From a virus, in IMG/VR virus record IMGVR_UViG_3300028025_000563, positions 1 to 58,017 of that record: a stretch of DNA of 58,017 nt; one strand, given 5' to 3'. The notes under the pieces are model-generated. The model was not told the DNA's origin. It made no database searches and saw only the letters and a list, made by a program, of their open reading frames with translations. Position 1 is the first letter of the stretch. The number at the start of each line of letters is the position of its first letter. Below, one piece after another: positions 1 to 58,017 of this stretch. A program made the translations under genes and the position numbers.

Positions 1-151
1 GCTTTATGTAATTAATGACTGCAATTTCTGGATAGTAGAGGAAAACAACGGCGTTAATCATGCCGCATGTGACACCTTGCAAGAGGCTATAGCGTGCGCA
101 GCCGAAACCGTCAAATTAGGTTTAGCAGATGAATTCGTTATTGACGAATAA
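1..151 (+). CDS. Partial small protein, 5' end outside window
   Basis: The frame is open from the left edge to TAA at 149-151 and gives about 49 residues, beginning LYVINDCNFWIVEENN and ending ADEFVIDE. The true start lies outside the window. The visible part is acidic and has no family I recognise. The next gene follows after 15 bases behind its own GGGAGG, so this is the upstream member of the same + strand early operon. Confidence 0.6.
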   Translation, partial: LYVINDCNFWIVEENNGVNHAACDTLQEAIACAAETVKLGLADEFVIDE

Positions 152-166
152 ACAAGGGAGGAAACA

Positions 167-325
167 ATGAGCGAAAGCGCGAGAAATTATCTTGAGAAAT
201 TCAACGGCGCAGCATGGTTAGAAAATATTAGTGATGCTGATCTAGAGACTGTAGCAGCAGCCTACTGGAAATCGTACTGGGAGAGCTTCAAAGCAGATGT
301 TAATCGTTGGAATTCAATTAAATAA
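167..325 (+). CDS. Small hypothetical early protein (52 aa)
   Basis: ATG 167 follows a strong GGGAGG Shine-Dalgarno with a 6-base spacer; stop at 323-325. The product (MSESARNYLEKFNGAAWLEN...) is 52 residues, acidic and rich in aromatic residues (AAYWKSYWESF). No known family is recognised. It sits in a row of small genes with matching ribosome-binding sites, which supports it as real despite its size. Confidence 0.65.
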   Translation: MSESARNYLEKFNGAAWLENISDADLETVAAAYWKSYWESFKADVNRWNSIK

Positions 326-336
326 TGGAGGAAACA

Positions 337-582
337 ATGAAAACACTATACGCAACCGGTCGCGATTACGGCACGCCACAGGTATTAGAGATCACCGCGC
401 CGGATAATTTGACCGATGACTTGCAACTAGTCGAAGTGCATTTTAGCGATGACGCACGCGGGATTAGCGGCACTGTAGAAATTTTAGATATACAAGCAAC
501 GCCGGAGCGGATTGGTCGCGAAGTGCTAGCAGAGTATGACGCGGGGAATTACAAAATTGTCAGCCATTTTAAAAACGCATAA
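337..582 (+). CDS. Small hypothetical early protein (81 aa)
   Basis: The start is placed at ATG 337 because GGAGG lies at 327-331 immediately upstream. An in-frame ATG at 325 overlaps the previous stop and lacks a spaced Shine-Dalgarno. The product (MKTLYATGRDYGTPQVLEI...) is acidic with alternating short strands (VLEITAP, LVEVHFSD, TVEILDI), suggesting a small beta-rich fold. Family and function are unknown. It is a likely host-takeover or accessory early protein by position only. Confidence 0.65.
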   Translation: MKTLYATGRDYGTPQVLEITAPDNLTDDLQLVEVHFSDDARGISGTVEILDIQATPERIGREVLAEYDAGNYKIVSHFKNA

Positions 583-592
583 AGAGGAAACC

Positions 593-802
593 ATGAAATT
601 AACAGCACAGATCAGCATTGCCAATAATTACGGCATCGAAACTTTTTACCCTGTAGATGAAACCGCGCAATTATTTTCTAGAATCGCCGGCACCATCACA
701 TTAACCCGCGCCACCCTCGAATTAATGGACGCGCTCGGTTATGAAATCGAGATCAAGGAAAAGACTTTCAAGACATTTAAACAACTAACCGCCAACGCTT
801 AA
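593..802 (+). CDS. Small hypothetical early protein (69 aa)
   Basis: ATG 593 is chosen because AGAGG precedes it at 582-586; an upstream in-frame ATG at 536 lies inside the previous gene and has no good ribosome-binding site. The product begins MKLTAQISIANNYGIETFYP and ends in a lysine-rich tail (EKTFKTFKQLTANA). I do not recognise a family. It is part of the tight + strand early operon. Confidence 0.65.
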   Translation: MKLTAQISIANNYGIETFYPVDETAQLFSRIAGTITLTRATLELMDALGYEIEIKEKTFKTFKQLTANA

Positions 803-814
803 GGATTAACCGCC

Positions 815-1090
815 ATGACTATAGGAATCGAAACCAAATTTTTACGCGCCACACAGAACACCGGCGCACGCGTTAAAGCATTCACTAGCAACGGGCACGC
901 CGCCGTTATTCCATTCGACTATTCACTAGACACAATAGATGCGCATTTTGCCGCCGTTATAGCACTGAAAGAAAAAAATAATCTAGATAGCTGGAACCTA
1001 GACGCCATGACATACGGCGGAACGAAGAACGGTTATTTTTTTACTTTCGCATGGTCTGAATATAAACCCAACACAATGAAAGGAAATTGA
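815..1090 (+). CDS. Small conserved phage/plasmid-type protein (91 aa)
   Basis: The product starts MTIGIETKFLRATQNTGARV and later has YGGTKNGYFFTF. The pattern T-K-[FY]-x3-T-x3-G-A-R-[VI]-K-A, followed by a GGTK-x-GY-x-F segment, resembles a small protein family common on phages and plasmids whose function is unknown. That resemblance is from memory, not from a search. It begins 12 bases after the preceding stop with an AAGGA ribosome-binding site. Confidence 0.65.
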   Translation: MTIGIETKFLRATQNTGARVKAFTSNGHAAVIPFDYSLDTIDAHFAAVIALKEKNNLDSWNLDAMTYGGTKNGYFFTFAWSEYKPNTMKGN

Positions 1091-1093
1091 ACC

Positions 1094-1507
1094 ATGACCA
1101 CATTAAACGACTATTTCACTTACACAATCGCGGCGCACTGGTTAGCCCCTATTTTTAACGCCGACTTTACCGGCTTATCAGATGAAGAGGAAAAGCAATT
1201 TTCTGATTTTATGGACACCGCCGGCAATATCGGTTTTTCTAATTTGCGCGATGCCACATGGAGCATGCCAGATGATAACGAAGAACCGCATTTTGCTAGA
1301 TGCGAAATCAGCGGATTACATTCGGATTGCTACACCATGCGCTTATATTTTACGAACGGGAACCGCGCCACACCTGATTTTCCAGTGACTGCGCACAACC
1401 ACGAAACGAATGAAACGCACGTTTTTTATAGTCTGCAGGAATTTATAGATTATTTAAACGAAAAAGATGATTGGCACACCTTTTCGACAATGGAGAAAAC
1501 AGCATGA
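1094..1507 (+). CDS. Hypothetical early protein (137 aa)
   Basis: ATG 1094 starts 3 bases after the previous stop; the product (MTTLNDYFTYTIAAHWLAP...) is strongly acidic with many Asp/Glu and aromatic residues. Its stop overlaps the next start as ATGA (1504-1507), indicating translational coupling. The central part has a GFSNLRDATWSMPDD segment and several short strands. No family is recognised. Confidence 0.7.
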   Translation: MTTLNDYFTYTIAAHWLAPIFNADFTGLSDEEEKQFSDFMDTAGNIGFSNLRDATWSMPDDNEEPHFARCEISGLHSDCYTMRLYFTNGNRATPDFPVTAHNHETNETHVFYSLQEFIDYLNEKDDWHTFSTMEKTA

Positions 1508-1848
1508 AAACATTCGACTACATACAAGACAGCGGACATGGTTGGGTAAAGGTGCCAGTCTATTTACTAACCGCGCTCAATATCGCGGACAAAGTAAGCC
1601 ACTATTCATATTATCGCGCCGGCTTTGGATATCTGGAAGAAGACTGCGACCTATGCTTATTTTTTAATGCATATCATGCGCGATACGGTATCGATCCTAA
1701 ATTACGCGACCGAATCAGCGACCGATCACGCGTGCGAAATTACGCGCAATATAACGCCGCTAAGCATACATACGCGCACTATCTAGCTAAATCAATTGAC
1801 GGCGCAGCAATCCGCATAAACGCCGCCGCCGATATAGTGGGAGCATAA
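1504..1848 (+). CDS. Conserved hypothetical phage protein (114 aa)
   Basis: The start ATG 1504 overlaps the upstream stop (ATGA). The product begins MKTFDYIQDSGHGWVKVP and has an HYSYYRAGFGYLEEDCDL segment. This combination (F-D-Y-x-Q-D-x-GHGW-x-KVP, then SHYSY and YLEEDCDL) recurs in a family of small phage and plasmid proteins of unknown role that I recall but cannot name. The remainder is a helical, Ala/Arg-rich region. A longer in-frame start at 1471 lies inside the preceding gene and is less likely. Confidence 0.7.
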   Translation: MKTFDYIQDSGHGWVKVPVYLLTALNIADKVSHYSYYRAGFGYLEEDCDLCLFFNAYHARYGIDPKLRDRISDRSRVRNYAQYNAAKHTYAHYLAKSIDGAAIRINAAADIVGA

Positions 1849-1851
1849 AAA

Positions 1852-2529
1852 GTGAAAATACATTTTATAAAGCAATCAAAAAACCGCAAAACGGGACCAA
1901 TCCCCACAACATACAGCGAGCGGGGAACTTGCCCGCCCTCATGCCCGCATTATGAGGATGATTGTTATGGAGAGGATTATTACACGCGCTTAAACTGGAA
2001 TCAGGTTCCCAAACGCGGGGACACTATCGCCGATGCATGCGCGAAAATAGCAGCACTACCAGACGGGCAACTGTGGCGCCACAATGTAGCCGGAGATCTG
2101 CCAGGACTAAAAGAGGACATAGACCCCGCCGCGCTCGGCGAAATAGTCAAAGCGAACTTTGGCAAACGGGGCTTTACTTACACGCACAAAAAATCGCCCG
2201 ATGCTATCCACTGGATCAGGCACGCGGTGCAGTGGGGTTTTACTATTAATCTAAGCGCCGATGACGCCGGTGAAGCAGACGAGTTATCCGCGCATGGCTT
2301 GCCGCTCGTTTGCATAGTGCCAATGGATACACCAGAACACACCACAACACCGGCAGGTAGACCGATCACAATTTGCCCCGCACAAACCCGCGAATATATG
2401 ACTTGTGCAGTCTGCCAGTTATGCCAGAAAGCAGACCGCCGCGCGATCATAGGATTTCGCGCGCATGGAACCAAAGCAAAACAAACAGACGCACGCGCAC
2501 GCCGCATCATTCCAATAATGAAAGGGTAA
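1852..2529 (+). CDS. Cysteine-rich conserved phage protein (225 aa), GTG start
   Basis: The start is GTG 1852, three bases after the previous stop. Two Cys clusters are seen: TCPPSCPHYEDDC near the N-terminus and CAVCQLC near residues 183-189. Between them lie WRHNVAGDLPG, GFTYTHKK, WGFTINLSADD and, near the end, GFRAHG. This order of motifs matches a protein family frequent in phages and prophages of proteobacteria, reminiscent of the GP88-type family. Its function is unknown; metal or Fe-S binding is inferred from the Cys spacing. It is the largest gene of the left-hand operon. Confidence 0.75.
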   Translation: MKIHFIKQSKNRKTGPIPTTYSERGTCPPSCPHYEDDCYGEDYYTRLNWNQVPKRGDTIADACAKIAALPDGQLWRHNVAGDLPGLKEDIDPAALGEIVKANFGKRGFTYTHKKSPDAIHWIRHAVQWGFTINLSADDAGEADELSAHGLPLVCIVPMDTPEHTTTPAGRPITICPAQTREYMTCAVCQLCQKADRRAIIGFRAHGTKAKQTDARARRIIPIMKG

Positions 2530-2533
2530 GACT

Positions 2534-2812
2534 ATGAACTATTTCAGCACAGGATCAGGAAGAATCGAATTACAGATCAAACTAGACCACGCGCACACCG
2601 GACACCATGCCGGACAATGCGACCAAGACATTGAGCACCTGCTAACCGTTGACTATATACGCGCGCAGCTTGACGCTATCCCGCCGGCATTATTGGCGGA
2701 AGAATTGCGCGAGTATGGCGCATGGAGTACAGAAGAACTTGCAGACCACGAACAAAACAAAGCCCGCATTTTATGGCTTGCATGCGGGGACATTGTCGAA
2801 GATGATTATTAA
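2534..2812 (+). CDS. Hypothetical early protein (92 aa)
   Basis: The product begins MNYFSTGSGRIELQIKLDH and contains HTGHHAGQCDQDIEHL, a His/Cys-rich stretch that could bind metal, then an acidic helical C-terminus. It starts 4 bases after the preceding stop. No family is recognised. It is the penultimate gene before the promoter region at 2936-3003. Confidence 0.6.
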   Translation: MNYFSTGSGRIELQIKLDHAHTGHHAGQCDQDIEHLLTVDYIRAQLDAIPPALLAEELREYGAWSTEELADHEQNKARILWLACGDIVEDDY

Positions 2813-2814
2813 AA

Positions 2815-2946
2815 ATGCAACAATCTTTTTTTGATGTGCTATTGGAACCGCGAGACAGTCCGCCGTTTTATATTGTCACGCTCGATAATGGTTGCCGTAT
2901 TTTTTACGGCTTACCATTACCCGATAAAAAAATTCTTGACACTTGA
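2815..2946 (+). CDS. Very small protein (43 aa)
   Basis: ATG 2815 starts 2 bases after the preceding stop and the frame closes at TGA 2944-2946. The product is MQQSFFDVLLEPRDSPPFYI followed by VTLDNGCRIFYGLPLPDKKI and LDT. It looks like a compact two-strand protein and has codon use like its upstream neighbours. The last codons overlap the -35 hexamer of a promoter, so it appears to end the first + strand operon. It is small enough that it may be a fortuitous frame. Confidence 0.5.
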   Translation: MQQSFFDVLLEPRDSPPFYIVTLDNGCRIFYGLPLPDKKILDT

Positions 2947-2965
2947 TTGAGTCAGGCTTAATAAT
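2936..2965 (+). promoter_or_regulatory. Sigma70-type promoter for the second early block
   Basis: A perfect -35 TTGACA (2936-2941) is followed by a 17-base spacer and an AT-rich -10 TAATAA/AATAAT (2959-2965). It lies at the end of one gene block and about 50 bases before ATG 3017. The spacer contains the recurring GAGTCAGGCTTA motif. Confidence 0.6.
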
Positions 2966-3003
2966 GCAATAGTTGGTTGACGTAAAATGTAATACACTAT
3001 ATA
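2964..3003 (+). promoter_or_regulatory. Second early promoter candidate with shared upstream box
   Basis: AATGCAATAGTTGG (2964-2976) is nearly identical to boxes upstream of the 12254 and 10565 operons. It is followed directly by TTGACGTA (2977-2984) and an AT-rich CTATATAG (2997-3004) that could serve as -10. Compared with the 12188-12227 copy, about 20 bases are missing between the box and TTGACGTA. Which of the two overlapping promoters is active cannot be told from sequence. Confidence 0.45.
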
Positions 3004-3016
3004 GGAGATCAGACGA

Positions 3017-3199
3017 ATGAAACAAATTGAGACGTACACGAATGAACATTACGGGATTGAGTCTCGCATATACATGACCGAGTCAGGCTTCACTGTTGCG
3101 CTGCACGACCTTGATGCCGATGAAACTTTAAATCATTACTACCGTTTCACCACGCTTGCACAAGCAATTGTGAAAGCAAAACACATAGCTAACCTTTAG
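3017..3199 (+). CDS. Small early protein (60 aa)
   Basis: First gene after the promoter region, with the conserved AGGAGATCAGACGA leader. The product (MKQIETYTNEHYGIESRIYM...) is a small acidic alpha/beta protein with a C-terminal helix (TTLAQAIVKAKHIANL). No family is recognised. The next cassette begins at its stop codon. Confidence 0.7.
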   Translation: MKQIETYTNEHYGIESRIYMTESGFTVALHDLDADETLNHYYRFTTLAQAIVKAKHIANL

Positions 3200-3211
3200 G
3201 AGATCAGACGA

Positions 3212-3403
3212 ATGAACACAAAAGAATTGATGTCAAGAGAAGAGATCATTGAAAAGTATGTTGACCATTTAGTAGATGGTATGGATTGGGAAACAATGCA
3301 GCAATTTGTAACCGAGATACTGTGGGAACAGTTAGACAAGTTAGGTGACGCAGATTTACTGAATGAGGTATCCGACTATATGCCTAATTTATTCATTGAC
3401 TAA
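3212..3403 (+). CDS. Small, very acidic early protein (63 aa)
   Basis: ATG 3212 follows the second RBS cassette. The product MNTKELMSREEIIEKYVDHL... is predicted to be nearly all helical and has a large excess of Asp/Glu. Its high charge suggests a protein-protein inhibitor or DNA-mimic type role, but that is inference from charge only. No family is recognised. Confidence 0.7.
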   Translation: MNTKELMSREEIIEKYVDHLVDGMDWETMQQFVTEILWEQLDKLGDADLLNEVSDYMPNLFID

Positions 3404-3420
3404 TAGGAGATCAGACGATC

Positions 3421-3636
3421 ATGAAATACGACATATACAGATGCACAGGCTTTTGGTTAGATGAACATCAACACAAAACCAAAGTAGATTTTATGGATGT
3501 ACTTGTAGCCAAAGGCGAGTGGGATGAGATTCATGATGCTGATGATGAGTGCATATTTTTTTATATGGACGGAGTAGAACTAAACGTAGGCGACATTATT
3601 TCAGACGGTTTTGTTATTACAGAAATTCACGAATAG
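3421..3636 (+). CDS. Small acidic early protein (71 aa)
   Basis: The third RBS cassette precedes ATG 3421, here with two extra bases before the start. The product (MKYDIYRCTGFWLDEHQHKT...) is beta-rich and acidic, with DADDECIFFYMDGVELNVGD in the middle. No family is recognised. It is flanked on both sides by cassette-bearing genes. Confidence 0.7.
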   Translation: MKYDIYRCTGFWLDEHQHKTKVDFMDVLVAKGEWDEIHDADDECIFFYMDGVELNVGDIISDGFVITEIHE

Positions 3637-3648
3637 GAGATCAGACGA

Positions 3649-3918
3649 ATGACCGACACCACTTATAACGGATGGACTAATTACGCAACATGGAGAGTAA
3701 ATCTTGAAATGTTTGATGGATGGGATGCAGACCAACTGGATGCACTCACAATGGGTGACACCTACAACTTAAAGCAGCAGCTAAAAGACTATGCAACCGA
3801 CTTGATTGAGTGTAGCGGTTCAGGGCTTGCAGTTGATTATGCACTTGCGTTTTTAAATGATGTCAACTGGTACGAAATAGCGCAGCACATGGTAAGCGAT
3901 CATGCTTTAGAAAATTAA
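3649..3918 (+). CDS. Conserved 'NGWTNYATW' family early protein (89 aa)
   Basis: Residues 6-15 read YNGWTNYATW, then RVNLEMFDG. A NGW-T-NY-x-TW-x-V opening is the hallmark of a small phage/plasmid protein family of unknown function (a DUF; I do not rely on its number). The rest is helical and acidic. The fourth RBS cassette lies directly upstream. Confidence 0.75.
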   Translation: MTDTTYNGWTNYATWRVNLEMFDGWDADQLDALTMGDTYNLKQQLKDYATDLIECSGSGLAVDYALAFLNDVNWYEIAQHMVSDHALEN

Positions 3919-3934
3919 ATAGGAGATCAGGCGA

Positions 3935-4258
3935 ATGAAAACAAATGAACTATTAGGGGCGGCACTTGATTGGGCAGTAGCAAAGTGCGAAGGCTTTAGC
4001 AATAGCTCTTGGGATGATGAGAGATTATGTTTCATTACAGAATTTGATGTTGACTTTGAGCCATCAATCAACTGGGAGCAAGGCGGCAAGATCATCGAAC
4101 GTAATCGCATCAATCTGTGGTGCGATGGATATGGTGACTGGGAAGCAAAGCAATACGGCAAGCATGAAATGTGGGCGAAAAGACCATTAGTCGCAGCAAT
4201 GCGCTGCTATGTGGCAAGCAAGCTAGGTGAAGAAGTAGATGTACCAACTTTTATTTAA
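3935..4258 (+). CDS. DUF2591 / NinX-like protein (107 aa)
   Basis: The N-terminus MKTNELLGAALDWAVAKCEG, the central INWEQGGKIIER and the C-terminal PLVAAMRCYVASKLGEEVDV are the three conserved blocks of the DUF2591 family (NinX of lambdoid phages). Its length of about 107 residues is normal. The biochemical role is unknown. It carries the fifth RBS cassette (one base changed) and sits among small uncharacterised early genes. The family call is confident; function is not. Confidence 0.88.
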   Translation: MKTNELLGAALDWAVAKCEGFSNSSWDDERLCFITEFDVDFEPSINWEQGGKIIERNRINLWCDGYGDWEAKQYGKHEMWAKRPLVAAMRCYVASKLGEEVDVPTFI

Positions 4259-4271
4259 GGAGATCAGACGA

Positions 4272-4505
4272 ATGAAGATACGAATGACAGTTGACAGAGA
4301 TGTATTTGAAGATGACAACGGACTGATTGTTAACTTTGACCAGTTCGAGCCAACGGAGGATGAGCCAACACACTTTGGCGGTTATGTTCGCATCATGCAA
4401 GACGATGAGAACAAGTGCTTCACTGTTTTTGTATTCAACGCAGCGGGTGACATATTGTCAGAGACAGATGTGCCATTCAAATTCATACCAGTAGAAGATA
4501 TTTAA
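4272..4505 (+). CDS. Small acidic early protein (77 aa)
   Basis: Start ATG 4272 is fixed by the sixth RBS cassette; an in-frame ATG at 4239 lies inside the previous gene and is rejected. The product (MKIRMTVDRDVFEDDNGLIV...) is acidic and beta-rich (YVRIMQDDENKCFTVFVFN). No family is recognised. Confidence 0.7.
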   Translation: MKIRMTVDRDVFEDDNGLIVNFDQFEPTEDEPTHFGGYVRIMQDDENKCFTVFVFNAAGDILSETDVPFKFIPVEDI

Positions 4506-4517
4506 GGAGATCAGACG

Positions 4518-4709
4518 ATGAACTTTGACGAGGTTGTAGCTTTTGTAAACTCAACATCAAAACATTTATCAATAGATAAGGATGTTGTCTTTGAGATTCT
4601 GATAACTGAAGATCAGGATTTTTCTTATCAACAACATGGCGGTAACTATACAGCAGTTATAGATGCGCAAAATATTTGGAATGATGCAAAAAGATTTTTT
4701 AAACCATAG
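4518..4709 (+). CDS. Small early protein (63 aa)
   Basis: The start at 4518 follows the seventh RBS cassette, which here runs directly into ATG. The product is MNFDEVVAFVNSTSKHLSID... and ends NIWNDAKRFFKP. It is acidic in its first half and has no recognised family. The next cassette overlaps its stop codon. Confidence 0.68.
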   Translation: MNFDEVVAFVNSTSKHLSIDKDVVFEILITEDQDFSYQQHGGNYTAVIDAQNIWNDAKRFFKP

Positions 4710-4721
4710 GAGATCAGACGG

Positions 4722-4892
4722 ATGCCTAAGTTCAGAGCAATGGCAGTTTATTACACATACTGCACAGCAATTATAGAAGCAGACAACGCAGAGCAAGCAT
4801 ACCAACTTGCGAAAGATGCAGACGGTATAGATTTTAAACCGTCTAATGAATCCTACGACTGGCACATCAACGAAGTAACGGAGATCGACTGA
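4722..4892 (+). CDS. Small early protein (56 aa)
   Basis: ATG 4722 follows the eighth RBS cassette (AGGAGATCAGACGG). The product MPKFRAMAVYYTYCTAIIEA... continues DNAEQAYQLAKDADGI. The layout, a beta strand, an I-x-A-x-[DN]-x-E-x-A turn, then a helix, resembles the protein at 5436-5642, so they may be distant relatives. The stop overlaps the next start (TGATG). Confidence 0.68.
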   Translation: MPKFRAMAVYYTYCTAIIEADNAEQAYQLAKDADGIDFKPSNESYDWHINEVTEID

Positions 4893-5074
4893 TGAAACCA
4901 AAACAATACGAAGTGCTATTCATGAATGAGAATGTGTGGACTATTGACAGTAAGCCGCACATTTTCAATTCATGGAAGGAAGCTAAAGCAGAACTAGAAG
5001 AACACTTCCAAGACATGGATGACGCAGACATGGACTACGAACCATCAGACTATCGGATAGAGGAGAAGGCATGA
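4892..5074 (+). CDS. Small acidic early protein (60 aa)
   Basis: ATG 4892 overlaps the upstream stop; GGAGATCGAC at 4880-4889 is a degenerate form of the RBS cassette. The product (MKPKQYEVLFMNENVWTIDS...) is strongly acidic in its second half (EEHFQDMDDADMDYEPSDY). Unknown function. Its stop overlaps the following start by ATGA. Confidence 0.65.
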   Translation: MKPKQYEVLFMNENVWTIDSKPHIFNSWKEAKAELEEHFQDMDDADMDYEPSDYRIEEKA

Positions 5075-5259
5075 CGGACGAACTACACTACGAATTCATA
5101 AGTCGAATTATGTCAGAGCAACTATTAAAGTTTTGTCGAGCGAATGATTTGCCATTCGAAAGTGCAGACGAATTAATATTGCGCAAAGAATTATCGAGCT
5201 ATCAATTTGGATGGTTAAATTCATACATAGCTATTTGGGATGCCTTGATAGGTGAGTGA
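5071..5259 (+). CDS. Small early protein (62 aa)
   Basis: The start overlaps the previous stop (ATGA). The product MTDELHYEFISRIMSEQLLK... is helical and mildly acidic and ends in a hydrophobic WLNSYIAIWDALIGE. No family is recognised. It lacks the RBS cassette, consistent with coupled translation. Confidence 0.62.
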   Translation: MTDELHYEFISRIMSEQLLKFCRANDLPFESADELILRKELSSYQFGWLNSYIAIWDALIGE

Positions 5260-5283
5260 GTCAGGCTTATAGGAGATCAGACG

Positions 5284-5439
5284 ATGAACGCAAAACAATT
5301 AATTGAAGAATTACAGAAACTTCCAGAAGATACCATCATGTACGTTTGGGTTCACAGCGAACGGCTTGAGGTTACAGAAGTAGACAACAGTTTTTTTGAT
5401 GATGGATACGCTGACATAAATACTCGGAGCAGACCATGA
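5284..5439 (+). CDS. Small early protein (51 aa)
   Basis: ATG 5284 follows the ninth RBS cassette, which is itself directly preceded by the GAGTCAGGCTTAT repeat. The product begins MNAKQLIEELQKLPEDTIMY. An opening M-x-x-K-[QE]-L-I-E-x-L-x-x-[LF]-P-x-D is common in short phage proteins of unknown function. The stop overlaps the next start. Confidence 0.68.
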   Translation: MNAKQLIEELQKLPEDTIMYVWVHSERLEVTEVDNSFFDDGYADINTRSRP

Positions 5440-5642
5440 GAAAATATGAATATGATGTGGACGTTACCATTACCTACACCAAGACCATCACAGTCGAAGC
5501 ACTGGATGATGAGCAAGCAGAATACTTTGCTCACCGAGATATGCGGCAGGAGTTTGGGTTAGACTGTGACATTGAGATCAGCCGAACGTGGAAGTCGGGT
5601 GTGGTTGAAGATGACCGCAGACGAAAAGACGTACACGATTAA
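5436..5642 (+). CDS. Small early protein (68 aa)
   Basis: The start overlaps the previous stop (ATGA). The product MRKYEYDVDVTITYTKTITV continues EALDDEQAEYFAHRDMRQEF. A beta hairpin followed by V-E-A-x-[DN]-x-E-x-A and a helix is a frequent layout of small phage proteins. The C-terminus is charged (EDDRRRKDVHD). Function unknown. Confidence 0.68.
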   Translation: MRKYEYDVDVTITYTKTITVEALDDEQAEYFAHRDMRQEFGLDCDIEISRTWKSGVVEDDRRRKDVHD

Positions 5643-5647
5643 GGATT

Positions 5648-5851
5648 ATGATGACAGCACCTAAGATGTTCACCATTCACTTGATTGAATCCGACTCCGG
5701 CTACGTCCATGCGATAACGGACTACACTGGAGAAGGTGAGATCGTCTTGAGACTGGGTACTGAAATACTCAATACCCTCGCTCTCATTCAACCATTCACA
5801 GAAGGGCGATTGAGTGTCGCCCATCCTGTGAGATCAGACGCGCAACATTGA
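5648..5851 (+). CDS. Last gene of early + operon, hypothetical (67 aa)
   Basis: AAGGA precedes tandem ATGs at 5648 and 5651. The product (MMTAPKMFTIHLIESDSGYV...) is beta-rich, with no recognised family. Its last 18 bases overlap the convergent 3' end of the primase-type gene, and its final codons contain the AGATCAGACG sequence of the RBS cassette. Support is weaker than for its neighbours but codon pattern and position fit a real gene. Confidence 0.55.
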   Translation: MMTAPKMFTIHLIESDSGYVHAITDYTGEGEIVLRLGTEILNTLALIQPFTEGRLSVAHPVRSDAQH

Positions 5852-6658
5852 CTGGGTCAGGCTTTGGGATGCTTTGAACATCCCCACTCTCTTCCAATAG
5901 TCATTAAAGTCCTCTCCCACTGTGTCGCTCATCCAATACTTCCATCCTATTTTCTTGGCGGTATTCTCGCCTGTCAGGCTGGCATCATTGTCAGCTATGA
6001 CTAATCCCTCATTCAATCCCTCTGCTACCTTCAGCATATTACCTGCCGAGAAGCAGACATGAATAGAGTACGGACGCTTCAGTTGCTTCATGATCAGACG
6101 AACTGACAGTGCCGTAGCGTATCCCTCGCACAGAATATTGAAACCACCACGACCGAAGGTGAACGTGGCATTACTTGTGCGCTGTCCATACAAGAACTTT
6201 TTCCCGCCATCCTCATCGATCATCTGCACACCAACAATCGAGCCATTCACCCGCATTGGGATCAGAAGAACAGGCTTACCCTCTATATACAATACGTTAC
6301 CTTGCTCTTTATCAAATCCCTTTGCTGTTAAATACGGATGTCCAGACATTCCAGAATTATTGAGCATACTTACTGCCTTCTGCTGTGCGATTTGCTGCTT
6401 TCTGCGTATCTCGTCATCAGCCTTGTGAACTGTTGCACGCAATTCTCGGTGGTTGATTGAGTCAGGCTTATCAGATTTCCAAATTGAAACCACAGTATCC
6501 ATTGCATGATTTTGTACAAACCCATGCGTACCTAGATACTTCACCGCACCATTCTTTGAACGAGGATGGTCTTCTGTTGGATATCTTTTCCACACGCCCA
6601 CTGGTGGGTAGTCATTGATGATGATGCCATGCGATCTGGCGAAGTCGATGAAGTCCAT
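5834..6658 (-). CDS. Toprim-domain primase-like protein (274 aa)
   Basis: The protein has Toprim signatures in order: a CEGYATALSV glutamate motif (E178), an acidic IADNDASLTG motif (about 221-230) and GEDFNDYW (248-255), where the last is typical of primases of the plasmid/phage Toprim class. A helical KQQIAQQKAVSM linker precedes it and KPVLLIPM...G(SI)VGVQMID marks the start of the core. No zinc finger or helicase domain is seen, so priming probably depends on the helicase two genes upstream or other partners. It ends the replication operon. Confidence 0.85.
   Translation of the reverse strand: MDFIDFARSHGIIINDYPPVGVWKRYPTEDHPRSKNGAVKYLGTHGFVQNHAMDTVVSIWKSDKPDSINHRELRATVHKADDEIRRKQQIAQQKAVSMLNNSGMSGHPYLTAKGFDKEQGNVLYIEGKPVLLIPMRVNGSIVGVQMIDEDGGKKFLYGQRTSNATFTFGRGGFNILCEGYATALSVRLIMKQLKRPYSIHVCFSAGNMLKVAEGLNEGLVIADNDASLTGENTAKKIGWKYWMSDTVGEDFNDYWKRVGMFKASQSLTQSMLRV
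5866..5884 (+). terminator. Hairpin just past the early + operon
   Basis: GGGATG (5866-5871) and CATCCC (5879-5884) form a perfect 6-bp stem with a 7-base loop, 14 bases after the last stop of the early operon. There is no T-run after it on either strand, so it is not a standard intrinsic terminator. It lies within the 3' coding end of the opposing gene and may be incidental. Confidence 0.25.
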
Positions 6659-6660
6659 GA

Positions 6661-6816
6661 TTACTCATCCTCTCCATGTAATTGGCATGGCTTTAACTTT
6701 TCTTTTTGTTCTTCTGGCTTTGGCTTTCCGAAAATCAGATCAAAGTTTTCTCTGTACTTATCTGTGATCTCTTTGGTCTTGATCTCGTCTCCAGTTACAT
6801 CATTGCGTGTAGTCAT
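6661..6816 (-). CDS. Small hypothetical protein between helicase and primase (51 aa)
   Basis: The start codon overlaps the helicase stop (TAATG at 6814-6818) and its own stop is 2 bases before the primase start. The product is MTTRNDVTGDEIKTKEITDK... and is highly charged, ending CQLHGEDE. The coupling at both ends argues for a true gene. No family is recognised. Confidence 0.7.
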   Translation of the reverse strand: MTTRNDVTGDEIKTKEITDKYRENFDLIFGKPKPEEQKEKLKPCQLHGEDE

Positions 6817-8285
6817 TACTTCCTCCCTGTTTTCTTCAAGAACGCATATAGTTTTTTCTGTACAAACTTCTCTACTTCTTTGGTAGGTACTTTTACCTGA
6901 GAGTCATCCATCAGTCTAGGCCAGACTCCGAACTTCTCTCTGTATGTGTTAGCCGCCCTACCTTTAGACCATCCCTTATATCGAATGTAATACTGCATCA
7001 TTGACCAGAACTCTTGCTTACTCTCTCCAGACATAGCCGAACCCAGCTCCTGCAATTCACCCGCAACATCAATTACTTTGTTGGTGCGCTCTCTTGTGTA
7101 CCCGCAGTTGTAACAAGTATCACCACCAGACCACAGTACATGGCACGATGGACATTGCGATTCTTTCTTCTCGCGTTCAGACGGTTCCTTCTTTGCCTTC
7201 TCTTTCTCTTCGTCTAATTCATGCACGCCATCTGTGTATATCTCTTCCCACTCTTTACGAAAGCGCAGGTAGTTACCCGAATGATCTAACCATAGTGCAA
7301 ACTCTTTACCCTCATTGCCACGCATTACACGACCCATCTGCTGAATGTGTGATGACAGTGACTTACTGAATGGTCTTGCTGATATGCCTATCATTACATC
7401 AGGCACATCGAATCCCTTTGTGAGAATGTCAGTAGCTATCAGTCCTGTAATTTCTGTGTCAGGCTTAGCGAAGTCTTCAATGACCTGCTTCTTCCACTCG
7501 TCATCATCCTTGTAGCTGATGCAAATAAAGTTATGACCATGCTCTTGGAACTTCTTGGCTAGGTCTGCGCCATGATCTACACCAGACGCGAACACAATAG
7601 TCTTCTTAGGCTCACCGAATACTTCATGCGTCTTCTTAATCCACTCTGATACCACATCGCCTGTGATCTTCTTGCCTCTGGCTGTGGCTTCAGCATTCGA
7701 CCACTCGCCTGCAACTTTCTTTGCGCCAGTCATGTCAATCTCTTTGGCAATGAACACACGCAGTGGCACCAACACCCTGTCATCAACTAACTCTTTAGTG
7801 GTAACAGTGCTGACTACGTTCTCATACACGCGACCCAATCCTTTTGTGAATGGAGTAGCAGTGAGCCCGATCACACGCACATCTGGATTGTTCTTGATGA
7901 AGTCCATTGTTTGTGCGCGCGTCTGATGGCATTCATCTACGATCAGAAGGTTGAGTCCTGGAAACGAACCCCTGCGCTCTAGTGTTTGTGCCGAGCATAC
8001 CTGTATGTTTTCATACGGACGGTAACGCCAATGCCCTGCTTGCATGACACCATGATCTATTTTGTATCGCTCTAGCCTGCCAGATGTTTGATCACACAGG
8101 ACTACACGATCTAATAGCATGGCAGTCTTGTTACCTTTAGCTTTAGTTGCAGCCATCAAAGCAATAGCCATCTCAGTCTTACCTGCACCCGTAGGCGCGT
8201 ATAGGATTTGCACTCTCTTTCCAGAGAGAAAACCCTTACGCAATTCATCAAGAGTCTTCTCCTGATAAGGACGTAAATTCAGCAT
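6816..8285 (-). CDS. SF2 DEAD/DEAH-type helicase with zinc ribbon (489 aa)
   Basis: Superfamily 2 motifs appear in order: Walker A APTGAGKT (30-37), DECH box (117-120), TATP (142-145), and motif VI QMGRVMRG (316-323), the layout of the type III restriction / UvrB-like helicase class. After the helicase core there is a charged linker and a four-cysteine zinc ribbon (CPSC at 378-381, CYNC at 391-394), then a C-terminal region with a WSKGRAANTYREKFGVWP motif. It probably unwinds DNA for phage replication together with the downstream Toprim protein. Confidence 0.92.
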   Translation of the reverse strand: MLNLRPYQEKTLDELRKGFLSGKRVQILYAPTGAGKTEMAIALMAATKAKGNKTAMLLDRVVLCDQTSGRLERYKIDHGVMQAGHWRYRPYENIQVCSAQTLERRGSFPGLNLLIVDECHQTRAQTMDFIKNNPDVRVIGLTATPFTKGLGRVYENVVSTVTTKELVDDRVLVPLRVFIAKEIDMTGAKKVAGEWSNAEATARGKKITGDVVSEWIKKTHEVFGEPKKTIVFASGVDHGADLAKKFQEHGHNFICISYKDDDEWKKQVIEDFAKPDTEITGLIATDILTKGFDVPDVMIGISARPFSKSLSSHIQQMGRVMRGNEGKEFALWLDHSGNYLRFRKEWEEIYTDGVHELDEEKEKAKKEPSEREKKESQCPSCHVLWSGGDTCYNCGYTRERTNKVIDVAGELQELGSAMSGESKQEFWSMMQYYIRYKGWSKGRAANTYREKFGVWPRLMDDSQVKVPTKEVEKFVQKKLYAFLKKTGRK

Positions 8286-8328
8286 ATAGTCTCCACTGTT
8301 GTCTCACATGCCGGACAACCTCGGCGTT

Positions 8329-8580
8329 TTATTTCAACCGTCTAATCAAATCAGCTAGATCATCTGCTGCTTGCCCTTTCACTGGCTGATAACTATCCTT
8401 CCAACCCTTACCTATCTCTTCACATACTACCGCACATCGATCACGCTCCAGTGCCAACAGTGCTTGCACCTTGTTCAGTAATTCCTGTGGCGAGAACTCA
8501 TACATCACATGGCTGCCCCCTAAATGCGGGACGTCTACCATGTGATCATGTAGTGCGAGATAGATTTCCTCGCGTGTCAT
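8329..8580 (-). CDS. Small phage protein of the 'ERDRCA' type (83 aa)
   Basis: The product ends ALERDRCAVVCEEIGKGWKD... then DDLADLIRRLK. An E-R-x-x-C-A-x-x-[CA] helix followed some residues later by A-x-x-I-R is common in short phage proteins of unknown function, and related segments occur at 12269-12478 and 15981-16181. The start overlaps the ParB-like stop by ATGA. Confidence 0.7.
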   Translation of the reverse strand: MTREEIYLALHDHMVDVPHLGGSHVMYEFSPQELLNKVQALLALERDRCAVVCEEIGKGWKDSYQPVKGQAADDLADLIRRLK

Positions 8581-9395
8581 TTACCTTCCTCATACTGCTT
8601 TAACTTCTTTTGGAGGGTAGCATTCTGCTTCATCAACTGCGCCTTCTCAGACTGGTATGTATCACGCGACTGCTTCACCGCCTTCAACTCTATCTCCAGT
8701 ACCTTGATCTGGTTACGCAGATCAGCAATCAAAGACTGAGCCATATCACGTTCAGCCGCCTCTGGACTAGCCGATACCACCGCAAGCTTATCTGTCAGCG
8801 ATTGGTTCTCTGCCTTCAGTAACTCAACAGCGTCAAAAAGTTGCTCTTTTTCTTCATCTGTTTTTTCTGACAGATAGGCTGAATCATCTTCCTTTTGATT
8901 CTTCTTCTCTGCTACTTTTAAAGTGTGTGTTTTACCACCACGCTCAAACTTAACCTCGTCTTTTGTTATGCCCATCTCTAAACGGATATGGCTAACCAAT
9001 GTGTTACTTACTTTACAAGCTTTGGCTATCTCACGATCACTCCATTCAGTCCACTCAAAGTCTTGCAGCATGGTGATGACAGCCTTACGTTTGTCAGCAT
9101 TACTACGGCGCAGGCCATGATCATTGTTGGCACTGAGAGAATACAGGATTGCGTCACGTAATGTACCAGTGACTACATTAGCATCAATCCCTGGCGATCC
9201 TGCTGCTTTGTAAGCAAAGTAACGGTGGAAACCATCGGCTAAATAGTAATCTACGCCATCGTGGTAAACAGTAACCGGCGGGAATACAGCACCGTTGGTT
9301 ATATCTTCGCAGTAATCTAATACTGTTTGTTGGTTGATCTCGGCACGCGCTTGTGTACCGCAATCAATTCTAATTTTATCTAAACCTATGTTCAT
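8577..9395 (-). CDS. ParB-like nuclease/DNA-binding domain protein (272 aa)
   Basis: An N-terminal ParB/Srx-type domain is indicated by VTVYHDGVDYYLADGFHRYF (41-60), with the DGFHR box in the position of the ParB GxxR motif. A helix-turn-helix (WSDREIAKACKVSNTLVSHI, about 118-137) follows, then a long coiled coil (about 180-270). Such proteins bind DNA and some hydrolyse nucleotides. In this replication operon a role in initiation, regulation or modification is possible but not shown. The start overlaps the small upstream gene by ATGA. Confidence 0.85.
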   Translation of the reverse strand: MNIGLDKIRIDCGTQARAEINQQTVLDYCEDITNGAVFPPVTVYHDGVDYYLADGFHRYFAYKAAGSPGIDANVVTGTLRDAILYSLSANNDHGLRRSNADKRKAVITMLQDFEWTEWSDREIAKACKVSNTLVSHIRLEMGITKDEVKFERGGKTHTLKVAEKKNQKEDDSAYLSEKTDEEKEQLFDAVELLKAENQSLTDKLAVVSASPEAAERDMAQSLIADLRNQIKVLEIELKAVKQSRDTYQSEKAQLMKQNATLQKKLKQYEEGK

Positions 9396-9508
9396 AATTT
9401 ATCCTCAAAAAAAAACACTGCGGCAGCTATTAATCCTAACAACAATCCCATTCCTACTAACATCCCACTAAAGAATAGAATGACTGTGGCTAATTGATGT
9501 GCTTCCAT
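9392..9508 (-). CDS. Tiny single-pass membrane protein (38 aa)
   Basis: ATG at 9508-9506 is preceded by AGGAGGATGAA; the stop overlaps the ParB-like start (ATGA at 9392-9395). The product is MEAHQLATVILFFSGMLVGM then GLLLGLIAAAVFFFEDKL, essentially one transmembrane helix with short ends. It overlaps the upstream membrane gene by 19 bases in another frame. A run of nine T encodes the FFF. Function unknown. Confidence 0.65.
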   Translation of the reverse strand: MEAHQLATVILFFSGMLVGMGLLLGLIAAAVFFFEDKL

Positions 9509-9696
9509 TTCATCCTCCTACAAAATTCTTTCTGGCTCTGTGTCGCGTCAGGATTAAACTCGTGGGTTGTGCAGTCTAACCTATACCCACGCTGATGCTT
9601 CATAACGTACACAAAGACTGCTGTACATACACACGCCAACAACACGCAGACAACGTAAATTAGAAAATCAAAAAGGTTCTCGTTTTTCATTTTCAT
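9490..9696 (-). CDS. Small membrane protein (68 aa)
   Basis: One hydrophobic segment, FLIYVVCVLLACVCTAVFVY (about residues 11-30), is followed by a positively charged HQRGYR and a soluble tail with FNPDATQSQKEFCRR. This suggests an N-terminal anchor with a cytoplasmic or periplasmic tail. A second in-frame ATG two codons later is an alternative start. Its 3' end encodes the ribosome-binding site of the next small gene. No family is recognised. Confidence 0.65.
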   Translation of the reverse strand: MKMKNENLFDFLIYVVCVLLACVCTAVFVYVMKHQRGYRLDCTTHEFNPDATQSQKEFCRRMKWKHIN

Positions 9697-9859
9697 TTAT
9701 TGCATGGATGCTGCTGTTACCTACCAAAAACTTCTCATGTCCTGCTGTCTCCAACCGTCTGGTTAGATTCTCCAGTAACGTGCCCAGTTCTAACTTCTCG
9801 CCTTTAGGTATCGCTACGGTGGCACTAAACATTATTGTGTATTCATCAAAGTTGCTCAT
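9668..9859 (-). CDS. Small hypothetical protein (63 aa)
   Basis: The product MSNFDEYTIMFSATVAIPKG... is a small alpha/beta protein overlapping the upstream sigma gene by 14 bases and the downstream membrane gene by 29 bases. No family is recognised. The dense overlaps argue for translational coupling in the operon. Confidence 0.62.
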   Translation of the reverse strand: MSNFDEYTIMFSATVAIPKGEKLELGTLLENLTRRLETAGHEKFLVGNSSIHAINENEKREPF

Positions 9860-10565
9860 TATGTTTTACCTTTCTCCATTCAATAAGTTGATGACCTGAT
9901 ACTTTATTTTCAGTAATAGTGGCAGCTACATGTATATTTTTTGATCCTTGTAGCCAACTCTTTCCTGTCCATTTACTAAATGCTTGAAACCCATTTGATC
10001 TGCGTACATATATTCCTGCAATCATTGGGTGATACTTACTGCCATTTATCCATCCGTTCTGAGTAGTTTTAACATGCACCATCTCATCTGGATCTTCCCT
10101 ATCCCATCGCCTTACCCATTCCCGCTCCCATTCTCTTGGTGGTGGTTTAGGCTTTGGATCTAAATCAACTGGCTTATCCCAACAGGTATTCGTTTTAAAT
10201 GCCGTCCTCTCATACTCTTTTAACTCTTTCTCCGACTTAACCGTATCGCAATTAGGGTGCGCCTGCCACAGTCTTTGACTGCGTACTGGACTCCTCATCT
10301 TGCGTAATGCCTTGGCTTCTATCTGTCTTACCCGCTCCCTAGTTACACCAAGAATCTCCCCTATTTGTTCAAAGGTGTAGTCTCTATCCCTGTCTAATCC
10401 AAAATGCAATCTCAGTACTTTTGCTTCTCTGGGGGTGAGAGAATCTAGGCAATCATTCATTACCCTAGCCAAGTCCTTCTGCATTACTTCCTCTATAGGA
10501 TCAGGAAGAACGTAGTCCCAAGACAGCAGCTCTATAATGGTATCGATTTCAGGTTCGTAGTTCAT
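9846..10565 (-). CDS. Sigma-region-4 protein with C-terminal extension (239 aa)
   Basis: Residues about 40-93, DSLTPREAKVLRLHFGLDRD... through GVTRERVRQIEAKALRKMRS, match region 4 of primary sigma factors (RpoD type), including the HTH that reads the -35 element. Regions 1-3 are absent. Residues about 94-239 form a separate Trp-rich extension (WINGSKYHP, FSKWTGKSW) of unknown fold. It is the first gene of the replication operon and probably redirects host RNA polymerase. The start is uncertain: ATG 10565 is only about 8 bases from the -10, while Met28 (10484) has a good AGAGGA site. Confidence 0.85.
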   Translation of the reverse strand: MNYEPEIDTIIELLSWDYVLPDPIEEVMQKDLARVMNDCLDSLTPREAKVLRLHFGLDRDRDYTFEQIGEILGVTRERVRQIEAKALRKMRSPVRSQRLWQAHPNCDTVKSEKELKEYERTAFKTNTCWDKPVDLDPKPKPPPREWEREWVRRWDREDPDEMVHVKTTQNGWINGSKYHPMIAGIYVRRSNGFQAFSKWTGKSWLQGSKNIHVAATITENKVSGHQLIEWRKVKHNEQL

Positions 10566-10572
10566 AGCCTCA

Positions 10573-10602
10573 ATGGTATTCCTACATGTAGTGTCATGTC
10601 AA
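10573..10602 (-). promoter_or_regulatory. Promoter of the sigma/replication operon with palindrome
   Basis: On the - strand: -35 TTGACA (10602-10597), an 18-base spacer, and TACCAT (10578-10573) as -10. The spacer holds the palindrome CTACATGTAG (10582-10591). Upstream, a GCAATAG box lies 31 bases before TTGACA, exactly as at the 12219 promoter. Transcription would start close to the ATG at 10565. Confidence 0.65.
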
Positions 10603-10945
10603 CTGTTATATTCATACCAGAACAATCTATTGCAATCAACAATAAAAAAAAGCATAGGTCTCCCAAGGGTGATAGCCCAGCCTTTAACCCTACCGCAGGT
10701 TACGACTAGAGATATCTACCAACCCATTTGGCCTAAGATTCCTGACCAAACTAGTTTCCCCATAAGGCAGCGATTTATCGTCACAGAGTTTGTCTCACCA
10801 CTTGCCTCTGAGCTTGTGTAGTACCTCGCTGACAGTCTACGCGGCGTGCTTCGGGGTGTACGAAAGCCGGTGTTATATGTTGGTAGCAGCCCATTCAAGC
10901 CCACTTCTATCGCGACCAGTGCGGTCATTGCAGCGGAAAGTAAAA

Positions 10946-11037
10946 AGCCCTAAAGGCTAGACTCTCAGCGCGGCGGCACTCCCACAAGGGGTTAAAGAAT
11001 CTAGGCTCTAGGGCTCAGAAATTGTCAAGGCCGCCGC
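10946..11037 (-). ncRNA. Potential H-type pseudoknot
   Basis: Helix A pairs 10946-10961 with 11000-11015 (14 of 16 positions on the + strand; one mismatch becomes G-U on the - strand, so the - strand RNA pairs better). Helix B pairs GCGGCGGC (10970-10977) with GCCGCCGC (11030-11037), 8 of 8. The 5' arm of helix B lies inside the loop of helix A, so the helices interleave. No RNA family is recognised; strand is inferred from the wobble. Confidence 0.4.
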
Positions 11038-11088
11038 AATGACAGGGGAATTGTAAAGCAGAATATCTGGCGGATGCAAGTATTTCTA

Positions 11089-11144
11089 CCGCCCGTTTTA
11101 CCGCCCGTGAAAAACCGTGAAAGACCGTGAGAAACCGTGAAAAG
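11089..11144. repeat. Iteron-like phased 10-bp tandem repeats
   Basis: Four units CCGTGAAAAA, CCGTGAAAGA, CCGTGAGAAA and CCGTGAAAAG run head to tail at 11105, 11115, 11125 and 11135. Two CCGCCCGT units (11089 and 11101) precede them. The 10-base period places each copy on the same face of the helix, as for initiator-binding iterons. Position beside the replication operon fits an origin, but no initiator is identified. Confidence 0.65.
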
Positions 11145-11181
11145 AAATGTTATCAAAGTATCACTCCAATTTCGGAGGGAT

Positions 11182-11210
11182 AAAAAAAAGGGAGACCTTT
11201 GCGGCCTCCC
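11182..11210 (-). terminator. Intrinsic terminator for the HNH/VRR-NUC transcript
   Basis: GGGAGACC (11190-11197) and GGCCTCCC (11203-11210) form an 8-position stem with one mismatch and a 5-base loop. An A8 run at 11182-11189 becomes U8 after the hairpin on the - strand. It ends leftward transcription from 12174 before the sigma promoter. Confidence 0.8.
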
Positions 11211-11213
11211 GAA

Positions 11214-11384
11214 GATTCATGGGGAAAGTTCATGAATCGTTGCAGTATTGGTTCCGGTTACGATTATCCGGAGCGTATGTCGATGCTACATTGGCCTACG
11301 CCGACTTATTTAGGTACTCGCTGCGTCTGCGGGTTGCATCCATCTCAACCTTGACTAGTATCGGGATGATTATTCACAGCATCC
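11214..11384 (-). ncRNA. Hairpin array upstream of terminator (possible RNA or 3' UTR)
   Basis: Four perfect short stems occur in series: GATTCATG/CATGAATC (11214-11221/11231-11238), TCCGG/CCGGA (11253-11257/11268-11272), GGTTG/CAACC (11332-11336/11346-11350) and GGATG/CATCC (11364-11368/11380-11384). They lie between the HNH stop and the terminator, so on the - strand they would form a folded 3' UTR or processed RNA. No coding frame with a ribosome-binding site is seen here. Confidence 0.4.
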
Positions 11385-11388
11385 GCTC

Positions 11389-11403
11389 TTCCCAACAGGA
11401 ACA
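11389..11403. repeat. Direct repeat flanking HNH gene, left copy
   Basis: TTCCCAACAGGAACA is identical to 11867-11881 on the other side of the HNH gene. Weaker similarity extends on both sides (ATC...CGC before, AATAT after), suggesting an older repeat of about 30 bases. Confidence 0.75.
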
Positions 11404-11406
11404 ATA

Positions 11407-11853
11407 TTAACAAATAACTGGCGGTCTTCCAACAGATATTCTAAATTTGTTTATTGCATTTATCGCTTCTTCTTCAGATGCATGCATTCCTAAATAAATG
11501 TTTTTATAGTTAACGGTAACTTCTGCTTTCCATTTATTATAAATCTTGTATACCCCCGGACATTTCTTGCCAACGCTAGACCGCTGTCTATTCTTTACAT
11601 TCTCTGACGAAGAAATAATTCGTAAATTTTGTTTCCTGTTATCTAATCCATTTCCGTTTATGTGATCAACAACCAATTTAGAATCAGAAACATTTAATAT
11701 AAGTCTATGCATGCGTGTATTTTTTCCAGTCTTTGCATACAAAGCGCCCTTTGATTTAACTGAATACCATGAATATTTAGACAACATTTCATAGACATCC
11801 TCATCAACAATAACAACTTCTCCATGCTTCAAAATAATTTTTTTGGTTTCCAT
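11407..11853 (-). CDS. HNH endonuclease with AP2-like DNA-binding domain (148 aa)
   Basis: The centre reads MHRLILN...VVDHINGNGLDNRKQNLRI, the HNH_3-type nuclease core with DH-x-x-x-N and NLR. The C-terminal GVYKIYNKWKAEVTV...YLGMHASEEEAINAINKF is the AP2-like domain that usually accompanies it. This is the usual form of free-standing homing endonucleases in phages. The gene is more AT-rich than its neighbours and lies exactly between 15-base direct repeats, both signs of insertion as a mobile cassette. It has an AGGAG-poor leader (CGGAGATACAAC). Confidence 0.92.
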   Translation of the reverse strand: METKKIILKHGEVVIVDEDVYEMLSKYSWYSVKSKGALYAKTGKNTRMHRLILNVSDSKLVVDHINGNGLDNRKQNLRIISSSENVKNRQRSSVGKKCPGVYKIYNKWKAEVTVNYKNIYLGMHASEEEAINAINKFRISVGRPPVIC

Positions 11854-11866
11854 GTTGTATCTCCGT

Positions 11867-11881
11867 TTCCCAACAGGAACA
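11867..11881. repeat. Direct repeat flanking HNH gene, right copy
   Basis: Second copy of TTCCCAACAGGAACA, between the VRR-NUC stop (11887) and the HNH start (11853). See the left copy at 11389-11403. Confidence 0.75.
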
Positions 11882-11886
11882 GAATA

Positions 11887-12174
11887 TCACAGCTCTCTTA
11901 AAACCTGCAAGGCAGATTCAACACTGTTCACAATCACGCACGTACCGCCAGTCCACTCACGATGAAACTTCTCCTCGGCAGGCGTTAGCTTTTGTTTGCT
12001 CGGAACTTTCTCACCGTCCTTTACTTCCATCAGCACTGTGTGTTTGTTGTACCCTACAAGCAGATCAGGGATGCCATCGCCTTGCGTAATGATCCGAACT
12101 GTCGCTCCGAGAGCGCGTAATGCAAGCACGATCTCTCCTTGATTGTCATCGACCCGCCTTGCAAACTTACTCAT
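11887..12174 (-). CDS. VRR-NUC domain nuclease (95 aa)
   Basis: The protein has the layout of the stand-alone phage VRR-NUC fold of the PD-(D/E)XK superfamily: DNQGEIVLALRALGATVRI, then GDGIPDLLVG with the catalytic D, LMEVKDGEK with the E-x-K pair, and LTPAEEKFHREW. These act on branched or junction DNA. It is the first gene of the leftward operon and shares a divergent promoter region with the recombination operon at 12254, consistent with a role in replication/recombination intermediates. Start AGGAG-aaag-ATG. Confidence 0.9.
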   Translation of the reverse strand: MSKFARRVDDNQGEIVLALRALGATVRIITQGDGIPDLLVGYNKHTVLMEVKDGEKVPSKQKLTPAEEKFHREWTGGTCVIVNSVESALQVLREL

Positions 12175-12187
12175 TCTTTCTCCTAAT

Positions 12188-12247
12188 GCAACAGTTGGTT
12201 CCTGTGCGAATATAATAGTTGACGTATACTACATGTAGATATATCAT
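12188..12247 (+). promoter_or_regulatory. Promoter of the recombination operon with palindromic operator
   Basis: TTGACG (12219-12224), a 17-base spacer, TATCAT (12242-12247). The perfect 10-base palindrome CTACATGTAG sits in the spacer at 12229-12238. The upstream box GCAACAG..GTTC.TGT..GAATATAA.AG (12188-12218) is shared with the sigma promoter at the same 31-base distance. Predicted start near 12254 gives a leader of about 15 bases. Confidence 0.75.
12212..12239 (-). promoter_or_regulatory. Divergent promoter candidate for VRR-NUC
   Basis: On the - strand TCTACA (12239-12234) and TATTAT (12217-12212) are separated by 16 bases. The -35 overlaps the CTACATGTAG palindrome, so one regulator could control both directions. 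Confidence 0.4.
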
Positions 12248-12268
12248 ACATGGATGGAGGAACATTAT

Positions 12269-12478
12269 ATGACTAGAGATGATGTTATTAGGATGGCGAA
12301 AGAAGCGGGTGTCCATGACTCATGGGATTTAAATTGGTGGGATCCGTACTATGAACGATTTGCAAAACTAGTCGCAGCAGCAGAGCGTGAAGCGTGTGCG
12401 AAGGTGTGTGATGGTTGGCCTGATTACAATGTTCAGGGATTAGCTGAAGCTATTAGAGCAAGGGGGAATCATGGCTGA
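12269..12478 (+). CDS. Small phage protein of the 'EREACAKVC' type (69 aa)
   Basis: ATG 12269 is chosen because GGAGG lies 8 bases upstream (12256-12260). The earlier in-frame ATG 12254 would be leaderless. The product has an AAAEREACAKVCDGW helix followed by LAEAIRARG, a recurrent motif pair in short phage proteins of unknown function. A tryptophan-rich WDLNWWDPYY segment precedes it. It is the first gene of the rightward recombination operon. Confidence 0.75.
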   Translation: MTRDDVIRMAKEAGVHDSWDLNWWDPYYERFAKLVAAAEREACAKVCDGWPDYNVQGLAEAIRARGNHG

Positions 12479-12782
12479 CCAAGTACTAGACCCAGAACGC
12501 GCAATGTTTCGTGATGCAGAGAAGAAGAAGCTAATTGCCACACGCACATCCGAAGTTGTAAGAGAAACCTTTATTAAAGAATATAAGAAAGATTTTAAGA
12601 AAGAGCCAGACCTAACTGACCCGATGATCAATATGTTCTTTAACTGTTGGCTCGCAGCACAGGGTGATCGTAAGTGGTTGACACCTGAAGAAATGGAAGA
12701 TGCAAAGAAGAAACAAATACTAAACCAGAAACGTAGGCAAACAATGATGGCAAATGGAATTAAACGAAGGGGGACTAAATGA
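12471..12782 (+). CDS. Hypothetical protein (103 aa)
   Basis: The product MADQVLDPERAMFRDAEKKK... is Lys-rich and helical, with NMFFNCWLAAQGDRKWLTPE in the middle and a basic C-terminus (QKRRQTMMANGIKRRGTK) that could contact nucleic acid. It overlaps the upstream gene by 8 bases and the downstream start by ATGA. No family is recognised. Confidence 0.68.
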   Translation: MADQVLDPERAMFRDAEKKKLIATRTSEVVRETFIKEYKKDFKKEPDLTDPMINMFFNCWLAAQGDRKWLTPEEMEDAKKKQILNQKRRQTMMANGIKRRGTK

Positions 12783-13000
12783 AAGCATTTCCAACACACA
12801 AAGAAGAAGGTATGGACTTACGTGATTACTTTGCAGCAAAGTCTATACAGCCTGCATTTGATATGCTTAAAAGTGATTTGGATTCAACTATACCTGAAGG
12901 TTATGAATGGGGGGATGCAGAAGACTTTGAAGAGGTAGCGAAGAGAGCTTACCAAATGGCCGATGCAATGATGAAGGAGAGAACAATTGAGCGAAACTAA
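12779..13000 (+). CDS. Conserved small phage protein (73 aa)
   Basis: The segment GMDLRDYFAAKSIQPAFDML matches the G-[MI]-x-L-R-D-Y-F-A-A-x-A motif of a small protein family common in phages of proteobacteria, of unknown function. The C-terminal AKRAYQMADAMMKER helix is also typical. The start overlaps the preceding stop. Confidence 0.75.
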   Translation: MKAFPTHKEEGMDLRDYFAAKSIQPAFDMLKSDLDSTIPEGYEWGDAEDFEEVAKRAYQMADAMMKERTIERN

Positions 13001-13148
13001 AGATATTCAAAGAGTATTTGTTTGGGATGAAGTTAACTGCAATTTTATTGAAACCATTCCTGGCGAACGACGAGATGGTATTTGCGTAACTTTTGATGGT
13101 GTAACAGGAAAGATTAAATCTGTGGAAAGTTTATATGAAACTAACTAA
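12987..13148 (+). CDS. Small hypothetical protein, TTG start (53 aa)
   Basis: TTG 12987 follows AAGGAGAGAACAA and the frame runs to TAA 13146-13148, overlapping both neighbours by 14 bases. The product (SETKDIQRVFVWDEVNCNFI...) looks like a small beta protein. The ribosome-binding site and overlaps support it; the non-ATG start lowers certainty. Confidence 0.5.
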   Translation: MSETKDIQRVFVWDEVNCNFIETIPGERRDGICVTFDGVTGKIKSVESLYETN

Positions 13149-14022
13149 TAACTTTAATTTGCCAGAGACATTTATCAATGTAATCAAACGCCCTCAATAC
13201 TCACGAGGTAAGGCGCAGATCAGTGTGACAGAGATGCTGAACTCACCACGTATTGTGCAGCTACGTCAGAAACATATGGATGATATCGAGACTGATGCAG
13301 CAGACATGGTGTGGAGTCTATTCGGTTCAGCAGTCCATAACATTCTTGAGCATGGCAAAGGTGAGAACCAAATCGTAGAAGAACGCCTGCACATAGACTT
13401 CAACGGTTGGCATATCTCTGGCGCAATTGACCTGCAAGAAATAACACCGAATGGTATCGGCATACGTGACTATAAAGTTACTGGCGCATGGGCAGTACAA
13501 CAGAACAAAACAGAGTGGATCGAGCAGCTAAACATCTACGCATGGTTAGTAGAGAAGGTTAAGTTTATTAAAGTAACTGACATAAAGATTATCGGTATCG
13601 TGCGTGACTGGTCTCGTCGTGATGCAGCTACCAAAGAAGGATACCCACAGGCGCCTATCGTTACCTTGGATATCCCACTGTGGGACATGGAAACACGCGA
13701 AGCATTTATAGCAGAGCGTTTAAATAAACATAACGAAGCTGTCTTTGCTATGGGTGTGGGTGATAACGTAGCGGAATGTACGTCAGAAGAAATGTGGGAG
13801 AAGCCTACTGTTTATGCCGTCCGTAAGATCGGTGGTGTGCGCGCTAAAACTTTGTTCAGTGATAAGGCTAAAGCAGAGGCAGAGTTAGTTACCTTAAATG
13901 CAAAGAAGGCTGACTATGAAATTGAAGTTAGAGAAGGTGGTAGGACAAGATGCGAGGGCTTTTGCCAAGTCGCTCAATTCTGTGATCAATATAAACAATA
14001 CTTGGCGAACAAGGGGAAATAA
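13135..14022 (+). CDS. Cas4/RecB-like PD-(D/E)XK exonuclease (295 aa)
   Basis: Nuclease motifs in order: GSAVHNILE (64-72), GAIDLQE with D99, RDYKVTG with D112 and K114, and EQLNIYAWL (130-138), the typical RecB motif IV Q-x-x-x-Y. Near the C-terminus RCEGFCQVAQFC places three Cys (about 273, 277, 283) where Cas4/AddB-like proteins hold an Fe-S cluster. It probably resects DNA ends to make ssDNA for the ERF annealing protein encoded immediately downstream (no gap). Confidence 0.85.
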   Translation: MKLTNNFNLPETFINVIKRPQYSRGKAQISVTEMLNSPRIVQLRQKHMDDIETDAADMVWSLFGSAVHNILEHGKGENQIVEERLHIDFNGWHISGAIDLQEITPNGIGIRDYKVTGAWAVQQNKTEWIEQLNIYAWLVEKVKFIKVTDIKIIGIVRDWSRRDAATKEGYPQAPIVTLDIPLWDMETREAFIAERLNKHNEAVFAMGVGDNVAECTSEEMWEKPTVYAVRKIGGVRAKTLFSDKAKAEAELVTLNAKKADYEIEVREGGRTRCEGFCQVAQFCDQYKQYLANKGK

Positions 14023-14757
14023 ATGAAAGCTATATACGCAGCACTAGTCAAAGCACAGAAGGGTTTCGGCCCCGCTTTGAAGTCTAGTACTAACCCACAT
14101 TTCCGTAGCAAGTATGCGGATCTGTCAGCCTGTATCGAGGCAGTTGTAGATTCTCTGAATGAGAATGGAATCATGCTGATGCAAAAGACGCATGAGGTAG
14201 AGAACGGCGTGATGATTGAAACCGTTTTTTTACACGAATCTGGCGAAGAAATGTCAGCAGGTAAACTGTTCATGCCTGCCACTAAGTTTGACGCCCAAGG
14301 CTTCGGTAGTGCTTTGAGTTACGCTCGGAGGTACTCGATTATGGCTGCCTGTGGCATCGCTCCAGAGGACGACGACGCTAACAGTGCGGTTAAATCTGCA
14401 CCACCGCCATTACCTAAACCAACGCCCAAGCCTGTACCAGTTGCGCCTGCAGTTGAGTCATTAAAACCAAGAACTATTGCTGATGAGGCAGCCAGTATTC
14501 CCAATAAAATGATGGGCTCGGCTGACCAATGGCAGCTAAAGATAAGCATTGATCCTGAATCTGATATCAAAGAATGGATAGAGATAGTCAGAGACTCTTC
14601 TGTGTTTATGTTGGACATGGCGCAAAACAAGAATGACACTATGAATATATTCAGAACCAACGCGAATATATATAACAAGTTGAAAGCAGTTAATTTAGAA
14701 GCATATGAATCCCTGATGGGGCAGTTTAAAATTTATAAGGAGAAGTTAGATGAGTGA
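14023..14757 (+). CDS. erf: ERF-family single-strand annealing protein (244 aa)
   Basis: The N-terminal 125 residues carry the ERF signature: AQKGFGPALKSSTNPHFRSK with YADLSACIEAV, ENGIMLMQ, and DAQGFGSALSYARRYSIMAA followed by GIAPEDDDAN. A proline-rich linker (PPPLPKPTPKPVPVAP) leads to a helical C-terminal domain. ERF proteins anneal ssDNA during phage recombination. It follows the exonuclease directly and is followed by an SSB-like gene, forming a recombination set. Confidence 0.95.
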   Translation: MKAIYAALVKAQKGFGPALKSSTNPHFRSKYADLSACIEAVVDSLNENGIMLMQKTHEVENGVMIETVFLHESGEEMSAGKLFMPATKFDAQGFGSALSYARRYSIMAACGIAPEDDDANSAVKSAPPPLPKPTPKPVPVAPAVESLKPRTIADEAASIPNKMMGSADQWQLKISIDPESDIKEWIEIVRDSSVFMLDMAQNKNDTMNIFRTNANIYNKLKAVNLEAYESLMGQFKIYKEKLDE

Positions 14758-15067
14758 ATACAAAAAACAAAAGTTCCCGAACAGCGGGATTCTTTCCAAA
14801 ACTAAGTCGCGCCTGCACCCTAAGTCGCCAGACATGGCAGGTGATATAACCATCGAAAGATCTTTGATCCGTCAGTTAATGGATGAGCAGGACGGCGATG
14901 ACGTAAAGATTAAACTGTCAGGCTGGACTAGATCAGGTGAGTACGGAGACTTTATTTCTCTTGCTGTAAATACTTACAAGCCACCTGTAGATGCTGCGGC
15001 GCAACAACCGCATCTGTCAGAATTGACAGATAAGCCGCCTGTGGATAACTCTGATGTCCCTTTCTAA
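14750..15067 (+). CDS. Candidate SSB-like protein (105 aa)
   Basis: The protein has a beta-rich middle (DVKIKLSGWTRSGEYGDFIS) and ends in a flexible Pro-rich tail finishing DNSDVPF. That resembles the acidic hydrophobic tip (D-[DI]-[IV]-P-F) with which SSB proteins recruit partners. Position after ERF supports ssDNA binding. I cannot assign a family, so the SSB role is inference. Confidence 0.6.
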   Translation: MSEYKKQKFPNSGILSKTKSRLHPKSPDMAGDITIERSLIRQLMDEQDGDDVKIKLSGWTRSGEYGDFISLAVNTYKPPVDAAAQQPHLSELTDKPPVDNSDVPF

Positions 15068-15491
15068 AATGGAAACGTCAGCATTCGAAGCCGTCAAGGT
15101 AGCGATGAAACAGGATAAGAGCGGCTATGTTCTTACCCTGTGCATTCACCCTGACGAAGTGCCAGAGGAAATCCTACGTGACTTTGTGGGCGCTCGTTAT
15201 CAGGTGGTAGTGGTACGCCTGACAGAAGATGAGCAGCCCATGAATCGTGAGCAGGAACTCGGCAGAGACTCTGTAAGAACAGCAGGTATGTTGTGCAGAG
15301 ATAAGGAGTTCTGGCGCTTCTTAAAGGAGGCAGGCCAGATCTTTGAGGCAGACGAGGAATCATCTATCGAGTGGCTCAAGTATGAACTGGGAGTACCTTC
15401 CCGCAGTGAAATACCTAAGAGCCAGATCGCAGTTAATAAACTAATCGGAATCAAACAGGAGTTTACTTTATGGAAACAGGCAAACGCTTAA
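15054..15491 (+). CDS. Conserved phage protein of recombination module (145 aa)
   Basis: SGYVLTLCIHPDEVPEEILR, DFVGARYQVVVVRL, ..RTAGMLCRDKEFWRFL and SRSEI are blocks I associate with a protein that commonly accompanies recombination genes in phages of proteobacteria. Its function is unknown. It overlaps the SSB-like gene by 14 bases. No clear Shine-Dalgarno is seen before ATG 15054 or the alternative ATG 15069. Confidence 0.72.
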   Translation: MSLSKMETSAFEAVKVAMKQDKSGYVLTLCIHPDEVPEEILRDFVGARYQVVVVRLTEDEQPMNREQELGRDSVRTAGMLCRDKEFWRFLKEAGQIFEADEESSIEWLKYELGVPSRSEIPKSQIAVNKLIGIKQEFTLWKQANA

Positions 15492-15751
15492 TCCCGTACT
15501 CGGTACACTTATCGGAAGATGTGTACCTTGCCTTGAAGTCGCATGCGCAGGATCGCAAAGCTTCGTCGATGGTACGTGATGCCATCACTATGCTATTGGA
15601 AGGTGGCAAGCCATTTGATAGTGGGTACAACCAAGCTGTTCGTGATGTAGTGCGGCTAGTAGGTAAGCATGATCAAGCTAACGCTATTAGTTGGCACGAA
15701 GTAACCATAGCAGATGACTTGATTGAAGAAATCAAAGGACTGCAAAAGTAA
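15470..15751 (+). CDS. Ribbon-helix-helix-like DNA-binding protein (93 aa)
   Basis: LIPYSVHLSEDVYLALKSHA then SSMVRDAITMLLEGG fits the beta strand-helix-helix of MetJ/Arc-type (CopG-like) repressors at about residues 7-46; a further helical domain follows. Such proteins bind short palindromes as dimers. It is therefore a reasonable but unproven candidate for the regulator that reads CTACATGTAG. The start overlaps the previous gene by 22 bases. Confidence 0.65.
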   Translation: METGKRLIPYSVHLSEDVYLALKSHAQDRKASSMVRDAITMLLEGGKPFDSGYNQAVRDVVRLVGKHDQANAISWHEVTIADDLIEEIKGLQK

Positions 15752-15765
15752 TAGGAGGTCGAGTG

Positions 15766-15984
15766 ATGCTTAGAGACGGTAAGTTTATTAAAGAAGATCC
15801 GCCTAAGATCGGTTGCAACTACATCCCGCCGTTCGAGCGGGAGTACAGCGACGAAGAACAAGCTATGCAGGAAATTAATCTTGGTAGCAAACCACGAATG
15901 GATTTTAAAGAATCCGATGTTATTTTTAGGATACTCATGATTTATTCTGCTCTTGCATTGTTATATGCACTCTTTAAGAAATGA
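15766..15984 (+). CDS. Small protein with C-terminal membrane anchor (72 aa)
   Basis: AGGAGGT (15753-15759) gives a 6-base spacing to ATG 15766, so this is preferred over GTG 15763. A soluble, charged N-terminal part is followed by a hydrophobic VIFRILMIYSALALLYALF and terminal KK, a tail-anchor layout. No family is recognised. The stop overlaps the next start (ATGA). Confidence 0.65.
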   Translation: MLRDGKFIKEDPPKIGCNYIPPFEREYSDEEQAMQEINLGSKPRMDFKESDVIFRILMIYSALALLYALFKK

Positions 15985-16181
15985 CGAAAGAACTGGTGAA
16001 GTTAGCCAAGAAAGCTGCGAAGGAACAAGACCTTGTATATGCCCCCGATATGGAAGCAATGATCTGGATGCAGCGCTTCTCAGAAATGATAACCATAACT
16101 GAACGAGAGCGGTGCGCTAGGTTGGCAGAGGAGTGGGAGCTGCCTGAACTAGCTGCCGCCATAAGGGAGAAGAACACATGA
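15981..16181 (+). CDS. Small phage protein of the 'ERERCA' type (66 aa)
   Basis: ITERERCARLAEEWELPELA continues AAIREKNT, the same helix-motif pair as the products at 12269-12478 and 8329-8580, suggesting divergent copies of one family within the window. Unknown function. Coupled to both neighbours by ATGA overlaps. Confidence 0.7.
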   Translation: MTKELVKLAKKAAKEQDLVYAPDMEAMIWMQRFSEMITITERERCARLAEEWELPELAAAIREKNT

Positions 16182-16456
16182 ACCCATACCTACAAGACAT
16201 ACTGCACAACATAACCACAAGGTTAGCGAAGTTAGAAGAGGCACCACCATCGTTATTAGATTCTGTACATTGTCAGTGTGGCGCATCGTGGAAATATAAA
16301 GATGGTGAGCTGGACTACAAACCATCAACAAAAAAGAAAGAATGGGTAGGGCTGACGGATAAGGAAGTTGTAATGCTTGCCTACCAATCCCAAGAAAATG
16401 AATGCACTGCAATTAGATTGGCAGAAGCAAAGCTAAAGGAGAAGAACAGTGAGTGA
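16178..16456 (+). CDS. Hypothetical protein (92 aa)
   Basis: The product has an N-terminal helix (NPYLQDILHNITTRLAKLEE), a CHC-like HCQCGASWKY segment, and ...WVGLTDKEVVMLAYQSQEN, where LTD-x-E-x-x-x-[ML]-A is a phrase common in short phage proteins. Function unknown. The start overlaps the preceding stop. Confidence 0.65.
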   Translation: MNPYLQDILHNITTRLAKLEEAPPSLLDSVHCQCGASWKYKDGELDYKPSTKKKEWVGLTDKEVVMLAYQSQENECTAIRLAEAKLKEKNSE

Positions 16457-16634
16457 TAAAAGATTCTGCACCGCCTGCCAGTGCGACAAGCCTGTAGAAG
16501 GTGGTTACTTAAAGACCGGAAAGATAGTGCGCTGGATTTGTAAGTCCTGTCATACTCGCATGTCCGAAAGCCCATACGCCCGAAAGAAAACTAATGAGAT
16601 GCGTCACTTGCGATTCACCCACCAACATTATTGA
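16449..16634 (+). CDS. Small zinc-finger-like protein, GTG start (61 aa)
   Basis: Start GTG 16449 overlaps the previous gene and follows AAAGGAGAAGAACA. C-x2-C pairs (FCTACQCDKP and WICKSCHTRM) could hold one zinc ion, as in small phage zinc-ribbon proteins that precede HNH genes. It overlaps the next zinc-ribbon gene by 41 bases in another frame. Confidence 0.62.
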   Translation: MSDKRFCTACQCDKPVEGGYLKTGKIVRWICKSCHTRMSESPYARKKTNEMRHLRFTHQHY

Positions 16635-16794
16635 TAGCCGTAAGTACCATGATCCAACTAGTGACTTTGATTTTGTTAATAGAAAGAGACTATGCAAATC
16701 CTGTGGGCATAAGTTTGTAACTATCGAAGTCACTGAAGATACGTGGATTAATATTCTTAATCAATCTGTGGAAGTTAATAGTAATGAACAATAA
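16594..16794 (+). CDS. NrdR-type zinc-ribbon protein (66 aa)
   Basis: MRCVTCDSPTNIIDSRKYHD, then NRKRLCKSCGHKFVTIEV, closely follows the NrdR zinc-ribbon pattern (C-x2-C, D-S-R, R-R-x-C-x2-C-G-x-[RK]-F-x-T-[FI]-E). The ATP-cone domain of NrdR is absent, so this is a stand-alone ribbon. It may bind DNA, but its role is unknown. Confidence 0.72.
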   Translation: MRCVTCDSPTNIIDSRKYHDPTSDFDFVNRKRLCKSCGHKFVTIEVTEDTWINILNQSVEVNSNEQ

Positions 16795-17053
16795 CCTAAC
16801 CGCAAAGCAGCGTGAACATATAGGTAGAGTTAAGGCTTTACCTTGTTCTGTATGTGATAAGCCAGGACCAAGTGCGGCTCACCACGTTAAGCAGCATCAG
16901 CAGTACACAGTGGTGGCTTTATGTTACGACTGTCACCAAGGCTCATTGCTTGGTTGGCATGGGCAGAAACGTGCGTGGGCAGTGCGAAAGATGGATGAAC
17001 TAGATGCGCTCAATATCACTACCGAGCGCCTCATAGATTCACTGCTTAGTTGA
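16784..17053 (+). CDS. HNH/Ref-like nuclease domain protein (89 aa)
   Basis: LPCSVCDKPGPSAAHHVKQH then VVALCYDCHQGSLLGWHGQK shows the Cys pairs and His residues of the HNH fold as found in the P1 Ref / DUF968-type group. It lies at the end of the recombination operon, which fits a nuclease acting with recombination. Its 3' end overlaps the convergent giant gene by 15 bases. Confidence 0.78.
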   Translation: MNNNLTAKQREHIGRVKALPCSVCDKPGPSAAHHVKQHQQYTVVALCYDCHQGSLLGWHGQKRAWAVRKMDELDALNITTERLIDSLLS

Positions 17054-20000
17054 CTTACGTACTGACTCTAACTGTTCAGCAATCGTACCAATCAGAACCT
17101 TCAGACGGTCTATCTCTTCTTTCTTTTGATCGCCACCCATGGTTTCATCATTCCTGATAGCAGTGATAGCCTGTCTAATCTTAGCCATATCCTTGGCACC
17201 ACGATCATAGAATTTCTGTAGACCAATCAGATCGCCTTTCTCTTCCAAGATTTTGGCAACCATCTCCTGATCACCTAACTCTGCATAGTGGCGCATGTCA
17301 GCGTAGGCTTGGGATATCTGCTTGTTGTTCTCGTAGAACGCAGTGACGTACTTGCTCTGTGTCGCAGGCAGACTCTTGATGAATCCCATCGACATAGTCT
17401 CAGTCCAGTTGTGATCTGGATACGCGCCTTTAGCAAACGGCATGACAGCATAGTGAGAAGTTGCAGACACCGTACCACCGAGCCAACCGAAGTAAGACTT
17501 GATTGCATAGTCAACTTGTACAGGTGACATCTCCATAGACTTTGGAGCCACGAATCTTTGTACTGCGCTCAATGCCAAAGCCAACGGGCTAGTAGTATCC
17601 GATGCACGCTCAGCCTTAGATAGACGCTCCATACCTGCTGTCTCGATAGGCGCACCAGTGAACGAGTCCTTGTTCGCATACAGATCAATCATAGGCTTGA
17701 TCAACTGTGGCGTAGGATTCATAGCAAACGTATCAGACAACATACGCTTGATACTTTCTTCAAACTGCTTACCCTCTGCGCCTTGATCAATCATCTGCTC
17801 AAGCAAACGCTCAGCCATAGTACCGAACGCACCGATCTCAAATGGTTTAGGTACGCGAACCGCGCTATCCATTCCTGGCAAACGGAACCACCAGAAGTTA
17901 TCGCGATCCCATTCTTCACGCTTCTTAAACTCTTCGTCATCCTTGAATGCTAGGTACAACATCATCGATGCCATCATCACAGCGCCAGTAACGATACTGA
18001 ACTGCTGAGCTTTCATCTTATCGTCAGCGTCATTAGGCTTTCCTGTTGCGCTGTTATAGATTACTCGGCTAGTAGGAATGATGCCGTCTCTTCCTAACTT
18101 GTACAGACCTTGCAGACGAGCGTTCAAGAATGGCACAACCTGTGTAACCATACGCAACGCAGGGAACGAACCTTGCATCGAGAAGTCCATCAGATCACGA
18201 GCATGGAATGATGCCTCTAGGTGGCTCATACCCTTGTCTCTCATCTGCTTGTAAAGCGCCATACGGTTAGCGGATTCAGACTTGTTACCTAAGTCAGTAT
18301 ATGCAGACCACGCTTTCATTAAGCCAGCTTTGATCTTGTTATCCGAATCAAGTATAGACTCCTTCGCTACACCCATCTTGATCAACTGTTTAACCATGCG
18401 GCTTTGATCACCCTCATACGCAGAGCCAAAATTAAAGATAGCTCCACCAGCTAGTGCAGATATATGTGCAGGGTTGTTGCGATCAGAGTTAGCCCAACCT
18501 TCAACGATGTTCGCCCAAGGTGTGAGCTTCAATCCTGATACAGCCATAGCTTGGATCGAGTCGCGGAATAAGTTACGAACCTTAAAGCCTGGGGATATCG
18601 TTACGCCAAACTGAAGTATGTTCTTAAAGTCACGAGCTACATCTAAGAATTTAGACTTCGGACCCATGTAACCAATCGATGCAACTGAATCTAACAGCAG
18701 ATCATCTAATACTTTGTAGTACGTAGGCTGACCATCAATCATTACCTTGATGATTCCTGTGCCTTCTGATGTTGTGTACTCAGGTCTCAAGCTACCATCG
18801 CCTACTATCGTTCCTGTCTTTGCGGAATAAACTTTATTGTTCTTCCACTCAAGACCAACCTTCAGATTAGGACGAGCGCCTTCTACTTCTGATGCAGCTT
18901 CAAGCGTAACAGCAGCAGCCTTGTTCTTCATTGATGCAGATAGGATGTGACTCCAGTTACGCAGAGTGTTCTCCATCAGATCACCGAATGGCTTCTCACC
19001 ACCCTCTAATGCTCTAGAGAAGTACTGGCTACCCAGACCAGATGCTGTTGCCGCACCTTGCAGGTCGCCATCTTCCATCATCTTATAGAACGGGATGTAA
19101 TTAATGTCGGACGCAAAGATGTCATAGGCTTCCTTATTGATCAAGCCTTGCTCAAGTGCAACATTCAGAACAGACTTATTTAGCTTGTTCATTTCACGCT
19201 GCACTTCTCTGTACACATCAATCTTTGGTCTGCCGTTAATCATTCCTTTAGCAAACTTATCACGCTCCGCTACTAACTCAGCATCAATTGATGGTGCTTT
19301 GATTCTGTTTTTGAATCCGGCAATCTCTTTGCGCTTTGCGGATATATCTTTATCAATGTCGTTCTTGTATTTATCCAACTGTCTACGCAAGGAGCTAAGT
19401 GCATCACGCTTCTTCGCTGCTGACAAATCTTTATTATCCAAGATGTTTTTAGTTTCTTTGTCAAATGCTTTGCCTGCATTACCTTTCATGGTACGCATAC
19501 GAGCAATGTCTGCTTCTGCTTGATCGATGTCTTGCTGAGCACCCTGAGACTTCTTGGTGATATCTGCTTCACGATTCAGAGCAACCCACATCTGATAACG
19601 ATCAACGTCCTTACCTAGTGGCGCCATGATCTCTAGCAAGCCTTTAGTACCTGACTTGATATCGAGCGCACCACCGTTTAGGAATACTTGACCATGAAAC
19701 AACATGCCTTCCAATGCACCGTCAATAGTCTTGGACATACGGGCAAGCATGTAGCCTTCTTTGGTGTAGTCCTTGATCGTTCTGTATTGATCAACGATAC
19801 CCTGCGCCATCTTCTGCCAGAACTTATCTTGCAGACCATCTATCTTGGTAACGATAGTTTCGTTCTCAGGTGTAAACGTCTTGCGTGCTTTAGCTTGTAG
19901 GTGTGGAGGCAAGTCATCCAATAAGCCTTCATCCATGCGGCGCTTCTGACCTGCTTTGTGTGCTGCTTCTCTTGCTCTTGCCGCAGCTTCCAATGCTTTG

Positions 20001-23000
20001 TCTTTGATGCTGTATAAACGCTTTTGGCCAGTAGCTTCTTCTTTTACATAAAGATCATCAATGTTCTCGTTATATAAACCACTTAACTCTGATAGCTTCT
20101 GAATGATAACGTTAGGCTTTCCAACCTCTTCAGCCTTCTTGTAAAGTTTACCAAACAACCTTGTTACAGTTGCTTTATCACTAGCTTTGGCCAAGTAAGG
20201 ATCATCATAGACAAAAGGTTTTTTGCCTGCCTCAACATATTTTTTATAAATCTCAACCATCTCAGGCGTAACGCCAAGCTCAGCAAGCTCTGGAACAACT
20301 TGTCTTGCTTCTGTTTTCTTACTATATAAAGCCTTACCACCTTCCATGTTTACGTAGTTGCCACCACGCACTACGGAGCGACGAGCATTAGCAATCAAAG
20401 CTAACACCTGTGCATCAGATATAGACTTCATTGGAACGCCTATGCGCGCAAGGAACTGGCGAATAGCATTCATTACCTTCTGCAAAGCGTTTAGTTTGTT
20501 TTTGTTTTCTGGAACTCTGGTGTCATAGACTTCCTGCGCCATCTCAGACAAGACTTCTTCAACGGCAGTTACCTTGTCCATGCCTTCTTCGATGTACAAA
20601 TCTGCACGAGCTCTAACATCTTTGTTGCCTTCGTAGATGTTATTCATCATTGGCTTGAAGTTAGCGCCCAATGCCACACGCAAACCAAAGTGACCAAACG
20701 ATTCGTGCGCTAGTGTGATAGCAGCCTGTGCATCGTTAGGAATGTTGTCAGCTACCAGCCAGACCTTCTTGGTATCAGGATCATATACACCACGCGGATT
20801 AACCTTATCGCGTGCTATGTCTGCTTGAATCTCTTCAGGCAATTCAGATATCTTCTGTACTACCTCGATATCAGGTGCGTTCTCCCATGTAGATTTGATG
20901 CGATCAACCGCAACATCTACATCAGCCTTAGACATACCCTTCTCACCACGCTTGGCTTCCATGTATAAGCCACGACGGGTTTCTTGATCTTCCTCTTTAC
21001 GAGCAGCCATCTGTGTCGCTGTCTTGGCAGCAGACGGGGTTCCTGGCACAGTCTTAGTAACTGTCTTGGTAACTTCAGGCGTGGCTTGACGAGATAGATC
21101 ACCGGCAGTCACAGCCTTACCACGCAAGAAGTCCATTGTGGTATCTGGATTATCAGGAACAATAAACAGCTTAGCGCCATCCATCTGACCTTCATAATTG
21201 TCGATCAGATATTTGTAGGTGTCTTTGTCTACATTGATACAGCCAAACGAGTAGCGAGAATCTTCAGCGCCTTCTTTACCTAATGCTGCCAATCTACGTT
21301 GGGCATCTGCCATTTTGGTGTAAACAGAGTGGAACAACGTAACTGAATACGAACCATCAGGTGCGGCCTTGTCTAGTACAAATACTTTGTTAAAGTCATA
21401 TCCGCCAGCAGTTGCCGCCTCATCTCCACCAGTCTCTGTAACTCCACGCTTAGCATCACGCAGACCCATAGCGTATAAGCCAGCCGGTGTTATACGGTTA
21501 GCTTTTATTTTCTCTGGATCGCCTTTGTAGTAGTCGCCCATCTGAGCGCCAAGCAATACCTTTTTATCTAAGACAGGTTGACCCTTAGAATCAAACACAA
21601 AGATACGTGCATTAGGTTTGTCTGTGATGATGAATAACTTGTTGTTCTTCCGCAAGTCAGCACCGAACGCAGGCATGATATTGGCATATGCTTGTTGCGC
21701 TCCTGGCGACATCTTGTTTTTAACAGCATCAGGAACCTTGGCTAACACTTGTTCTACTGTAGTTACGTTTTGTGGCAACGCTACTTGGTACGATGGTCCC
21801 ATGAAGCTAGGGTTCAGGATAATCGTAGTAGCCAACAGTGCAGCATGTAACTTACGAATGATGTCTCTAATAACATCAGATACAGCCTGTGCGCCCTTAG
21901 TTGCAAACTTATAGATGTCTTCACGAAGCTTTGCCAAGAACGCAGGGCTACCAACTTCCTCGTTATAGTGATCAGCTAATACCTGTTGTTCAGGCGCAGA
22001 CAGCATCAACACCTGTGGCTTGATAGTTTCTTCATCAATGACACGCATCTGACCTTCAATGATGTCAGTCGTCTCTGTAGTAAGCGCAGTGCTAGGCTTG
22101 CGTTTCTCTGGCGCAGGAGCTTCTTCCGGTTTTGCTTCTACTACTGCGGGTACGCCAAAATCTTGAGCAGCAGCTTGTGCTTGTGGCGCAGGGGCAGCGG
22201 TAGGCGGTACAGGAAACGGTACATTAGGAGTTTGTTGCCCAGTAGGTAGTACAGCAGGCAGCCCACTAGGCTGACCAGCATCAGGCATAGCAGTAGTAGG
22301 TTGATTTGTCGCTCCTTGTGGATACTCAGGGAATGATGGTCTTTCTGGAAACGGCACAAACCTACGATTCTTGATTGGAGGTGGAGGTATTTCTCCTTTG
22401 TCCGGATAGTACTCGTCCTCGTCATACTCAGATTCGCCATCTCTACTTACGTGATAATCAATCTCCTCACCAAGCGAGTTGATGTCTCTATCTAAGTTAT
22501 CTATCGCCTCATCAGTATCGTAACTAGCGTAGTTCTTAGTTGAAATTTTATTTTGTATGTACTGTACTGCTTCGTTGATCCTGTTTAAATCATCGCCCAT
22601 ATTGGAGCGCAACTCAGGAGGTAAGAAGTCATCTAACGTATCTTCAGAAACTAAATCACGCAGATTCTTTCCAGTATCACCAGAAGCCCTTAATGCAAAG
22701 TATTGGTTTTGTTTTCCAGCCAATGCCTTGATCTCTGATCCAGATAGTTTGTAATCAGGGCTAGATAAAATATTCCAAAGACTATCAGGACCTTTCTTAG
22801 CCTTACTGCTTTCAAGCATTGCACGCTGGGCTTCTAGCTCTTGAATCTCATTCAATGCAGGAGTGATAGCATCTAAAGTTTTTGGAGTTAAGTCTTTGTA
22901 AGCATTCTCTCTATCTGTTTGTTGCATAAACAGATTCATAGTGTCTTTTGCTTGATCACTATCTACGTCATTGCTTAAAAAGTATTCGCGTAGCTGATTG

Positions 23001-24643
23001 GCTTTTACAATCCTGTTGTAGTCAAAACCACTAATGTCTCCAGCTTGCAGTGCTTTCCAAGCATCTTTAGGATCAATCCTTGCCATGCGACCTACATGGA
23101 CACGATTCTCCATATCTTTGAACTCGGTTAACTCTGCAATACGAGCATCACGTTCTTTGGTTTTTTTCTGCTTCTTAAGTAACTCAATCTCTTGTACCGC
23201 TGTAGCATAGGTGTAGCCTGCATCAGTAGGTAGTGCAGGTTTAGAAGGAGTCTTTGGCTCTTCTGACTTTGGCTGTGAACCTATGCGCGCATTAACTTGG
23301 TCAATAATTTTTAGAAGTTCTGGGCGCTTCGGTGCATTAACTTCTTCTTCTCTTTTATTGCGCAGGTATGCATCTAGTTCTGACTTAGTCATTGCCACCG
23401 TACCATCAGGCAACGGCGTAGGTTTGAAGTCATACTCTAAACGTAATGCTTCACTACCATCAGGAGCTAAAGCATTGCCACGCTCGTAAGGTTGTGCTTC
23501 GTATTTCTTTCTGAACTGCTCGTCCTCATACTGGTCAAGCTCACTACGTGTCATCGCAACTCTACCGTCTGGCAGAGGAGTAGGCTTGAAGTCGTACTCT
23601 AGTAATAATGGTTCGCTTGGTTTTTCTGGTAACTTTTCTTGTGGTTGGCGACCACCCAGTAGCGTAACAGGACCAGCGCCTAATGCACCCAAGATACCTT
23701 CTTGAGTAGCAGCGCCTGCCACACCTTGGAATGTAGGAGTATCTATGCCTGCACGTTGTAATGCTATGTTCTGTGCTACTTGTTCTTGACCGCCTTGTAT
23801 CGCTTCAGTGCCTGCTTCAGCACCAACCGCTACAGCTTTACGCGCAGCACCTTTAACAGTAGGAGACAATAATTCTTCAGCACCCAACTTACCTGCGCCA
23901 TAACCAATGCCAGCACCAAGAAGAATCTGGTCAGCATTCGGTCCAAGATATGACTGAGCTTGCTCTGCTTGTTTAGCAGCAGATGCTTCGTCCAAGCCAT
24001 TCTTCATTAACTCTTGTTTTACGCCTTCATAGATAGCGCCTTTAACTGCACCAGTACCTTGAACAATACCTAATGCTGTGTTGACCGCGCCACGAGAGAT
24101 TTGTAATGCACGAGCTTGACCTGCGCCAGGAATAAATAGCGTAGCTAAGTTAGGTATAAGGGAACCGATAGCCTGTGCAGCACCTTGCAATGGAGCAGCC
24201 TTGATGCCTTGGAATGCAGCACCAATCTCACCCATCGTATCGCCACTCTTAGCGGCCTGTTCTTGTAGGTTCTGGTAGTACTGCATTTCTTTCTGGCGTT
24301 CAGGCGTGTACATACCCTGAAGGCTAGTAGATGCCTCACCCAACGCTCTACTTGCAGCATTGTCTGCACCAAATACATCGGAAATAGACTTAGCTGCACC
24401 CACCACACCAGATGCACCAGCTACACCAACGTCACGCAATGTTGTAGGCGCTGTCGGAGCTTTCTCCTCAACAGCAGACATACCCATCACTCCAAACTTT
24501 TGCCTAATCGCATCTTGCGTTGCAGCATTTGCGTTAGCAAAGTTAGCGTCTAACGCAGAGTACTTATTAAAGATAGCTTGTTTGGTAGCTTCATTGGCAT
24601 TGATATAGTTTGGATCTTTAAGTATCTCTAGAAGCGATGGCAT
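17039..24643 (-). CDS. Giant ejection-type virion protein with L,D-transpeptidase domain (2534 aa)
   Basis: A very large multidomain protein at the end of the late operon. N-terminal region (about 120-230): Ala/Gly-rich hydrophobic stretches. About 340-430: a duplicated EYDFKPTPLPDG module. About 990-1165: a YkuD L,D-transpeptidase domain with H1105 and YSFGCINV around C1135. About 1290-1400: a segment with HESFGHFGLR (H1313), peptidase-like. About 1640-1850: coiled coils. About 1975-2200: a block (FKVRNLFRDSIQAM, ...DLMDFSMQG..) typical of large polyvalent phage proteins (LPD38-like). It probably enters the cell with the DNA and remodels peptidoglycan. Domain names are from motif reading only. 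Confidence 0.85.
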   Translation of the reverse strand: MPSLLEILKDPNYINANEATKQAIFNKYSALDANFANANAATQDAIRQKFGVMGMSAVEEKAPTAPTTLRDVGVAGASGVVGAAKSISDVFGADNAASRALGEASTSLQGMYTPERQKEMQYYQNLQEQAAKSGDTMGEIGAAFQGIKAAPLQGAAQAIGSLIPNLATLFIPGAGQARALQISRGAVNTALGIVQGTGAVKGAIYEGVKQELMKNGLDEASAAKQAEQAQSYLGPNADQILLGAGIGYGAGKLGAEELLSPTVKGAARKAVAVGAEAGTEAIQGGQEQVAQNIALQRAGIDTPTFQGVAGAATQEGILGALGAGPVTLLGGRQPQEKLPEKPSEPLLLEYDFKPTPLPDGRVAMTRSELDQYEDEQFRKKYEAQPYERGNALAPDGSEALRLEYDFKPTPLPDGTVAMTKSELDAYLRNKREEEVNAPKRPELLKIIDQVNARIGSQPKSEEPKTPSKPALPTDAGYTYATAVQEIELLKKQKKTKERDARIAELTEFKDMENRVHVGRMARIDPKDAWKALQAGDISGFDYNRIVKANQLREYFLSNDVDSDQAKDTMNLFMQQTDRENAYKDLTPKTLDAITPALNEIQELEAQRAMLESSKAKKGPDSLWNILSSPDYKLSGSEIKALAGKQNQYFALRASGDTGKNLRDLVSEDTLDDFLPPELRSNMGDDLNRINEAVQYIQNKISTKNYASYDTDEAIDNLDRDINSLGEEIDYHVSRDGESEYDEDEYYPDKGEIPPPPIKNRRFVPFPERPSFPEYPQGATNQPTTAMPDAGQPSGLPAVLPTGQQTPNVPFPVPPTAAPAPQAQAAAQDFGVPAVVEAKPEEAPAPEKRKPSTALTTETTDIIEGQMRVIDEETIKPQVLMLSAPEQQVLADHYNEEVGSPAFLAKLREDIYKFATKGAQAVSDVIRDIIRKLHAALLATTIILNPSFMGPSYQVALPQNVTTVEQVLAKVPDAVKNKMSPGAQQAYANIMPAFGADLRKNNKLFIITDKPNARIFVFDSKGQPVLDKKVLLGAQMGDYYKGDPEKIKANRITPAGLYAMGLRDAKRGVTETGGDEAATAGGYDFNKVFVLDKAAPDGSYSVTLFHSVYTKMADAQRRLAALGKEGAEDSRYSFGCINVDKDTYKYLIDNYEGQMDGAKLFIVPDNPDTTMDFLRGKAVTAGDLSRQATPEVTKTVTKTVPGTPSAAKTATQMAARKEEDQETRRGLYMEAKRGEKGMSKADVDVAVDRIKSTWENAPDIEVVQKISELPEEIQADIARDKVNPRGVYDPDTKKVWLVADNIPNDAQAAITLAHESFGHFGLRVALGANFKPMMNNIYEGNKDVRARADLYIEEGMDKVTAVEEVLSEMAQEVYDTRVPENKNKLNALQKVMNAIRQFLARIGVPMKSISDAQVLALIANARRSVVRGGNYVNMEGGKALYSKKTEARQVVPELAELGVTPEMVEIYKKYVEAGKKPFVYDDPYLAKASDKATVTRLFGKLYKKAEEVGKPNVIIQKLSELSGLYNENIDDLYVKEEATGQKRLYSIKDKALEAAARAREAAHKAGQKRRMDEGLLDDLPPHLQAKARKTFTPENETIVTKIDGLQDKFWQKMAQGIVDQYRTIKDYTKEGYMLARMSKTIDGALEGMLFHGQVFLNGGALDIKSGTKGLLEIMAPLGKDVDRYQMWVALNREADITKKSQGAQQDIDQAEADIARMRTMKGNAGKAFDKETKNILDNKDLSAAKKRDALSSLRRQLDKYKNDIDKDISAKRKEIAGFKNRIKAPSIDAELVAERDKFAKGMINGRPKIDVYREVQREMNKLNKSVLNVALEQGLINKEAYDIFASDINYIPFYKMMEDGDLQGAATASGLGSQYFSRALEGGEKPFGDLMENTLRNWSHILSASMKNKAAAVTLEAASEVEGARPNLKVGLEWKNNKVYSAKTGTIVGDGSLRPEYTTSEGTGIIKVMIDGQPTYYKVLDDLLLDSVASIGYMGPKSKFLDVARDFKNILQFGVTISPGFKVRNLFRDSIQAMAVSGLKLTPWANIVEGWANSDRNNPAHISALAGGAIFNFGSAYEGDQSRMVKQLIKMGVAKESILDSDNKIKAGLMKAWSAYTDLGNKSESANRMALYKQMRDKGMSHLEASFHARDLMDFSMQGSFPALRMVTQVVPFLNARLQGLYKLGRDGIIPTSRVIYNSATGKPNDADDKMKAQQFSIVTGAVMMASMMLYLAFKDDEEFKKREEWDRDNFWWFRLPGMDSAVRVPKPFEIGAFGTMAERLLEQMIDQGAEGKQFEESIKRMLSDTFAMNPTPQLIKPMIDLYANKDSFTGAPIETAGMERLSKAERASDTTSPLALALSAVQRFVAPKSMEMSPVQVDYAIKSYFGWLGGTVSATSHYAVMPFAKGAYPDHNWTETMSMGFIKSLPATQSKYVTAFYENNKQISQAYADMRHYAELGDQEMVAKILEEKGDLIGLQKFYDRGAKDMAKIRQAITAIRNDETMGGDQKKEEIDRLKVLIGTIAEQLESVRKSTKQ

Positions 24644-24650
24644 TTTTGCC

Positions 24651-26348
24651 TCATCTCAATAATGGGTTGCTTGTATCTACTGCACCACCAGGTCTTGTTG
24701 TACCCATTGGTACAGGGCTATTCTGTCTAAGCATTAATGCTCTTGCTTTGTCAGCTAATTGCTGTTCATTCAAGCCAGCATTGGTAGGCATAGTCGCAAC
24801 AGTCTTAAGGGCTTCCTCAAACGAAAGAGTGTTTTGTGGTTTGCCTGCACCCATTACTAATGCGCGAGTCTCCAACCATCTAGCAGCAGCGGCTGGGTCT
24901 TTTGCATACAAATCATTATATGTTGCTTGAGCGCGCTCAACTTCTGACGGTCTAAACATAGCGCCAATCTGTGCCATGTGCGCTCTGTAAGAAAGGTCTT
25001 GTCCACGAGCTGTAATATCTTGACCGCGTGTTTGAGAAGCAATAGTCGCCATAGTTTCTTCGCGTTTATTCCTAGCATCAACTGCTTTGTTCTCAAGCTC
25101 GTTAGTTTTATCTTCAATTCTTTGAACACGATCTTGAGCAGACTTCGATCTAGTGCGGTTGTAATCATTCTGTGCAAGTAAAAGATCACGCTGCTTGTCT
25201 TCTAACTTCTCTTCGTAATCACGAATCTTCTCGTTAGATGCAACCAATCCAGAAAGTGCTTTCTGACCTGACTCACCCAACGCAGCAAACTCACGACCTC
25301 TAGACGCACCCATCAATCCAAGACCAGTCTGCATGATAGCCATACCAATAGCTTCTTGTTTGCGCTCATTAACTTTGCCCTTCTTGCCTTCGTACTCACC
25401 GCGTAACTTCTCAAAGATACCAGTGTCAACACCAGCAGCTTTGTCAGCCTCTTCTTGACGGCCAAGTGCTTGCTGAATAGTTTCCTTCGCAGGCATCTTT
25501 TGCTCTTCAATTGCAGCCATCTTGACGTTTCCAATAGGAGGTAACGCTGGTACAGCAGGCATTCTAGGCGCACCAATTCTAGGTTGAGATGGCGGCGCAT
25601 TAGTAGCGGCAGCTACAGCAGCAGGATCAGCAACAGGAGCAGGGAATGTAGTAGGCGAAGATATATTCGATACATTGCGAGCATTCAACGCAGCAACGCC
25701 TGTTGGTTGATTAGGTGGCGCGAAGCTTTGTGTATTAGCAGCAGTTGCTTTAGCCGCTACAAATTCACGAGTCTGAAGCATCCTATCCCGTGCAGGCCCT
25801 GGCGGAGTTTTGGCAATTTGTGCATCTAAGTTTTGCAATTCATCCATTGCATCGGCGCCTGAACTTTGACGACGCTCAAACATACCAAGCAACGAACCTG
25901 ATGGGAATCTGAATCCACCAGAATCCGTTACCTTGGCGTTATCGTACATAACTTGACTACCATCTTCTGGATTGCCGTTATATCTAGGTATGCCGCCATC
26001 AGCAAACGCAACTATCCCACCGCCTGCATAGTCCTGTTCTTTATATGGAATAGATGTCAGACCACCTGTTGCTGCCATTTGTTCAGGCATAACTGGAGCT
26101 GGTGCTTCTGCCATACCCATCTGTGGGGGCTCGGATACCGGAGTAATCTGTTGTGGCTGAACGCCCATCACATCTTGAGCTACCGTAGTAGTAGGCGGCT
26201 TAGCATCTTCTTTAGCAATACGATCACGCATCATTGCTGCTAGTACAGCCTTCTGCGTATCAATCAAACCCATCTGCGCCATGTGCGCTAGTTGTGGCTT
26301 GCTATATTTAAGAGCAAGCGACTTAATCTCTTGTGCGTCACGGATCAT
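24651..26348 (-). CDS. Internal virion / structural protein (565 aa)
   Basis: The N-terminal 60 residues are helical, followed by a Pro/Ala-rich region and GGGIVAFADGGIPRYNG, a Gly-rich phrase common in phage virion proteins. The second half contains strong coiled coil (LEDKQRDLLLAQNDYNRTRS and following). No enzymatic motif is seen. Position between the giant ejection protein and another Gln-rich protein suggests an internal core component. The start overlaps the upstream stop. Confidence 0.65.
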   Translation of the reverse strand: MIRDAQEIKSLALKYSKPQLAHMAQMGLIDTQKAVLAAMMRDRIAKEDAKPPTTTVAQDVMGVQPQQITPVSEPPQMGMAEAPAPVMPEQMAATGGLTSIPYKEQDYAGGGIVAFADGGIPRYNGNPEDGSQVMYDNAKVTDSGGFRFPSGSLLGMFERRQSSGADAMDELQNLDAQIAKTPPGPARDRMLQTREFVAAKATAANTQSFAPPNQPTGVAALNARNVSNISSPTTFPAPVADPAAVAAATNAPPSQPRIGAPRMPAVPALPPIGNVKMAAIEEQKMPAKETIQQALGRQEEADKAAGVDTGIFEKLRGEYEGKKGKVNERKQEAIGMAIMQTGLGLMGASRGREFAALGESGQKALSGLVASNEKIRDYEEKLEDKQRDLLLAQNDYNRTRSKSAQDRVQRIEDKTNELENKAVDARNKREETMATIASQTRGQDITARGQDLSYRAHMAQIGAMFRPSEVERAQATYNDLYAKDPAAAARWLETRALVMGAGKPQNTLSFEEALKTVATMPTNAGLNEQQLADKARALMLRQNSPVPMGTTRPGGAVDTSNPLLR

Positions 26349-27328
26349 TATGCGTCCTTCACCATGTTGTGTAGAGCTAAATGTTCTAATCCATCAGGAA
26401 CTTTACCGCCCTTCTTACCTAGTAAACCAGCCTTGCTTGCACCCAATGCAGCCAATCCTAATCCTGCTACTTGACCCATACCTGATGGAGCTGCTGCTGT
26501 GTACTGCTGTTGTGTCTGTTGACCTAATGGCGCACCACGCAACATGTCTGACATAAACGCCAACTGTTGTTGTGGGTATGCCTTCTGCGTCATAAAGTCT
26601 TGATACTTCTGCTGCAATTGAGCTTGTTGCAATGCTTGTTGTTGCGCACCCGCAGTAGCTTGAGCATTGATGATATCTTTCTGCTGACCAAACTGTGTCT
26701 GACCTAACTGACCAAGAGTACCTGCTGTCTGCGCTGCACCCTGCGCGCCCTGTAGTCCAAGTGTTGCACCAAACTGTTGTGCTTGACGAGCCTGATCATA
26801 AGCAGTCTGCATACCTCTGCCATATATATCGCCAAGCTGAGTTTGTAAATTACGTTGACGCTCTGCTTCTACGATAGCTGAACGCGAACCACCGAACGCA
26901 CCTTGTTGCACAGCTCTAGCTTGATCCATCTGACCTTGTATGGCAGACTGACGAGCAACTTCACGCATTTGTGGTGCTAACGCATTCTCCATATACGGAG
27001 ACATATACGCACCCATCGCATAAGGATTGGTTGCTTGCATTGCGTACTGCTGACCTGCACCAAGCTGACCAAGTCCGGCAATACCTGCCATCTGCGTACC
27101 TATTCCTAATTGTTGTGAAGGACCAAGATTGGCAGCTGCTTGTTGCGCTTGTTGTTGCATAGGCGTAAACCCAGCAATACGTTCACCACCGTAAGCTTGA
27201 TAAGGGGCTTCACTAAAAGCCTCTGCTTTACCAAGCATTCTTTCTACATATGGTTGTGCGTACTCAGGTATGGAAGTCTGAGTTACGGTTTGACTTGATG
27301 GTGGTGGAGGAGCTGATGAGCCGCACAT
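26348..27328 (-). CDS. Gln/Ala-rich internal virion protein (326 aa)
   Basis: Starts MCGSSAPPPPSSQTV; then AGFTPMQQQAQQAAANL and long Gln/Ala/Gly-rich helices, with a C-terminal hydrophobic Gly/Ala stretch and LLGKKGGKVPDG. Similar proteins accompany the ejection proteins of aquatic podoviruses. The composition suggests long helical bundles. No enzyme motif is seen. It lies next to the 565-residue protein with a one-base stop/start overlap. Confidence 0.65.
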   Translation of the reverse strand: MCGSSAPPPPSSQTVTQTSIPEYAQPYVERMLGKAEAFSEAPYQAYGGERIAGFTPMQQQAQQAAANLGPSQQLGIGTQMAGIAGLGQLGAGQQYAMQATNPYAMGAYMSPYMENALAPQMREVARQSAIQGQMDQARAVQQGAFGGSRSAIVEAERQRNLQTQLGDIYGRGMQTAYDQARQAQQFGATLGLQGAQGAAQTAGTLGQLGQTQFGQQKDIINAQATAGAQQQALQQAQLQQKYQDFMTQKAYPQQQLAFMSDMLRGAPLGQQTQQQYTAAAPSGMGQVAGLGLAALGASKAGLLGKKGGKVPDGLEHLALHNMVKDA

Positions 27329-27336
27329 AATTTACC

Positions 27337-27798
27337 TCAAAATGTATATATCATTTGCGTTGCTGCTTCTTTGAAACCCATTCGGCCCCATAGTTTAGCT
27401 ACACGCAGGTCTGTCATAGCGGAGACTATTACTCGTTTCACTCCGCGCTCTTTCAATTCTTCAAGAATAACTTTTACTAGCTTCTTACCTACACCATTAC
27501 GGTGGTCTTTCAATACAAAGATAGTGTCTTCTTGCGCTATCAAGTCACCGTTGTGCATGTCATTGGTTAAGTAGACATTACTGTATCCAACAGGCTGACC
27601 ATCTAGCCTAATTAAAAATGTTAGCAGCCAACCACTCTCTCCTGACTCTATATACTTATCCAGCCTTGGGTTATAGGGAGGATACTGTATTCCATCTTTT
27701 GCCAATCGCTCGCACATCTCAAAATAGTGCTGACGATATAACGGCTCCAGTTCGTCGTATGTTTCCTTAAACTTACCTAAGTGGAATGTATAGCTCAT
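27337..27798 (-). CDS. GNAT-family acetyltransferase (153 aa)
   Basis: The acetyl-CoA loop VLKDHRNGVGKKLVKVIL (95-112; pattern R-x-x-G-x-[GA]) and the C-terminal AKLWGRMGFKEAATQMIYTF mark a GNAT fold of normal size. The N-terminal 45 residues match the lead helices. It is encoded among internal virion proteins and overlaps the 692-residue gene by ATGA. The substrate is unknown; acetylation of a virion or host protein after ejection is possible. Confidence 0.85.
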   Translation of the reverse strand: MSYTFHLGKFKETYDELEPLYRQHYFEMCERLAKDGIQYPPYNPRLDKYIESGESGWLLTFLIRLDGQPVGYSNVYLTNDMHNGDLIAQEDTIFVLKDHRNGVGKKLVKVILEELKERGVKRVIVSAMTDLRVAKLWGRMGFKEAATQMIYTF

Positions 27799-29873
27799 GC
27801 TGGCAATAGTTTGTCTGCTTTCGTATTAACTGCAACCTTGTCCTTACCTACCGTTTTACGACGGGCTTTCTGAACACGATCCATCATTGCGTAGAGCTTT
27901 CTTGCTCCCGCCTCCGTGCTTCCGTTACCGATTTCCGATACGATTCTAGCGGGTACCACAAACTCTCCGTCAGCCAAGCGAGCAGGCTGGCGATCACCAA
28001 TAGAAGCAGGAATAGAATCAGATACGCCATCGCCGGGTCCTCTCAGTAAACGACCACCATCGGAGTAACTACCTAAACTGTAACCACCATTTGCTGTACC
28101 ACCTTCAGCATACCCTTGCGCCTGCAAGTTAGAACCCTTCATTGCTAACTGTTGCTCCATCATTGGATAGAAAGCTTCAAGTCCTAACTGCTGATTTACA
28201 TTTTGTTGTGGTTGCAACTGTATGTTAGGAACCATAGATGTATCTGATGATGCAATTCCTGTTGGTATGTATGGTGTGACTGTACCGCCAGATGTAGATC
28301 CTACAGTTGGCTCATTAGATGCTGGTCTATTTAACAATTGGTTCATCGGAGTTTTTGTCAGCAAAGACATTATCCCTACCGTTGTGCCTAAAAATGGATT
28401 AACACCTTTTCCATATAATCTTTCAAAGTCATTGCCTGAAGATGGTGCAGAATTCATTGTGTACTTCATAGTCGCAGGATCGTATGAGTATTTAGCATTT
28501 GAACTTGGTGCGCTTGCACTTGCAGTTGCAGTACCACCACCAGCCATACGCATTTCACCACTATACGTATTTACACCAGTATCACCAGATGGACTAATCA
28601 CATTAGTCGGTACAGGGCGTGCAATCATAGGGTTAGCATACATAGGCGTTTGCAAATTAGCCATAGGATAACCAGTATTAGCGCCCATAGCATTAGCTGC
28701 TGACATCTCTTCTACCTGACCACCTACTGCCAACGACAACAAGCCACCGTCTTTAACTTTGTATACATCTTGTGCTATGAATCTTGGCTCTACAAAGTAT
28801 CTACTTTCGGCAGTCGATGTATTTGCATATGCGTTTGGATCTTGCTCTGTTGAGAACTCATAAGGTCGGATATAACCACTACCTTTAGCGGCAGCAGCAG
28901 CTCTTGCTTTTTCGGCAGCCTCTTCCTGTTGTGCTTGAAGTGCGCTTATACCAGTTGCGGCCAAACCGTAACCAGTACCTTTTGGTGTTGCGTCCCATAC
29001 TTCTTTAGCACCTTCCCAACTACCAGTTGCCTTCTTAAACCCTGCGCCAACATTATCGAAAGTGCTTGGCATATTGGAAGTTATACCTGCTTTTTGTTGC
29101 GCTGCAATAGACTCGGCAGTTGCTTTATCTAATGCGCTTTGACGAATAGAAGCGCCCTCTATTCCGCTTGGTGCTTGCCCAGTAAACACGCTTTGTGGTG
29201 GCGGGGTTACTTTAGGTATAAGGGCTGAAGCATCTACTGCGGGTGGGGCTACTGGAGGAGCCACTAAATTACCCATGCTTCCTGTTGGCGCAAACTGCTG
29301 TGTATAACTAGATGCGTTTACTGCTGTGTTCGCAAAAGGTGATGCAGGACTTAATGGTTGTAATGCATTAGTTACTGGATTTACTGGGCCTACTGCGGTT
29401 GTTGCTGCAATGTCTGTTGCCGATTTAGTTGCTTGTTCTGCCGCCAACTTACCAGCATCAGTACCCATCCATGTCCCATAACTTGCGCCTGATCCAGTAG
29501 TAGGAGCTGCCGCACCAGCGGTAGATAATCCTTGACCCAAGCCAGCTCCACCATAAGCGCCCAAGCCCATCATAAAGCCTTTGCCTAGACTGCCTGTTGC
29601 CGCTGTACCCAAAGCACCTACAGCTACTGCTGACTGCATAGCGGTCAATCCTAAACCTGCTGGTCCAAGGAAGAATCCAGCTACCATAGGCAAAAGTGAG
29701 GAAAGAATACCTGCTTCAGGAAGACCAGTCTGTGGGTTGATAGTCAGTGAACCACCTTGTGACATAGCTAGAGACTGAAGCCCCTGAACCTCGCCCGGTG
29801 TCATATGTACGAGGACCTTGTCATTTCCTCGACCAGCACTCTGTAAATGGTTTGCTAATGTATGGAGGCTCAT
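27795..29873 (-). CDS. Internal virion protein with hydrophobic core (692 aa)
   Basis: Residues about 55-140 form a long Gly/Ala hydrophobic region (LLPMVAGFFLGPAGLGLTAM and after), a possible membrane-active segment. The C-terminal 100 residues include GPGDGVSDSIPASIGDRQPA and LADGEFVVPARIVSEIGNG, a conserved phrase (D-G-x-S-D-S-I-P-A ... A-R-L-[AS]-D-G-E-F-V-[IV]-P-A) that recurs in phage virion proteins. A role in the ejection core is inferred from position and composition. Confidence 0.72.
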   Translation of the reverse strand: MSLHTLANHLQSAGRGNDKVLVHMTPGEVQGLQSLAMSQGGSLTINPQTGLPEAGILSSLLPMVAGFFLGPAGLGLTAMQSAVAVGALGTAATGSLGKGFMMGLGAYGGAGLGQGLSTAGAAAPTTGSGASYGTWMGTDAGKLAAEQATKSATDIAATTAVGPVNPVTNALQPLSPASPFANTAVNASSYTQQFAPTGSMGNLVAPPVAPPAVDASALIPKVTPPPQSVFTGQAPSGIEGASIRQSALDKATAESIAAQQKAGITSNMPSTFDNVGAGFKKATGSWEGAKEVWDATPKGTGYGLAATGISALQAQQEEAAEKARAAAAAKGSGYIRPYEFSTEQDPNAYANTSTAESRYFVEPRFIAQDVYKVKDGGLLSLAVGGQVEEMSAANAMGANTGYPMANLQTPMYANPMIARPVPTNVISPSGDTGVNTYSGEMRMAGGGTATASASAPSSNAKYSYDPATMKYTMNSAPSSGNDFERLYGKGVNPFLGTTVGIMSLLTKTPMNQLLNRPASNEPTVGSTSGGTVTPYIPTGIASSDTSMVPNIQLQPQQNVNQQLGLEAFYPMMEQQLAMKGSNLQAQGYAEGGTANGGYSLGSYSDGGRLLRGPGDGVSDSIPASIGDRQPARLADGEFVVPARIVSEIGNGSTEAGARKLYAMMDRVQKARRKTVGKDKVAVNTKADKLLPA

Positions 29874-29912
29874 CGCTACCTCATTCCTAAAAATTTGTCA
29901 AAGTTTAACATC

Positions 29913-30587
29913 TTATACAGCAGACACAAAGGTCATTGTCGCTACTAAAGACGACGTTGATGGTCTAGTTGGACTTGTGCCAACGGGGTAAGCCTGTATG
30001 GATATTGCCGTGTTAGTGTTAGACCACCACAATTCAATATAGTCATTGGCGGCTAAGTTAAATAAGAAATTCCACCCATAAATACCATGCCCGTCTGTAC
30101 CGCCGTGTTTATTAGGTATAGAAATAAATCCTGTCGAACCAATAACATCTGAGCCATTTTTACGTATCCAAATGCTTGCATCGTGTAACTGTGTGTCCGT
30201 ATTTACAAACTGCCCAGACCATTGGAAGTTATAGATACCAGCATTAGTCACAGTAAATCTAGAAGCCAGACCACCACTTGTCACAATACTAACGCCATTA
30301 GCAAAGTCAGTTGTATTAAACGTCATTACCGTAGCAGTATTAGCAAGGGCAGTTTGATCCGTTGTATCTGCAAATGATCCGTATGGTAAATATAACCCAG
30401 CACCCGAACCGCCTGCACTTAAAGTTAACAGTGAAACAAAGTTGTCTAGCGTATTAAAGTACTGACGCAGAATGTTATTAAACGTATCTTGGTACTGCCT
30501 GTCATATTCAACAGGCGCAAACGGTAGCGCCGGAGCCTTAGTCTGGGTTAATTCACTCGACTCTGTAACAACAATACTAGTCGTCAT
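29913..30587 (-). CDS. Tail-associated protein with C1q-like jelly-roll domain (224 aa)
   Basis: After an N-terminal helical part (FNNILRQYFNTLDNFVSLL) the sequence FTVTNAGIYNFQWSGQFVN, then ASIWIRKNGSDV and NDYIELWWS follows the strand pattern of C1q/TNF-like jelly rolls, common in phage receptor-binding tips. No catalytic motif is seen. It begins 4 bases inside the nozzle gene's end (coupled). Likely a short fibre or tip; binding target unknown. Confidence 0.65.
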   Translation of the reverse strand: MTTSIVVTESSELTQTKAPALPFAPVEYDRQYQDTFNNILRQYFNTLDNFVSLLTLSAGGSGAGLYLPYGSFADTTDQTALANTATVMTFNTTDFANGVSIVTSGGLASRFTVTNAGIYNFQWSGQFVNTDTQLHDASIWIRKNGSDVIGSTGFISIPNKHGGTDGHGIYGWNFLFNLAANDYIELWWSNTNTAISIQAYPVGTSPTRPSTSSLVATMTFVSAV

Positions 30588-32518
30588 CTTCTGCCGTCTT
30601 TTCTAACATCTAAACGTGGCGTACCTAATTGCCACTGTGTACCCAGCGTATCTGATTCAATCCTAAATGCCAACTGTCTACCACGCACCCTTGTATACAC
30701 AATCTGCGTAAACTGCTGCACGTTATAAGTTTGAACCGTACCGTAGTTCTGAGCTGATCTTACCAGTGGTGATGGCGCTACGTTATATGGTGCGCCCGGA
30801 TTCTGTTTAGGACGCATCGTAAAATTCACACGCGGATTCTCAGGTGGCGCAGTATTTGAGCCATCAAATGTGATATCGGGAATCATTCTCCACACAAACC
30901 CGTAGTTGTGACCATCATCAATATCAAAGTCGGATGACTGGATATAACAATCAATAGGGCTAGGTGGGTTAGTTTCGCCGTTATCTACAAGCGCTTCGTG
31001 GTAAACAATAATATTGTTTGGTGTCGCTGCCTGTGGGAATGGTCGTAATGGGCTGTCTAGCCAAGCAGTACGTTCTAACGAGCCGTAGTACCACACGCGA
31101 TCTAGGTAATTAAAGATAACGTAACGGTCAATCGTTGTGGAGTTAGCAGAGCAGTAGTACCACCATATCTCACTAAAACCTTCGTTGGTCCCAGCAAAAC
31201 ATTGGAAGAACTGGTCTCTGTTGATGTCGTTATAAATGTATGTACGAACCGCGCATGGCAATGTTTCCACACGACCTGAATACACATAGAACTTATCCAC
31301 ACCCATCCAGTACACAACGCCGTTAGCCGTAGCCATTGCATTTGGAGAGACAACTGAAATATTGTCTGCTAGTAAGGTAAAGCCATAAACATTAGGTGGT
31401 CCTAAATACTGCATGGAATAAATAGCAGCATCAGTCCACACCACAATCTCTTGACGAGTTTGTAGCGCACCAATAATTGTTGAGCCGTGAGATAGTCTGT
31501 AACTACCTGCCTGATTAATTGCAGATGGTGTCCAATCCGTATAGCTCTCTTGTGCTGTCCATCTAATTAGTAATGGATCAAGTGCTGTTGTTCCATACGC
31601 ACCATAATCATTACAACCAAAACAGATAACAATACGTGATGTATCAGACACCATGACCTGATTAATAAAAGCAGGCACATCCGTACCAGAAACCAACACA
31701 CCTCTTGTGCCAAATGCAGGTGTAGCGCCACTGCCTGGCTGCCATAGATATAACGCACTACCACGCGGCGAGAATAGTAAATCCTCACCAAAGTTCTCTT
31801 GGCTCCATAGTCTTAACTGCTCACCAAAGCCAGTGGTGTAGCCAGAACCCCAAGTACCACGAGACCAAGGACCAGTACCCCAGCCAGTGCTGACTGTAAA
31901 AGCATCAAAGCCTGTTTGTATTTGATATTCAGAGTCTGTAGCAGAGCCACCATTACCTACGTCAGAAGCGTTTGATAATACAGCAGCACCGGGAGAGCCA
32001 ATAGGGGAAACAACACGAGCTTCAATGGTATAAACCGTACCAGATACAATTCCAGAGATTTGATATTCTTGATTTAAAACAGCAGCAGTAATGTTGCCGC
32101 CTAAACTTACGGCATTAGAGAACGTAACAAAGTCTCCAACTTGTAAGCTATTAGCACCTGAATCCGTTACAGTAATCGTAGAAGAAAAAGGTGCCGTAGT
32201 AACAGCAGCAAACGTCGTGCTGTTTAAATTGGTTTCACGGATTGGTGTAATATCGTAATACGTGCCGCCGTCTTCTACATAGAACTTTAAGTTAGTGCCA
32301 ACACCTAGCAAATTAAACTGTTTGAGTGTTATCCAATTCCACATGGAACGGCAAATGCCTAAGAACGTGTTGTAAGACAGTGCTGCCCAACCACCTATCT
32401 TCTCAGGATAGCCAGAACGAAATCGAACTTTGTCGCAGTCAAACCAACCACCTTCGTTGGCTAAAGAAGTACCCTCACGATTAACGCCCGGACGAAACTG
32501 TAACTTCTGTAATGGCAT
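30584..32518 (-). CDS. Tail nozzle / DNA-stabilisation-type protein (644 aa)
   Basis: The N-terminus LQFRPGVNREGTSLANEGGW then DCDKVRFRSGYPEKIGGW is a conserved opening of a large beta-rich phage tail protein. The rest is beta-propeller-like with repeated W, Y and G positions. Size, composition and position near the adaptor/fibre genes fit the T7 gp12 or P22 gp10 class, but this assignment is by analogy. Confidence 0.65.
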   Translation of the reverse strand: MPLQKLQFRPGVNREGTSLANEGGWFDCDKVRFRSGYPEKIGGWAALSYNTFLGICRSMWNWITLKQFNLLGVGTNLKFYVEDGGTYYDITPIRETNLNSTTFAAVTTAPFSSTITVTDSGANSLQVGDFVTFSNAVSLGGNITAAVLNQEYQISGIVSGTVYTIEARVVSPIGSPGAAVLSNASDVGNGGSATDSEYQIQTGFDAFTVSTGWGTGPWSRGTWGSGYTTGFGEQLRLWSQENFGEDLLFSPRGSALYLWQPGSGATPAFGTRGVLVSGTDVPAFINQVMVSDTSRIVICFGCNDYGAYGTTALDPLLIRWTAQESYTDWTPSAINQAGSYRLSHGSTIIGALQTRQEIVVWTDAAIYSMQYLGPPNVYGFTLLADNISVVSPNAMATANGVVYWMGVDKFYVYSGRVETLPCAVRTYIYNDINRDQFFQCFAGTNEGFSEIWWYYCSANSTTIDRYVIFNYLDRVWYYGSLERTAWLDSPLRPFPQAATPNNIIVYHEALVDNGETNPPSPIDCYIQSSDFDIDDGHNYGFVWRMIPDITFDGSNTAPPENPRVNFTMRPKQNPGAPYNVAPSPLVRSAQNYGTVQTYNVQQFTQIVYTRVRGRQLAFRIESDTLGTQWQLGTPRLDVRKDGRR

Positions 32519-32527
32519 GTTTGCCTC

Positions 32528-33601
32528 TTACGCTTTGATGATGAAGTAAATACCGATATAAGGCGGTAAGTTTGCATTTGTTCCGCTTGAACCAGTCGTA
32601 CTATTCGATACGCTAATACCTGTAGTTATTGAGCTTGTTGCATTTCTTGTATCTCCGGGACTAGAATTCATCGCGGCTAATGGACCAGATGAAAAGTTTC
32701 CATTAACTCCACCCATAGTATGGAAATGCCCCGGATCAGTAACCGTCGCAGTATGCGTGTGGCTTACAACAATTGCGTTTGCAGAACCGCCCGTAGACGC
32801 AGCGACATAAGTTGTACCAGCACCTATAGGCATACGGTCACGATAATCAGGCAAGTTAAACGTAGTAGTGGTATCGCCTGCACCAAATGTTATGCCCACT
32901 ACAGCAAACAAACCTGCATATGTAGTACGTGATACCGCTGCACCATTACATAATAAATAGCCAGATGGTGCTGTCGCTGTAGGCCACATAGATAAAGTAC
33001 CCGTAGGAACCGCTGCACCTGCCGCCGCGCTTACAAAAGCCGTTGTTGCAAGCTGCGTTGTGTTTGTGCCTGCTGCCGCAGTTGGACCAGTTGGAATTCC
33101 AGTAAATGCAGTAGTCCCTGTTACAGCAAGATTGCCTGTAATAGTTTCATTTCCACCTATGGTTAAGTTGCCCGATACGTAGTCAAGTTGGTCAACAATG
33201 TTTGTACCATCACATCTAATAATTACTGTTCTGCCCGCAGGGATAGGCACACCAGTACCAGCCGCAGTTGTATTGCCAGCCACAGTACTTGCATACACCG
33301 TTGCGGTATAGATACTTGAATTCTTAACTACGTACAGTTTAGTTACAGGTGGTACATACGCTGCAAAAGCTGCTGTTGTAGTAGTCGTTAAGTTAAACGC
33401 CGCACATCGCGCTTGGTCTGCTGCACCGTCTTGTACAGTTAAGGCTTGAGCCGCTGATGTAATAGAAACATTAGCCAACCCAGCGATAGCGTCCTCGATG
33501 AGTGTGCCTAAGTTTGTATTAGTGATAGTCCCCCACGTACCGGAGTTTCCTCCGTTGGCCATAAGCTCAATACGTAGATCGGGTGAGAAGGTACTAGGCA
33601 T
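32528..33601 (-). CDS. Tail-collar domain fibre protein (357 aa)
   Basis: Residues about 198-270, GTLSMWPTATAPSGYLLCNG, then YAGLFAVVGITFGAGDTTTT and FNLPDYRDRMPIGAG, are the phage tail-collar domain. The N-terminal part (LRIELMANGGNSGTWGTITN) is a conserved virion-anchoring module seen in many phage fibres. The C-terminal end (..SGTNANLPPYIGIYFIIKA) is the standard collar-fibre finish. Host recognition is likely. Confidence 0.9.
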   Translation of the reverse strand: MPSTFSPDLRIELMANGGNSGTWGTITNTNLGTLIEDAIAGLANVSITSAAQALTVQDGAADQARCAAFNLTTTTTAAFAAYVPPVTKLYVVKNSSIYTATVYASTVAGNTTAAGTGVPIPAGRTVIIRCDGTNIVDQLDYVSGNLTIGGNETITGNLAVTGTTAFTGIPTGPTAAAGTNTTQLATTAFVSAAAGAAVPTGTLSMWPTATAPSGYLLCNGAAVSRTTYAGLFAVVGITFGAGDTTTTFNLPDYRDRMPIGAGTTYVAASTGGSANAIVVSHTHTATVTDPGHFHTMGGVNGNFSSGPLAAMNSSPGDTRNATSSITTGISVSNSTTGSSGTNANLPPYIGIYFIIKA

Positions 33602-33603
33602 AA

Positions 33604-34107
33604 TTAATCCTTAGATAAATACGTAGCTCGTTCGTCTTTTCGACGGTTTACAAGCCCTTTAAATTCCTTGCCAGATGCAAATCTATATAGCATAAATGCC
33701 TCCGCAGCGCCATCGAAATCGCCCCGATTGTGCTTCATCCGCATACTGGATTTTTGCAGCGCACCTAACCCAGCATTAAACGAAAAAGAGCAGAGTGCGT
33801 CAAAGCGCCCTTGAGTAAGATTAGCGGGACAAAGACGTAGTACGCCTCGCTCAAACCTAAGTAAGTCTGTTTGCAAAATGCTATCAACTTCCTCGTCCGA
33901 TAATGTGCGATCCCACTCTTTTGGGCATGAGTAAAATCCAGTAGCTTTGGCATGTTTACGCTCCTCTAAAGTCATGGCTAGATGTGCTGGCGGGGCTATT
34001 AAATGACCAACGCCAGTCGTCCAAAGGAGAACAACGTCCAAATAGGGCTTCTTCCTGACACCCTCGTGGTGGCGCAGCATCTGCCTAGCTTTGTCGGACA
34101 TTCTCAT
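33604..34107 (-). CDS. Lysozyme, GH24 T4-like endolysin (167 aa)
   Basis: HHEGVRKKPYLD (13-24) with E15 and D24, then LWTTGVGH (28-35) form the E-D-T catalytic arrangement of phage lysozymes. SFSFNAGLGALQKSSMRMKH matches the conserved C-lobe. No signal peptide is seen, so export depends on the holin encoded immediately upstream (ATGA overlap). Length is normal. The D-to-T region has VVLLW where many relatives have a shorter G-containing loop. Confidence 0.93.
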   Translation of the reverse strand: MRMSDKARQMLRHHEGVRKKPYLDVVLLWTTGVGHLIAPPAHLAMTLEERKHAKATGFYSCPKEWDRTLSDEEVDSILQTDLLRFERGVLRLCPANLTQGRFDALCSFSFNAGLGALQKSSMRMKHNRGDFDGAAEAFMLYRFASGKEFKGLVNRRKDERATYLSKD

Positions 34108-34589
34108 TTTTTACTAAACGCCTGAGTGCCGAACCAAAACGCGATAATGGAAGCTAGAATCTGCATCTCATCAGCATCAAATACTTCTTTGATTGCTTCC
34201 ATAAATGGTACACCTGTAGACCACGCCCACCAGATACTTGCCATATCAACGGCAATCAATAATCCTACAAATAGATACGTTACTACCGGACGAACCGATG
34301 CGCGAAGGTTGATTACCCACTGTGATGCACCCTGACCGATTGCTATGTCATGTGCATACATTGCCTGACGTTCAGCGGAGGTAGCCTCGATCTGTAGATG
34401 CTGCGTGTGGATTTCCTCGATGCGCTCTTGAGACTGTAATCCAGCAGCCTGTAGTCTAAGCTGGGACTCAATCTGTAACTGAGCTAACTCTAGTTCGTGC
34501 TTCTTGTCAGATTTATCCTGAAAGAAGTCTAGCAACTTTGGTAAACCGCCCATCAGGAAAGATAGCGCGGTGGAGATTAGTGTCATCAT
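34104..34589 (-). CDS. Holin-like membrane protein (161 aa)
   Basis: An N-terminal hydrophobic segment (LISTALSFLMGGLPKLLDFF), a coiled coil (HELELAQLQIESQLRLQAAG...), then SVRPVVTYLFVGLLIAVDMA and a last hydrophobic segment (ILASIIAFWFGTQAF). This resembles the three-TM holin-type family with a W/V-R-P entry to the second TM. It overlaps the lysozyme start by ATGA, the usual holin-endolysin arrangement. Confidence 0.72.
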   Translation of the reverse strand: MMTLISTALSFLMGGLPKLLDFFQDKSDKKHELELAQLQIESQLRLQAAGLQSQERIEEIHTQHLQIEATSAERQAMYAHDIAIGQGASQWVINLRASVRPVVTYLFVGLLIAVDMASIWWAWSTGVPFMEAIKEVFDADEMQILASIIAFWFGTQAFSKK

Positions 34590-34852
34590 TTTTTACCTCT
34601 TTCTTCTATAAGTTTGATACGTACTTGTAGGTCGTGGATGTCGTGATAAATTGCTTCTTTCATTGCATGGCGACGCTCGGCAGATAGCGGAGAATCAGTA
34701 GGGATACCTTGTTCAGTAATCAAAGCTGGCATTTGCCCTTCTATCTTTACTAGGCGCTCATTGAAAGAACCAACTTGATTGAGTAACCAGATAATTGCTG
34801 ACACCAGCATTGGCACTAATGCCTTTAATATATCTTCCATCTTAAAGTTCAT
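34586..34852 (-). CDS. Small membrane-anchored coiled-coil protein in lysis cassette (88 aa)
   Basis: One N-terminal transmembrane helix (ILKALVPMLVSAIIWLLNQV) is followed by a charged helical region (FNERLVKIEGQ... and HDLQVRIKLIEERGKK). The layout fits an inner-membrane spanin or a holin partner, but it is shorter than usual Rz proteins and no lipoprotein partner is seen. Coupled to both neighbours by ATGA overlaps. Confidence 0.6.
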   Translation of the reverse strand: MNFKMEDILKALVPMLVSAIIWLLNQVGSFNERLVKIEGQMPALITEQGIPTDSPLSAERRHAMKEAIYHDIHDLQVRIKLIEERGKK

Positions 34853-35469
34853 TGCGTACCCTGTTTAAACATCCAATTAATAAACCATGCGAATCCTGCG
34901 ATGATTAGCGTAATTACAAAACCACCTACGCAGTTATAAATAATATTTAGTGTCTTGGCTCTAGCTCGCTTCTTGCGCATCTTCTCTGCAACTATTGCCA
35001 GCCTTGCTTCTGTTGCCGCTTTCCTAGCAGCTTCTGCTTTCTCTTCACGCTCTTTGCGTAGTCGGCTTAACCTATCCCAGAACTCATCCCACATCCCACT
35101 CTCATCGAAGTGGTAAATCATGATGTGCTTGATCTGGGCGTAATACTGTTTAATCTCCCGATCCATCGCCATCATTTCCATCACGTACTCAGCGTCTGAG
35201 ATTGGGTCTGCTACTGGCTCACCGGCAGCTATTGCTTGGTCTTGCGCTTTCTTAGCTTCTTCTAAATTGTTTCTACCTAACTCATACCTACTTGCCGCCG
35301 AGAAAAACTTTTTCACTGGTGAAAGTGATTCGCCTAGTTTCTTCCCCGACTCTATACATTCCTGAACACTATCTACTGCTTCTTTCGCCTCATCGGCTGC
35401 GGATTTTATGCCGTTTATAACTAACTTAATACCTGAAACGGCTAACCCTATGGTCATCGGGTCGATCAT
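34849..35469 (-). CDS. Coiled-coil protein with C-terminal membrane anchor (206 aa)
   Basis: A long helical region (KSAADEAKEAVDSVQECIES..., later SRLRKEREEKAEAARKAATE) ends with basic KMRKKRARAK and a hydrophobic IIYNCVGGFVITLIIAGFAW plus a short tail. Similar proteins sit in the lysis/tail region of aquatic podoviruses; function unknown. It is the first gene of the ATGA-coupled lysis cassette. Confidence 0.62.
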   Translation of the reverse strand: MIDPMTIGLAVSGIKLVINGIKSAADEAKEAVDSVQECIESGKKLGESLSPVKKFFSAASRYELGRNNLEEAKKAQDQAIAAGEPVADPISDAEYVMEMMAMDREIKQYYAQIKHIMIYHFDESGMWDEFWDRLSRLRKEREEKAEAARKAATEARLAIVAEKMRKKRARAKTLNIIYNCVGGFVITLIIAGFAWFINWMFKQGTQ

Positions 35470-35480
35470 GATTCATCTTT

Positions 35481-36050
35481 CTATGATTCATAAAGTATAT
35501 TTATAGTCCCAGCGTCAAATGCGTCTGTGCCGTTTGTACTTGTAATGCGAACTCGGTCTAATGTACTAGCAAGAGCTATAGCCCCACCTAATGTCCCAGC
35601 ATATGGAATACCATTAAGGCCATAAGCCCCGCTAATCACCCAAGTATTGCCAGATAGTAGTAAAAATTGTACAGCCCCAGATGTAATATTTGCGGTATTG
35701 CCGCCATATAATTGAACCCCATTTGAAAAGGTTACGGCTTGAGTACCTACAGCATTACCGGATAGCGCCATACCCCCGGCATAACCTGTGGTTGTAACCC
35801 CGGAAGAGGTGCCTAACTGCACCAAAATAAGTGCTGACCCATTAAGAGAAACGCTATTAAACATTACAGTAATACGCTTAACCGTAGATGGTAGTCCTGT
35901 AAAATCAACGCTAGTACCAGATGCAGAAACAGCAGTACCTGATGTAATTCCACCTGCGCTAGACCATGAACCATCGCCACGTAAAAAAGTAGTTGAGCTT
36001 GGTGTACCAGTAGCTTCTATTAATCCTGTTTGTACTTTAGTTAATGGCAT
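35481..36050 (-). CDS. Tail-fibre-type protein (189 aa)
   Basis: The N-terminal GLIEATGTPSSTTFLRGDGS is a module shared with the protein at 37733-38194 (ATGTPDSTTFFRGDNTW). The remainder is Ser/Thr/Gly-rich beta structure ending DAFDAGTINILYES, a common C-terminus of phage fibre tips. Host-binding is likely; target unknown. Confidence 0.68.
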   Translation of the reverse strand: MPLTKVQTGLIEATGTPSSTTFLRGDGSWSSAGGITSGTAVSASGTSVDFTGLPSTVKRITVMFNSVSLNGSALILVQLGTSSGVTTTGYAGGMALSGNAVGTQAVTFSNGVQLYGGNTANITSGAVQFLLLSGNTWVISGAYGLNGIPYAGTLGGAIALASTLDRVRITSTNGTDAFDAGTINILYES

Positions 36051-36062
36051 GATCTATTCCTG

Positions 36063-37310
36063 TTAAGCTGTGTATGAACCAGATGATGTAAACGTAAGAA
36101 TGGTGTTTAAACCAGACACTGTTACGGATGGAGACCCTGTTACTACGCCAGTATAGCTAGATGTAGGTACCGCAACTATTACTGCTCCAGACCCACCAGC
36201 ACCACCGTTATTAGTAAAGCCACCGCCACCTCCACCGCCTGTGTTAACAGTTCCGTTAGCACCATTACCTGTTCCGGCTACGCCGTTTCCGCCACCACCT
36301 GAACCACCAGTACCGCCAGTACCACCAGTATTTCTACAGCTACCACCGCCACCGCCAGCGTAATAAACAGATGAACCTGTAATGGTTGATAAATATCCAA
36401 TACCGCCATTACCACCATTATTTGTAGCGGCAGCACCAACTGCTCCACCGCCTCCTCCACCACCACCTGCACCTGTTGTTGTACTAGATGTAGACGTACT
36501 TACGCCACCACCAAAACCTTGACCTGCTGTACCTGATCCGCCAGCAATGCCTGTACCACCACCACCACCGCCAGAGCCTCCGCTATTACCAGCATATCTG
36601 CCTGCTAAGTTTGTACCACCATATCCACCACCAATAGCAGTAGCGCCAAAACCTGTTGAATCAGTACCATTAACAGCTTGCGCTCCACCATTTATTTGGC
36701 CTGCGCCACCTGCGCCAACAACAAAAGAATATGTTGTACCTACAGTTAATGACGCAGTATTAGCTACATATCCACCGCCGCCACCACCTCCACCATAAGC
36801 TGCTGCTCCGCCACCACCTGCACCGCCACCACCGGCAATAACTAAATAAGCTGCTGAATAAGTTTTTGATTGATTAAATTGATACCAATTTGCGCCGTCA
36901 TACCATTCGCAATAACCTGTTGTACTGTTGTAACGAAGTGATCCCGTAGTCGCAGATACGGGTCTTTGTGCTGTAGTACCTGAAGGAATATCAAAAAATC
37001 CAGTGCTTGTATTAGCTTGGTCAGATACCGCAGCAGGAGTTGATGCCCCGCCACCGCCAGCAATAGCTGGTAAGCCTAAATATAAAACGCCTATGTTGTT
37101 TGTACCTGTAGGAGGTGCAGGAGAAAATGTTAGTGTTACTCCAGATACGGTATATGTATTAGGGTTCTGCACCACGCCAGATATAGATACAATAATTGAA
37201 GTTGTACCGGCTGGCGCATACGACATCGTAAATGCAGTTGTTGATCCATTACCGCTGAACTGATCAAACGGAAAAGATGCTGTTGTTGGTTGTGCGCCTA
37301 TATATGACAT
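36063..37310 (-). CDS. Glycine-rich tail fibre / adhesin (415 aa)
   Basis: The anchor module SYIGAQPTTASF...NPNTYTVSGVTLTFSPAP (1-85) is shared with 40220-40888. A W-Y spacer (YCEWYDGANWYQFNQ) leads to a Gly-rich domain (AYLVIAGGGGAGGGG onward) with polyglycine tracts, like the polyglycine adhesins of other phages. It ends in a GSPSVTVSGLNTILTFTSSG phrase also found in 38550-40223. Low complexity means the internal repeats may vary between isolates. Confidence 0.78.
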   Translation of the reverse strand: MSYIGAQPTTASFPFDQFSGNGSTTAFTMSYAPAGTTSIIVSISGVVQNPNTYTVSGVTLTFSPAPPTGTNNIGVLYLGLPAIAGGGGASTPAAVSDQANTSTGFFDIPSGTTAQRPVSATTGSLRYNSTTGYCEWYDGANWYQFNQSKTYSAAYLVIAGGGGAGGGGAAAYGGGGGGGGYVANTASLTVGTTYSFVVGAGGAGQINGGAQAVNGTDSTGFGATAIGGGYGGTNLAGRYAGNSGGSGGGGGGTGIAGGSGTAGQGFGGGVSTSTSSTTTGAGGGGGGGGAVGAAATNNGGNGGIGYLSTITGSSVYYAGGGGGSCRNTGGTGGTGGSGGGGNGVAGTGNGANGTVNTGGGGGGGFTNNGGAGGSGAVIVAVPTSSYTGVVTGSPSVTVSGLNTILTFTSSGSYTA

Positions 37311-37313
37311 AAT

Positions 37314-37535
37314 TTATCCTAAAGCTATTTTGATCTCTTCTGGCGTAGAAGCAGCATCAATCTCTACCTGTATTGCAGCGTATCTATCTCTTATCTCTTG
37401 TCTTGCAGCTTCTGCGGCTGTAGCTTCACTAGGAATAGTCGCTTTAATATCTAGCGGTGCAAACTCCTCTGAACGTTTTAAGCGTCGTAGATCATGTGCA
37501 ATATTCTTAGCTTTGTCTATATTAATTACAATCAT
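37314..37535 (-). CDS. Small fibre-associated protein (73 aa)
   Basis: ATG 37535 is chosen: GGGAG stands 8 bases upstream and the ATG overlaps the previous stop (ATGA). A TTG 15 bases further upstream is also in frame. MIVINIDKAKNIAHDLRRLK..., then EFAPLDIKATIPSEATAAEA and AAIQVEIDAASTPEEIKIAL is predicted helical. Proteins of this pattern accompany fibre genes in aquatic phages and may be chaperones, by analogy. Confidence 0.65.
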   Translation of the reverse strand: MIVINIDKAKNIAHDLRRLKRSEEFAPLDIKATIPSEATAAEAARQEIRDRYAAIQVEIDAASTPEEIKIALG

Positions 37536-37723
37536 TCTGCGTACTCCCAAGCATTACGAAATGTTCTATCTGTAGGTATATCTGAAACGTCTACAATCTT
37601 GTATGGTTTACCCGCTGGCACATCTTTAGCAGCAATTTCTTCAATTGTTAAACCACATTCAGGAGCAGGTACTAGGATAGATACACCGCCTTCATCGTTT
37701 GGGTAAATTATTCTTTGGTTCAT
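37532..37723 (-). CDS. Small fibre-associated protein (63 aa)
   Basis: MNQRIIYPNDEGGVSILVPA, then GLTIEEIAAKDVPAGKPYKI and FRNAWEYAE. The same order of motifs is found in small proteins next to fibre genes of marine and freshwater phages. Function unknown. Its stop overlaps the downstream start by ATGA. Confidence 0.68.
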   Translation of the reverse strand: MNQRIIYPNDEGGVSILVPAPECGLTIEEIAAKDVPAGKPYKIVDVSDIPTDRTFRNAWEYAE

Positions 37724-37732
37724 AGTTTTCCT

Positions 37733-38194
37733 TTATCTAAAAACAGCCAAAGAGTTGTAGTTAGAATCGCCCATTGCTGTATTTGCAGCATGATAATTAA
37801 CAATCCTAAACGAACCTACTAATGGGGCAGAATAAGTATTAGTAGCAGATAAAAATACATTCATTAATCCACCGTTAGTATTAGATGATGATTGAGTCGG
37901 CCCTGTTACAACGCAATAGTTAATATCTGGCATAGCAGTAGTAAAGTTAAATGTAAAATTACCAACTCCATTGTCGCCAATACTTGAGCAATTACCACTT
38001 GCGTAAATTGATACTGTGCCGGTGCTATTAAAGTTTACCCATGCACGAGCGGAATAAGATGGCGCACTTCCAGAGGCTGTAGATAACGCAGCAACAACGG
38101 GCGCACTCCAAGTATTATCCCCACGAAAAAATGTGGTGCTGTCTGGTGTACCTGTAGCGTTAATACCGACCGCTGGAATTTTACTTATTGGCAT
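37733..38194 (-). CDS. Tail-fibre-type protein (153 aa)
   Basis: INATGTPDSTTFFRGDNTWS near the N-terminus is the module shared with 35481-36050. The rest (SARAWVNFNSTGTVSIYASG..., YCVVTGPTQSSSN..., SLAVFR) is a beta-rich tip of a type often found in fibres of aquatic phages. It ends the protein at SLAVFR. Host recognition is inferred. Confidence 0.68.
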   Translation of the reverse strand: MPISKIPAVGINATGTPDSTTFFRGDNTWSAPVVAALSTASGSAPSYSARAWVNFNSTGTVSIYASGNCSSIGDNGVGNFTFNFTTAMPDINYCVVTGPTQSSSNTNGGLMNVFLSATNTYSAPLVGSFRIVNYHAANTAMGDSNYNSLAVFR

Positions 38195-38539
38195 TTAACT
38201 TACCTCTACCCATGATAATGTTGGCTCATCCCAGATATACAGTTTTCCATCGGTAGGCATTGGCGTTGGAGCGTTCCACAAGCAAGTCTCTTCATCTAAT
38301 AACCAACTAGCATAAGGTTGTGGTGGGATAAACGCATCACGCTCTCTATCGTATGTGTATCCAATACCTGCATAGTTCTTACGTAAAGGTCTACCTTCTG
38401 GATGCTGACCGCCTAAAGTGTTATAAGAAGTCTGTATCCACTCACCCGGAGATGTATCAATAAACGTGTTAAAGAATTCTTGTTCAGCCACAATGACTTG
38501 AGTAACAATTCCGTCAACAACTTTTGCAAAATGTGCCAT
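38195..38539 (-). CDS. Conserved aquatic-phage fibre-associated protein (114 aa)
   Basis: MAHFAKVVDGIVTQVIVAEQ, WIQTSYNTLGGQHPEGRPLR, KNYAGIGYTYDRERDAFIPP, QPYASWLLDE and W-x-P are the conserved blocks of a protein widely found in cyanophages and other aquatic phages next to fibre genes. Its exact role is unknown. It starts at 38539 behind AAGGAAAT and ends directly before the next fibre gene. Confidence 0.8.
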   Translation of the reverse strand: MAHFAKVVDGIVTQVIVAEQEFFNTFIDTSPGEWIQTSYNTLGGQHPEGRPLRKNYAGIGYTYDRERDAFIPPQPYASWLLDEETCLWNAPTPMPTDGKLYIWDEPTLSWVEVS

Positions 38540-38549
38540 GTTTATTTCC

Positions 38550-40223
38550 TTACGCCGTATAAGAGCCAGAAGCTGTAAAAGTTAAAATAGTATTTGTACC
38601 ACTTGTTGTAACCGTTGGTGAACCAGTAGTTACGCCAGTATATCTAGCAGATGGGATAGATAAGATAACAACACCGGAACCACCTGCACCTCCGCCACCA
38701 AAGCCACCTCCGCCACCGCCACCTGTGTTAATAGACCCAGCAACACCGATAGTCGAGTAAATTGCACCCGTACCACCACCACCTAAACCGCCTGCGCCAG
38801 CAGTACCACCGCCTGCACCGCCACCACCACCAGAATAATAAGTAGCTGTACCTGTAATTGATGATTGGGTACCTATACCACCTGCACCGCCAACTGCAGC
38901 AGCACCAATTCCAGTTCCAGTACCGCCAACAGCACCTGCGCCACCCCCGCCACCCGCACCCGCACCGCCACCTGCACCGGGACCAGAATTACCGCCATTA
39001 TTACCCTGACCAGCAGTACCCGCACCGCCAATTGATGTTCCTGCAAATGCGGCACCAAAGCCACCACCACCTGATCCGCCCGGACCACCATTAGATGGAC
39101 TATAAGAAGGCCCCGTACCACCAGCGCCACCACCATTTGATGTTAATGAATTAAATGTACTGTTAACACCAACAACCCCCGGCGCGCCGTTACCAGCTCC
39201 AGCAGCGCCACCACCCCCAACGACGATTGGGTAATTTGTTCCTGAAGCAAGAGAAGTAACGCCGGTTAATAAACCGCCAGCACCACCACCACCTGCTCCT
39301 GAACCTGCAAAACCAAAACCACCGCCACCACCACCTGCTGCAATTAAATAGCTAATTGAATAAAAAGGAACTAAAGAACCAGAAGAAGTAAAGGTATGTA
39401 TTATATTGCCGCCTGATGATGTTACTGTGCCACCAGCAAATACTTGTGTACCAGCATAGCTAATAATAATTACACCTGAACCACCAGAACCACTTATACC
39501 TGCAGCATTATTTCCAAAAGAACCGCCACCACCTGCGCCAAGATTTGCGGTTCCAGCAGTTCCATTACCTGATCCACCACCTGCACCGCCACCACCCGCA
39601 CCGCCTGCTGTTGCCGCAACCCCTGATGATAATGATGAACCACCAACACCACCACCACCTGCATAAGTTATAGCAGAGCCTGATAATGAATTTGATGCTC
39701 CTGCACCACCTGCACCGCCACTTGTCCCTGCTGCTCCAGCACCACCACCTGAACCGCCACGCCAAGGAACGCCACTAGGCGCATTACCACCAGCATTACC
39801 TTGACCTGCTGTACCTGATCCACCTGTGTCTGTTGCTCCCGCACCTTGAACTCCAGCGCCACCACCTGAGCCACCGCTTACACCATTAGATACGCCCGGA
39901 GTTCCACCACCACCACGCCCTCCGCCGCCTCCACCTATTGATGTTACTGTAGCTAAACCTGTCCCTGAAACTACAGAATTTGTGCCAATAGAACCTGCAA
40001 CCGCCGTAGCCGTCCCTGCCCCACCTGCACCTACAGTAATATTGTATGCATTTGCGGTATTTAATGTAAATGTAGAAGTTAAAAAACCACCTGCTCCACC
40101 GCCACCGCCACCGCCACCACCCGCACCGCCACCACCAGCGCCACCACCAGCAATAATCAAATAGGACGCTGTTACTGGTACCCCAGTAGGAACACCAATA
40201 AAAAGCATTTGCTGGATTGTCAT
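38550..40223 (-). CDS. Tandem glycine-rich tail fibre / adhesin (557 aa)
   Basis: The protein contains two copies of the Gly-rich adhesin domain. Copy 1 starts ASYLIIAGGGAGGGG (about 19) and copy 2 starts ISYLIAAGGGGGGFG (about 290). Each ends in a [IV]-x-[LI]-[HT]-[FT]-[FT]-[AS]-S-G-S finish (HTFTSSGSLVPF and LTFTASGSYTA). The second end matches the end of 36063-37310. Duplication within one gene and between genes points to recombination among fibre modules. It overlaps the previous gene by ATGA. Confidence 0.78.
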   Translation of the reverse strand: MTIQQMLFIGVPTGVPVTASYLIIAGGGAGGGGAGGGGGGGGGAGGFLTSTFTLNTANAYNITVGAGGAGTATAVAGSIGTNSVVSGTGLATVTSIGGGGGGRGGGGTPGVSNGVSGGSGGGAGVQGAGATDTGGSGTAGQGNAGGNAPSGVPWRGGSGGGAGAAGTSGGAGGAGASNSLSGSAITYAGGGGVGGSSLSSGVAATAGGAGGGGAGGGSGNGTAGTANLGAGGGGSFGNNAAGISGSGGSGVIIISYAGTQVFAGGTVTSSGGNIIHTFTSSGSLVPFYSISYLIAAGGGGGGFGFAGSGAGGGGAGGLLTGVTSLASGTNYPIVVGGGGAAGAGNGAPGVVGVNSTFNSLTSNGGGAGGTGPSYSPSNGGPGGSGGGGFGAAFAGTSIGGAGTAGQGNNGGNSGPGAGGGAGAGGGGGAGAVGGTGTGIGAAAVGGAGGIGTQSSITGTATYYSGGGGGAGGGTAGAGGLGGGGTGAIYSTIGVAGSINTGGGGGGGFGGGGAGGSGVVILSIPSARYTGVTTGSPTVTTSGTNTILTFTASGSYTA

Positions 40224-40888
40224 GTTAGACCGGCACCAGAAATAACAGCAACGCTTGGAGTAATATAAATTAATGTCGCAATACCGTATAAACCTAAAGC
40301 TCTATTTCCTGTAATTGATGTAGTTTGCCCCGCCCATTGCAAAGTAACACCAGCACCTTGCGTAATTGTTTGACTTGATCCTGAATTGTTATAAATGGTA
40401 ATGATATTGCCAGCACTAAATATTGAATTTGGTACCGTTACGCCACCAGTAGTGATGGATATAGTCTTACCCGCATCGCCAGCAACTAATACGTATGCGC
40501 CAGTTTGTGAATTAATTGTTGATCCGGTTGCATTAAACGTTACAGCCGCTGATCCATTAAAAGCAGCATTTGCAGTTAAACCTGTACCAGCTGTTAAAGC
40601 GTTTGATAATGTCGGTAGAACAATAACAGCACTTTGCAGTGTTGTAGATAAGTACCTAACGTAAACGTTATTTGTTCCGCTAGATGGCGCAGCGCTTATT
40701 GTTAGCGTTGAACCTAAAACTGTATATTCGCTAGGCTGTTGTTCTACATTATTTACTACAACTAAAATATCATTGGAAGTATTGACTGGCCTACTAAGCG
40801 CAAAAACAGTCTGCGAGCCAGTACCACTGAATGTATCAGTACCAGCTATAAAACTTTGAGTTGTAGGAGTCGAGCCAATATATGCCAT
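40220..40888 (-). CDS. Tail-fibre anchor protein (222 aa)
   Basis: ATG 40888 is chosen: it overlaps the upstream stop (TAATG) and follows GGAG; a longer frame start at 40918 lies inside the upstream gene. MAYIGSTPTTQSF...PSEYTVLGSTLTISAAPSSG is the same anchor module as in 36063-37310. The C-terminal half (YVLVAGDAGKTISITTGGVT and ALGLYGIATLIYITPSVAVI) is a beta domain typical of fibres. Confidence 0.72.
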   Translation of the reverse strand: MAYIGSTPTTQSFIAGTDTFSGTGSQTVFALSRPVNTSNDILVVVNNVEQQPSEYTVLGSTLTISAAPSSGTNNVYVRYLSTTLQSAVIVLPTLSNALTAGTGLTANAAFNGSAAVTFNATGSTINSQTGAYVLVAGDAGKTISITTGGVTVPNSIFSAGNIITIYNNSGSSQTITQGAGVTLQWAGQTTSITGNRALGLYGIATLIYITPSVAVISGAGLT

Positions 40889-41214
40889 TAGGTGATCTCC
40901 AGCAATGAACAGAAACAATCTCCAGAAGCAGCGGAGCTATTAACGACATACAACACATCTGCTGGTTCAAGTACAACTTTTTGGTCACCGCCAACTATAA
41001 CTAATGATGAGCCTATTGGAACCGTAGCGCCCTCTATTAAATAATAATTAACCGCTGAACGAGTAACGTAAGCATCTGTTGTAATTGGTGACGGTGATGT
41101 ATTAGCCATAGACAAGCCAATAATTGTTGTTTGCGTAGAAGCTGGGCAGGTATATACCAAAGCTGGTGACGTACCTACGTTTTTTGATGGGTAACTTTTA
41201 AATAGATTTGCCAT
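40888..41214 (-). CDS. Small tail/fibre structural protein (108 aa)
   Basis: MANLFKSYPSKNVGTSPALV then YTCPASTQTTIIGLSMANTS and LEPADVLYVVNSSAASGDCF forms a compact beta-sandwich-like protein. Similar small proteins lie among the fibre genes of aquatic podoviruses. Its stop is fused to the next start. Function inferred as structural. Confidence 0.62.
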   Translation of the reverse strand: MANLFKSYPSKNVGTSPALVYTCPASTQTTIIGLSMANTSPSPITTDAYVTRSAVNYYLIEGATVPIGSSLVIVGGDQKVVLEPADVLYVVNSSAASGDCFCSLLEIT

Positions 41215-41217
41215 GTT

Positions 41218-42795
41218 TTATCCTAATGCAATCGCTAAAGCCACTGCTGTGCCAGCGGGATCGACCTGAAGATTCGTTTGTGCGCCAGCTACTGTAGTAG
41301 CCCCTGTACCGCCATTTACTAAATTTAATGTACCTGCTAAAGTAATTGTGCCGCTAGTAGTAATTGGACCACCGGAAGTTGTTAAACCTGTAGTACCACC
41401 AGACACATTCACCGATGAAACAGAACCTACTGCGCCAGCAACCGCAATTGTAATACTGCCATCACCATTAGTAACAGATATGTTAGACCCAGCAGTAATT
41501 GTAGTTTTAGTCAAGCTACCAGCAGTGTTACCAATTAGTATCTGACCATTTGTGTAAGTAGTCTGGCCTGTGCCGCCATACGCAGTAGCAATCGTAGTGC
41601 CTTGCCACGTACCTGAATTAATCGTACCCACACCTGTTAGCTGACTATACCCACCAATTAATCTACCTGATGGCAAAGTCCCTGATGTAATGTTTGACGC
41701 ATTGGTAGTATCCGTTGTGGCAGATGCAGCTAAACCAGACACCGCAGCAGCAGATATAGAGATTGCCGTGTTGGTTACAGATGTAAGCTGACCTTGTGCG
41801 TTTACCGCAAATACAGGAACCTGAGAGGCTGACCCGTATGTAGTGGCGGTTACACCTGTGTTGGCAATATTAAATGTATATGTTGGGGATTCGTTTAAAC
41901 CTGTACCCGCCGTGTAGGAAAGCGGTGCGGCAAACTGCTGAAAAACAATCGCCGTTGTACCAATTGTTATCGGGGGTGGAGTCTGCTGCACCCAAGCGGT
42001 ATTTACGTTAGCTATACCACTTGTGACTAAAAAGAAATCGCCCTCGTCAATCTGGTTAACTCCAGTGCCAACAGTATTAAAATCCGTAGCACGAGTTAGT
42101 ATGTATGGCGTTCCAGCAGAGCCTACTTGCGTAACAGTGTAAACACCGTTATGTGCGCCATTTACTTGATTTTTTACCAGTATTCGATTTGTGACGACAG
42201 TGAGCGTTGAGTCCACAGACAGAGCGCCGTTAGCGGTTGCCGTAAGTGTAGCCCCTACTCCAGATGCGCCATTGTTATAGGTGTTTGCTGGTAACGCTGT
42301 TGTTGTCGCCAATTCCACTGCTTCATGGAAGTGAATACCAGATGCAATAGCGTCAGCGTATTGCTTATTAACAATGTCTGTATTAGATACTGGGGCTGCG
42401 GTAATTGTGCCAGACGTTAGTGCTATTGAGTTTGCTGTTATCGCATTAAAGGCTTGCTGTACCGTATAGGTATTAGCGGAGTCTCTATAAACCGAACGCC
42501 CTGCTGGATAGGTAACAAATACGTCTTTACTACCTGTGGTAAACGAGACTAACGCACCGCCATTAGATGACGATAAAACTGTATCACGGGAAAGCGTATT
42601 ACCAGAGGATGTGTACGTACCAATACCAACTTCCCACGAACCAGTAGATTGATGGTAGATCGTGTAGTACGTGGTGTTACCGTTGCCAATAACGGAGAAA
42701 GCCTGAAAACCACTTACCGCGCCATTGAGGGTTATGGTTCCCGTACCGTTTGTCGTTGTAAGTTCTCGTACTCGGTCGAGTAATACTAATGCCAT
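41218..42795 (-). CDS. Tail fibre protein (525 aa)
   Basis: The N-terminus MALVLLDRVRELTTTNGTGT, then GNTTYYTIYHQSTGSWEVGI is a conserved fibre-anchoring module. Residues about 145-290 (NTDIVNKQYADAIASGIHFH, ...VLVKNQ.. and AWVQQTPPPITIGTTAIVFQ) are a frequent central domain. The C-terminal half is Thr/Ser/Gly-rich triple-beta-like repeats (GTLPSGRLIGGYSQLTGVGT), ending ANLQVDP-like. Likely a major fibre. Confidence 0.78.
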   Translation of the reverse strand: MALVLLDRVRELTTTNGTGTITLNGAVSGFQAFSVIGNGNTTYYTIYHQSTGSWEVGIGTYTSSGNTLSRDTVLSSSNGGALVSFTTGSKDVFVTYPAGRSVYRDSANTYTVQQAFNAITANSIALTSGTITAAPVSNTDIVNKQYADAIASGIHFHEAVELATTTALPANTYNNGASGVGATLTATANGALSVDSTLTVVTNRILVKNQVNGAHNGVYTVTQVGSAGTPYILTRATDFNTVGTGVNQIDEGDFFLVTSGIANVNTAWVQQTPPPITIGTTAIVFQQFAAPLSYTAGTGLNESPTYTFNIANTGVTATTYGSASQVPVFAVNAQGQLTSVTNTAISISAAAVSGLAASATTDTTNASNITSGTLPSGRLIGGYSQLTGVGTINSGTWQGTTIATAYGGTGQTTYTNGQILIGNTAGSLTKTTITAGSNISVTNGDGSITIAVAGAVGSVSSVNVSGGTTGLTTSGGPITTSGTITLAGTLNLVNGGTGATTVAGAQTNLQVDPAGTAVALAIALG

Positions 42796-42804
42796 GTTAC
42801 CCTC

Positions 42805-43287
42805 TTATGAGTTATCTATTTGCGTCCATATTGTTGGCTGCGAATTATCTATCTGTGTCCACGTTGTAGCCTGCGCATTATTTATCTGTACCCAGTTTGC
42901 ATTTTGGTATGTATCAATCGTATCCCAACGTACACGACCATCAATTATATCTACACCTAAAAATGCTTCGGCGATAACAACTAAAAAATCAACCTGCGAA
43001 TTTATTACGTCTTCAAACGCTACCGTCTCAGCTAATACTGGACCAAAATCTACCTGACTATTTATTGCATCAATAACCGCAATTGCTTCAGAAAGGTTTG
43101 CGTCAACGCCTATTCTTGCGTCTATTGCATCTAATACAGCTATTGAATCCTGTACCGTTAAAAATACCCCTACACTACCTACTTGTGAATCTGTTACTGC
43201 AATTGAATCTTCCATGTCCACAAAGTACATATTCTCATCGCCTATGGCGGAGAACGGAGCAGAAGCAATTGAGTCAAATCCAAACAT
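42805..43287 (-). CDS. Tandem-repeat structural protein (160 aa)
   Basis: Residues about 25-115 hold about four to five imperfect 20-residue repeats of the form (Q/E)-x-(S/A)-I-A-V-x-D-x-I-(D/N)-(A/S)-(R/Q)-V-x. The C-terminus has three 11-residue repeats: NANWVQINNAQ, ATTWTQIDNSQ, PTIWTQIDNS. It stands in the fibre cluster and is probably a fibre or spike component. No family is recognised. Confidence 0.65.
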   Translation of the reverse strand: MFGFDSIASAPFSAIGDENMYFVDMEDSIAVTDSQVGSVGVFLTVQDSIAVLDAIDARIGVDANLSEAIAVIDAINSQVDFGPVLAETVAFEDVINSQVDFLVVIAEAFLGVDIIDGRVRWDTIDTYQNANWVQINNAQATTWTQIDNSQPTIWTQIDNS

Positions 43288-43793
43288 TACGTCGCATCAG
43301 CAGAGAATGTGTAAGTCACGTTAATCGTATCGCCATTAACAACAGCACGGTCGCCCACAGTAAAGTTACCAGCAGATAGTAATGTACCTACTGTGCCGCC
43401 TTTAGTATTATCAGTAGTAATAAAACCACCAGCAATCGTTGCTGAACCCGTCATGGAAAATACGATAGGTGCGGTAGTCTGGATTACCGAAGGATCAGCC
43501 GCTGTAGGTACAGTGAACGTCATAGCTGGTCTAGATGCTTGCAAATACAATGTATTCTCAGTCCATCCACTATGCGATGCCATCGTGTTTGATCCAGCGT
43601 AAGTAGCGCCAGTATTTACCAAACCCATGAACCATGATGCCGTATATGTAGATGCTTTAAATACCTGTTGGTTAATGAACTGTAAACCTTCGTTTACGAC
43701 AAGGTTATGGAACTCTTCAGTCCACTTCACATTACCATCAGCATCACGGCACTCTACCGTAAACACACCACCAAAACCTGCTTTGCTGTCCAT
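43287..43793 (-). CDS. Structural protein of fibre cluster (168 aa)
   Basis: MDSKAGFGGVFTVECRDADG then VKWTEEFHNLVVNEGLQFIN is a conserved opening of a tail/head-associated protein found in several phage groups. The rest is beta-rich with a VGDRAVVNGDTINVTYTFSA end. The stop overlaps the downstream start. Function inferred as virion component. Confidence 0.68.
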   Translation of the reverse strand: MDSKAGFGGVFTVECRDADGNVKWTEEFHNLVVNEGLQFINQQVFKASTYTASWFMGLVNTGATYAGSNTMASHSGWTENTLYLQASRPAMTFTVPTAADPSVIQTTAPIVFSMTGSATIAGGFITTDNTKGGTVGTLLSAGNFTVGDRAVVNGDTINVTYTFSADAT

Positions 43794-43802
43794 AATATTT
43801 CC

Positions 43803-44228
43803 TTAAACAAATCTTAAAAGTGCTGTAGACGCTGTATTAACTGGCATTGTTACCGTATTGTTAGCGGCTGTAAATAGCTTGTCCGAACCAAAATCCAATA
43901 CTGCAATCGACTTATTACTCTGTGTACTGTTATATATCAACGCGCCACGAGCAGTAAACGAAGCACCGGGCCAAGACACATTATTAAAGCTTACATACAC
44001 CGTATTGGTAGCTACATCTGTGGAAATCGTAACACCAGTAATTGTGACTCCACCTGCTGTATACCCAGTGCCTACCACCTCATCCGTTGTGGTGTACACA
44101 GTTGTTGATGGATTTAAAGTTGCATACGATGTATACAAAGCCATCTTTAAAGTGTTTGAAGCCAAGTTTTGACCACCTTGGACAATCTCACTTCTAAAAC
44201 TTAACGTCTGACCTTGTTGTATAGGCAT
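43803..44228 (-). CDS. Structural protein of fibre cluster (141 aa)
   Basis: MPIQQGQTLSFRSEIVQGGQ then NTLKMALYTSYATLNPSTTV is a conserved opening of a small beta-sandwich virion protein. It precedes 43287-43793 as a pair commonly seen together in aquatic phages. Its start is fused to the stop of the upstream HNH gene (TAATG). Confidence 0.68.
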   Translation of the reverse strand: MPIQQGQTLSFRSEIVQGGQNLASNTLKMALYTSYATLNPSTTVYTTTDEVVGTGYTAGGVTITGVTISTDVATNTVYVSFNNVSWPGASFTARGALIYNSTQSNKSIAVLDFGSDKLFTAANNTVTMPVNTASTALLRFV

Positions 44229-44833
44229 TATGAAACCCTGTTATGTTTTCTTACATTATCCAACCACGGGATAACTTGTAAATTTACTGGTACATGTAAG
44301 CCTGAAACCGTAGCACCCTGCAAAGGCAAAACATGATCAACATGCCAACCAAACCCAAACATTTCAGTTCTAAGTTTAGCAAGTTTATATGCTTCGCGCA
44401 TTACCCAAATATCATCTTCTGTTAGCCAAGCCGGTGTTCTTTGCAGCTTTGCAGCTTGTCTACGCCTCACATATTCTGCCTGTATTTCTTTTGTATTCTG
44501 TCTATATGCTTTCATTGTAGCTATCCGTTTTTCACGGTTTTCAACTACATACTTCTTATTTCGTTCAACAATTATTTCTTTATTAGCTGCTTTGTATTTC
44601 TTTAGCCAGCCTACACGTTGCTCTACTGGGTATTCAGACCATTTCTTTTTTGGCTTTCTACCTTTAGCCAATTTTGCTTCTCTTTTTGCTAACAGTACAG
44701 GGTCAATACTTTTTTTATATCTTCTCTCTTCATTAATACATTCAAGACATTTTCTCAAATAATGCTGTTTTGCCTTTACAAAACGAAAGGCAGTTACCGG
44801 TTTTTCAGTACAGCATTTAATGCACGTTTTCAT
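44228..44833 (-). CDS. HNH endonuclease with N-terminal zinc finger (201 aa)
   Basis: The N-terminal C-x2-C pairs (TCIKC and KCLEC, spaced about 22 residues) form a zinc finger typical of phage HNH proteins. A long basic helix follows, then FGWHVDHVLPLQGATVSGLH, VPVNLQVIPWLDNVRKHNR: the HNH core with H-V-D-H and N-x-x-N. It sits inside the structural operon, overlapping both neighbours by only 1-4 bases, like a homing endonuclease that settled without disturbing the operon. Confidence 0.9.
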   Translation of the reverse strand: MKTCIKCCTEKPVTAFRFVKAKQHYLRKCLECINEERRYKKSIDPVLLAKREAKLAKGRKPKKKWSEYPVEQRVGWLKKYKAANKEIIVERNKKYVVENREKRIATMKAYRQNTKEIQAEYVRRRQAAKLQRTPAWLTEDDIWVMREAYKLAKLRTEMFGFGWHVDHVLPLQGATVSGLHVPVNLQVIPWLDNVRKHNRVS

Positions 44834-45768
44834 GGCGAAACTTTGATCTTGGCCTGACCATCGCGGTACGCATCACCACGCTCAAGACCAGTACCCAGAC
44901 GATTCAATTGAGCCAAAGCATCTTGGAATTTCTTTTCATAGAAAGACATAATATCTTGCTCGCCCTTCATGAACGTATACGCCTCTACCAAAGATCCATA
45001 TAACAATACTGGATCGTAGTTATCGCCCAGCCATGATGTACCAGTAGTATTCGTTACTTCTGAAACAGTTATTTGGAATCCAGAACCAACGCCTAAATCT
45101 ACTTGGCTTGCGCTTAACACATCACCCACAACGTACAATGAGCCGCCGCTAGTAAGAACTACGTTAGTAACTATACCGCCCACAACAGTAATATTAGCTG
45201 TAGCTCCAGAACCAGAGCCACCAGTTAAAGGCACGTTAAAGTAGTTACCACTTGCGTATCCTGTGCCACCATTTAAACCACTAAACAAATTAAGAATACC
45301 CTGCACAATAGATACTGGGTAATAGTAATAGTGCATCTCAACAGAGTAAGCTGCGTCAGGAGTAGGGCCAAGAATAAAACTCAACTCATTAGTGATCTGT
45401 AATCCAGGAGTGGTTGTGGCTCCAAACAAAGCATAGTACTTAGGAACGCCAGTATCGCTTGGTGTTGGATAAGATTCGCGAATAAAGTTCACATCTTTGT
45501 TTAAAAGATATGTGTACGTTGGGGTTCCTGTATCGTAACCCTCAATCACCGCTAGAGAAAATACTGACAAAAAGTCAGACGGTGCAGATAGGTATTTATT
45601 GCCACCTACCAATACACCAGTCTGATTTCTACGTAGAGGCGGTATCTGAACGCTGTTGTAAATGCGCTTCTCTGCCTGTTGAACAAACACAGGCATACTC
45701 TCCAAAAACTCTGTTTCAAAGTTCTGGGTATAAGAAGTTATTGCAGATACTAGTTCTGAATACGTCAT
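44830..45768 (-). CDS. Tail adaptor-type protein with inserted beta domain (312 aa)
   Basis: MTYSELVSAITSYTQNFETE, FVQQAEKRIYNSVQIPPLRR and, at the end, LLYGSLVEAYTFMKGEQDIM match a family of phage head-tail connection proteins. Residues about 165-245 hold an inserted Gly-rich beta domain (GTGYASGNYFNVPLTGGSGS, VTNVVLTSGG, GDVLSASQ) of a kind found in other phage tail proteins. Removing it would leave a normal-length protein. Confidence 0.7.
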   Translation of the reverse strand: MTYSELVSAITSYTQNFETEFLESMPVFVQQAEKRIYNSVQIPPLRRNQTGVLVGGNKYLSAPSDFLSVFSLAVIEGYDTGTPTYTYLLNKDVNFIRESYPTPSDTGVPKYYALFGATTTPGLQITNELSFILGPTPDAAYSVEMHYYYYPVSIVQGILNLFSGLNGGTGYASGNYFNVPLTGGSGSGATANITVVGGIVTNVVLTSGGSLYVVGDVLSASQVDLGVGSGFQITVSEVTNTTGTSWLGDNYDPVLLYGSLVEAYTFMKGEQDIMSFYEKKFQDALAQLNRLGTGLERGDAYRDGQAKIKVSP

Positions 45769-45771
45769 TTA

Positions 45772-46029
45772 TTAACCCATTGGGCCTCGTGCCATTACAC
45801 CTTTGGTTGCAGCACCAGTGCCGCGAATCTTAATACCTGAAGTCTTTGGTTCCTTGTAATTGCCTTTGCTAATGTTGCCAGCAGAAATGTTCATTTCTTT
45901 CATAACATTTGAACCAGCTTCATTTTTAACTTCAGCTTTTACAGTCTTGCCTGTCATGGTATGTGGCTGGGCATAAACAGAAGCATCACCTACTTCTTTG
46001 CCGCCTACCTTCTTAGAAAATTTAGCCAT
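45772..46029 (-). CDS. Small basic protein of head/tail module (85 aa)
   Basis: MAKFSKKVGGKEVGDASVYA, then HTMTGKTVKAEVKNEAG and ...IKIRGTGAATKGVMARGPMG. Pattern IK-x-RG-x-GAA-x-[KR]-G-x-x-[AS]-RGPM-[AG] is one I associate with small Lys/Gly-rich proteins of aquatic phages. Function unknown; the basic Gly-rich tail resembles its neighbours. The start overlaps the upstream stop (TAATG). Confidence 0.65.
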   Translation of the reverse strand: MAKFSKKVGGKEVGDASVYAQPHTMTGKTVKAEVKNEAGSNVMKEMNISAGNISKGNYKEPKTSGIKIRGTGAATKGVMARGPMG

Positions 46030-46205
46030 TATTTACCTCTTGAAGTAGACTTCTGGTTCATCGCACGAGCTAAATTACGACCGTATTTTCTCATTGCTTC
46101 GCCAGTAACGCCACCCTTTGCCATCTTATGCATACGGCCTTCGTGACCTTTTACAGCCTTGCTTGCCTCTTTGTCAGCAATACGTTTAACTTGTTTTGCG
46201 TCCAT
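46029..46205 (-). CDS. Small basic protein (58 aa)
   Basis: ATG 46205 behind AGGAA; stop fused to the next start (TAATG). The product MDAKQVKRIADKEASKAVKG then MHKMAKGGVTGEAMRKYGRN is strongly basic and helical, with the phrase KGG-V-T-x-x-x-[MR]-x-x-x-GRN-[LM]-AR typical of small proteins beside adaptor genes in aquatic podoviruses. Possible DNA-binding internal head protein; inference from charge. Confidence 0.65.
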   Translation of the reverse strand: MDAKQVKRIADKEASKAVKGHEGRMHKMAKGGVTGEAMRKYGRNLARAMNQKSTSRGK

Positions 46206-46214
46206 TTCCTACTC

Positions 46215-46637
46215 CTAAGTTATTGTTACCGTTCCTACTTCGCATGCTACTGCCAATGCGTTCGGAGTTAATAATGCATCAAATCCACTTGCCCCACCAA
46301 CGGGCGCCCAACCCCACTGGAATACCCTACTACCACCCGCTGGATAACCATCTTCATCTAACAATGGACCCGGAATATTAGTTATCTGCAATCCACTTAA
46401 ACCAGATTGATAATAACTTGTGTCTGGTCTTGGTTCTCTTACAGCTTGCGGATCATTCACTGGATATAAACCCAACGATAACTGAGGCTGATCCGGCTCC
46501 CAACAGGTATGGCATACTTTGATGCTGACCTGTTTAGTCTTAATCGTGAGCTTACGCAGCTCTGTTAACTTGTACCTAAATCCACATCGATCACACTCGG
46601 CAATCGAATTTTTACCTGATGCATATTTACTTCCCAT
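46215..46637 (-). CDS. Zinc-ribbon structural protein (140 aa)
   Basis: The N-terminal IAECDRCGFRYKLTELRKL then KVCHTCWEPDQPQ gives two C-x2-C pairs of a zinc ribbon. The C-terminal half is Gly/Pro-rich beta structure ending ACEVGTVTIT. Proteins with this CDRCGF...CWEPD pattern lie next to adaptor genes in other phages. Structural role inferred. Confidence 0.7.
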   Translation of the reverse strand: MGSKYASGKNSIAECDRCGFRYKLTELRKLTIKTKQVSIKVCHTCWEPDQPQLSLGLYPVNDPQAVREPRPDTSYYQSGLSGLQITNIPGPLLDEDGYPAGGSRVFQWGWAPVGGASGFDALLTPNALAVACEVGTVTIT

Positions 46638-46640
46638 ACA

Positions 46641-47384
46641 TCACCTATAGAAGGTCATGCGTGGTACATAGCGATCAGGTGCTTTCTCTCTATCTTCAGA
46701 TGCAGCTAAATCCCATGACTCATCGTACTGGGATTTCAACATCATAATTCTGTCTGGCGATACTTCCGGTAACTTCATTGACAATTTGTAAGCCAATCCA
46801 GCAACTAATGCACTTTGCATACGGAATGGAATTTCTTCAACATTCGCGCCATTACCTGCATCTACTATTCTACGTAAGCGCCAGTAAACAAAATAATAGT
46901 AAGGAGCAGCTAATGTTCCCTGATCTGGTGATGGCCAGATATTAATTTGCGGAACTTTAGGAGTGGCTCCAACAGCATTAGATGTTTGCCCAGAACGGCG
47001 GTTTACCCACACCTGAATTGGACGACCCTGCGCCAACTTATTCGGAATAGTTGAATAAGTAGATACGCTAATACGACTAATGTTTATATCAGTCTGGTTA
47101 GAAATCTGTCCGGGATCAGTGCGAATAACATGTTCAATAAGATCAACGGTATCATTAGGAAGATCATATATGTACTGTCCTTGTATTAACGGGATTTGAC
47201 CTTGCTCGATTGTCCACAAGTTAATGCCACGATTAGCCCACTCGGTAATAAGCAGGTTTAAACTACGGCGAGCAGTACGGAATTGATATCCAGTACGCAG
47301 CTCCACACCACAGCGCTCATACGCCTCTTCCATCAACTCATTGAGATCAGGATTAAATGCAGTGGTAGAAGTAGTTACTGCCAT
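46641..47384 (-). CDS. Head-tail adaptor / gatekeeper-type protein (247 aa)
   Basis: LNELMEEAYERCGVELRTGY, RRSLNLLITEWANRGINLWT, then GQYIYDLPNDTVDLIEHVIR and the C-terminal ALVAGLAYKLSMKLPEVSPD match the mainly helical adaptor class (T7 gp11 / P22 gp4-like) that connects portal and tail. Length is normal. It is encoded after the small Lys/Gly-rich proteins and before the nozzle and fibre genes. Confidence 0.8.
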   Translation of the reverse strand: MAVTTSTTAFNPDLNELMEEAYERCGVELRTGYQFRTARRSLNLLITEWANRGINLWTIEQGQIPLIQGQYIYDLPNDTVDLIEHVIRTDPGQISNQTDINISRISVSTYSTIPNKLAQGRPIQVWVNRRSGQTSNAVGATPKVPQINIWPSPDQGTLAAPYYYFVYWRLRRIVDAGNGANVEEIPFRMQSALVAGLAYKLSMKLPEVSPDRIMMLKSQYDESWDLAASEDREKAPDRYVPRMTFYR

Positions 47385-47386
47385 AA

Positions 47387-47692
47387 TTAAACCATTCTTC
47401 CTTTAGTCTTACCACGTTGAGCAATACCATCACCACGAGATGATGCTGATTTTACCTTGCCACCTTTTTTCATACCATCCATCTCAGCAAACGCTTTTGC
47501 TTTTCGCTCTTCCGGTGTCATTGGTTTATTACTTTGCCCAGAGCTATTAGAAGCGCCGCGTATATTACGTATAGCGTTATCTACATCAGCCTTTCGCTTA
47601 TCAAACTCTGCTTTAGAAATCTCTTCGTTGTTGTGTACGTATTTACCGTCTACAACACGAAAAGTATTCTGCGATGCTGATGTATTAGCCAT
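47387..47692 (-). CDS. Small protein with C-terminal SSRGDGIAQRGKTKGRM tag (101 aa)
   Basis: The N-terminal part NTFRVVDGKYVHNNEEISKA is followed by a Lys/Glu-rich helix and a KKGGKVKSASSRGDGIAQRG end. The last residues, SSRGDGIAQRGKTKGRMV, recur at the end of the next upstream gene product and in modified form in 48557-49078. At DNA level, 47402-47449 and 47707-47754 are 44/48 identical. Function unknown. The basic Gly-rich tail suggests nucleic-acid or capsid binding. Confidence 0.68.
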   Translation of the reverse strand: MANTSASQNTFRVVDGKYVHNNEEISKAEFDKRKADVDNAIRNIRGASNSSGQSNKPMTPEERKAKAFAEMDGMKKGGKVKSASSRGDGIAQRGKTKGRMV

Positions 47693-48033
47693 TAAATCAT
47701 CCGCCCTCTAGTCTTACCACGTTGCGCTATACCATCACCACGAGATGATGCAGAGGAAGCTTTACTACTCTTCTTAAATGAACGAGAAGAATTGGATGAA
47801 ACTTTGCCACCTTTCTTCAATCCATTCTGTTTTCTGTAAGCAGCTAATTCCTGCTCTTGTTTAATCTTTTCTTCTTCTTTTGCAGCATTAGCTCTAGCCA
47901 TCGCCTCTTCGGCAGCTTTATCTTTTTCAACTTGTCTAGCTCTCATAGCTGGCAACAAGCCAAAATTAGTAGCAAAACCTTCGCCAGTTACAGCAGCGGC
48001 CAACGGACTAATATCACCAAGTTTAAATCCCAT
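47692..48033 (-). CDS. Small protein with the same C-terminal tag (113 aa)
   Basis: ATG 48033 is chosen because GAGGAAATA precedes it; a longer frame to 48075 runs into the previous gene. MGFKLGDISPLAAAVTGEGF is followed by a coiled-coil helix (KDKAAEEAMARANAAKEEEK), KKGG and a Ser-rich linker, then SSRGDGIAQRGKTRGRMI. It shares the tag with its downstream neighbour, with which it overlaps by one base. Confidence 0.68.
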   Translation of the reverse strand: MGFKLGDISPLAAAVTGEGFATNFGLLPAMRARQVEKDKAAEEAMARANAAKEEEKIKQEQELAAYRKQNGLKKGGKVSSNSSRSFKKSSKASSASSRGDGIAQRGKTRGRMI

Positions 48034-48046
48034 TATTTCCTCGCAA

Positions 48047-48280
48047 TTATCTAAATCCTGCTGTTTTCTTCGCAATACCTTTAGGCTGCGCTACAAACTG
48101 CTTTCCTGCTTTCTTCCCTGCTCGCTTTGCCTTCGTTGTGGCAGCATACTCTGCTGGGCTTAGAGCTTTGATCGCCTTTTCTGGGAGATAACGCTCTCCT
48201 GTCTTTGACGATGGCTTTCCGCTTTTGGTTCGCCATTTCTGATCTCCCCAATTTTTAAGAGATTGCTGCGGGGCTTTCAC
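48047..48280 (-). CDS. Small conserved basic phage protein, GTG start (77 aa)
   Basis: GTG 48280 is preferred over an upstream ATG at 48370 that overlaps the preceding gene: from here the product VKAPQQSLKNWGDQKWRTKS, GKPSSKTGERYLPEKAIKAL and LSPAEYAATTKAKRAG matches a small family I recall from many phages, always of this length. Very basic; function unknown. AGGGA lies 6 bases upstream of GTG. Confidence 0.68.
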   Translation of the reverse strand: MKAPQQSLKNWGDQKWRTKSGKPSSKTGERYLPEKAIKALSPAEYAATTKAKRAGKKAGKQFVAQPKGIAKKTAGFR

Positions 48281-48281
48281 G

Positions 48282-48557
48282 CTAGTCCCTATAACCACCA
48301 CCTGCTGCCTTATATTTCTTAGCAACAAGCTGTGCCTTACGAGCCGACCATTGACCAGCTCCTGTACCATGCGTTGCTGCGGCTTTTACTTGAGACACAA
48401 TCTTCTTACGTAGACCGGGTTTTGTGTAATTACCAGCAGCATTAACCTTACCGCCTTCTTTGTATTGAGTAAAGTCAGTCTCATCCCGACGGGGCTTTTT
48501 TTCCCCACCGGGCATTTTGGACGGGCGGATCGCGCCCATACCACGAGAGGCCATCAT
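48282..48557 (-). CDS. Small conserved basic phage protein (91 aa)
   Basis: KEGGKVNAAGNYTKPGLRKK, then GAGQWSARKAQLVAKKYKAA and GGGYRD is a conserved C-terminal block known from cyanophages and other aquatic phages. The N-terminal part is Gly/Pro/Lys-rich. The start is fused to the upstream stop (TAATG). Function unknown; the location in the head module suggests a virion protein. Confidence 0.75.
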   Translation of the reverse strand: MMASRGMGAIRPSKMPGGEKKPRRDETDFTQYKEGGKVNAAGNYTKPGLRKKIVSQVKAAATHGTGAGQWSARKAQLVAKKYKAAGGGYRD

Positions 48558-49078
48558 TAGCAGTACCCGCCCTTTTTCAAACCTTTAGATGAGCCAGACA
48601 TAACTACCATCTTGCCTTTAGTTTTGCCTTTAACAGCAACGCCATCACGGCTAGGAGCAGCAGTTTTAACTTTGCCCATAGATGTCATGCCGCCTGAAGC
48701 CATCTTTTTCATAGCCATACCACCTTTAGCCATCTTGCCTTTACCATCTGCTGCAAATGCTGGTACTTTCTGACCATCTTTCATAACCATAGGCATACCG
48801 CCATCAGCATAACCACCCATAGCCATCTTCTTGGTAGCACCACCCTTAGACATTTTTTTCATCTCAGATTCCTCATGTTTAATCATTGATTTAGAAGCAC
48901 CCTTCTTTTTCATGAAAGCTACTTCCTTCTTTACCATTGCTTTTGATTCAGCCATACCACCACCCGCTTTCGTAAACTCTTTACCCACAGATTGTGGCAC
49001 ACCGGCCTTCTTAGCAAATGCAGGATTGTGGGCAACCGCCTGCATAAACCTTTCCTGTTTCTTTGATACTGTTGGCAT
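48557..49078 (-). CDS. Lys/Met/Gly-rich head-module protein (173 aa)
   Basis: MPTVSKKQERFMQAVAHNPA then VPQSVGKEFTKAGGG is a conserved phage opening. Residues about 50-170 are low-complexity Lys/Met/Gly repeats (MKKMSKGG, KMAMGGYADGGM, KMAKGGMAMKKMASGG). Near the end, SRDGVAVKGKTKGKMV is a variant of the tag in the two genes downstream, followed by KKGGYC. Strongly basic; may bind DNA inside the head (inference). Confidence 0.7.
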   Translation of the reverse strand: MPTVSKKQERFMQAVAHNPAFAKKAGVPQSVGKEFTKAGGGMAESKAMVKKEVAFMKKKGASKSMIKHEESEMKKMSKGGATKKMAMGGYADGGMPMVMKDGQKVPAFAADGKGKMAKGGMAMKKMASGGMTSMGKVKTAAPSRDGVAVKGKTKGKMVVMSGSSKGLKKGGYC

Positions 49079-49335
49079 TAGACTACCTTTTGCCCAATAA
49101 GCTGATCAATCTTTGCTTCAAGTCTGTTAAAACGCTGATCAATGTGATCAGTAATTCGTTCCACTTCTGCTTTAGTGACGTTATCACGGGCAATCTCCTC
49201 ACGAGTCTTATTCAATAAGATCGTAATACGCGCAAGTTCAGAAAACTTTTCGTGCGCTATGTAAGCAAATAGACCAGTGAACAGAGTTAATCCGCCAGTC
49301 CAAGCAACTGTAAATTCCATGCTTAACATTTCCAT
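49078..49335 (-). CDS. Small membrane-anchored coiled-coil protein (85 aa)
   Basis: An N-terminal hydrophobic helix (FTVAWTGGLTLFTGLFAYIA) is followed by a coiled coil with heptads (ISELARITILLNKT.., VERITDHIDQRFNRLEAKID). It resembles the short TM+coil proteins found in many phages. Three in-frame Met codons (49335, 49329, 49320) make the start uncertain. It overlaps the upstream gene by up to 13 bases. Confidence 0.6.
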   Translation of the reverse strand: MEMLSMEFTVAWTGGLTLFTGLFAYIAHEKFSELARITILLNKTREEIARDNVTKAEVERITDHIDQRFNRLEAKIDQLIGQKVV

Positions 49336-49577
49336 CTCTTTAAACTGGCTGCCTTACGAGTTGGCCTACCTTTCTCGTCCTTCATTGGACCGGGCATTCC
49401 ACTCATACGCGCACAGAATGATTTTTTACGTGGACCACCTTCAGGTTGTGGAGCCTTTAGATTAGACCCCGTAGCCTTGTTGTACTTTGCACGACCTTTG
49501 GCAGTCAACCCCGCCCCTTTAGCGACCGGTAGCTTCTCGCCACGACCTACTGCAAGGGATGGAGTTTTCTTAGCCAT
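49323..49577 (-). CDS. Small conserved basic phage protein (84 aa)
   Basis: From ATG 49577 the product is MAKKTPSLAVGRGEKLPVAK, GAGLTAKGRAKYNKATGSNL, KAPQPEGGPRKKSFCARMSG and ends KAASLKRWKC, the conserved blocks of a small basic protein common in aquatic phages. A start 18 bases further upstream is possible but extends into the preceding gene. Probably a virion or nucleoid protein; unproven. Confidence 0.75.
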   Translation of the reverse strand: MAKKTPSLAVGRGEKLPVAKGAGLTAKGRAKYNKATGSNLKAPQPEGGPRKKSFCARMSGMPGPMKDEKGRPTRKAASLKRWKC

Positions 49578-49851
49578 AGAACACCGTCGCTGCATTTACG
49601 TTAGATAGATCTACGTATAGACTTGTTTGGAAAACAATCCCCTCACCGGGAATCAATACGTAAATAGTAAACGAATCACTAGTACCTACATCAAGCTCAC
49701 AAAGGACTGGACCAGTAGAACCGCCGTCACGAAATTTAACAAATCCATCGGATGCATTCCCACGATAAGACACGCTTTTTAGGCGTGTTCTACCATTAAA
49801 AGCAGTGCCTGATGCTGTTAGGTGTGCTGACTTAACATCTGTTTGCATCAT
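49570..49851 (-). CDS. Small structural protein (93 aa)
   Basis: SAHLTASGTAFNGRTRLKSV, then RDGGSTGPVLCELDVGTSDS and GEGIVFQTSLYVDLSNVNAA make a compact beta-sandwich. Similar short proteins are encoded next to capsid genes in aquatic podoviruses and may be decoration or spike proteins. Unproven. The 3' end overlaps the next gene. Confidence 0.65.
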   Translation of the reverse strand: MMQTDVKSAHLTASGTAFNGRTRLKSVSYRGNASDGFVKFRDGGSTGPVLCELDVGTSDSFTIYVLIPGEGIVFQTSLYVDLSNVNAATVFYG

Positions 49852-49867
49852 GATGATGCCTCCCTAA

Positions 49868-50344
49868 TTAGTTTTGAGTCGAAGTAGGGTTAGCGTTGCC
49901 ATTTGTGTCACGAACAACATACTGAATTACAACAGTAGCAGCACCAGTAGTTAATGCAGTGCCAGTAGCAGTGTAAGTAATTAAGTCGTCAGTTGTGCCA
50001 GTGTTAGCAGCAAGAGCAGCGAAAGTGGAAGCAATCGTTACATTAATAAAGCCAGCCGAAGTAATAGTAGAAGCTGTAGCTACATCAGTACCACCAATCG
50101 TGATCTTCAATGTAGTAGCAGAGCTAAAGTCAGCAGACGTAATAATCTGAACACCAGTAATTAATGAACCAGCAGGGATAGCGCCCAAAGTACCAGTCAA
50201 TGAATTAGTGAATGTTTGAAAAGTTACAGGAATGGTTTGGGCAACAACAGTTGCGCCCATATTACGAATAGAACCAACAGTGGTACCAGTAGTGTTTTTA
50301 ACAGTACCAAGTAGCCAAGGGCCAAGATGAGTAGCGAAACCCAT
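49868..50344 (-). CDS. Beta-rich head/structural protein (158 aa)
   Basis: MGFATHLGPWLLGTVKNTTG followed by Thr/Ala/Val-rich strands (VAQTIPVTFQTFTNSLTGTL..., IVIQYVVRDTNGNANPTSTQN-like end). No family recognised. It is the first gene after the capsid terminator and has a GAGGATATAAATC leader. A capsid decoration or neck role is possible. Confidence 0.65.
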   Translation of the reverse strand: MGFATHLGPWLLGTVKNTTGTTVGSIRNMGATVVAQTIPVTFQTFTNSLTGTLGAIPAGSLITGVQIITSADFSSATTLKITIGGTDVATASTITSAGFINVTIASTFAALAANTGTTDDLITYTATGTALTTGAATVVIQYVVRDTNGNANPTSTQN

Positions 50345-50434
50345 GATTTATATCCTCACATGCGAGTTAAGTGCGTCAATTTGCATGTTACTAGCCGGGG
50401 CTATTTGACACACCGGATATCCCGGAATACCTAC

Positions 50435-50443
50435 TTTATAGCA
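50435..50443 (-). promoter_or_regulatory. Extended -10 promoter candidate after the capsid terminator
   Basis: On the - strand TGC-TATAAA (50443-50435), an extended -10, lies just past the terminator and about 90 bases before the 158-residue gene. No good -35 is seen. It could restart transcription of the downstream late genes, but one weak motif is thin evidence. Confidence 0.25.
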
Positions 50444-50455
50444 TAAATTTAAATA

Positions 50456-50483
50456 AAAAGGGGAGTTTTTAGCTCCCCTTTTA
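50456..50483 (-). terminator. Intrinsic terminator directly after the major capsid gene
   Basis: AAAAGGGGAG (50456-50465) and CTCCCCTTTT (50473-50482) form a perfect 10-bp stem with a 7-base loop. On the - strand it is followed by a run of T, so it ends or attenuates the capsid transcript. The symmetrical A/T ends make it work in both directions. Confidence 0.88.
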
Positions 50484-50490
50484 TTGCTAC

Positions 50491-51402
50491 TTACGCAGCG
50501 CCCGGTGATGCAAACATACCGAGTGGATCAGACCAACCAAACGAATAACGCTCACGAGCCTTGTAACGTACATTACCAGTATCGAAGTCGCCGTCCATTG
50601 ATTGAGCCAGTGGGCTACGAACAAAGTGCTTCATGCCGTTTGGAACGTCGGTAGTTAAATACCAGCCGTTTGTATCGGTCAAGAAGTGATTTACTGTGTA
50701 GCCTTCTGGAATCGAACCATTGTTCTTCAATGCGTTGATATCGTTATCAGTTGTGCCGACGCGGAGTTCGGTTTCTAACAGACGAGTTGCAACGAATTGC
50801 AGAGCTGGTGGAACGATCAGCTTGCGTGGTTTAGCAGCGATCAACAGACCACGTTCATCAGTCCAGCCAGCGATTTGAATTACAGCGGCTTCCAAAGAAG
50901 TCTCATTCAAGTCGGCAGCGGTTGATGGTGTGTTGCTGTTGGTGCCACCAGAAACTAAAGGATGTGCAGTTGAGAACAATGCAACGCCATCACCACCAGT
51001 ATAGGCGGAGCTGAAACCGTTGTTCAAAATTGCAGCAGCTTTAACTTGCTTGGTATAAGCCATCGAACGAGCCAGAGCTTTTGTATAACGTGCAGACAAA
51101 GAGTCGTACAAGTTATCTTCAATTGCTTCTTCAGTTAAAGAGAAGCCTTGTGCAATGGTTTCGTGGTTATAGCGAGCAGTCCAAGCTTCTTGACCGTTGT
51201 CGTAACGAATAGCAGAGCCTTCGTTTTTAACAGGTGCGGCTGAGAAACCAGACAGTTTTGTTTCTTCTTCAAAGCTACGTTCCGATGTTTCGGTTTCGTA
51301 GATTTCTTTATGCTCTTCGCCGTAACGAGCATATTCAAGACCAAACAGAGCGTTCAAGCCCGGTAAGAGTTCTTTCAGTAGTTGTGCGCGTGAAATAGCC
51401 AT
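50491..51402 (-). CDS. Major capsid protein, Mu gpT-like HK97 fold (303 aa)
   Basis: FGLEYARYGEEHKEIYETET, then SLTEEAIEDNLYDSL, TGGDGVALFSTAHPL and the C-terminal YSFGWSDPLGMFASPGAA are conserved blocks of the Mu gpT-type major head protein (HK97 fold). Length is typical. A strong AAGGAGTAAATA leader and a terminator placed directly after the gene fit high expression. The scaffold and two small head proteins lie upstream. Confidence 0.9.
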   Translation of the reverse strand: MAISRAQLLKELLPGLNALFGLEYARYGEEHKEIYETETSERSFEEETKLSGFSAAPVKNEGSAIRYDNGQEAWTARYNHETIAQGFSLTEEAIEDNLYDSLSARYTKALARSMAYTKQVKAAAILNNGFSSAYTGGDGVALFSTAHPLVSGGTNSNTPSTAADLNETSLEAAVIQIAGWTDERGLLIAAKPRKLIVPPALQFVATRLLETELRVGTTDNDINALKNNGSIPEGYTVNHFLTDTNGWYLTTDVPNGMKHFVRSPLAQSMDGDFDTGNVRYKARERYSFGWSDPLGMFASPGAA

Positions 51403-51412
51403 TATTTACTCC

Positions 51413-52240
51413 TTAAGCACCAGTGGCAGAATAGTAGCCATGCAGACCTTGGTTCAACTTAACCAAGACTTCTGGGTACTGGGTGAATACGATTGTTGAG
51501 CTTGCAACAAATGCAGTTGCAGGAGGCTGATTCAACACAACCGAAGTTGCGCCAGCAGCAGCAGCGGTATCAACAAATGAACCTGAAGCGATGATCTGAC
51601 CATTAGCTGCAACTGAAGCAACGTCGGTACCAACAGGCAATGCAAAAGGTAATGCAGAAACAGTGATCGTGTTGGTAGAAATGCTTGCGTATACTGCACT
51701 GCCTAAACTAACAGCAGTATCAGGAACAACACCAACTACACGTAATGGTAGAGTAGTTGTTACTGGGGTATCAGTAGGCGCTAAAACAGCATTTGCTGAA
51801 TTACCAGTATTTGTGCTGCCAGTGTTGTTAATAGCGCTGACGTTGCAACCAACGATTGCGTTTGAGCCAGAAGCCATAACTACACCAGAAGAACAAACAG
51901 CAGCTTTAAACACTGCATCTGGATCATCAGATACGTAAGCTTGTGCATCGCCAGCCAAAGTGCCAGAAGGCCAGTATTGGCTGAACTGCTTTTGCTTAGT
52001 AACAGGGCTAGTAAAAGTGCAGCCCAAGAAAATACCAACGGTTTGGTTTAAATCAGTACCAGTAGTTACTGATACTCGCTGTAAACGACCGCGTGATAAA
52101 GTAACAAAATCGCCATAGAAAATGTCGGTTGAATAACCGTAAATGATAGGGTACATGCGGGTTGAACCTGCAAATACTTGACCACCGATCAAATTCACTG
52201 GCTGTAGGCCGTAAGGCTTGTCTACAACAGGATATGCCAT
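51413..52240 (-). CDS. Capsid-associated structural protein (275 aa)
   Basis: ATG 52240 (MAYPVVDKPYGLQPVNLIGG) has GGAG 6 bases upstream; a TTG 12 bases further up is in frame but unlikely. FAGSTRMYPIIYGYSTDIFY, then FVTLSRGRLQRVSV and GIFLGCTFTSPVTKQKQFSQ are blocks found in proteins encoded next to capsid genes in other phages. Beta-rich; probably a decoration or minor head protein. Confidence 0.7.
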   Translation of the reverse strand: MAYPVVDKPYGLQPVNLIGGQVFAGSTRMYPIIYGYSTDIFYGDFVTLSRGRLQRVSVTTGTDLNQTVGIFLGCTFTSPVTKQKQFSQYWPSGTLAGDAQAYVSDDPDAVFKAAVCSSGVVMASGSNAIVGCNVSAINNTGSTNTGNSANAVLAPTDTPVTTTLPLRVVGVVPDTAVSLGSAVYASISTNTITVSALPFALPVGTDVASVAANGQIIASGSFVDTAAAAGATSVVLNQPPATAFVASSTIVFTQYPEVLVKLNQGLHGYYSATGA

Positions 52241-52262
52241 AATTGACTCCAAAAATTAAAAG

Positions 52263-52712
52263 TTACTTGCCTTTGCCAAAAGTAACCTCTGTTTTCCGTT
52301 CATTAAAGAGCGGCATACGAGGATCGTTTTGACGCATCAAATTGTTGTCTACAGCCTCAATCTGCCCTTCGGCTTGTTTCTGGTAGTAGCCGTTGCGCTG
52401 CTCCACAAACTCAATTGGGGTCTTGCATAACAACAATCCGCCAACTTCGATATTGTCTTTGAAACGACTATTCGGGTCAGCTAACAGTTGAAATTTTGGT
52501 TGCTCCTCTAGCTTTACAGGCTCCCACCCTTCTCTCATTTTTGCCGAGATATTACGTGGATCAGCATTGTTCAGCGTTGAGACGCGAACCCATCGATATG
52601 CGTAACCTGGCTGTCTGTCTGGTTCAGGCAGAAGCTCTGGTGGCGCCCACTGCTTGGGACGCTCATTTTCGGCACGCGTTTCTATACTACGGGGTGTTCT
52701 ACTTTCAGCCAT
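52263..52712 (-). CDS. Conserved head-module protein (149 aa)
   Basis: PDRQPGYAYRWVRVSTLNNA, DPRNISAKMREGWEPVKLEE and GGLLLCKTPIEFVEQRNGYY are conserved blocks of a protein found between scaffold and capsid genes in other aquatic phages. The role is unknown. The start overlaps the scaffold stop by 8 bases. Confidence 0.72.
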   Translation of the reverse strand: MAESRTPRSIETRAENERPKQWAPPELLPEPDRQPGYAYRWVRVSTLNNADPRNISAKMREGWEPVKLEEQPKFQLLADPNSRFKDNIEVGGLLLCKTPIEFVEQRNGYYQKQAEGQIEAVDNNLMRQNDPRMPLFNERKTEVTFGKGK

Positions 52713-53667
52713 TGTTGGCCTCCATTCTTAGTTTTTCACGGACATATTGTTCAGGGCTTAATCCTAAACGCTTGGCTATATTTACCTCTGACTGCTTAAG
52801 CCTCACCTTCTTGGACGGTGTGCTGCGAGTCGCGGGTGCCACGACCGTTGAAACTCGTTCGGTACGTTGCGGCTTATTCCGCTGCGTTACCTCAACTTCT
52901 TGCTCATCTTCAAAATAATCAGGAAAACGACGACGCATCGTATCGTCTACCTTTTGCCAGTATTCATCAGTAGATGGATAACTAGCGCCGTACTGTTTCA
53001 CCAACTTTTGGTGTAAGCCAAGTGCAAGACTTGTCATCTCCTCGTCTTTACCGAACCAGTCATTGCGCTCTTGCCACGCAACAGTCCTTTGGTCAGGACG
53101 AGGCACTTGTGCTTCAGGTACGCTTTGTACAACACTTTCTTCTTCGTGTCTAGCAGGAACATATTCTTCTGCCCGACGAAGCTTGTAATTAGCATCAGCA
53201 ATCTGCTGTTGCGCTTCTACCAAACGATCCGAATCGCCCATGTCATACGCTTCTTTGTATGCCTGTTTTGCAGCGTTCAGCTCCATTTCGGCAGCGCTTT
53301 TGTAGGTGCTTAAATAGCTTTTTTCACCAGCAGTTAAGCGGCTTTTAAGCTGTTTATTCTCCTCCAACATACGCTTTGCCATGTCTTCGGCAGCTTGGCG
53401 CTCACGTAAAGCCTGCTCTTTCTCTCTACGTTCATCGTGCCAAACTTTATTTAATGCTCGTAACTTGGCTTGAGCGTCTTCGGAATACTTCTCCAAATCA
53501 TCCTGTTCCAATTCGTCACGAACCTCCTTTGGTAGAGGCTTACGACCACGATCCAGTGGCGGGGTATCGTCTTCAATCTCTAACTCAAACTCTTCTTCCT
53601 GATTGTCGGCAGAAAGTTTAGAGTTTTTATCCTCGACTTCATCGGGGAACTTGTACTCTTCGTTCAT
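52705..53667 (-). CDS. Scaffold protein (320 aa)
   Basis: The acidic N-terminus (DNQEEEFELEIEDDTPPLDR) leads to a long charged coiled coil (ERREKEQALRERQAAEDMAK..., AAKQAYKEAYDMGDSDRLVE) and a basic C-terminal end (PSKKVRLKQSEVNIAKRLGL). Charge distribution, coiled coil and position between portal and capsid are typical of capsid scaffolds. No protease is seen in the window. Confidence 0.82.
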   Translation of the reverse strand: MNEEYKFPDEVEDKNSKLSADNQEEEFELEIEDDTPPLDRGRKPLPKEVRDELEQDDLEKYSEDAQAKLRALNKVWHDERREKEQALRERQAAEDMAKRMLEENKQLKSRLTAGEKSYLSTYKSAAEMELNAAKQAYKEAYDMGDSDRLVEAQQQIADANYKLRRAEEYVPARHEEESVVQSVPEAQVPRPDQRTVAWQERNDWFGKDEEMTSLALGLHQKLVKQYGASYPSTDEYWQKVDDTMRRRFPDYFEDEQEVEVTQRNKPQRTERVSTVVAPATRSTPSKKVRLKQSEVNIAKRLGLSPEQYVREKLRMEANNG

Positions 53668-53676
53668 ATCTTCTCC

Positions 53677-54078
53677 TTAAGCACGGCTTATTCCGCGCGG
53701 ATCATCGACTACTGCTTCAATGGTGTCATCATTCAATAACCGGAACTCTCGGCCATGAATCTTCAACCTCGTACCAGAGTTTGGTCTGGCTAATACAAAA
53801 TCACCTTGCTTACACCAAGGACCAGTAGGAAACTTCTTCTCGTCTTTGTATGCATCAGGGCCCAACTTAACTACAAAAAATACCGTAGCTAATACTTCTT
53901 CGTAGTGACGAGTTTGGTCAGCTTTAATTAGACCGCTTTCGTACTTCTCTTCCGCTTCCGGTAAAGTTACCAAGATGTGATAACCGCATGGTTCTGGAAG
54001 TTGCTTCGCTTTCTCTTCTGCCGTTTGCGGAAGAGTTGATGTTTCACCGCTTTCTGTTGCGATGGTTATTTCACTCAT
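53677..54078 (-). CDS. GroES-like co-chaperonin (133 aa)
   Basis: ATG 54078 (MSEITIATESGETST) is preferred; a start at 54108 lies in the previous gene. PCGYHILVTLPEAEEKYESG with LIKADQTRHYEEVLATVFFV, GPWCKQGDFVLARPNSGTRL and HGREFRLLNDDTIEAVVDDP follow the GroES/gp31 beta-barrel: D-x-V start, mobile-loop region, A-x-V, V/Q-x-GD-x-V and N-D-D-x-[IV]-x-A-V. It could replace host GroES to fold the capsid protein, as T4 gp31 does. Its place in the head module supports this. Confidence 0.8.
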   Translation of the reverse strand: MSEITIATESGETSTLPQTAEEKAKQLPEPCGYHILVTLPEAEEKYESGLIKADQTRHYEEVLATVFFVVKLGPDAYKDEKKFPTGPWCKQGDFVLARPNSGTRLKIHGREFRLLNDDTIEAVVDDPRGISRA

Positions 54079-54265
54079 CTGAATGCTCCATAGTTTTTGC
54101 AAGGTCAAGGATGTAGCCTTCTATTGCAGAATAGCCTTGTATTACTCCGCATAGTTTTTGATACTCCGGAAAGTCTTTTGCTGCTCCACGAGCCATAGCT
54201 TCCGTAACCATAGTTCGCTTCTCTCTTATTTCTTCTACTACTACTTGTAGTACTCTATCCATCAT
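54071..54265 (-). CDS. Small helical head-module protein (64 aa)
   Basis: EAMARGAAKDFPEYQKLCGV then IEGYILDL is a helical motif (A-x-G-x-[AC]-x-[DS]-[FY]-x-[ED]-Y-x-x-[LM]-x-G) of small proteins often encoded next to portal genes. Function unknown. The start overlaps the portal stop by ATGA. Confidence 0.72.
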   Translation of the reverse strand: MMDRVLQVVVEEIREKRTMVTEAMARGAAKDFPEYQKLCGVIQGYSAIEGYILDLAKTMEHSDE

Positions 54266-56757
54266 TCACCCTTCTTTGGTTTGTTGGATTGTTGCATCTG
54301 TCGTATTGATACTCTTTCTTGTTGCGCCATCTGAGCTTGGTTTCGTGCAACCTCTACTCCCATGCGCGCACCTTCCATTGCTTGCTTTGCTTCCAAGTCT
54401 GCTTTGTCTTTGCCTACTTTGGCTCCGATCTGCATACCTGCAATTTCTTTTTGTGCTGCAATACGCTCTTCTTCGATACGTATTTGGTCTTGCTTTGCTG
54501 CCGCATCGATCAAAAGTTTTTGTTCTTTGATCTTTACTTCCTGCGCTTTCAACTGCAACTCTTGCTGCTGCATCTGAATAACCGGATCTTGCGCTGCTTG
54601 TTGCGCCTGCTGTTGAGCAGCTTCCGCTTGGTCTTTCTGTAGCAACTTCTGTCCAGCCATAGCCATCATTCTGGAAATCTCGACTTCCATTTCTGGCTCC
54701 ATCTCCTTGTCCATTTCTGGTAAAGGAATGCCCATCATCTCCTCTATCTCTTTACGATATTGGAATGCAACGTGTTCATTAATATGAGCCATCGCTGCTG
54801 CCATAATTGTTTGAGCTTGTGGATTTTGTCCAATGATTGCGGCTAGTTTTGGATCTCTTATAGCTGCTGTGTGAACAGCTATATGTGCCTCATGATCTTG
54901 ATACACGAATGCTTTAACAGGCTTCATATTTAATAGAGCCATGTTCTCTGATACAGGGTCTTTTGGTTTCTGATCTTCAGCACTCGGCACTAACTTGCCA
55001 ATGTTCTTGACGCCCAACACTTCAAGCATCTGACGATTCAATTCAACCATGTCGTATATCTGTGGAGTAGCTTGAGCCATCTGCATGACTGCTTGATACT
55101 GCACAACCTTCTGCGACATCGTTGCCGCATTAGGATCAGACACTGGTAATACTTCTACGATGTCATAGTCTGACTTCTTAGCTTTACGTGGACCATCAAC
55201 TGGATCGTAGCTATATTCTTCAGGCGTATAGTTAGCAATGATCTCTTTCAACAAGCGGAACTCTTGTTTCATTGCATAGTGAATACGAGCTTGAACTGCA
55301 CTCATCACTTTTAACGTGCGCTCTAATATAGCCAGCGTTGTACCAACTGGTGAGTTGGCAGACATGTCCGATACTTTTAAATCAGCAGCAGAAGCAAAGC
55401 GACGACCTTCTTCTACGATCTGATTCATCAAAGTTAATAGAACTTGACTTGGCTCTTTGTATGGGAGAGGAAGAATGTTGTCGCGTATGGTGCCTGACGC
55501 TACATCAACATCTCTAAATTCGCCAGGGCTAATAGGCGTATCGTCACCCTTAACACGCATACCTTTAGTCTTCAAACCACCAGGTAAGTTAGATAACGTA
55601 CCAGCATCAACTAACTGACGAATGATTGATGTACCTGATTTAGCAAACGCGCCAATCAAGTGGATCAAACCAAACGCATAGAAACCAAAGCCAGGTATAT
55701 ATGGATAGTGAATTAGATGAACACGCTTCTGTTTTGTTTCATCATCAGGATGCCAGTTACGGCGAATAGCTAAAACTTCTGTCGTGCCTTTTTCAATCGT
55801 AACGATGTAAGGCAATGCTATACCTGTTGGATTACCATCTTCATCTTTATCTTCGTAGCCTTCAAGATCAAGGTCTACTTGCATTTCTAAAATCTTATAA
55901 CGATCATCCGCAGTAGCACGGAATCCCATCTTCTCTGCAATCTTCTTCTCTACATCATCCAACGTATTAGTTGGCTCACCTAACTCTATATCTCTATAGA
56001 AGCCAGCTACTTGTAGCTTTCTTAATTCATTCTGAGTCTTACGCATCACATGTGTTACACGCGGTGATGACTCCAAGTCACTAGCACCATACGGCACAAC
56101 GATATCTTCCGCTGGTACATATAAAGCTACTTGTCTATTCAACGATGGATCAAAGTAAACTTTCTTAAATGCGTTACCTGATAAACCCAAGCCCCACAAT
56201 AAACGCTCTTGCTCTGGACGATACTCAGGCATCTTCTCTGTGAGCTGATAGTTCATATCATCTCTTACTCTTTCCGCGGCTTCCTTCTTCTTGCGGGTTT
56301 CCTTGCCGATAATCTGCGTCTTGACAGGACCCGATGCAGGAAAAGTTTCCATGATCGTTTCGCTTTGGAACTTGACCAGAGCTTCAGATAAAAGGGGATG
56401 ATATACACCACATGCTCCTTCCCAAGGTTCGGCACGTTCTTCAATCTTCATACCTAATAGCTCTAAGCCATCAACGTATGTTTGCATCCAATCTTTACGC
56501 GACGATACGTCATCATCGTAATCAGATAACAAATCACCAGCTATCGTAGTTAATTCTTCATCACTAATAAACTCAGCTAAGTTTGCATCAAAGTCATCAG
56601 TTGATTCTTTTTCTGGCTCAATCTGAATCTCTAAACCACCAAGTCCTATAGTCACTGACTCAGGATCTTCAATCTCTATCTCAATCTCTGGATCCATTAC
56701 ATCTTGATCCATACCAAGTGGTGCTTGATACAATGCTTTATCTATATTAGTAGCCAT
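54262..56757 (-). CDS. Portal protein (831 aa)
   Basis: The acidic N-terminus is followed by SSRKDWMQTYVDGLELLGMK, PWEGACGVYHPLLSEALVKF, ALYVPAEDIVVPYGASDL and GFGFYAFGLIHLIGAFAKSG, conserved blocks of large podoviral portals. ANSPVGTTLAILERTLKVMS is a typical crown-to-stem helix. The last 150 residues are a Gln-rich coiled coil, matching the long barrel of P22-type portals. It lies 8 bases from terminase, the usual order. Confidence 0.92.
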   Translation of the reverse strand: MATNIDKALYQAPLGMDQDVMDPEIEIEIEDPESVTIGLGGLEIQIEPEKESTDDFDANLAEFISDEELTTIAGDLLSDYDDDVSSRKDWMQTYVDGLELLGMKIEERAEPWEGACGVYHPLLSEALVKFQSETIMETFPASGPVKTQIIGKETRKKKEAAERVRDDMNYQLTEKMPEYRPEQERLLWGLGLSGNAFKKVYFDPSLNRQVALYVPAEDIVVPYGASDLESSPRVTHVMRKTQNELRKLQVAGFYRDIELGEPTNTLDDVEKKIAEKMGFRATADDRYKILEMQVDLDLEGYEDKDEDGNPTGIALPYIVTIEKGTTEVLAIRRNWHPDDETKQKRVHLIHYPYIPGFGFYAFGLIHLIGAFAKSGTSIIRQLVDAGTLSNLPGGLKTKGMRVKGDDTPISPGEFRDVDVASGTIRDNILPLPYKEPSQVLLTLMNQIVEEGRRFASAADLKVSDMSANSPVGTTLAILERTLKVMSAVQARIHYAMKQEFRLLKEIIANYTPEEYSYDPVDGPRKAKKSDYDIVEVLPVSDPNAATMSQKVVQYQAVMQMAQATPQIYDMVELNRQMLEVLGVKNIGKLVPSAEDQKPKDPVSENMALLNMKPVKAFVYQDHEAHIAVHTAAIRDPKLAAIIGQNPQAQTIMAAAMAHINEHVAFQYRKEIEEMMGIPLPEMDKEMEPEMEVEISRMMAMAGQKLLQKDQAEAAQQQAQQAAQDPVIQMQQQELQLKAQEVKIKEQKLLIDAAAKQDQIRIEEERIAAQKEIAGMQIGAKVGKDKADLEAKQAMEGARMGVEVARNQAQMAQQERVSIRQMQQSNKPKKGE

Positions 56758-56765
56758 GTTAATTC

Positions 56766-58017
56766 CTAGTAGTAAGACCGTTTGCGACGAAAGCCAAGAT
56801 CCTCATCTGCTTCGTCTGAATCTAGTCGTAAAAATCCGCCTTGTCTGAATCTAATCAGTGCCTGTGTCGCGGAGTCAGTTAAGTCATCATGCTCGGCGTT
56901 TGGAAACCTTGCCATCTCTTCAATAAGTTCGTCAGCCCAACGGGTTTCTGGCGCCCATACTTTACCTGATCTAAATAAATCTGTAACTGAATTTAGACGT
57001 ACAAACTTATCGTTGCCACGTACCGGCGTATAGTCCGAAACCATCACGCCCATCCGTCTTAATTCAAATATCAACGGCGCGCCAGCAGCTTTAGCCTCAA
57101 TAATACAAGCATCTGGCTGCCATTCATCATACATTCTCTTAGCATTGTCCTTTAACTCAGGAAATTCCCACTTTTCCTTCAAAGCATCTAGCAATATGAT
57201 GTTCACATCACTCTCATCCTCGTTTAAATGGAAAACTCCCCACGTTGTACACGCAGAATAGTCTGATCGCTGGTTCTTTGTGAACGCAGTATCCCATGAT
57301 TGAATAATAAACTCACATCTTGGTGGTCTATCACTCTCCCAACGACGCCACCAATCCCTTTTTACGATGGCACCCTCTTCTCCAGTGGGCTTTTGCTGGT
57401 ACTGAGCGTTCCATTTGTACGGTGGAAGCTCTTCTTTTAGCGCAGATAGCTCTTCTAACGACCAAAACTCAGGCCATAACGGTCTGCCTGATGGCATTAT
57501 TGCCGGTAATTCGATAACTTCCCACTCGGAAGCGTCATTCTTTAGTACTTTGCCAGTCAAATCCTTGTCTGACCAGCGTGTCATCACAATAATAATCGCG
57601 CCGCCCGGCTGCAAACGTTGACGCGGTCCTGATGTATACCATTCATACACAGAATCAAAGACGGTTGGATCGCCTTGCGCTAACCTAGCTTCTTGTTCGG
57701 AGTGCGGATCGTCAATAATAAGTAGATCGGCACCCTTACCAGTAACAGTACCGCCAACGCCGATAGCAAAGTAATCCCCGTTATGGCTAGTAGCCCATCG
57801 ACCAGCGGCCTTTGAGTCTGCGCGTAACGAGACATTGGGAAAAATCTTCGAGTATTGTTCTGAGTCAACTAAGTTCCTCACTTTCCTACCAAAGCCAACA
57901 GACAAATCCGCCGTGTTGGAACATTGAATAACCTTTTTATCTGGATACTTACCTAGAAACCAAGCCGGTAACATATTCGATGCAAACTCAGACTTAGTTG
58001 ACTCAGAACAATACTCG
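56766..58017 (-). CDS. terL: Terminase large subunit, 5' end outside window
   Basis: The frame stays open past ATG 57974 to the right edge (EYCSESTKSEFASNMLPAWF), so the true start and the Walker A region are outside. The visible part has a Walker B-type LLIIDDPHSEQEA, the coupling TRWSDKDLTGKVL, and the nuclease domain: QSWDTAFTKNQRSDYSACTT with its first Asp, CIIEAKAAGAPLIFEL, and EHDDLTDSATQAL with its last acidic pair. It packages DNA through the portal encoded downstream. Confidence 0.93.
   Translation of the reverse strand, partial: EYCSESTKSEFASNMLPAWFLGKYPDKKVIQCSNTADLSVGFGRKVRNLVDSEQYSKIFPNVSLRADSKAAGRWATSHNGDYFAIGVGGTVTGKGADLLIIDDPHSEQEARLAQGDPTVFDSVYEWYTSGPRQRLQPGGAIIIVMTRWSDKDLTGKVLKNDASEWEVIELPAIMPSGRPLWPEFWSLEELSALKEELPPYKWNAQYQQKPTGEEGAIVKRDWWRRWESDRPPRCEFIIQSWDTAFTKNQRSDYSACTTWGVFHLNEDESDVNIILLDALKEKWEFPELKDNAKRMYDEWQPDACIIEAKAAGAPLIFELRRMGVMVSDYTPVRGNDKFVRLNSVTDLFRSGKVWAPETRWADELIEEMARFPNAEHDDLTDSATQALIRFRQGGFLRLDSDEADEDLGFRRKRSYY

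Follow-up and report, generated by a model that had tools for sequence, protein, structure and literature searches.

An NrdR-like zinc ribbon as the probable reader of an operator shared by two divergent early promoters of a phage

Two divergent operons of a phage carry the same palindrome between the -35 and -10 elements of their promoters, which raises the question of what protein would read it and to what effect. The window, i.e., the whole virus record of 58,017 bp that was analysed here, was compared with 80 related IMG/VR loci obtained from a helicase search, giving 81 sequences and 1.07 Mb in total. No relatives came from a search with the sigma protein encoded in the window, nor from one of the phage collection at the DNA level. 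The capsid relatives are spread over MAG contigs of numerous unrelated phyla, so no host is assigned.

The shared palindrome at the two early promoters

Both promoters are of the sigma-70 type. On the minus strand, TTGACA (10602-10597) and TACCAT (10578-10573) are separated by an 18-nt spacer, with the same position and geometry in relatives, and this promoter drives the genes of a sigma-70 region 4 protein (9846-10565, minus strand, the first gene of the operon; Pfam Sigma70_r4, 8.1e-20), a ParB-like protein (8577-9395), and a helicase. The sigma-4 ATG at 10565 would be nearly leaderless (about +1), so the ATG at 10484, with GAGGAAG ahead of it, may be the real start. On the plus strand, TTGACG (12219-12224), a 17-nt spacer, and TATCAT (12242-12247) form the promoter that drives the recombination gene cluster (12269-17053, plus strand; probably a single operon, judging from gene order), with genes for an exonuclease (13135), an ERF annealing protein (14023), an SSB-like protein (14750), a ribbon-helix-helix (RHH)-like protein (15470), and a zinc ribbon (16594). 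The full layouts are TGCAATAGATTGTTCTGGTATGAATATAACAG-TTGACA-TGACACTACATGTAGGAA-TACCAT (10634-10573, minus strand) and TGCAACAGTTGGTTCCTGTGCGAATATAATAG-TTGACG-TATACTACATGTAGATA-TATCAT (12187-12247, plus strand). About 770 nt of noncoding DNA (10640-11405) lie between the divergent operons; this region has no Rfam match and contains repeats like ACCGTGAAA at about 11090-11145, which look iteron-like and might mark a replication origin.

A preliminary description of this DNA had placed a perfect palindrome in both spacers, and it is there: CTACATGTAG, hereafter operator O1, occupies 10582-10591 in the sigma-operon spacer and 12229-12238 in the recombination-promoter spacer, one site per promoter, with an NrdR-box-like core (C-N8-G, central AT) that is kept as CTANATNTAG in relatives. 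These are the only two copies of CTACATGTAG in 58,017 bases; far from being frequent elsewhere, the palindrome is found at these promoters alone. Two extra matches to CTAGATGTAG, at 36157 and 36484, are inside a tail-fibre-type coding region, far from promoters. A Markov-chain model expects TTGAC plus the palindrome 0.003 times per genome against 2 observed.

The scan of this genome and its relatives for the palindrome near TTGAC gave the same picture: 45 of the 50 CTANATNTAG sites in the 81 sequences lie less than 60 bp 3' of TTGAC, against 0-7 such sites for each of eleven similarly shaped control palindromes. Relatives retain both the palindrome and the upstream box, again at this divergent early pair. 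O1 has its first base at TTGAC+10 in 36 of the 38 unique cases among 48 unique promoters, and a second site, O2, which is often present, starts at +31 to +35, 21-25 bp from O1, where it covers the start site and reaches the ribosome-binding site (RBS). Operator-bearing records of 53-67 kb have two to four strict CTANATNTAG sites each; in eight of nine such records every strict site is at early promoters, the ninth, G004, having one of its three elsewhere. Scanning IMG/VR for TRTTGACA-N4-CTASATSTAG returned 27 stretches, and nearly all those inspected are this promoter type, with L150 and L154 as clear exceptions.

Seen in the window alone, where the two promoters resemble each other over some 50 bp, the palindrome might be explained by chance or by the shared ancestry of two recently duplicated promoters, with no regulator involved. 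This explanation is already contradicted by the relatives, in which CTANATNTAG at +10/+33 and the box at 31 persist while the rest of the promoter sequence varies, and we give it practically no weight. In nine operator-lacking relatives (L046, L054, L059, L064, L065, L071, L072, L077, and L078) the exo promoters carry other repeated motifs, CAGTTATAACATACYTGTTGACA, ACCAGTTAYAAT, or ACCTGYTATATT, which suggests a different regulator specificity. For the L034/L223-L226 group, no upstream promoters were found; the contigs seem to end before reaching them.

A third promoter, at 2964-2984, had been counted into the same regulon. The better promoter match before gene 3017-3199 is TTGACA (2936-2941)-N17-TAATAA (2959-2964) on the plus strand, with GCAATAG (2966-2972) directly 3' of that -10; CTANATNTAG is absent from this region (2936-2984), and TTGACGTA, which follows GCAATAG, is not kept in L022, L039, and L034, whose orthologous leaders do retain the upstream TTGACA. 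With its box after the -10, an unconserved TTGACGTA, and no CTANATNTAG, we rejected it as a member. A ribosome-binding context, AGGAGATCAGACG, is repeated before small genes here (window 3003-3018 and 3199-3214) and is kept across relatives. The proposal of one regulon, with an operator between -35 and -10 and a phage-encoded regulator, is therefore retained for the two divergent promoters and given up for the third promoter and, as discussed below, for the binders named with it: the two early promoters probably form one small phage regulon whose operator has a phage-encoded reader.

The upstream box and the mirror element

The upstream box is exactly 31 nt before TTGAC at both promoters, as had been described, in the form GCAATAG (10633-10627, minus strand) and GCAACAG (12188-12194, plus strand), and it is kept in relatives. 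The expected number of such box-31-TTGAC arrangements is 0.023 per genome in the Markov-chain model, against 2 observed, and the window has two copies of the box half-site, only at these two promoters. GAATATAAYAG, reported together with the box, is found directly before TTGAC at both window promoters, whereas relatives have only A/T-rich sequence or CAGGAAC there. All matches in an independent IMG/VR scan for TGCAAYASATNGTTCYKGT that have TTGAC at 31 also carry a CTANATNTAG-type operator, or a one-base variant of it, in the spacer.

The promoter alignment identifies the GCAAYAG box as an arm of a 36-bp element that is mirror-symmetric about a point 14 nt before TTGAC, with outer arms CAAYA/TRTTG and inner arms GTTCCTG/CAGGAAC. 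Class 1 and class 2 promoters have both outer arms (or a near match) plus one inner arm, the left one in class 1 (most exo promoters) and the right one in class 2 (most parB promoters). Aligned with relatives, both window promoters fall into class 1, i.e., TGCAATAGATTGTTCTGG ... CAGTTGAC at the sigma operon (10598-10634, minus strand, holding the box 10633-10627) and TGCAACAGTTGGTTCCTG ... TAGTTGAC at the recombination operon (12187-12223, plus strand, holding the box 12188-12194), with a right outer arm, AGTTG, that is a poorer match. A third class comprises the exo promoters of L019-L022, L026, L029, and L035, where the box is one nt closer and this position has no clear inner arm. Extra box half-sites without a promoter are seen near the early promoters of some relatives (L114 12788-12806, minus strand; L127 9176-9194, minus strand; L096; L170 8905, plus strand), adjoining a conserved, structured-looking stretch, GTGACGAAAGCGGATG...GGATGAGAGAAAGC.

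L052 has the mirror element without the palindrome, and in the parB promoters of L048 and L052 the TTG arm of the element is not the -35. Both observations suggest that the mirror element is a site distinct from the palindrome and would have its own, separate reader. The RHH domain of PutA reads GTTGCA, the complement of TGCAAC, which makes the RHH-like protein (15470-15751, plus strand) a lead, albeit an unproven one, as the candidate reader of the 36-bp element.

It could be argued that the main control is activation through this element, with the palindrome a minor modulator, or that the protein bound at the palindrome is itself an activator. The centre of the mirror element at about -50 suits a class-I activator, and its spacing is kept to the base, including in L052 without the palindrome and in the parB promoters of L048 and L052. 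However, a near-consensus -35 and 17-nt spacers need no untwisting of the MerR type (spacers are 17-18 nt, and the overlong 19-20 bp spacer of MerR-type activation was not seen), and repressors typically sit where O2 does, over the start site and RBS. For these reasons we favor repression and consider activation unlikely.

A free-standing zinc ribbon that accompanies the operator

When the window genes were compared with seven operator-bearing and three operator-lacking genomes, few were confined to the operator-bearing group, and among the genes checked, 16594-16794 (plus strand) alone combines this confinement with a recognisable DNA-binding domain. It encodes a zinc ribbon with a D[ST]R motif. 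In records of at least 50 kb, such a ribbon is present in 10 of 10 operator-bearing and 0 of 4 operator-lacking genomes (Fisher p 0.001, kinship ignored). One genome without the operator, G012, encodes a PF22811 protein that is more divergent and reads EAR where the others have D[ST]R, and counting it in gives p = 0.011; a weak ribbon match in G009 was discarded, as it has no CxxC. Two partial contigs, L045 and L077, encode a DSR ribbon but show no operator to match it, and L069 and L075 combine a variant ribbon with variant sites at the exo promoter. Please note that the small genes at 15763 and 15981 co-occur with the operator as well as the ribbon does, and that co-occurrence within related phages makes the effective sample small.

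The same comparison bears on the proteins that the preliminary description had named as binders of the palindrome. The RHH protein and the ParB-like protein are DNA-binding-type early proteins encoded in the regulated operons, and both families are able to read short palindromes. Both proteins are, however, present in relatives without the operator as well, the DNA-reading strand of the RHH protein (KRLIPYSVHL) is nearly unchanged in these relatives, and we know of no CTANATNTAG site for either family; it is very unlikely in our view that one of them reads the palindrome. The sigma-4 protein was dropped as a regulator of the regulon, as none of the other operator-bearing genomes compared has it. 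The VRR-NUC gene (11887-12174) and gene 16784-17053 are 61-82% identical to those of operator-lacking relatives and have no counterpart in the operator-bearing genomes compared, so the phage appears to be a mosaic of both groups.

The ribbon itself is a free-standing NrdR-type domain of 66 aa. It matches Pfam PF22811 over the full model (1-42/42) at 1.5e-9, with 38.1 bits against a cut-off of 27.2, and TIGR00244, the full NrdR, at 4.7e-7 over model positions 1-55; with 30 bits against 124.65 it stays below the equivalog cut-off because the ATP-cone is missing. A sequence profile finds NrdR in the PDB at 1.4e-6. The AlphaFold model (pLDDT 89.5) retrieves only NrdR chains at Foldseek ranks 1-9 (best E 4e-3, probability 1.00). 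Across ten aligned phage ribbons, C3, C6, C34, C37, D14, and R16 are invariant, so the two CxxC pairs and the Asp-x-Arg of the NrdR ribbon are in place; in place of the RRRR backbone-contact motif of NrdR, the phage ribbons have R-x-R (R30 and R32 invariant, neighbours variable). Neither an ATP-cone (PF03477; 12 of 14 control genomes positive) nor an RNR large subunit (controls positive) was found in the 14 genomes searched. PHROGs lists the protein as phrog_36879, of unknown function, and a tblastn search with it against INPHARED gave no match.

Counting from the recombination promoter, the window's ribbon gene is the last but one in its cluster. The other operator-bearing genomes examined have it on the same strand as well, 0.7-7 kb further along and preceded by a run of genes that mostly share its strand; where it lies about 7 kb downstream, as in several relatives, it may have an internal promoter. 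Several other viral contigs (L227-L236, L240, and L241) also encode D[ST]R ribbons, about 58-100 aa long, that lack an ATP-cone, and L232-L235 have a palindrome, CAAAATTTTG, ahead of a start codon. A search for operators in distantly related ribbon-bearing phages found relaxed boxes with no consistent promoter context.

Proposed operator recognition and control, and known systems

The consensus of bacterial NrdR boxes is acaCwAtATaTwGtg (PMC4009431). In the operator's register, CTANATNTAG fits all positions of the core CwAtATaTwG except the variable t/a at core positions 4 and 7: C and G are at the ends of the ten bases, AT is in the centre, and T/A is at the w positions. The aca/tgt flanks of the bacterial boxes are not kept. 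In the NrdR-DNA structure from S. coelicolor, specificity comes from D15 and R17, which read conserved C:G pairs (positions 9 and 18) at either end of the core, and the central AT bases are the site of a kink of ~90 degrees (PMC9110341). The corresponding base-reading residues of the phage ribbons are the invariant D14 and R16.

Since the operator fits the general core of the NrdR box, the NrdR of the host might bind it and tie the early operons to host dATP/ATP, while the phage ribbon does another job, e.g., competing at host RNR genes; infection by the phage SpSL1 can indeed derepress the host NrdR regulon in pneumococcus (PMC6755750). The spacing of the sites makes this less likely. NrdR tetramers require a pair of 16-bp boxes separated by 14-17 or 24-27 bp, which puts the box centres at distances of 30-33 or 40-43 bp (PMC12051234), whereas the phage sites are single or have centres 21-25 bp apart, equal to 5-9 bp between 16-bp boxes. 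The NrdR flanks are not kept at the phage sites either, and the presence of the operator follows a phage gene. We regard binding by host NrdR as quite unlikely.

We instead propose, with a probability of roughly 0.7, that the phage's own 66-aa NrdR-like ribbon binds CTACATGTAG/CTANATNTAG and represses both early operons, its own included. The zinc ribbons of NrdR pair via a beta-sheet, and the smallest NrdR unit is a dimer (PMC12176259, PMC12051234), so a dimer of cone-less ribbons could bind a single box. Such a dimer would occupy the NrdR-box-type operator in each spacer and, probably with a sharp NrdR-like kink, block RNA polymerase at both promoters. As the ribbon gene is distal in a cluster driven by one promoter, its product would come late; accumulating after the early genes are read, it would switch off both operons and thereby its own synthesis, i.e., a self-limiting pulse. 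With no ATP-cone in the protein or the genome, binding should be independent of ATP/dATP, unlike that of bacterial NrdR. Taken together, the operator sequence, its spacing, and the co-occurring gene suggest early genes silenced by a cut-down NrdR that lacks the nucleotide-sensing part.

This reading would assign a probable target and site to the phage family phrog_36879 and tie it to a structurally solved mode of DNA reading; it bears both on DNA recognition by NrdR (one box, a dimer without an ATP-cone) and on early-gene timing in this phage group. The core box is common to bacterial RNR promoters, so the phage ribbon might also act on host nucleotide synthesis. More tentatively, and with a chance that we put at a little under even, free-standing, nucleotide-blind NrdR ribbons could be a recurrent class of phage repressor, in which the DNA-reading domain and the box of the RNR regulator were taken over without the sensor and put to use in timing early genes, with host RNR promoters as a possible additional target.

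The annotation of NrdR in viruses is already known, and our literature searches found no paper on a phage early promoter with NrdR-type operators. A gene of the cyanophage S-SRP02 (PMC8790148) and genes of STIV-group viruses (PMC5894146) are annotated as NrdR, and the passages concerned offer the annotation only, with no operator or target given. NrdR proper (TIGR00244; PF22811 plus PF03477) is a bacterial repressor of RNR genes, with which the phage ribbon shares the full-length Pfam ribbon, the Asp-x-Arg, and the four Cys ligands, as well as an operator core C-N8-G with a central AT and sites that overlap the RNA polymerase binding region. The phage ribbons differ in being 62-68 aa long, lacking the ATP-cone, and staying below the equivalog cut-off; their targets would be early genes, not RNR genes, with sites that are single or paired 21-25 bp apart and do not keep the aca/tgt flanks.

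Further close parallels are P22 Arc, P22 Mnt, and lambda Cro, autorepressors of phage early promoters that act as small dimers and shut off early transcription. Here, too, a small phage protein is encoded in the regulated region, its putative operator lies between and around the -35 and -10 elements of early promoters, with strict sites almost entirely confined there (G004 being the exception), and two divergent promoters would be under one control. A difference is in the fold, which is ribbon-helix-helix or HTH in those repressors and an NrdR-type zinc ribbon in this phage.
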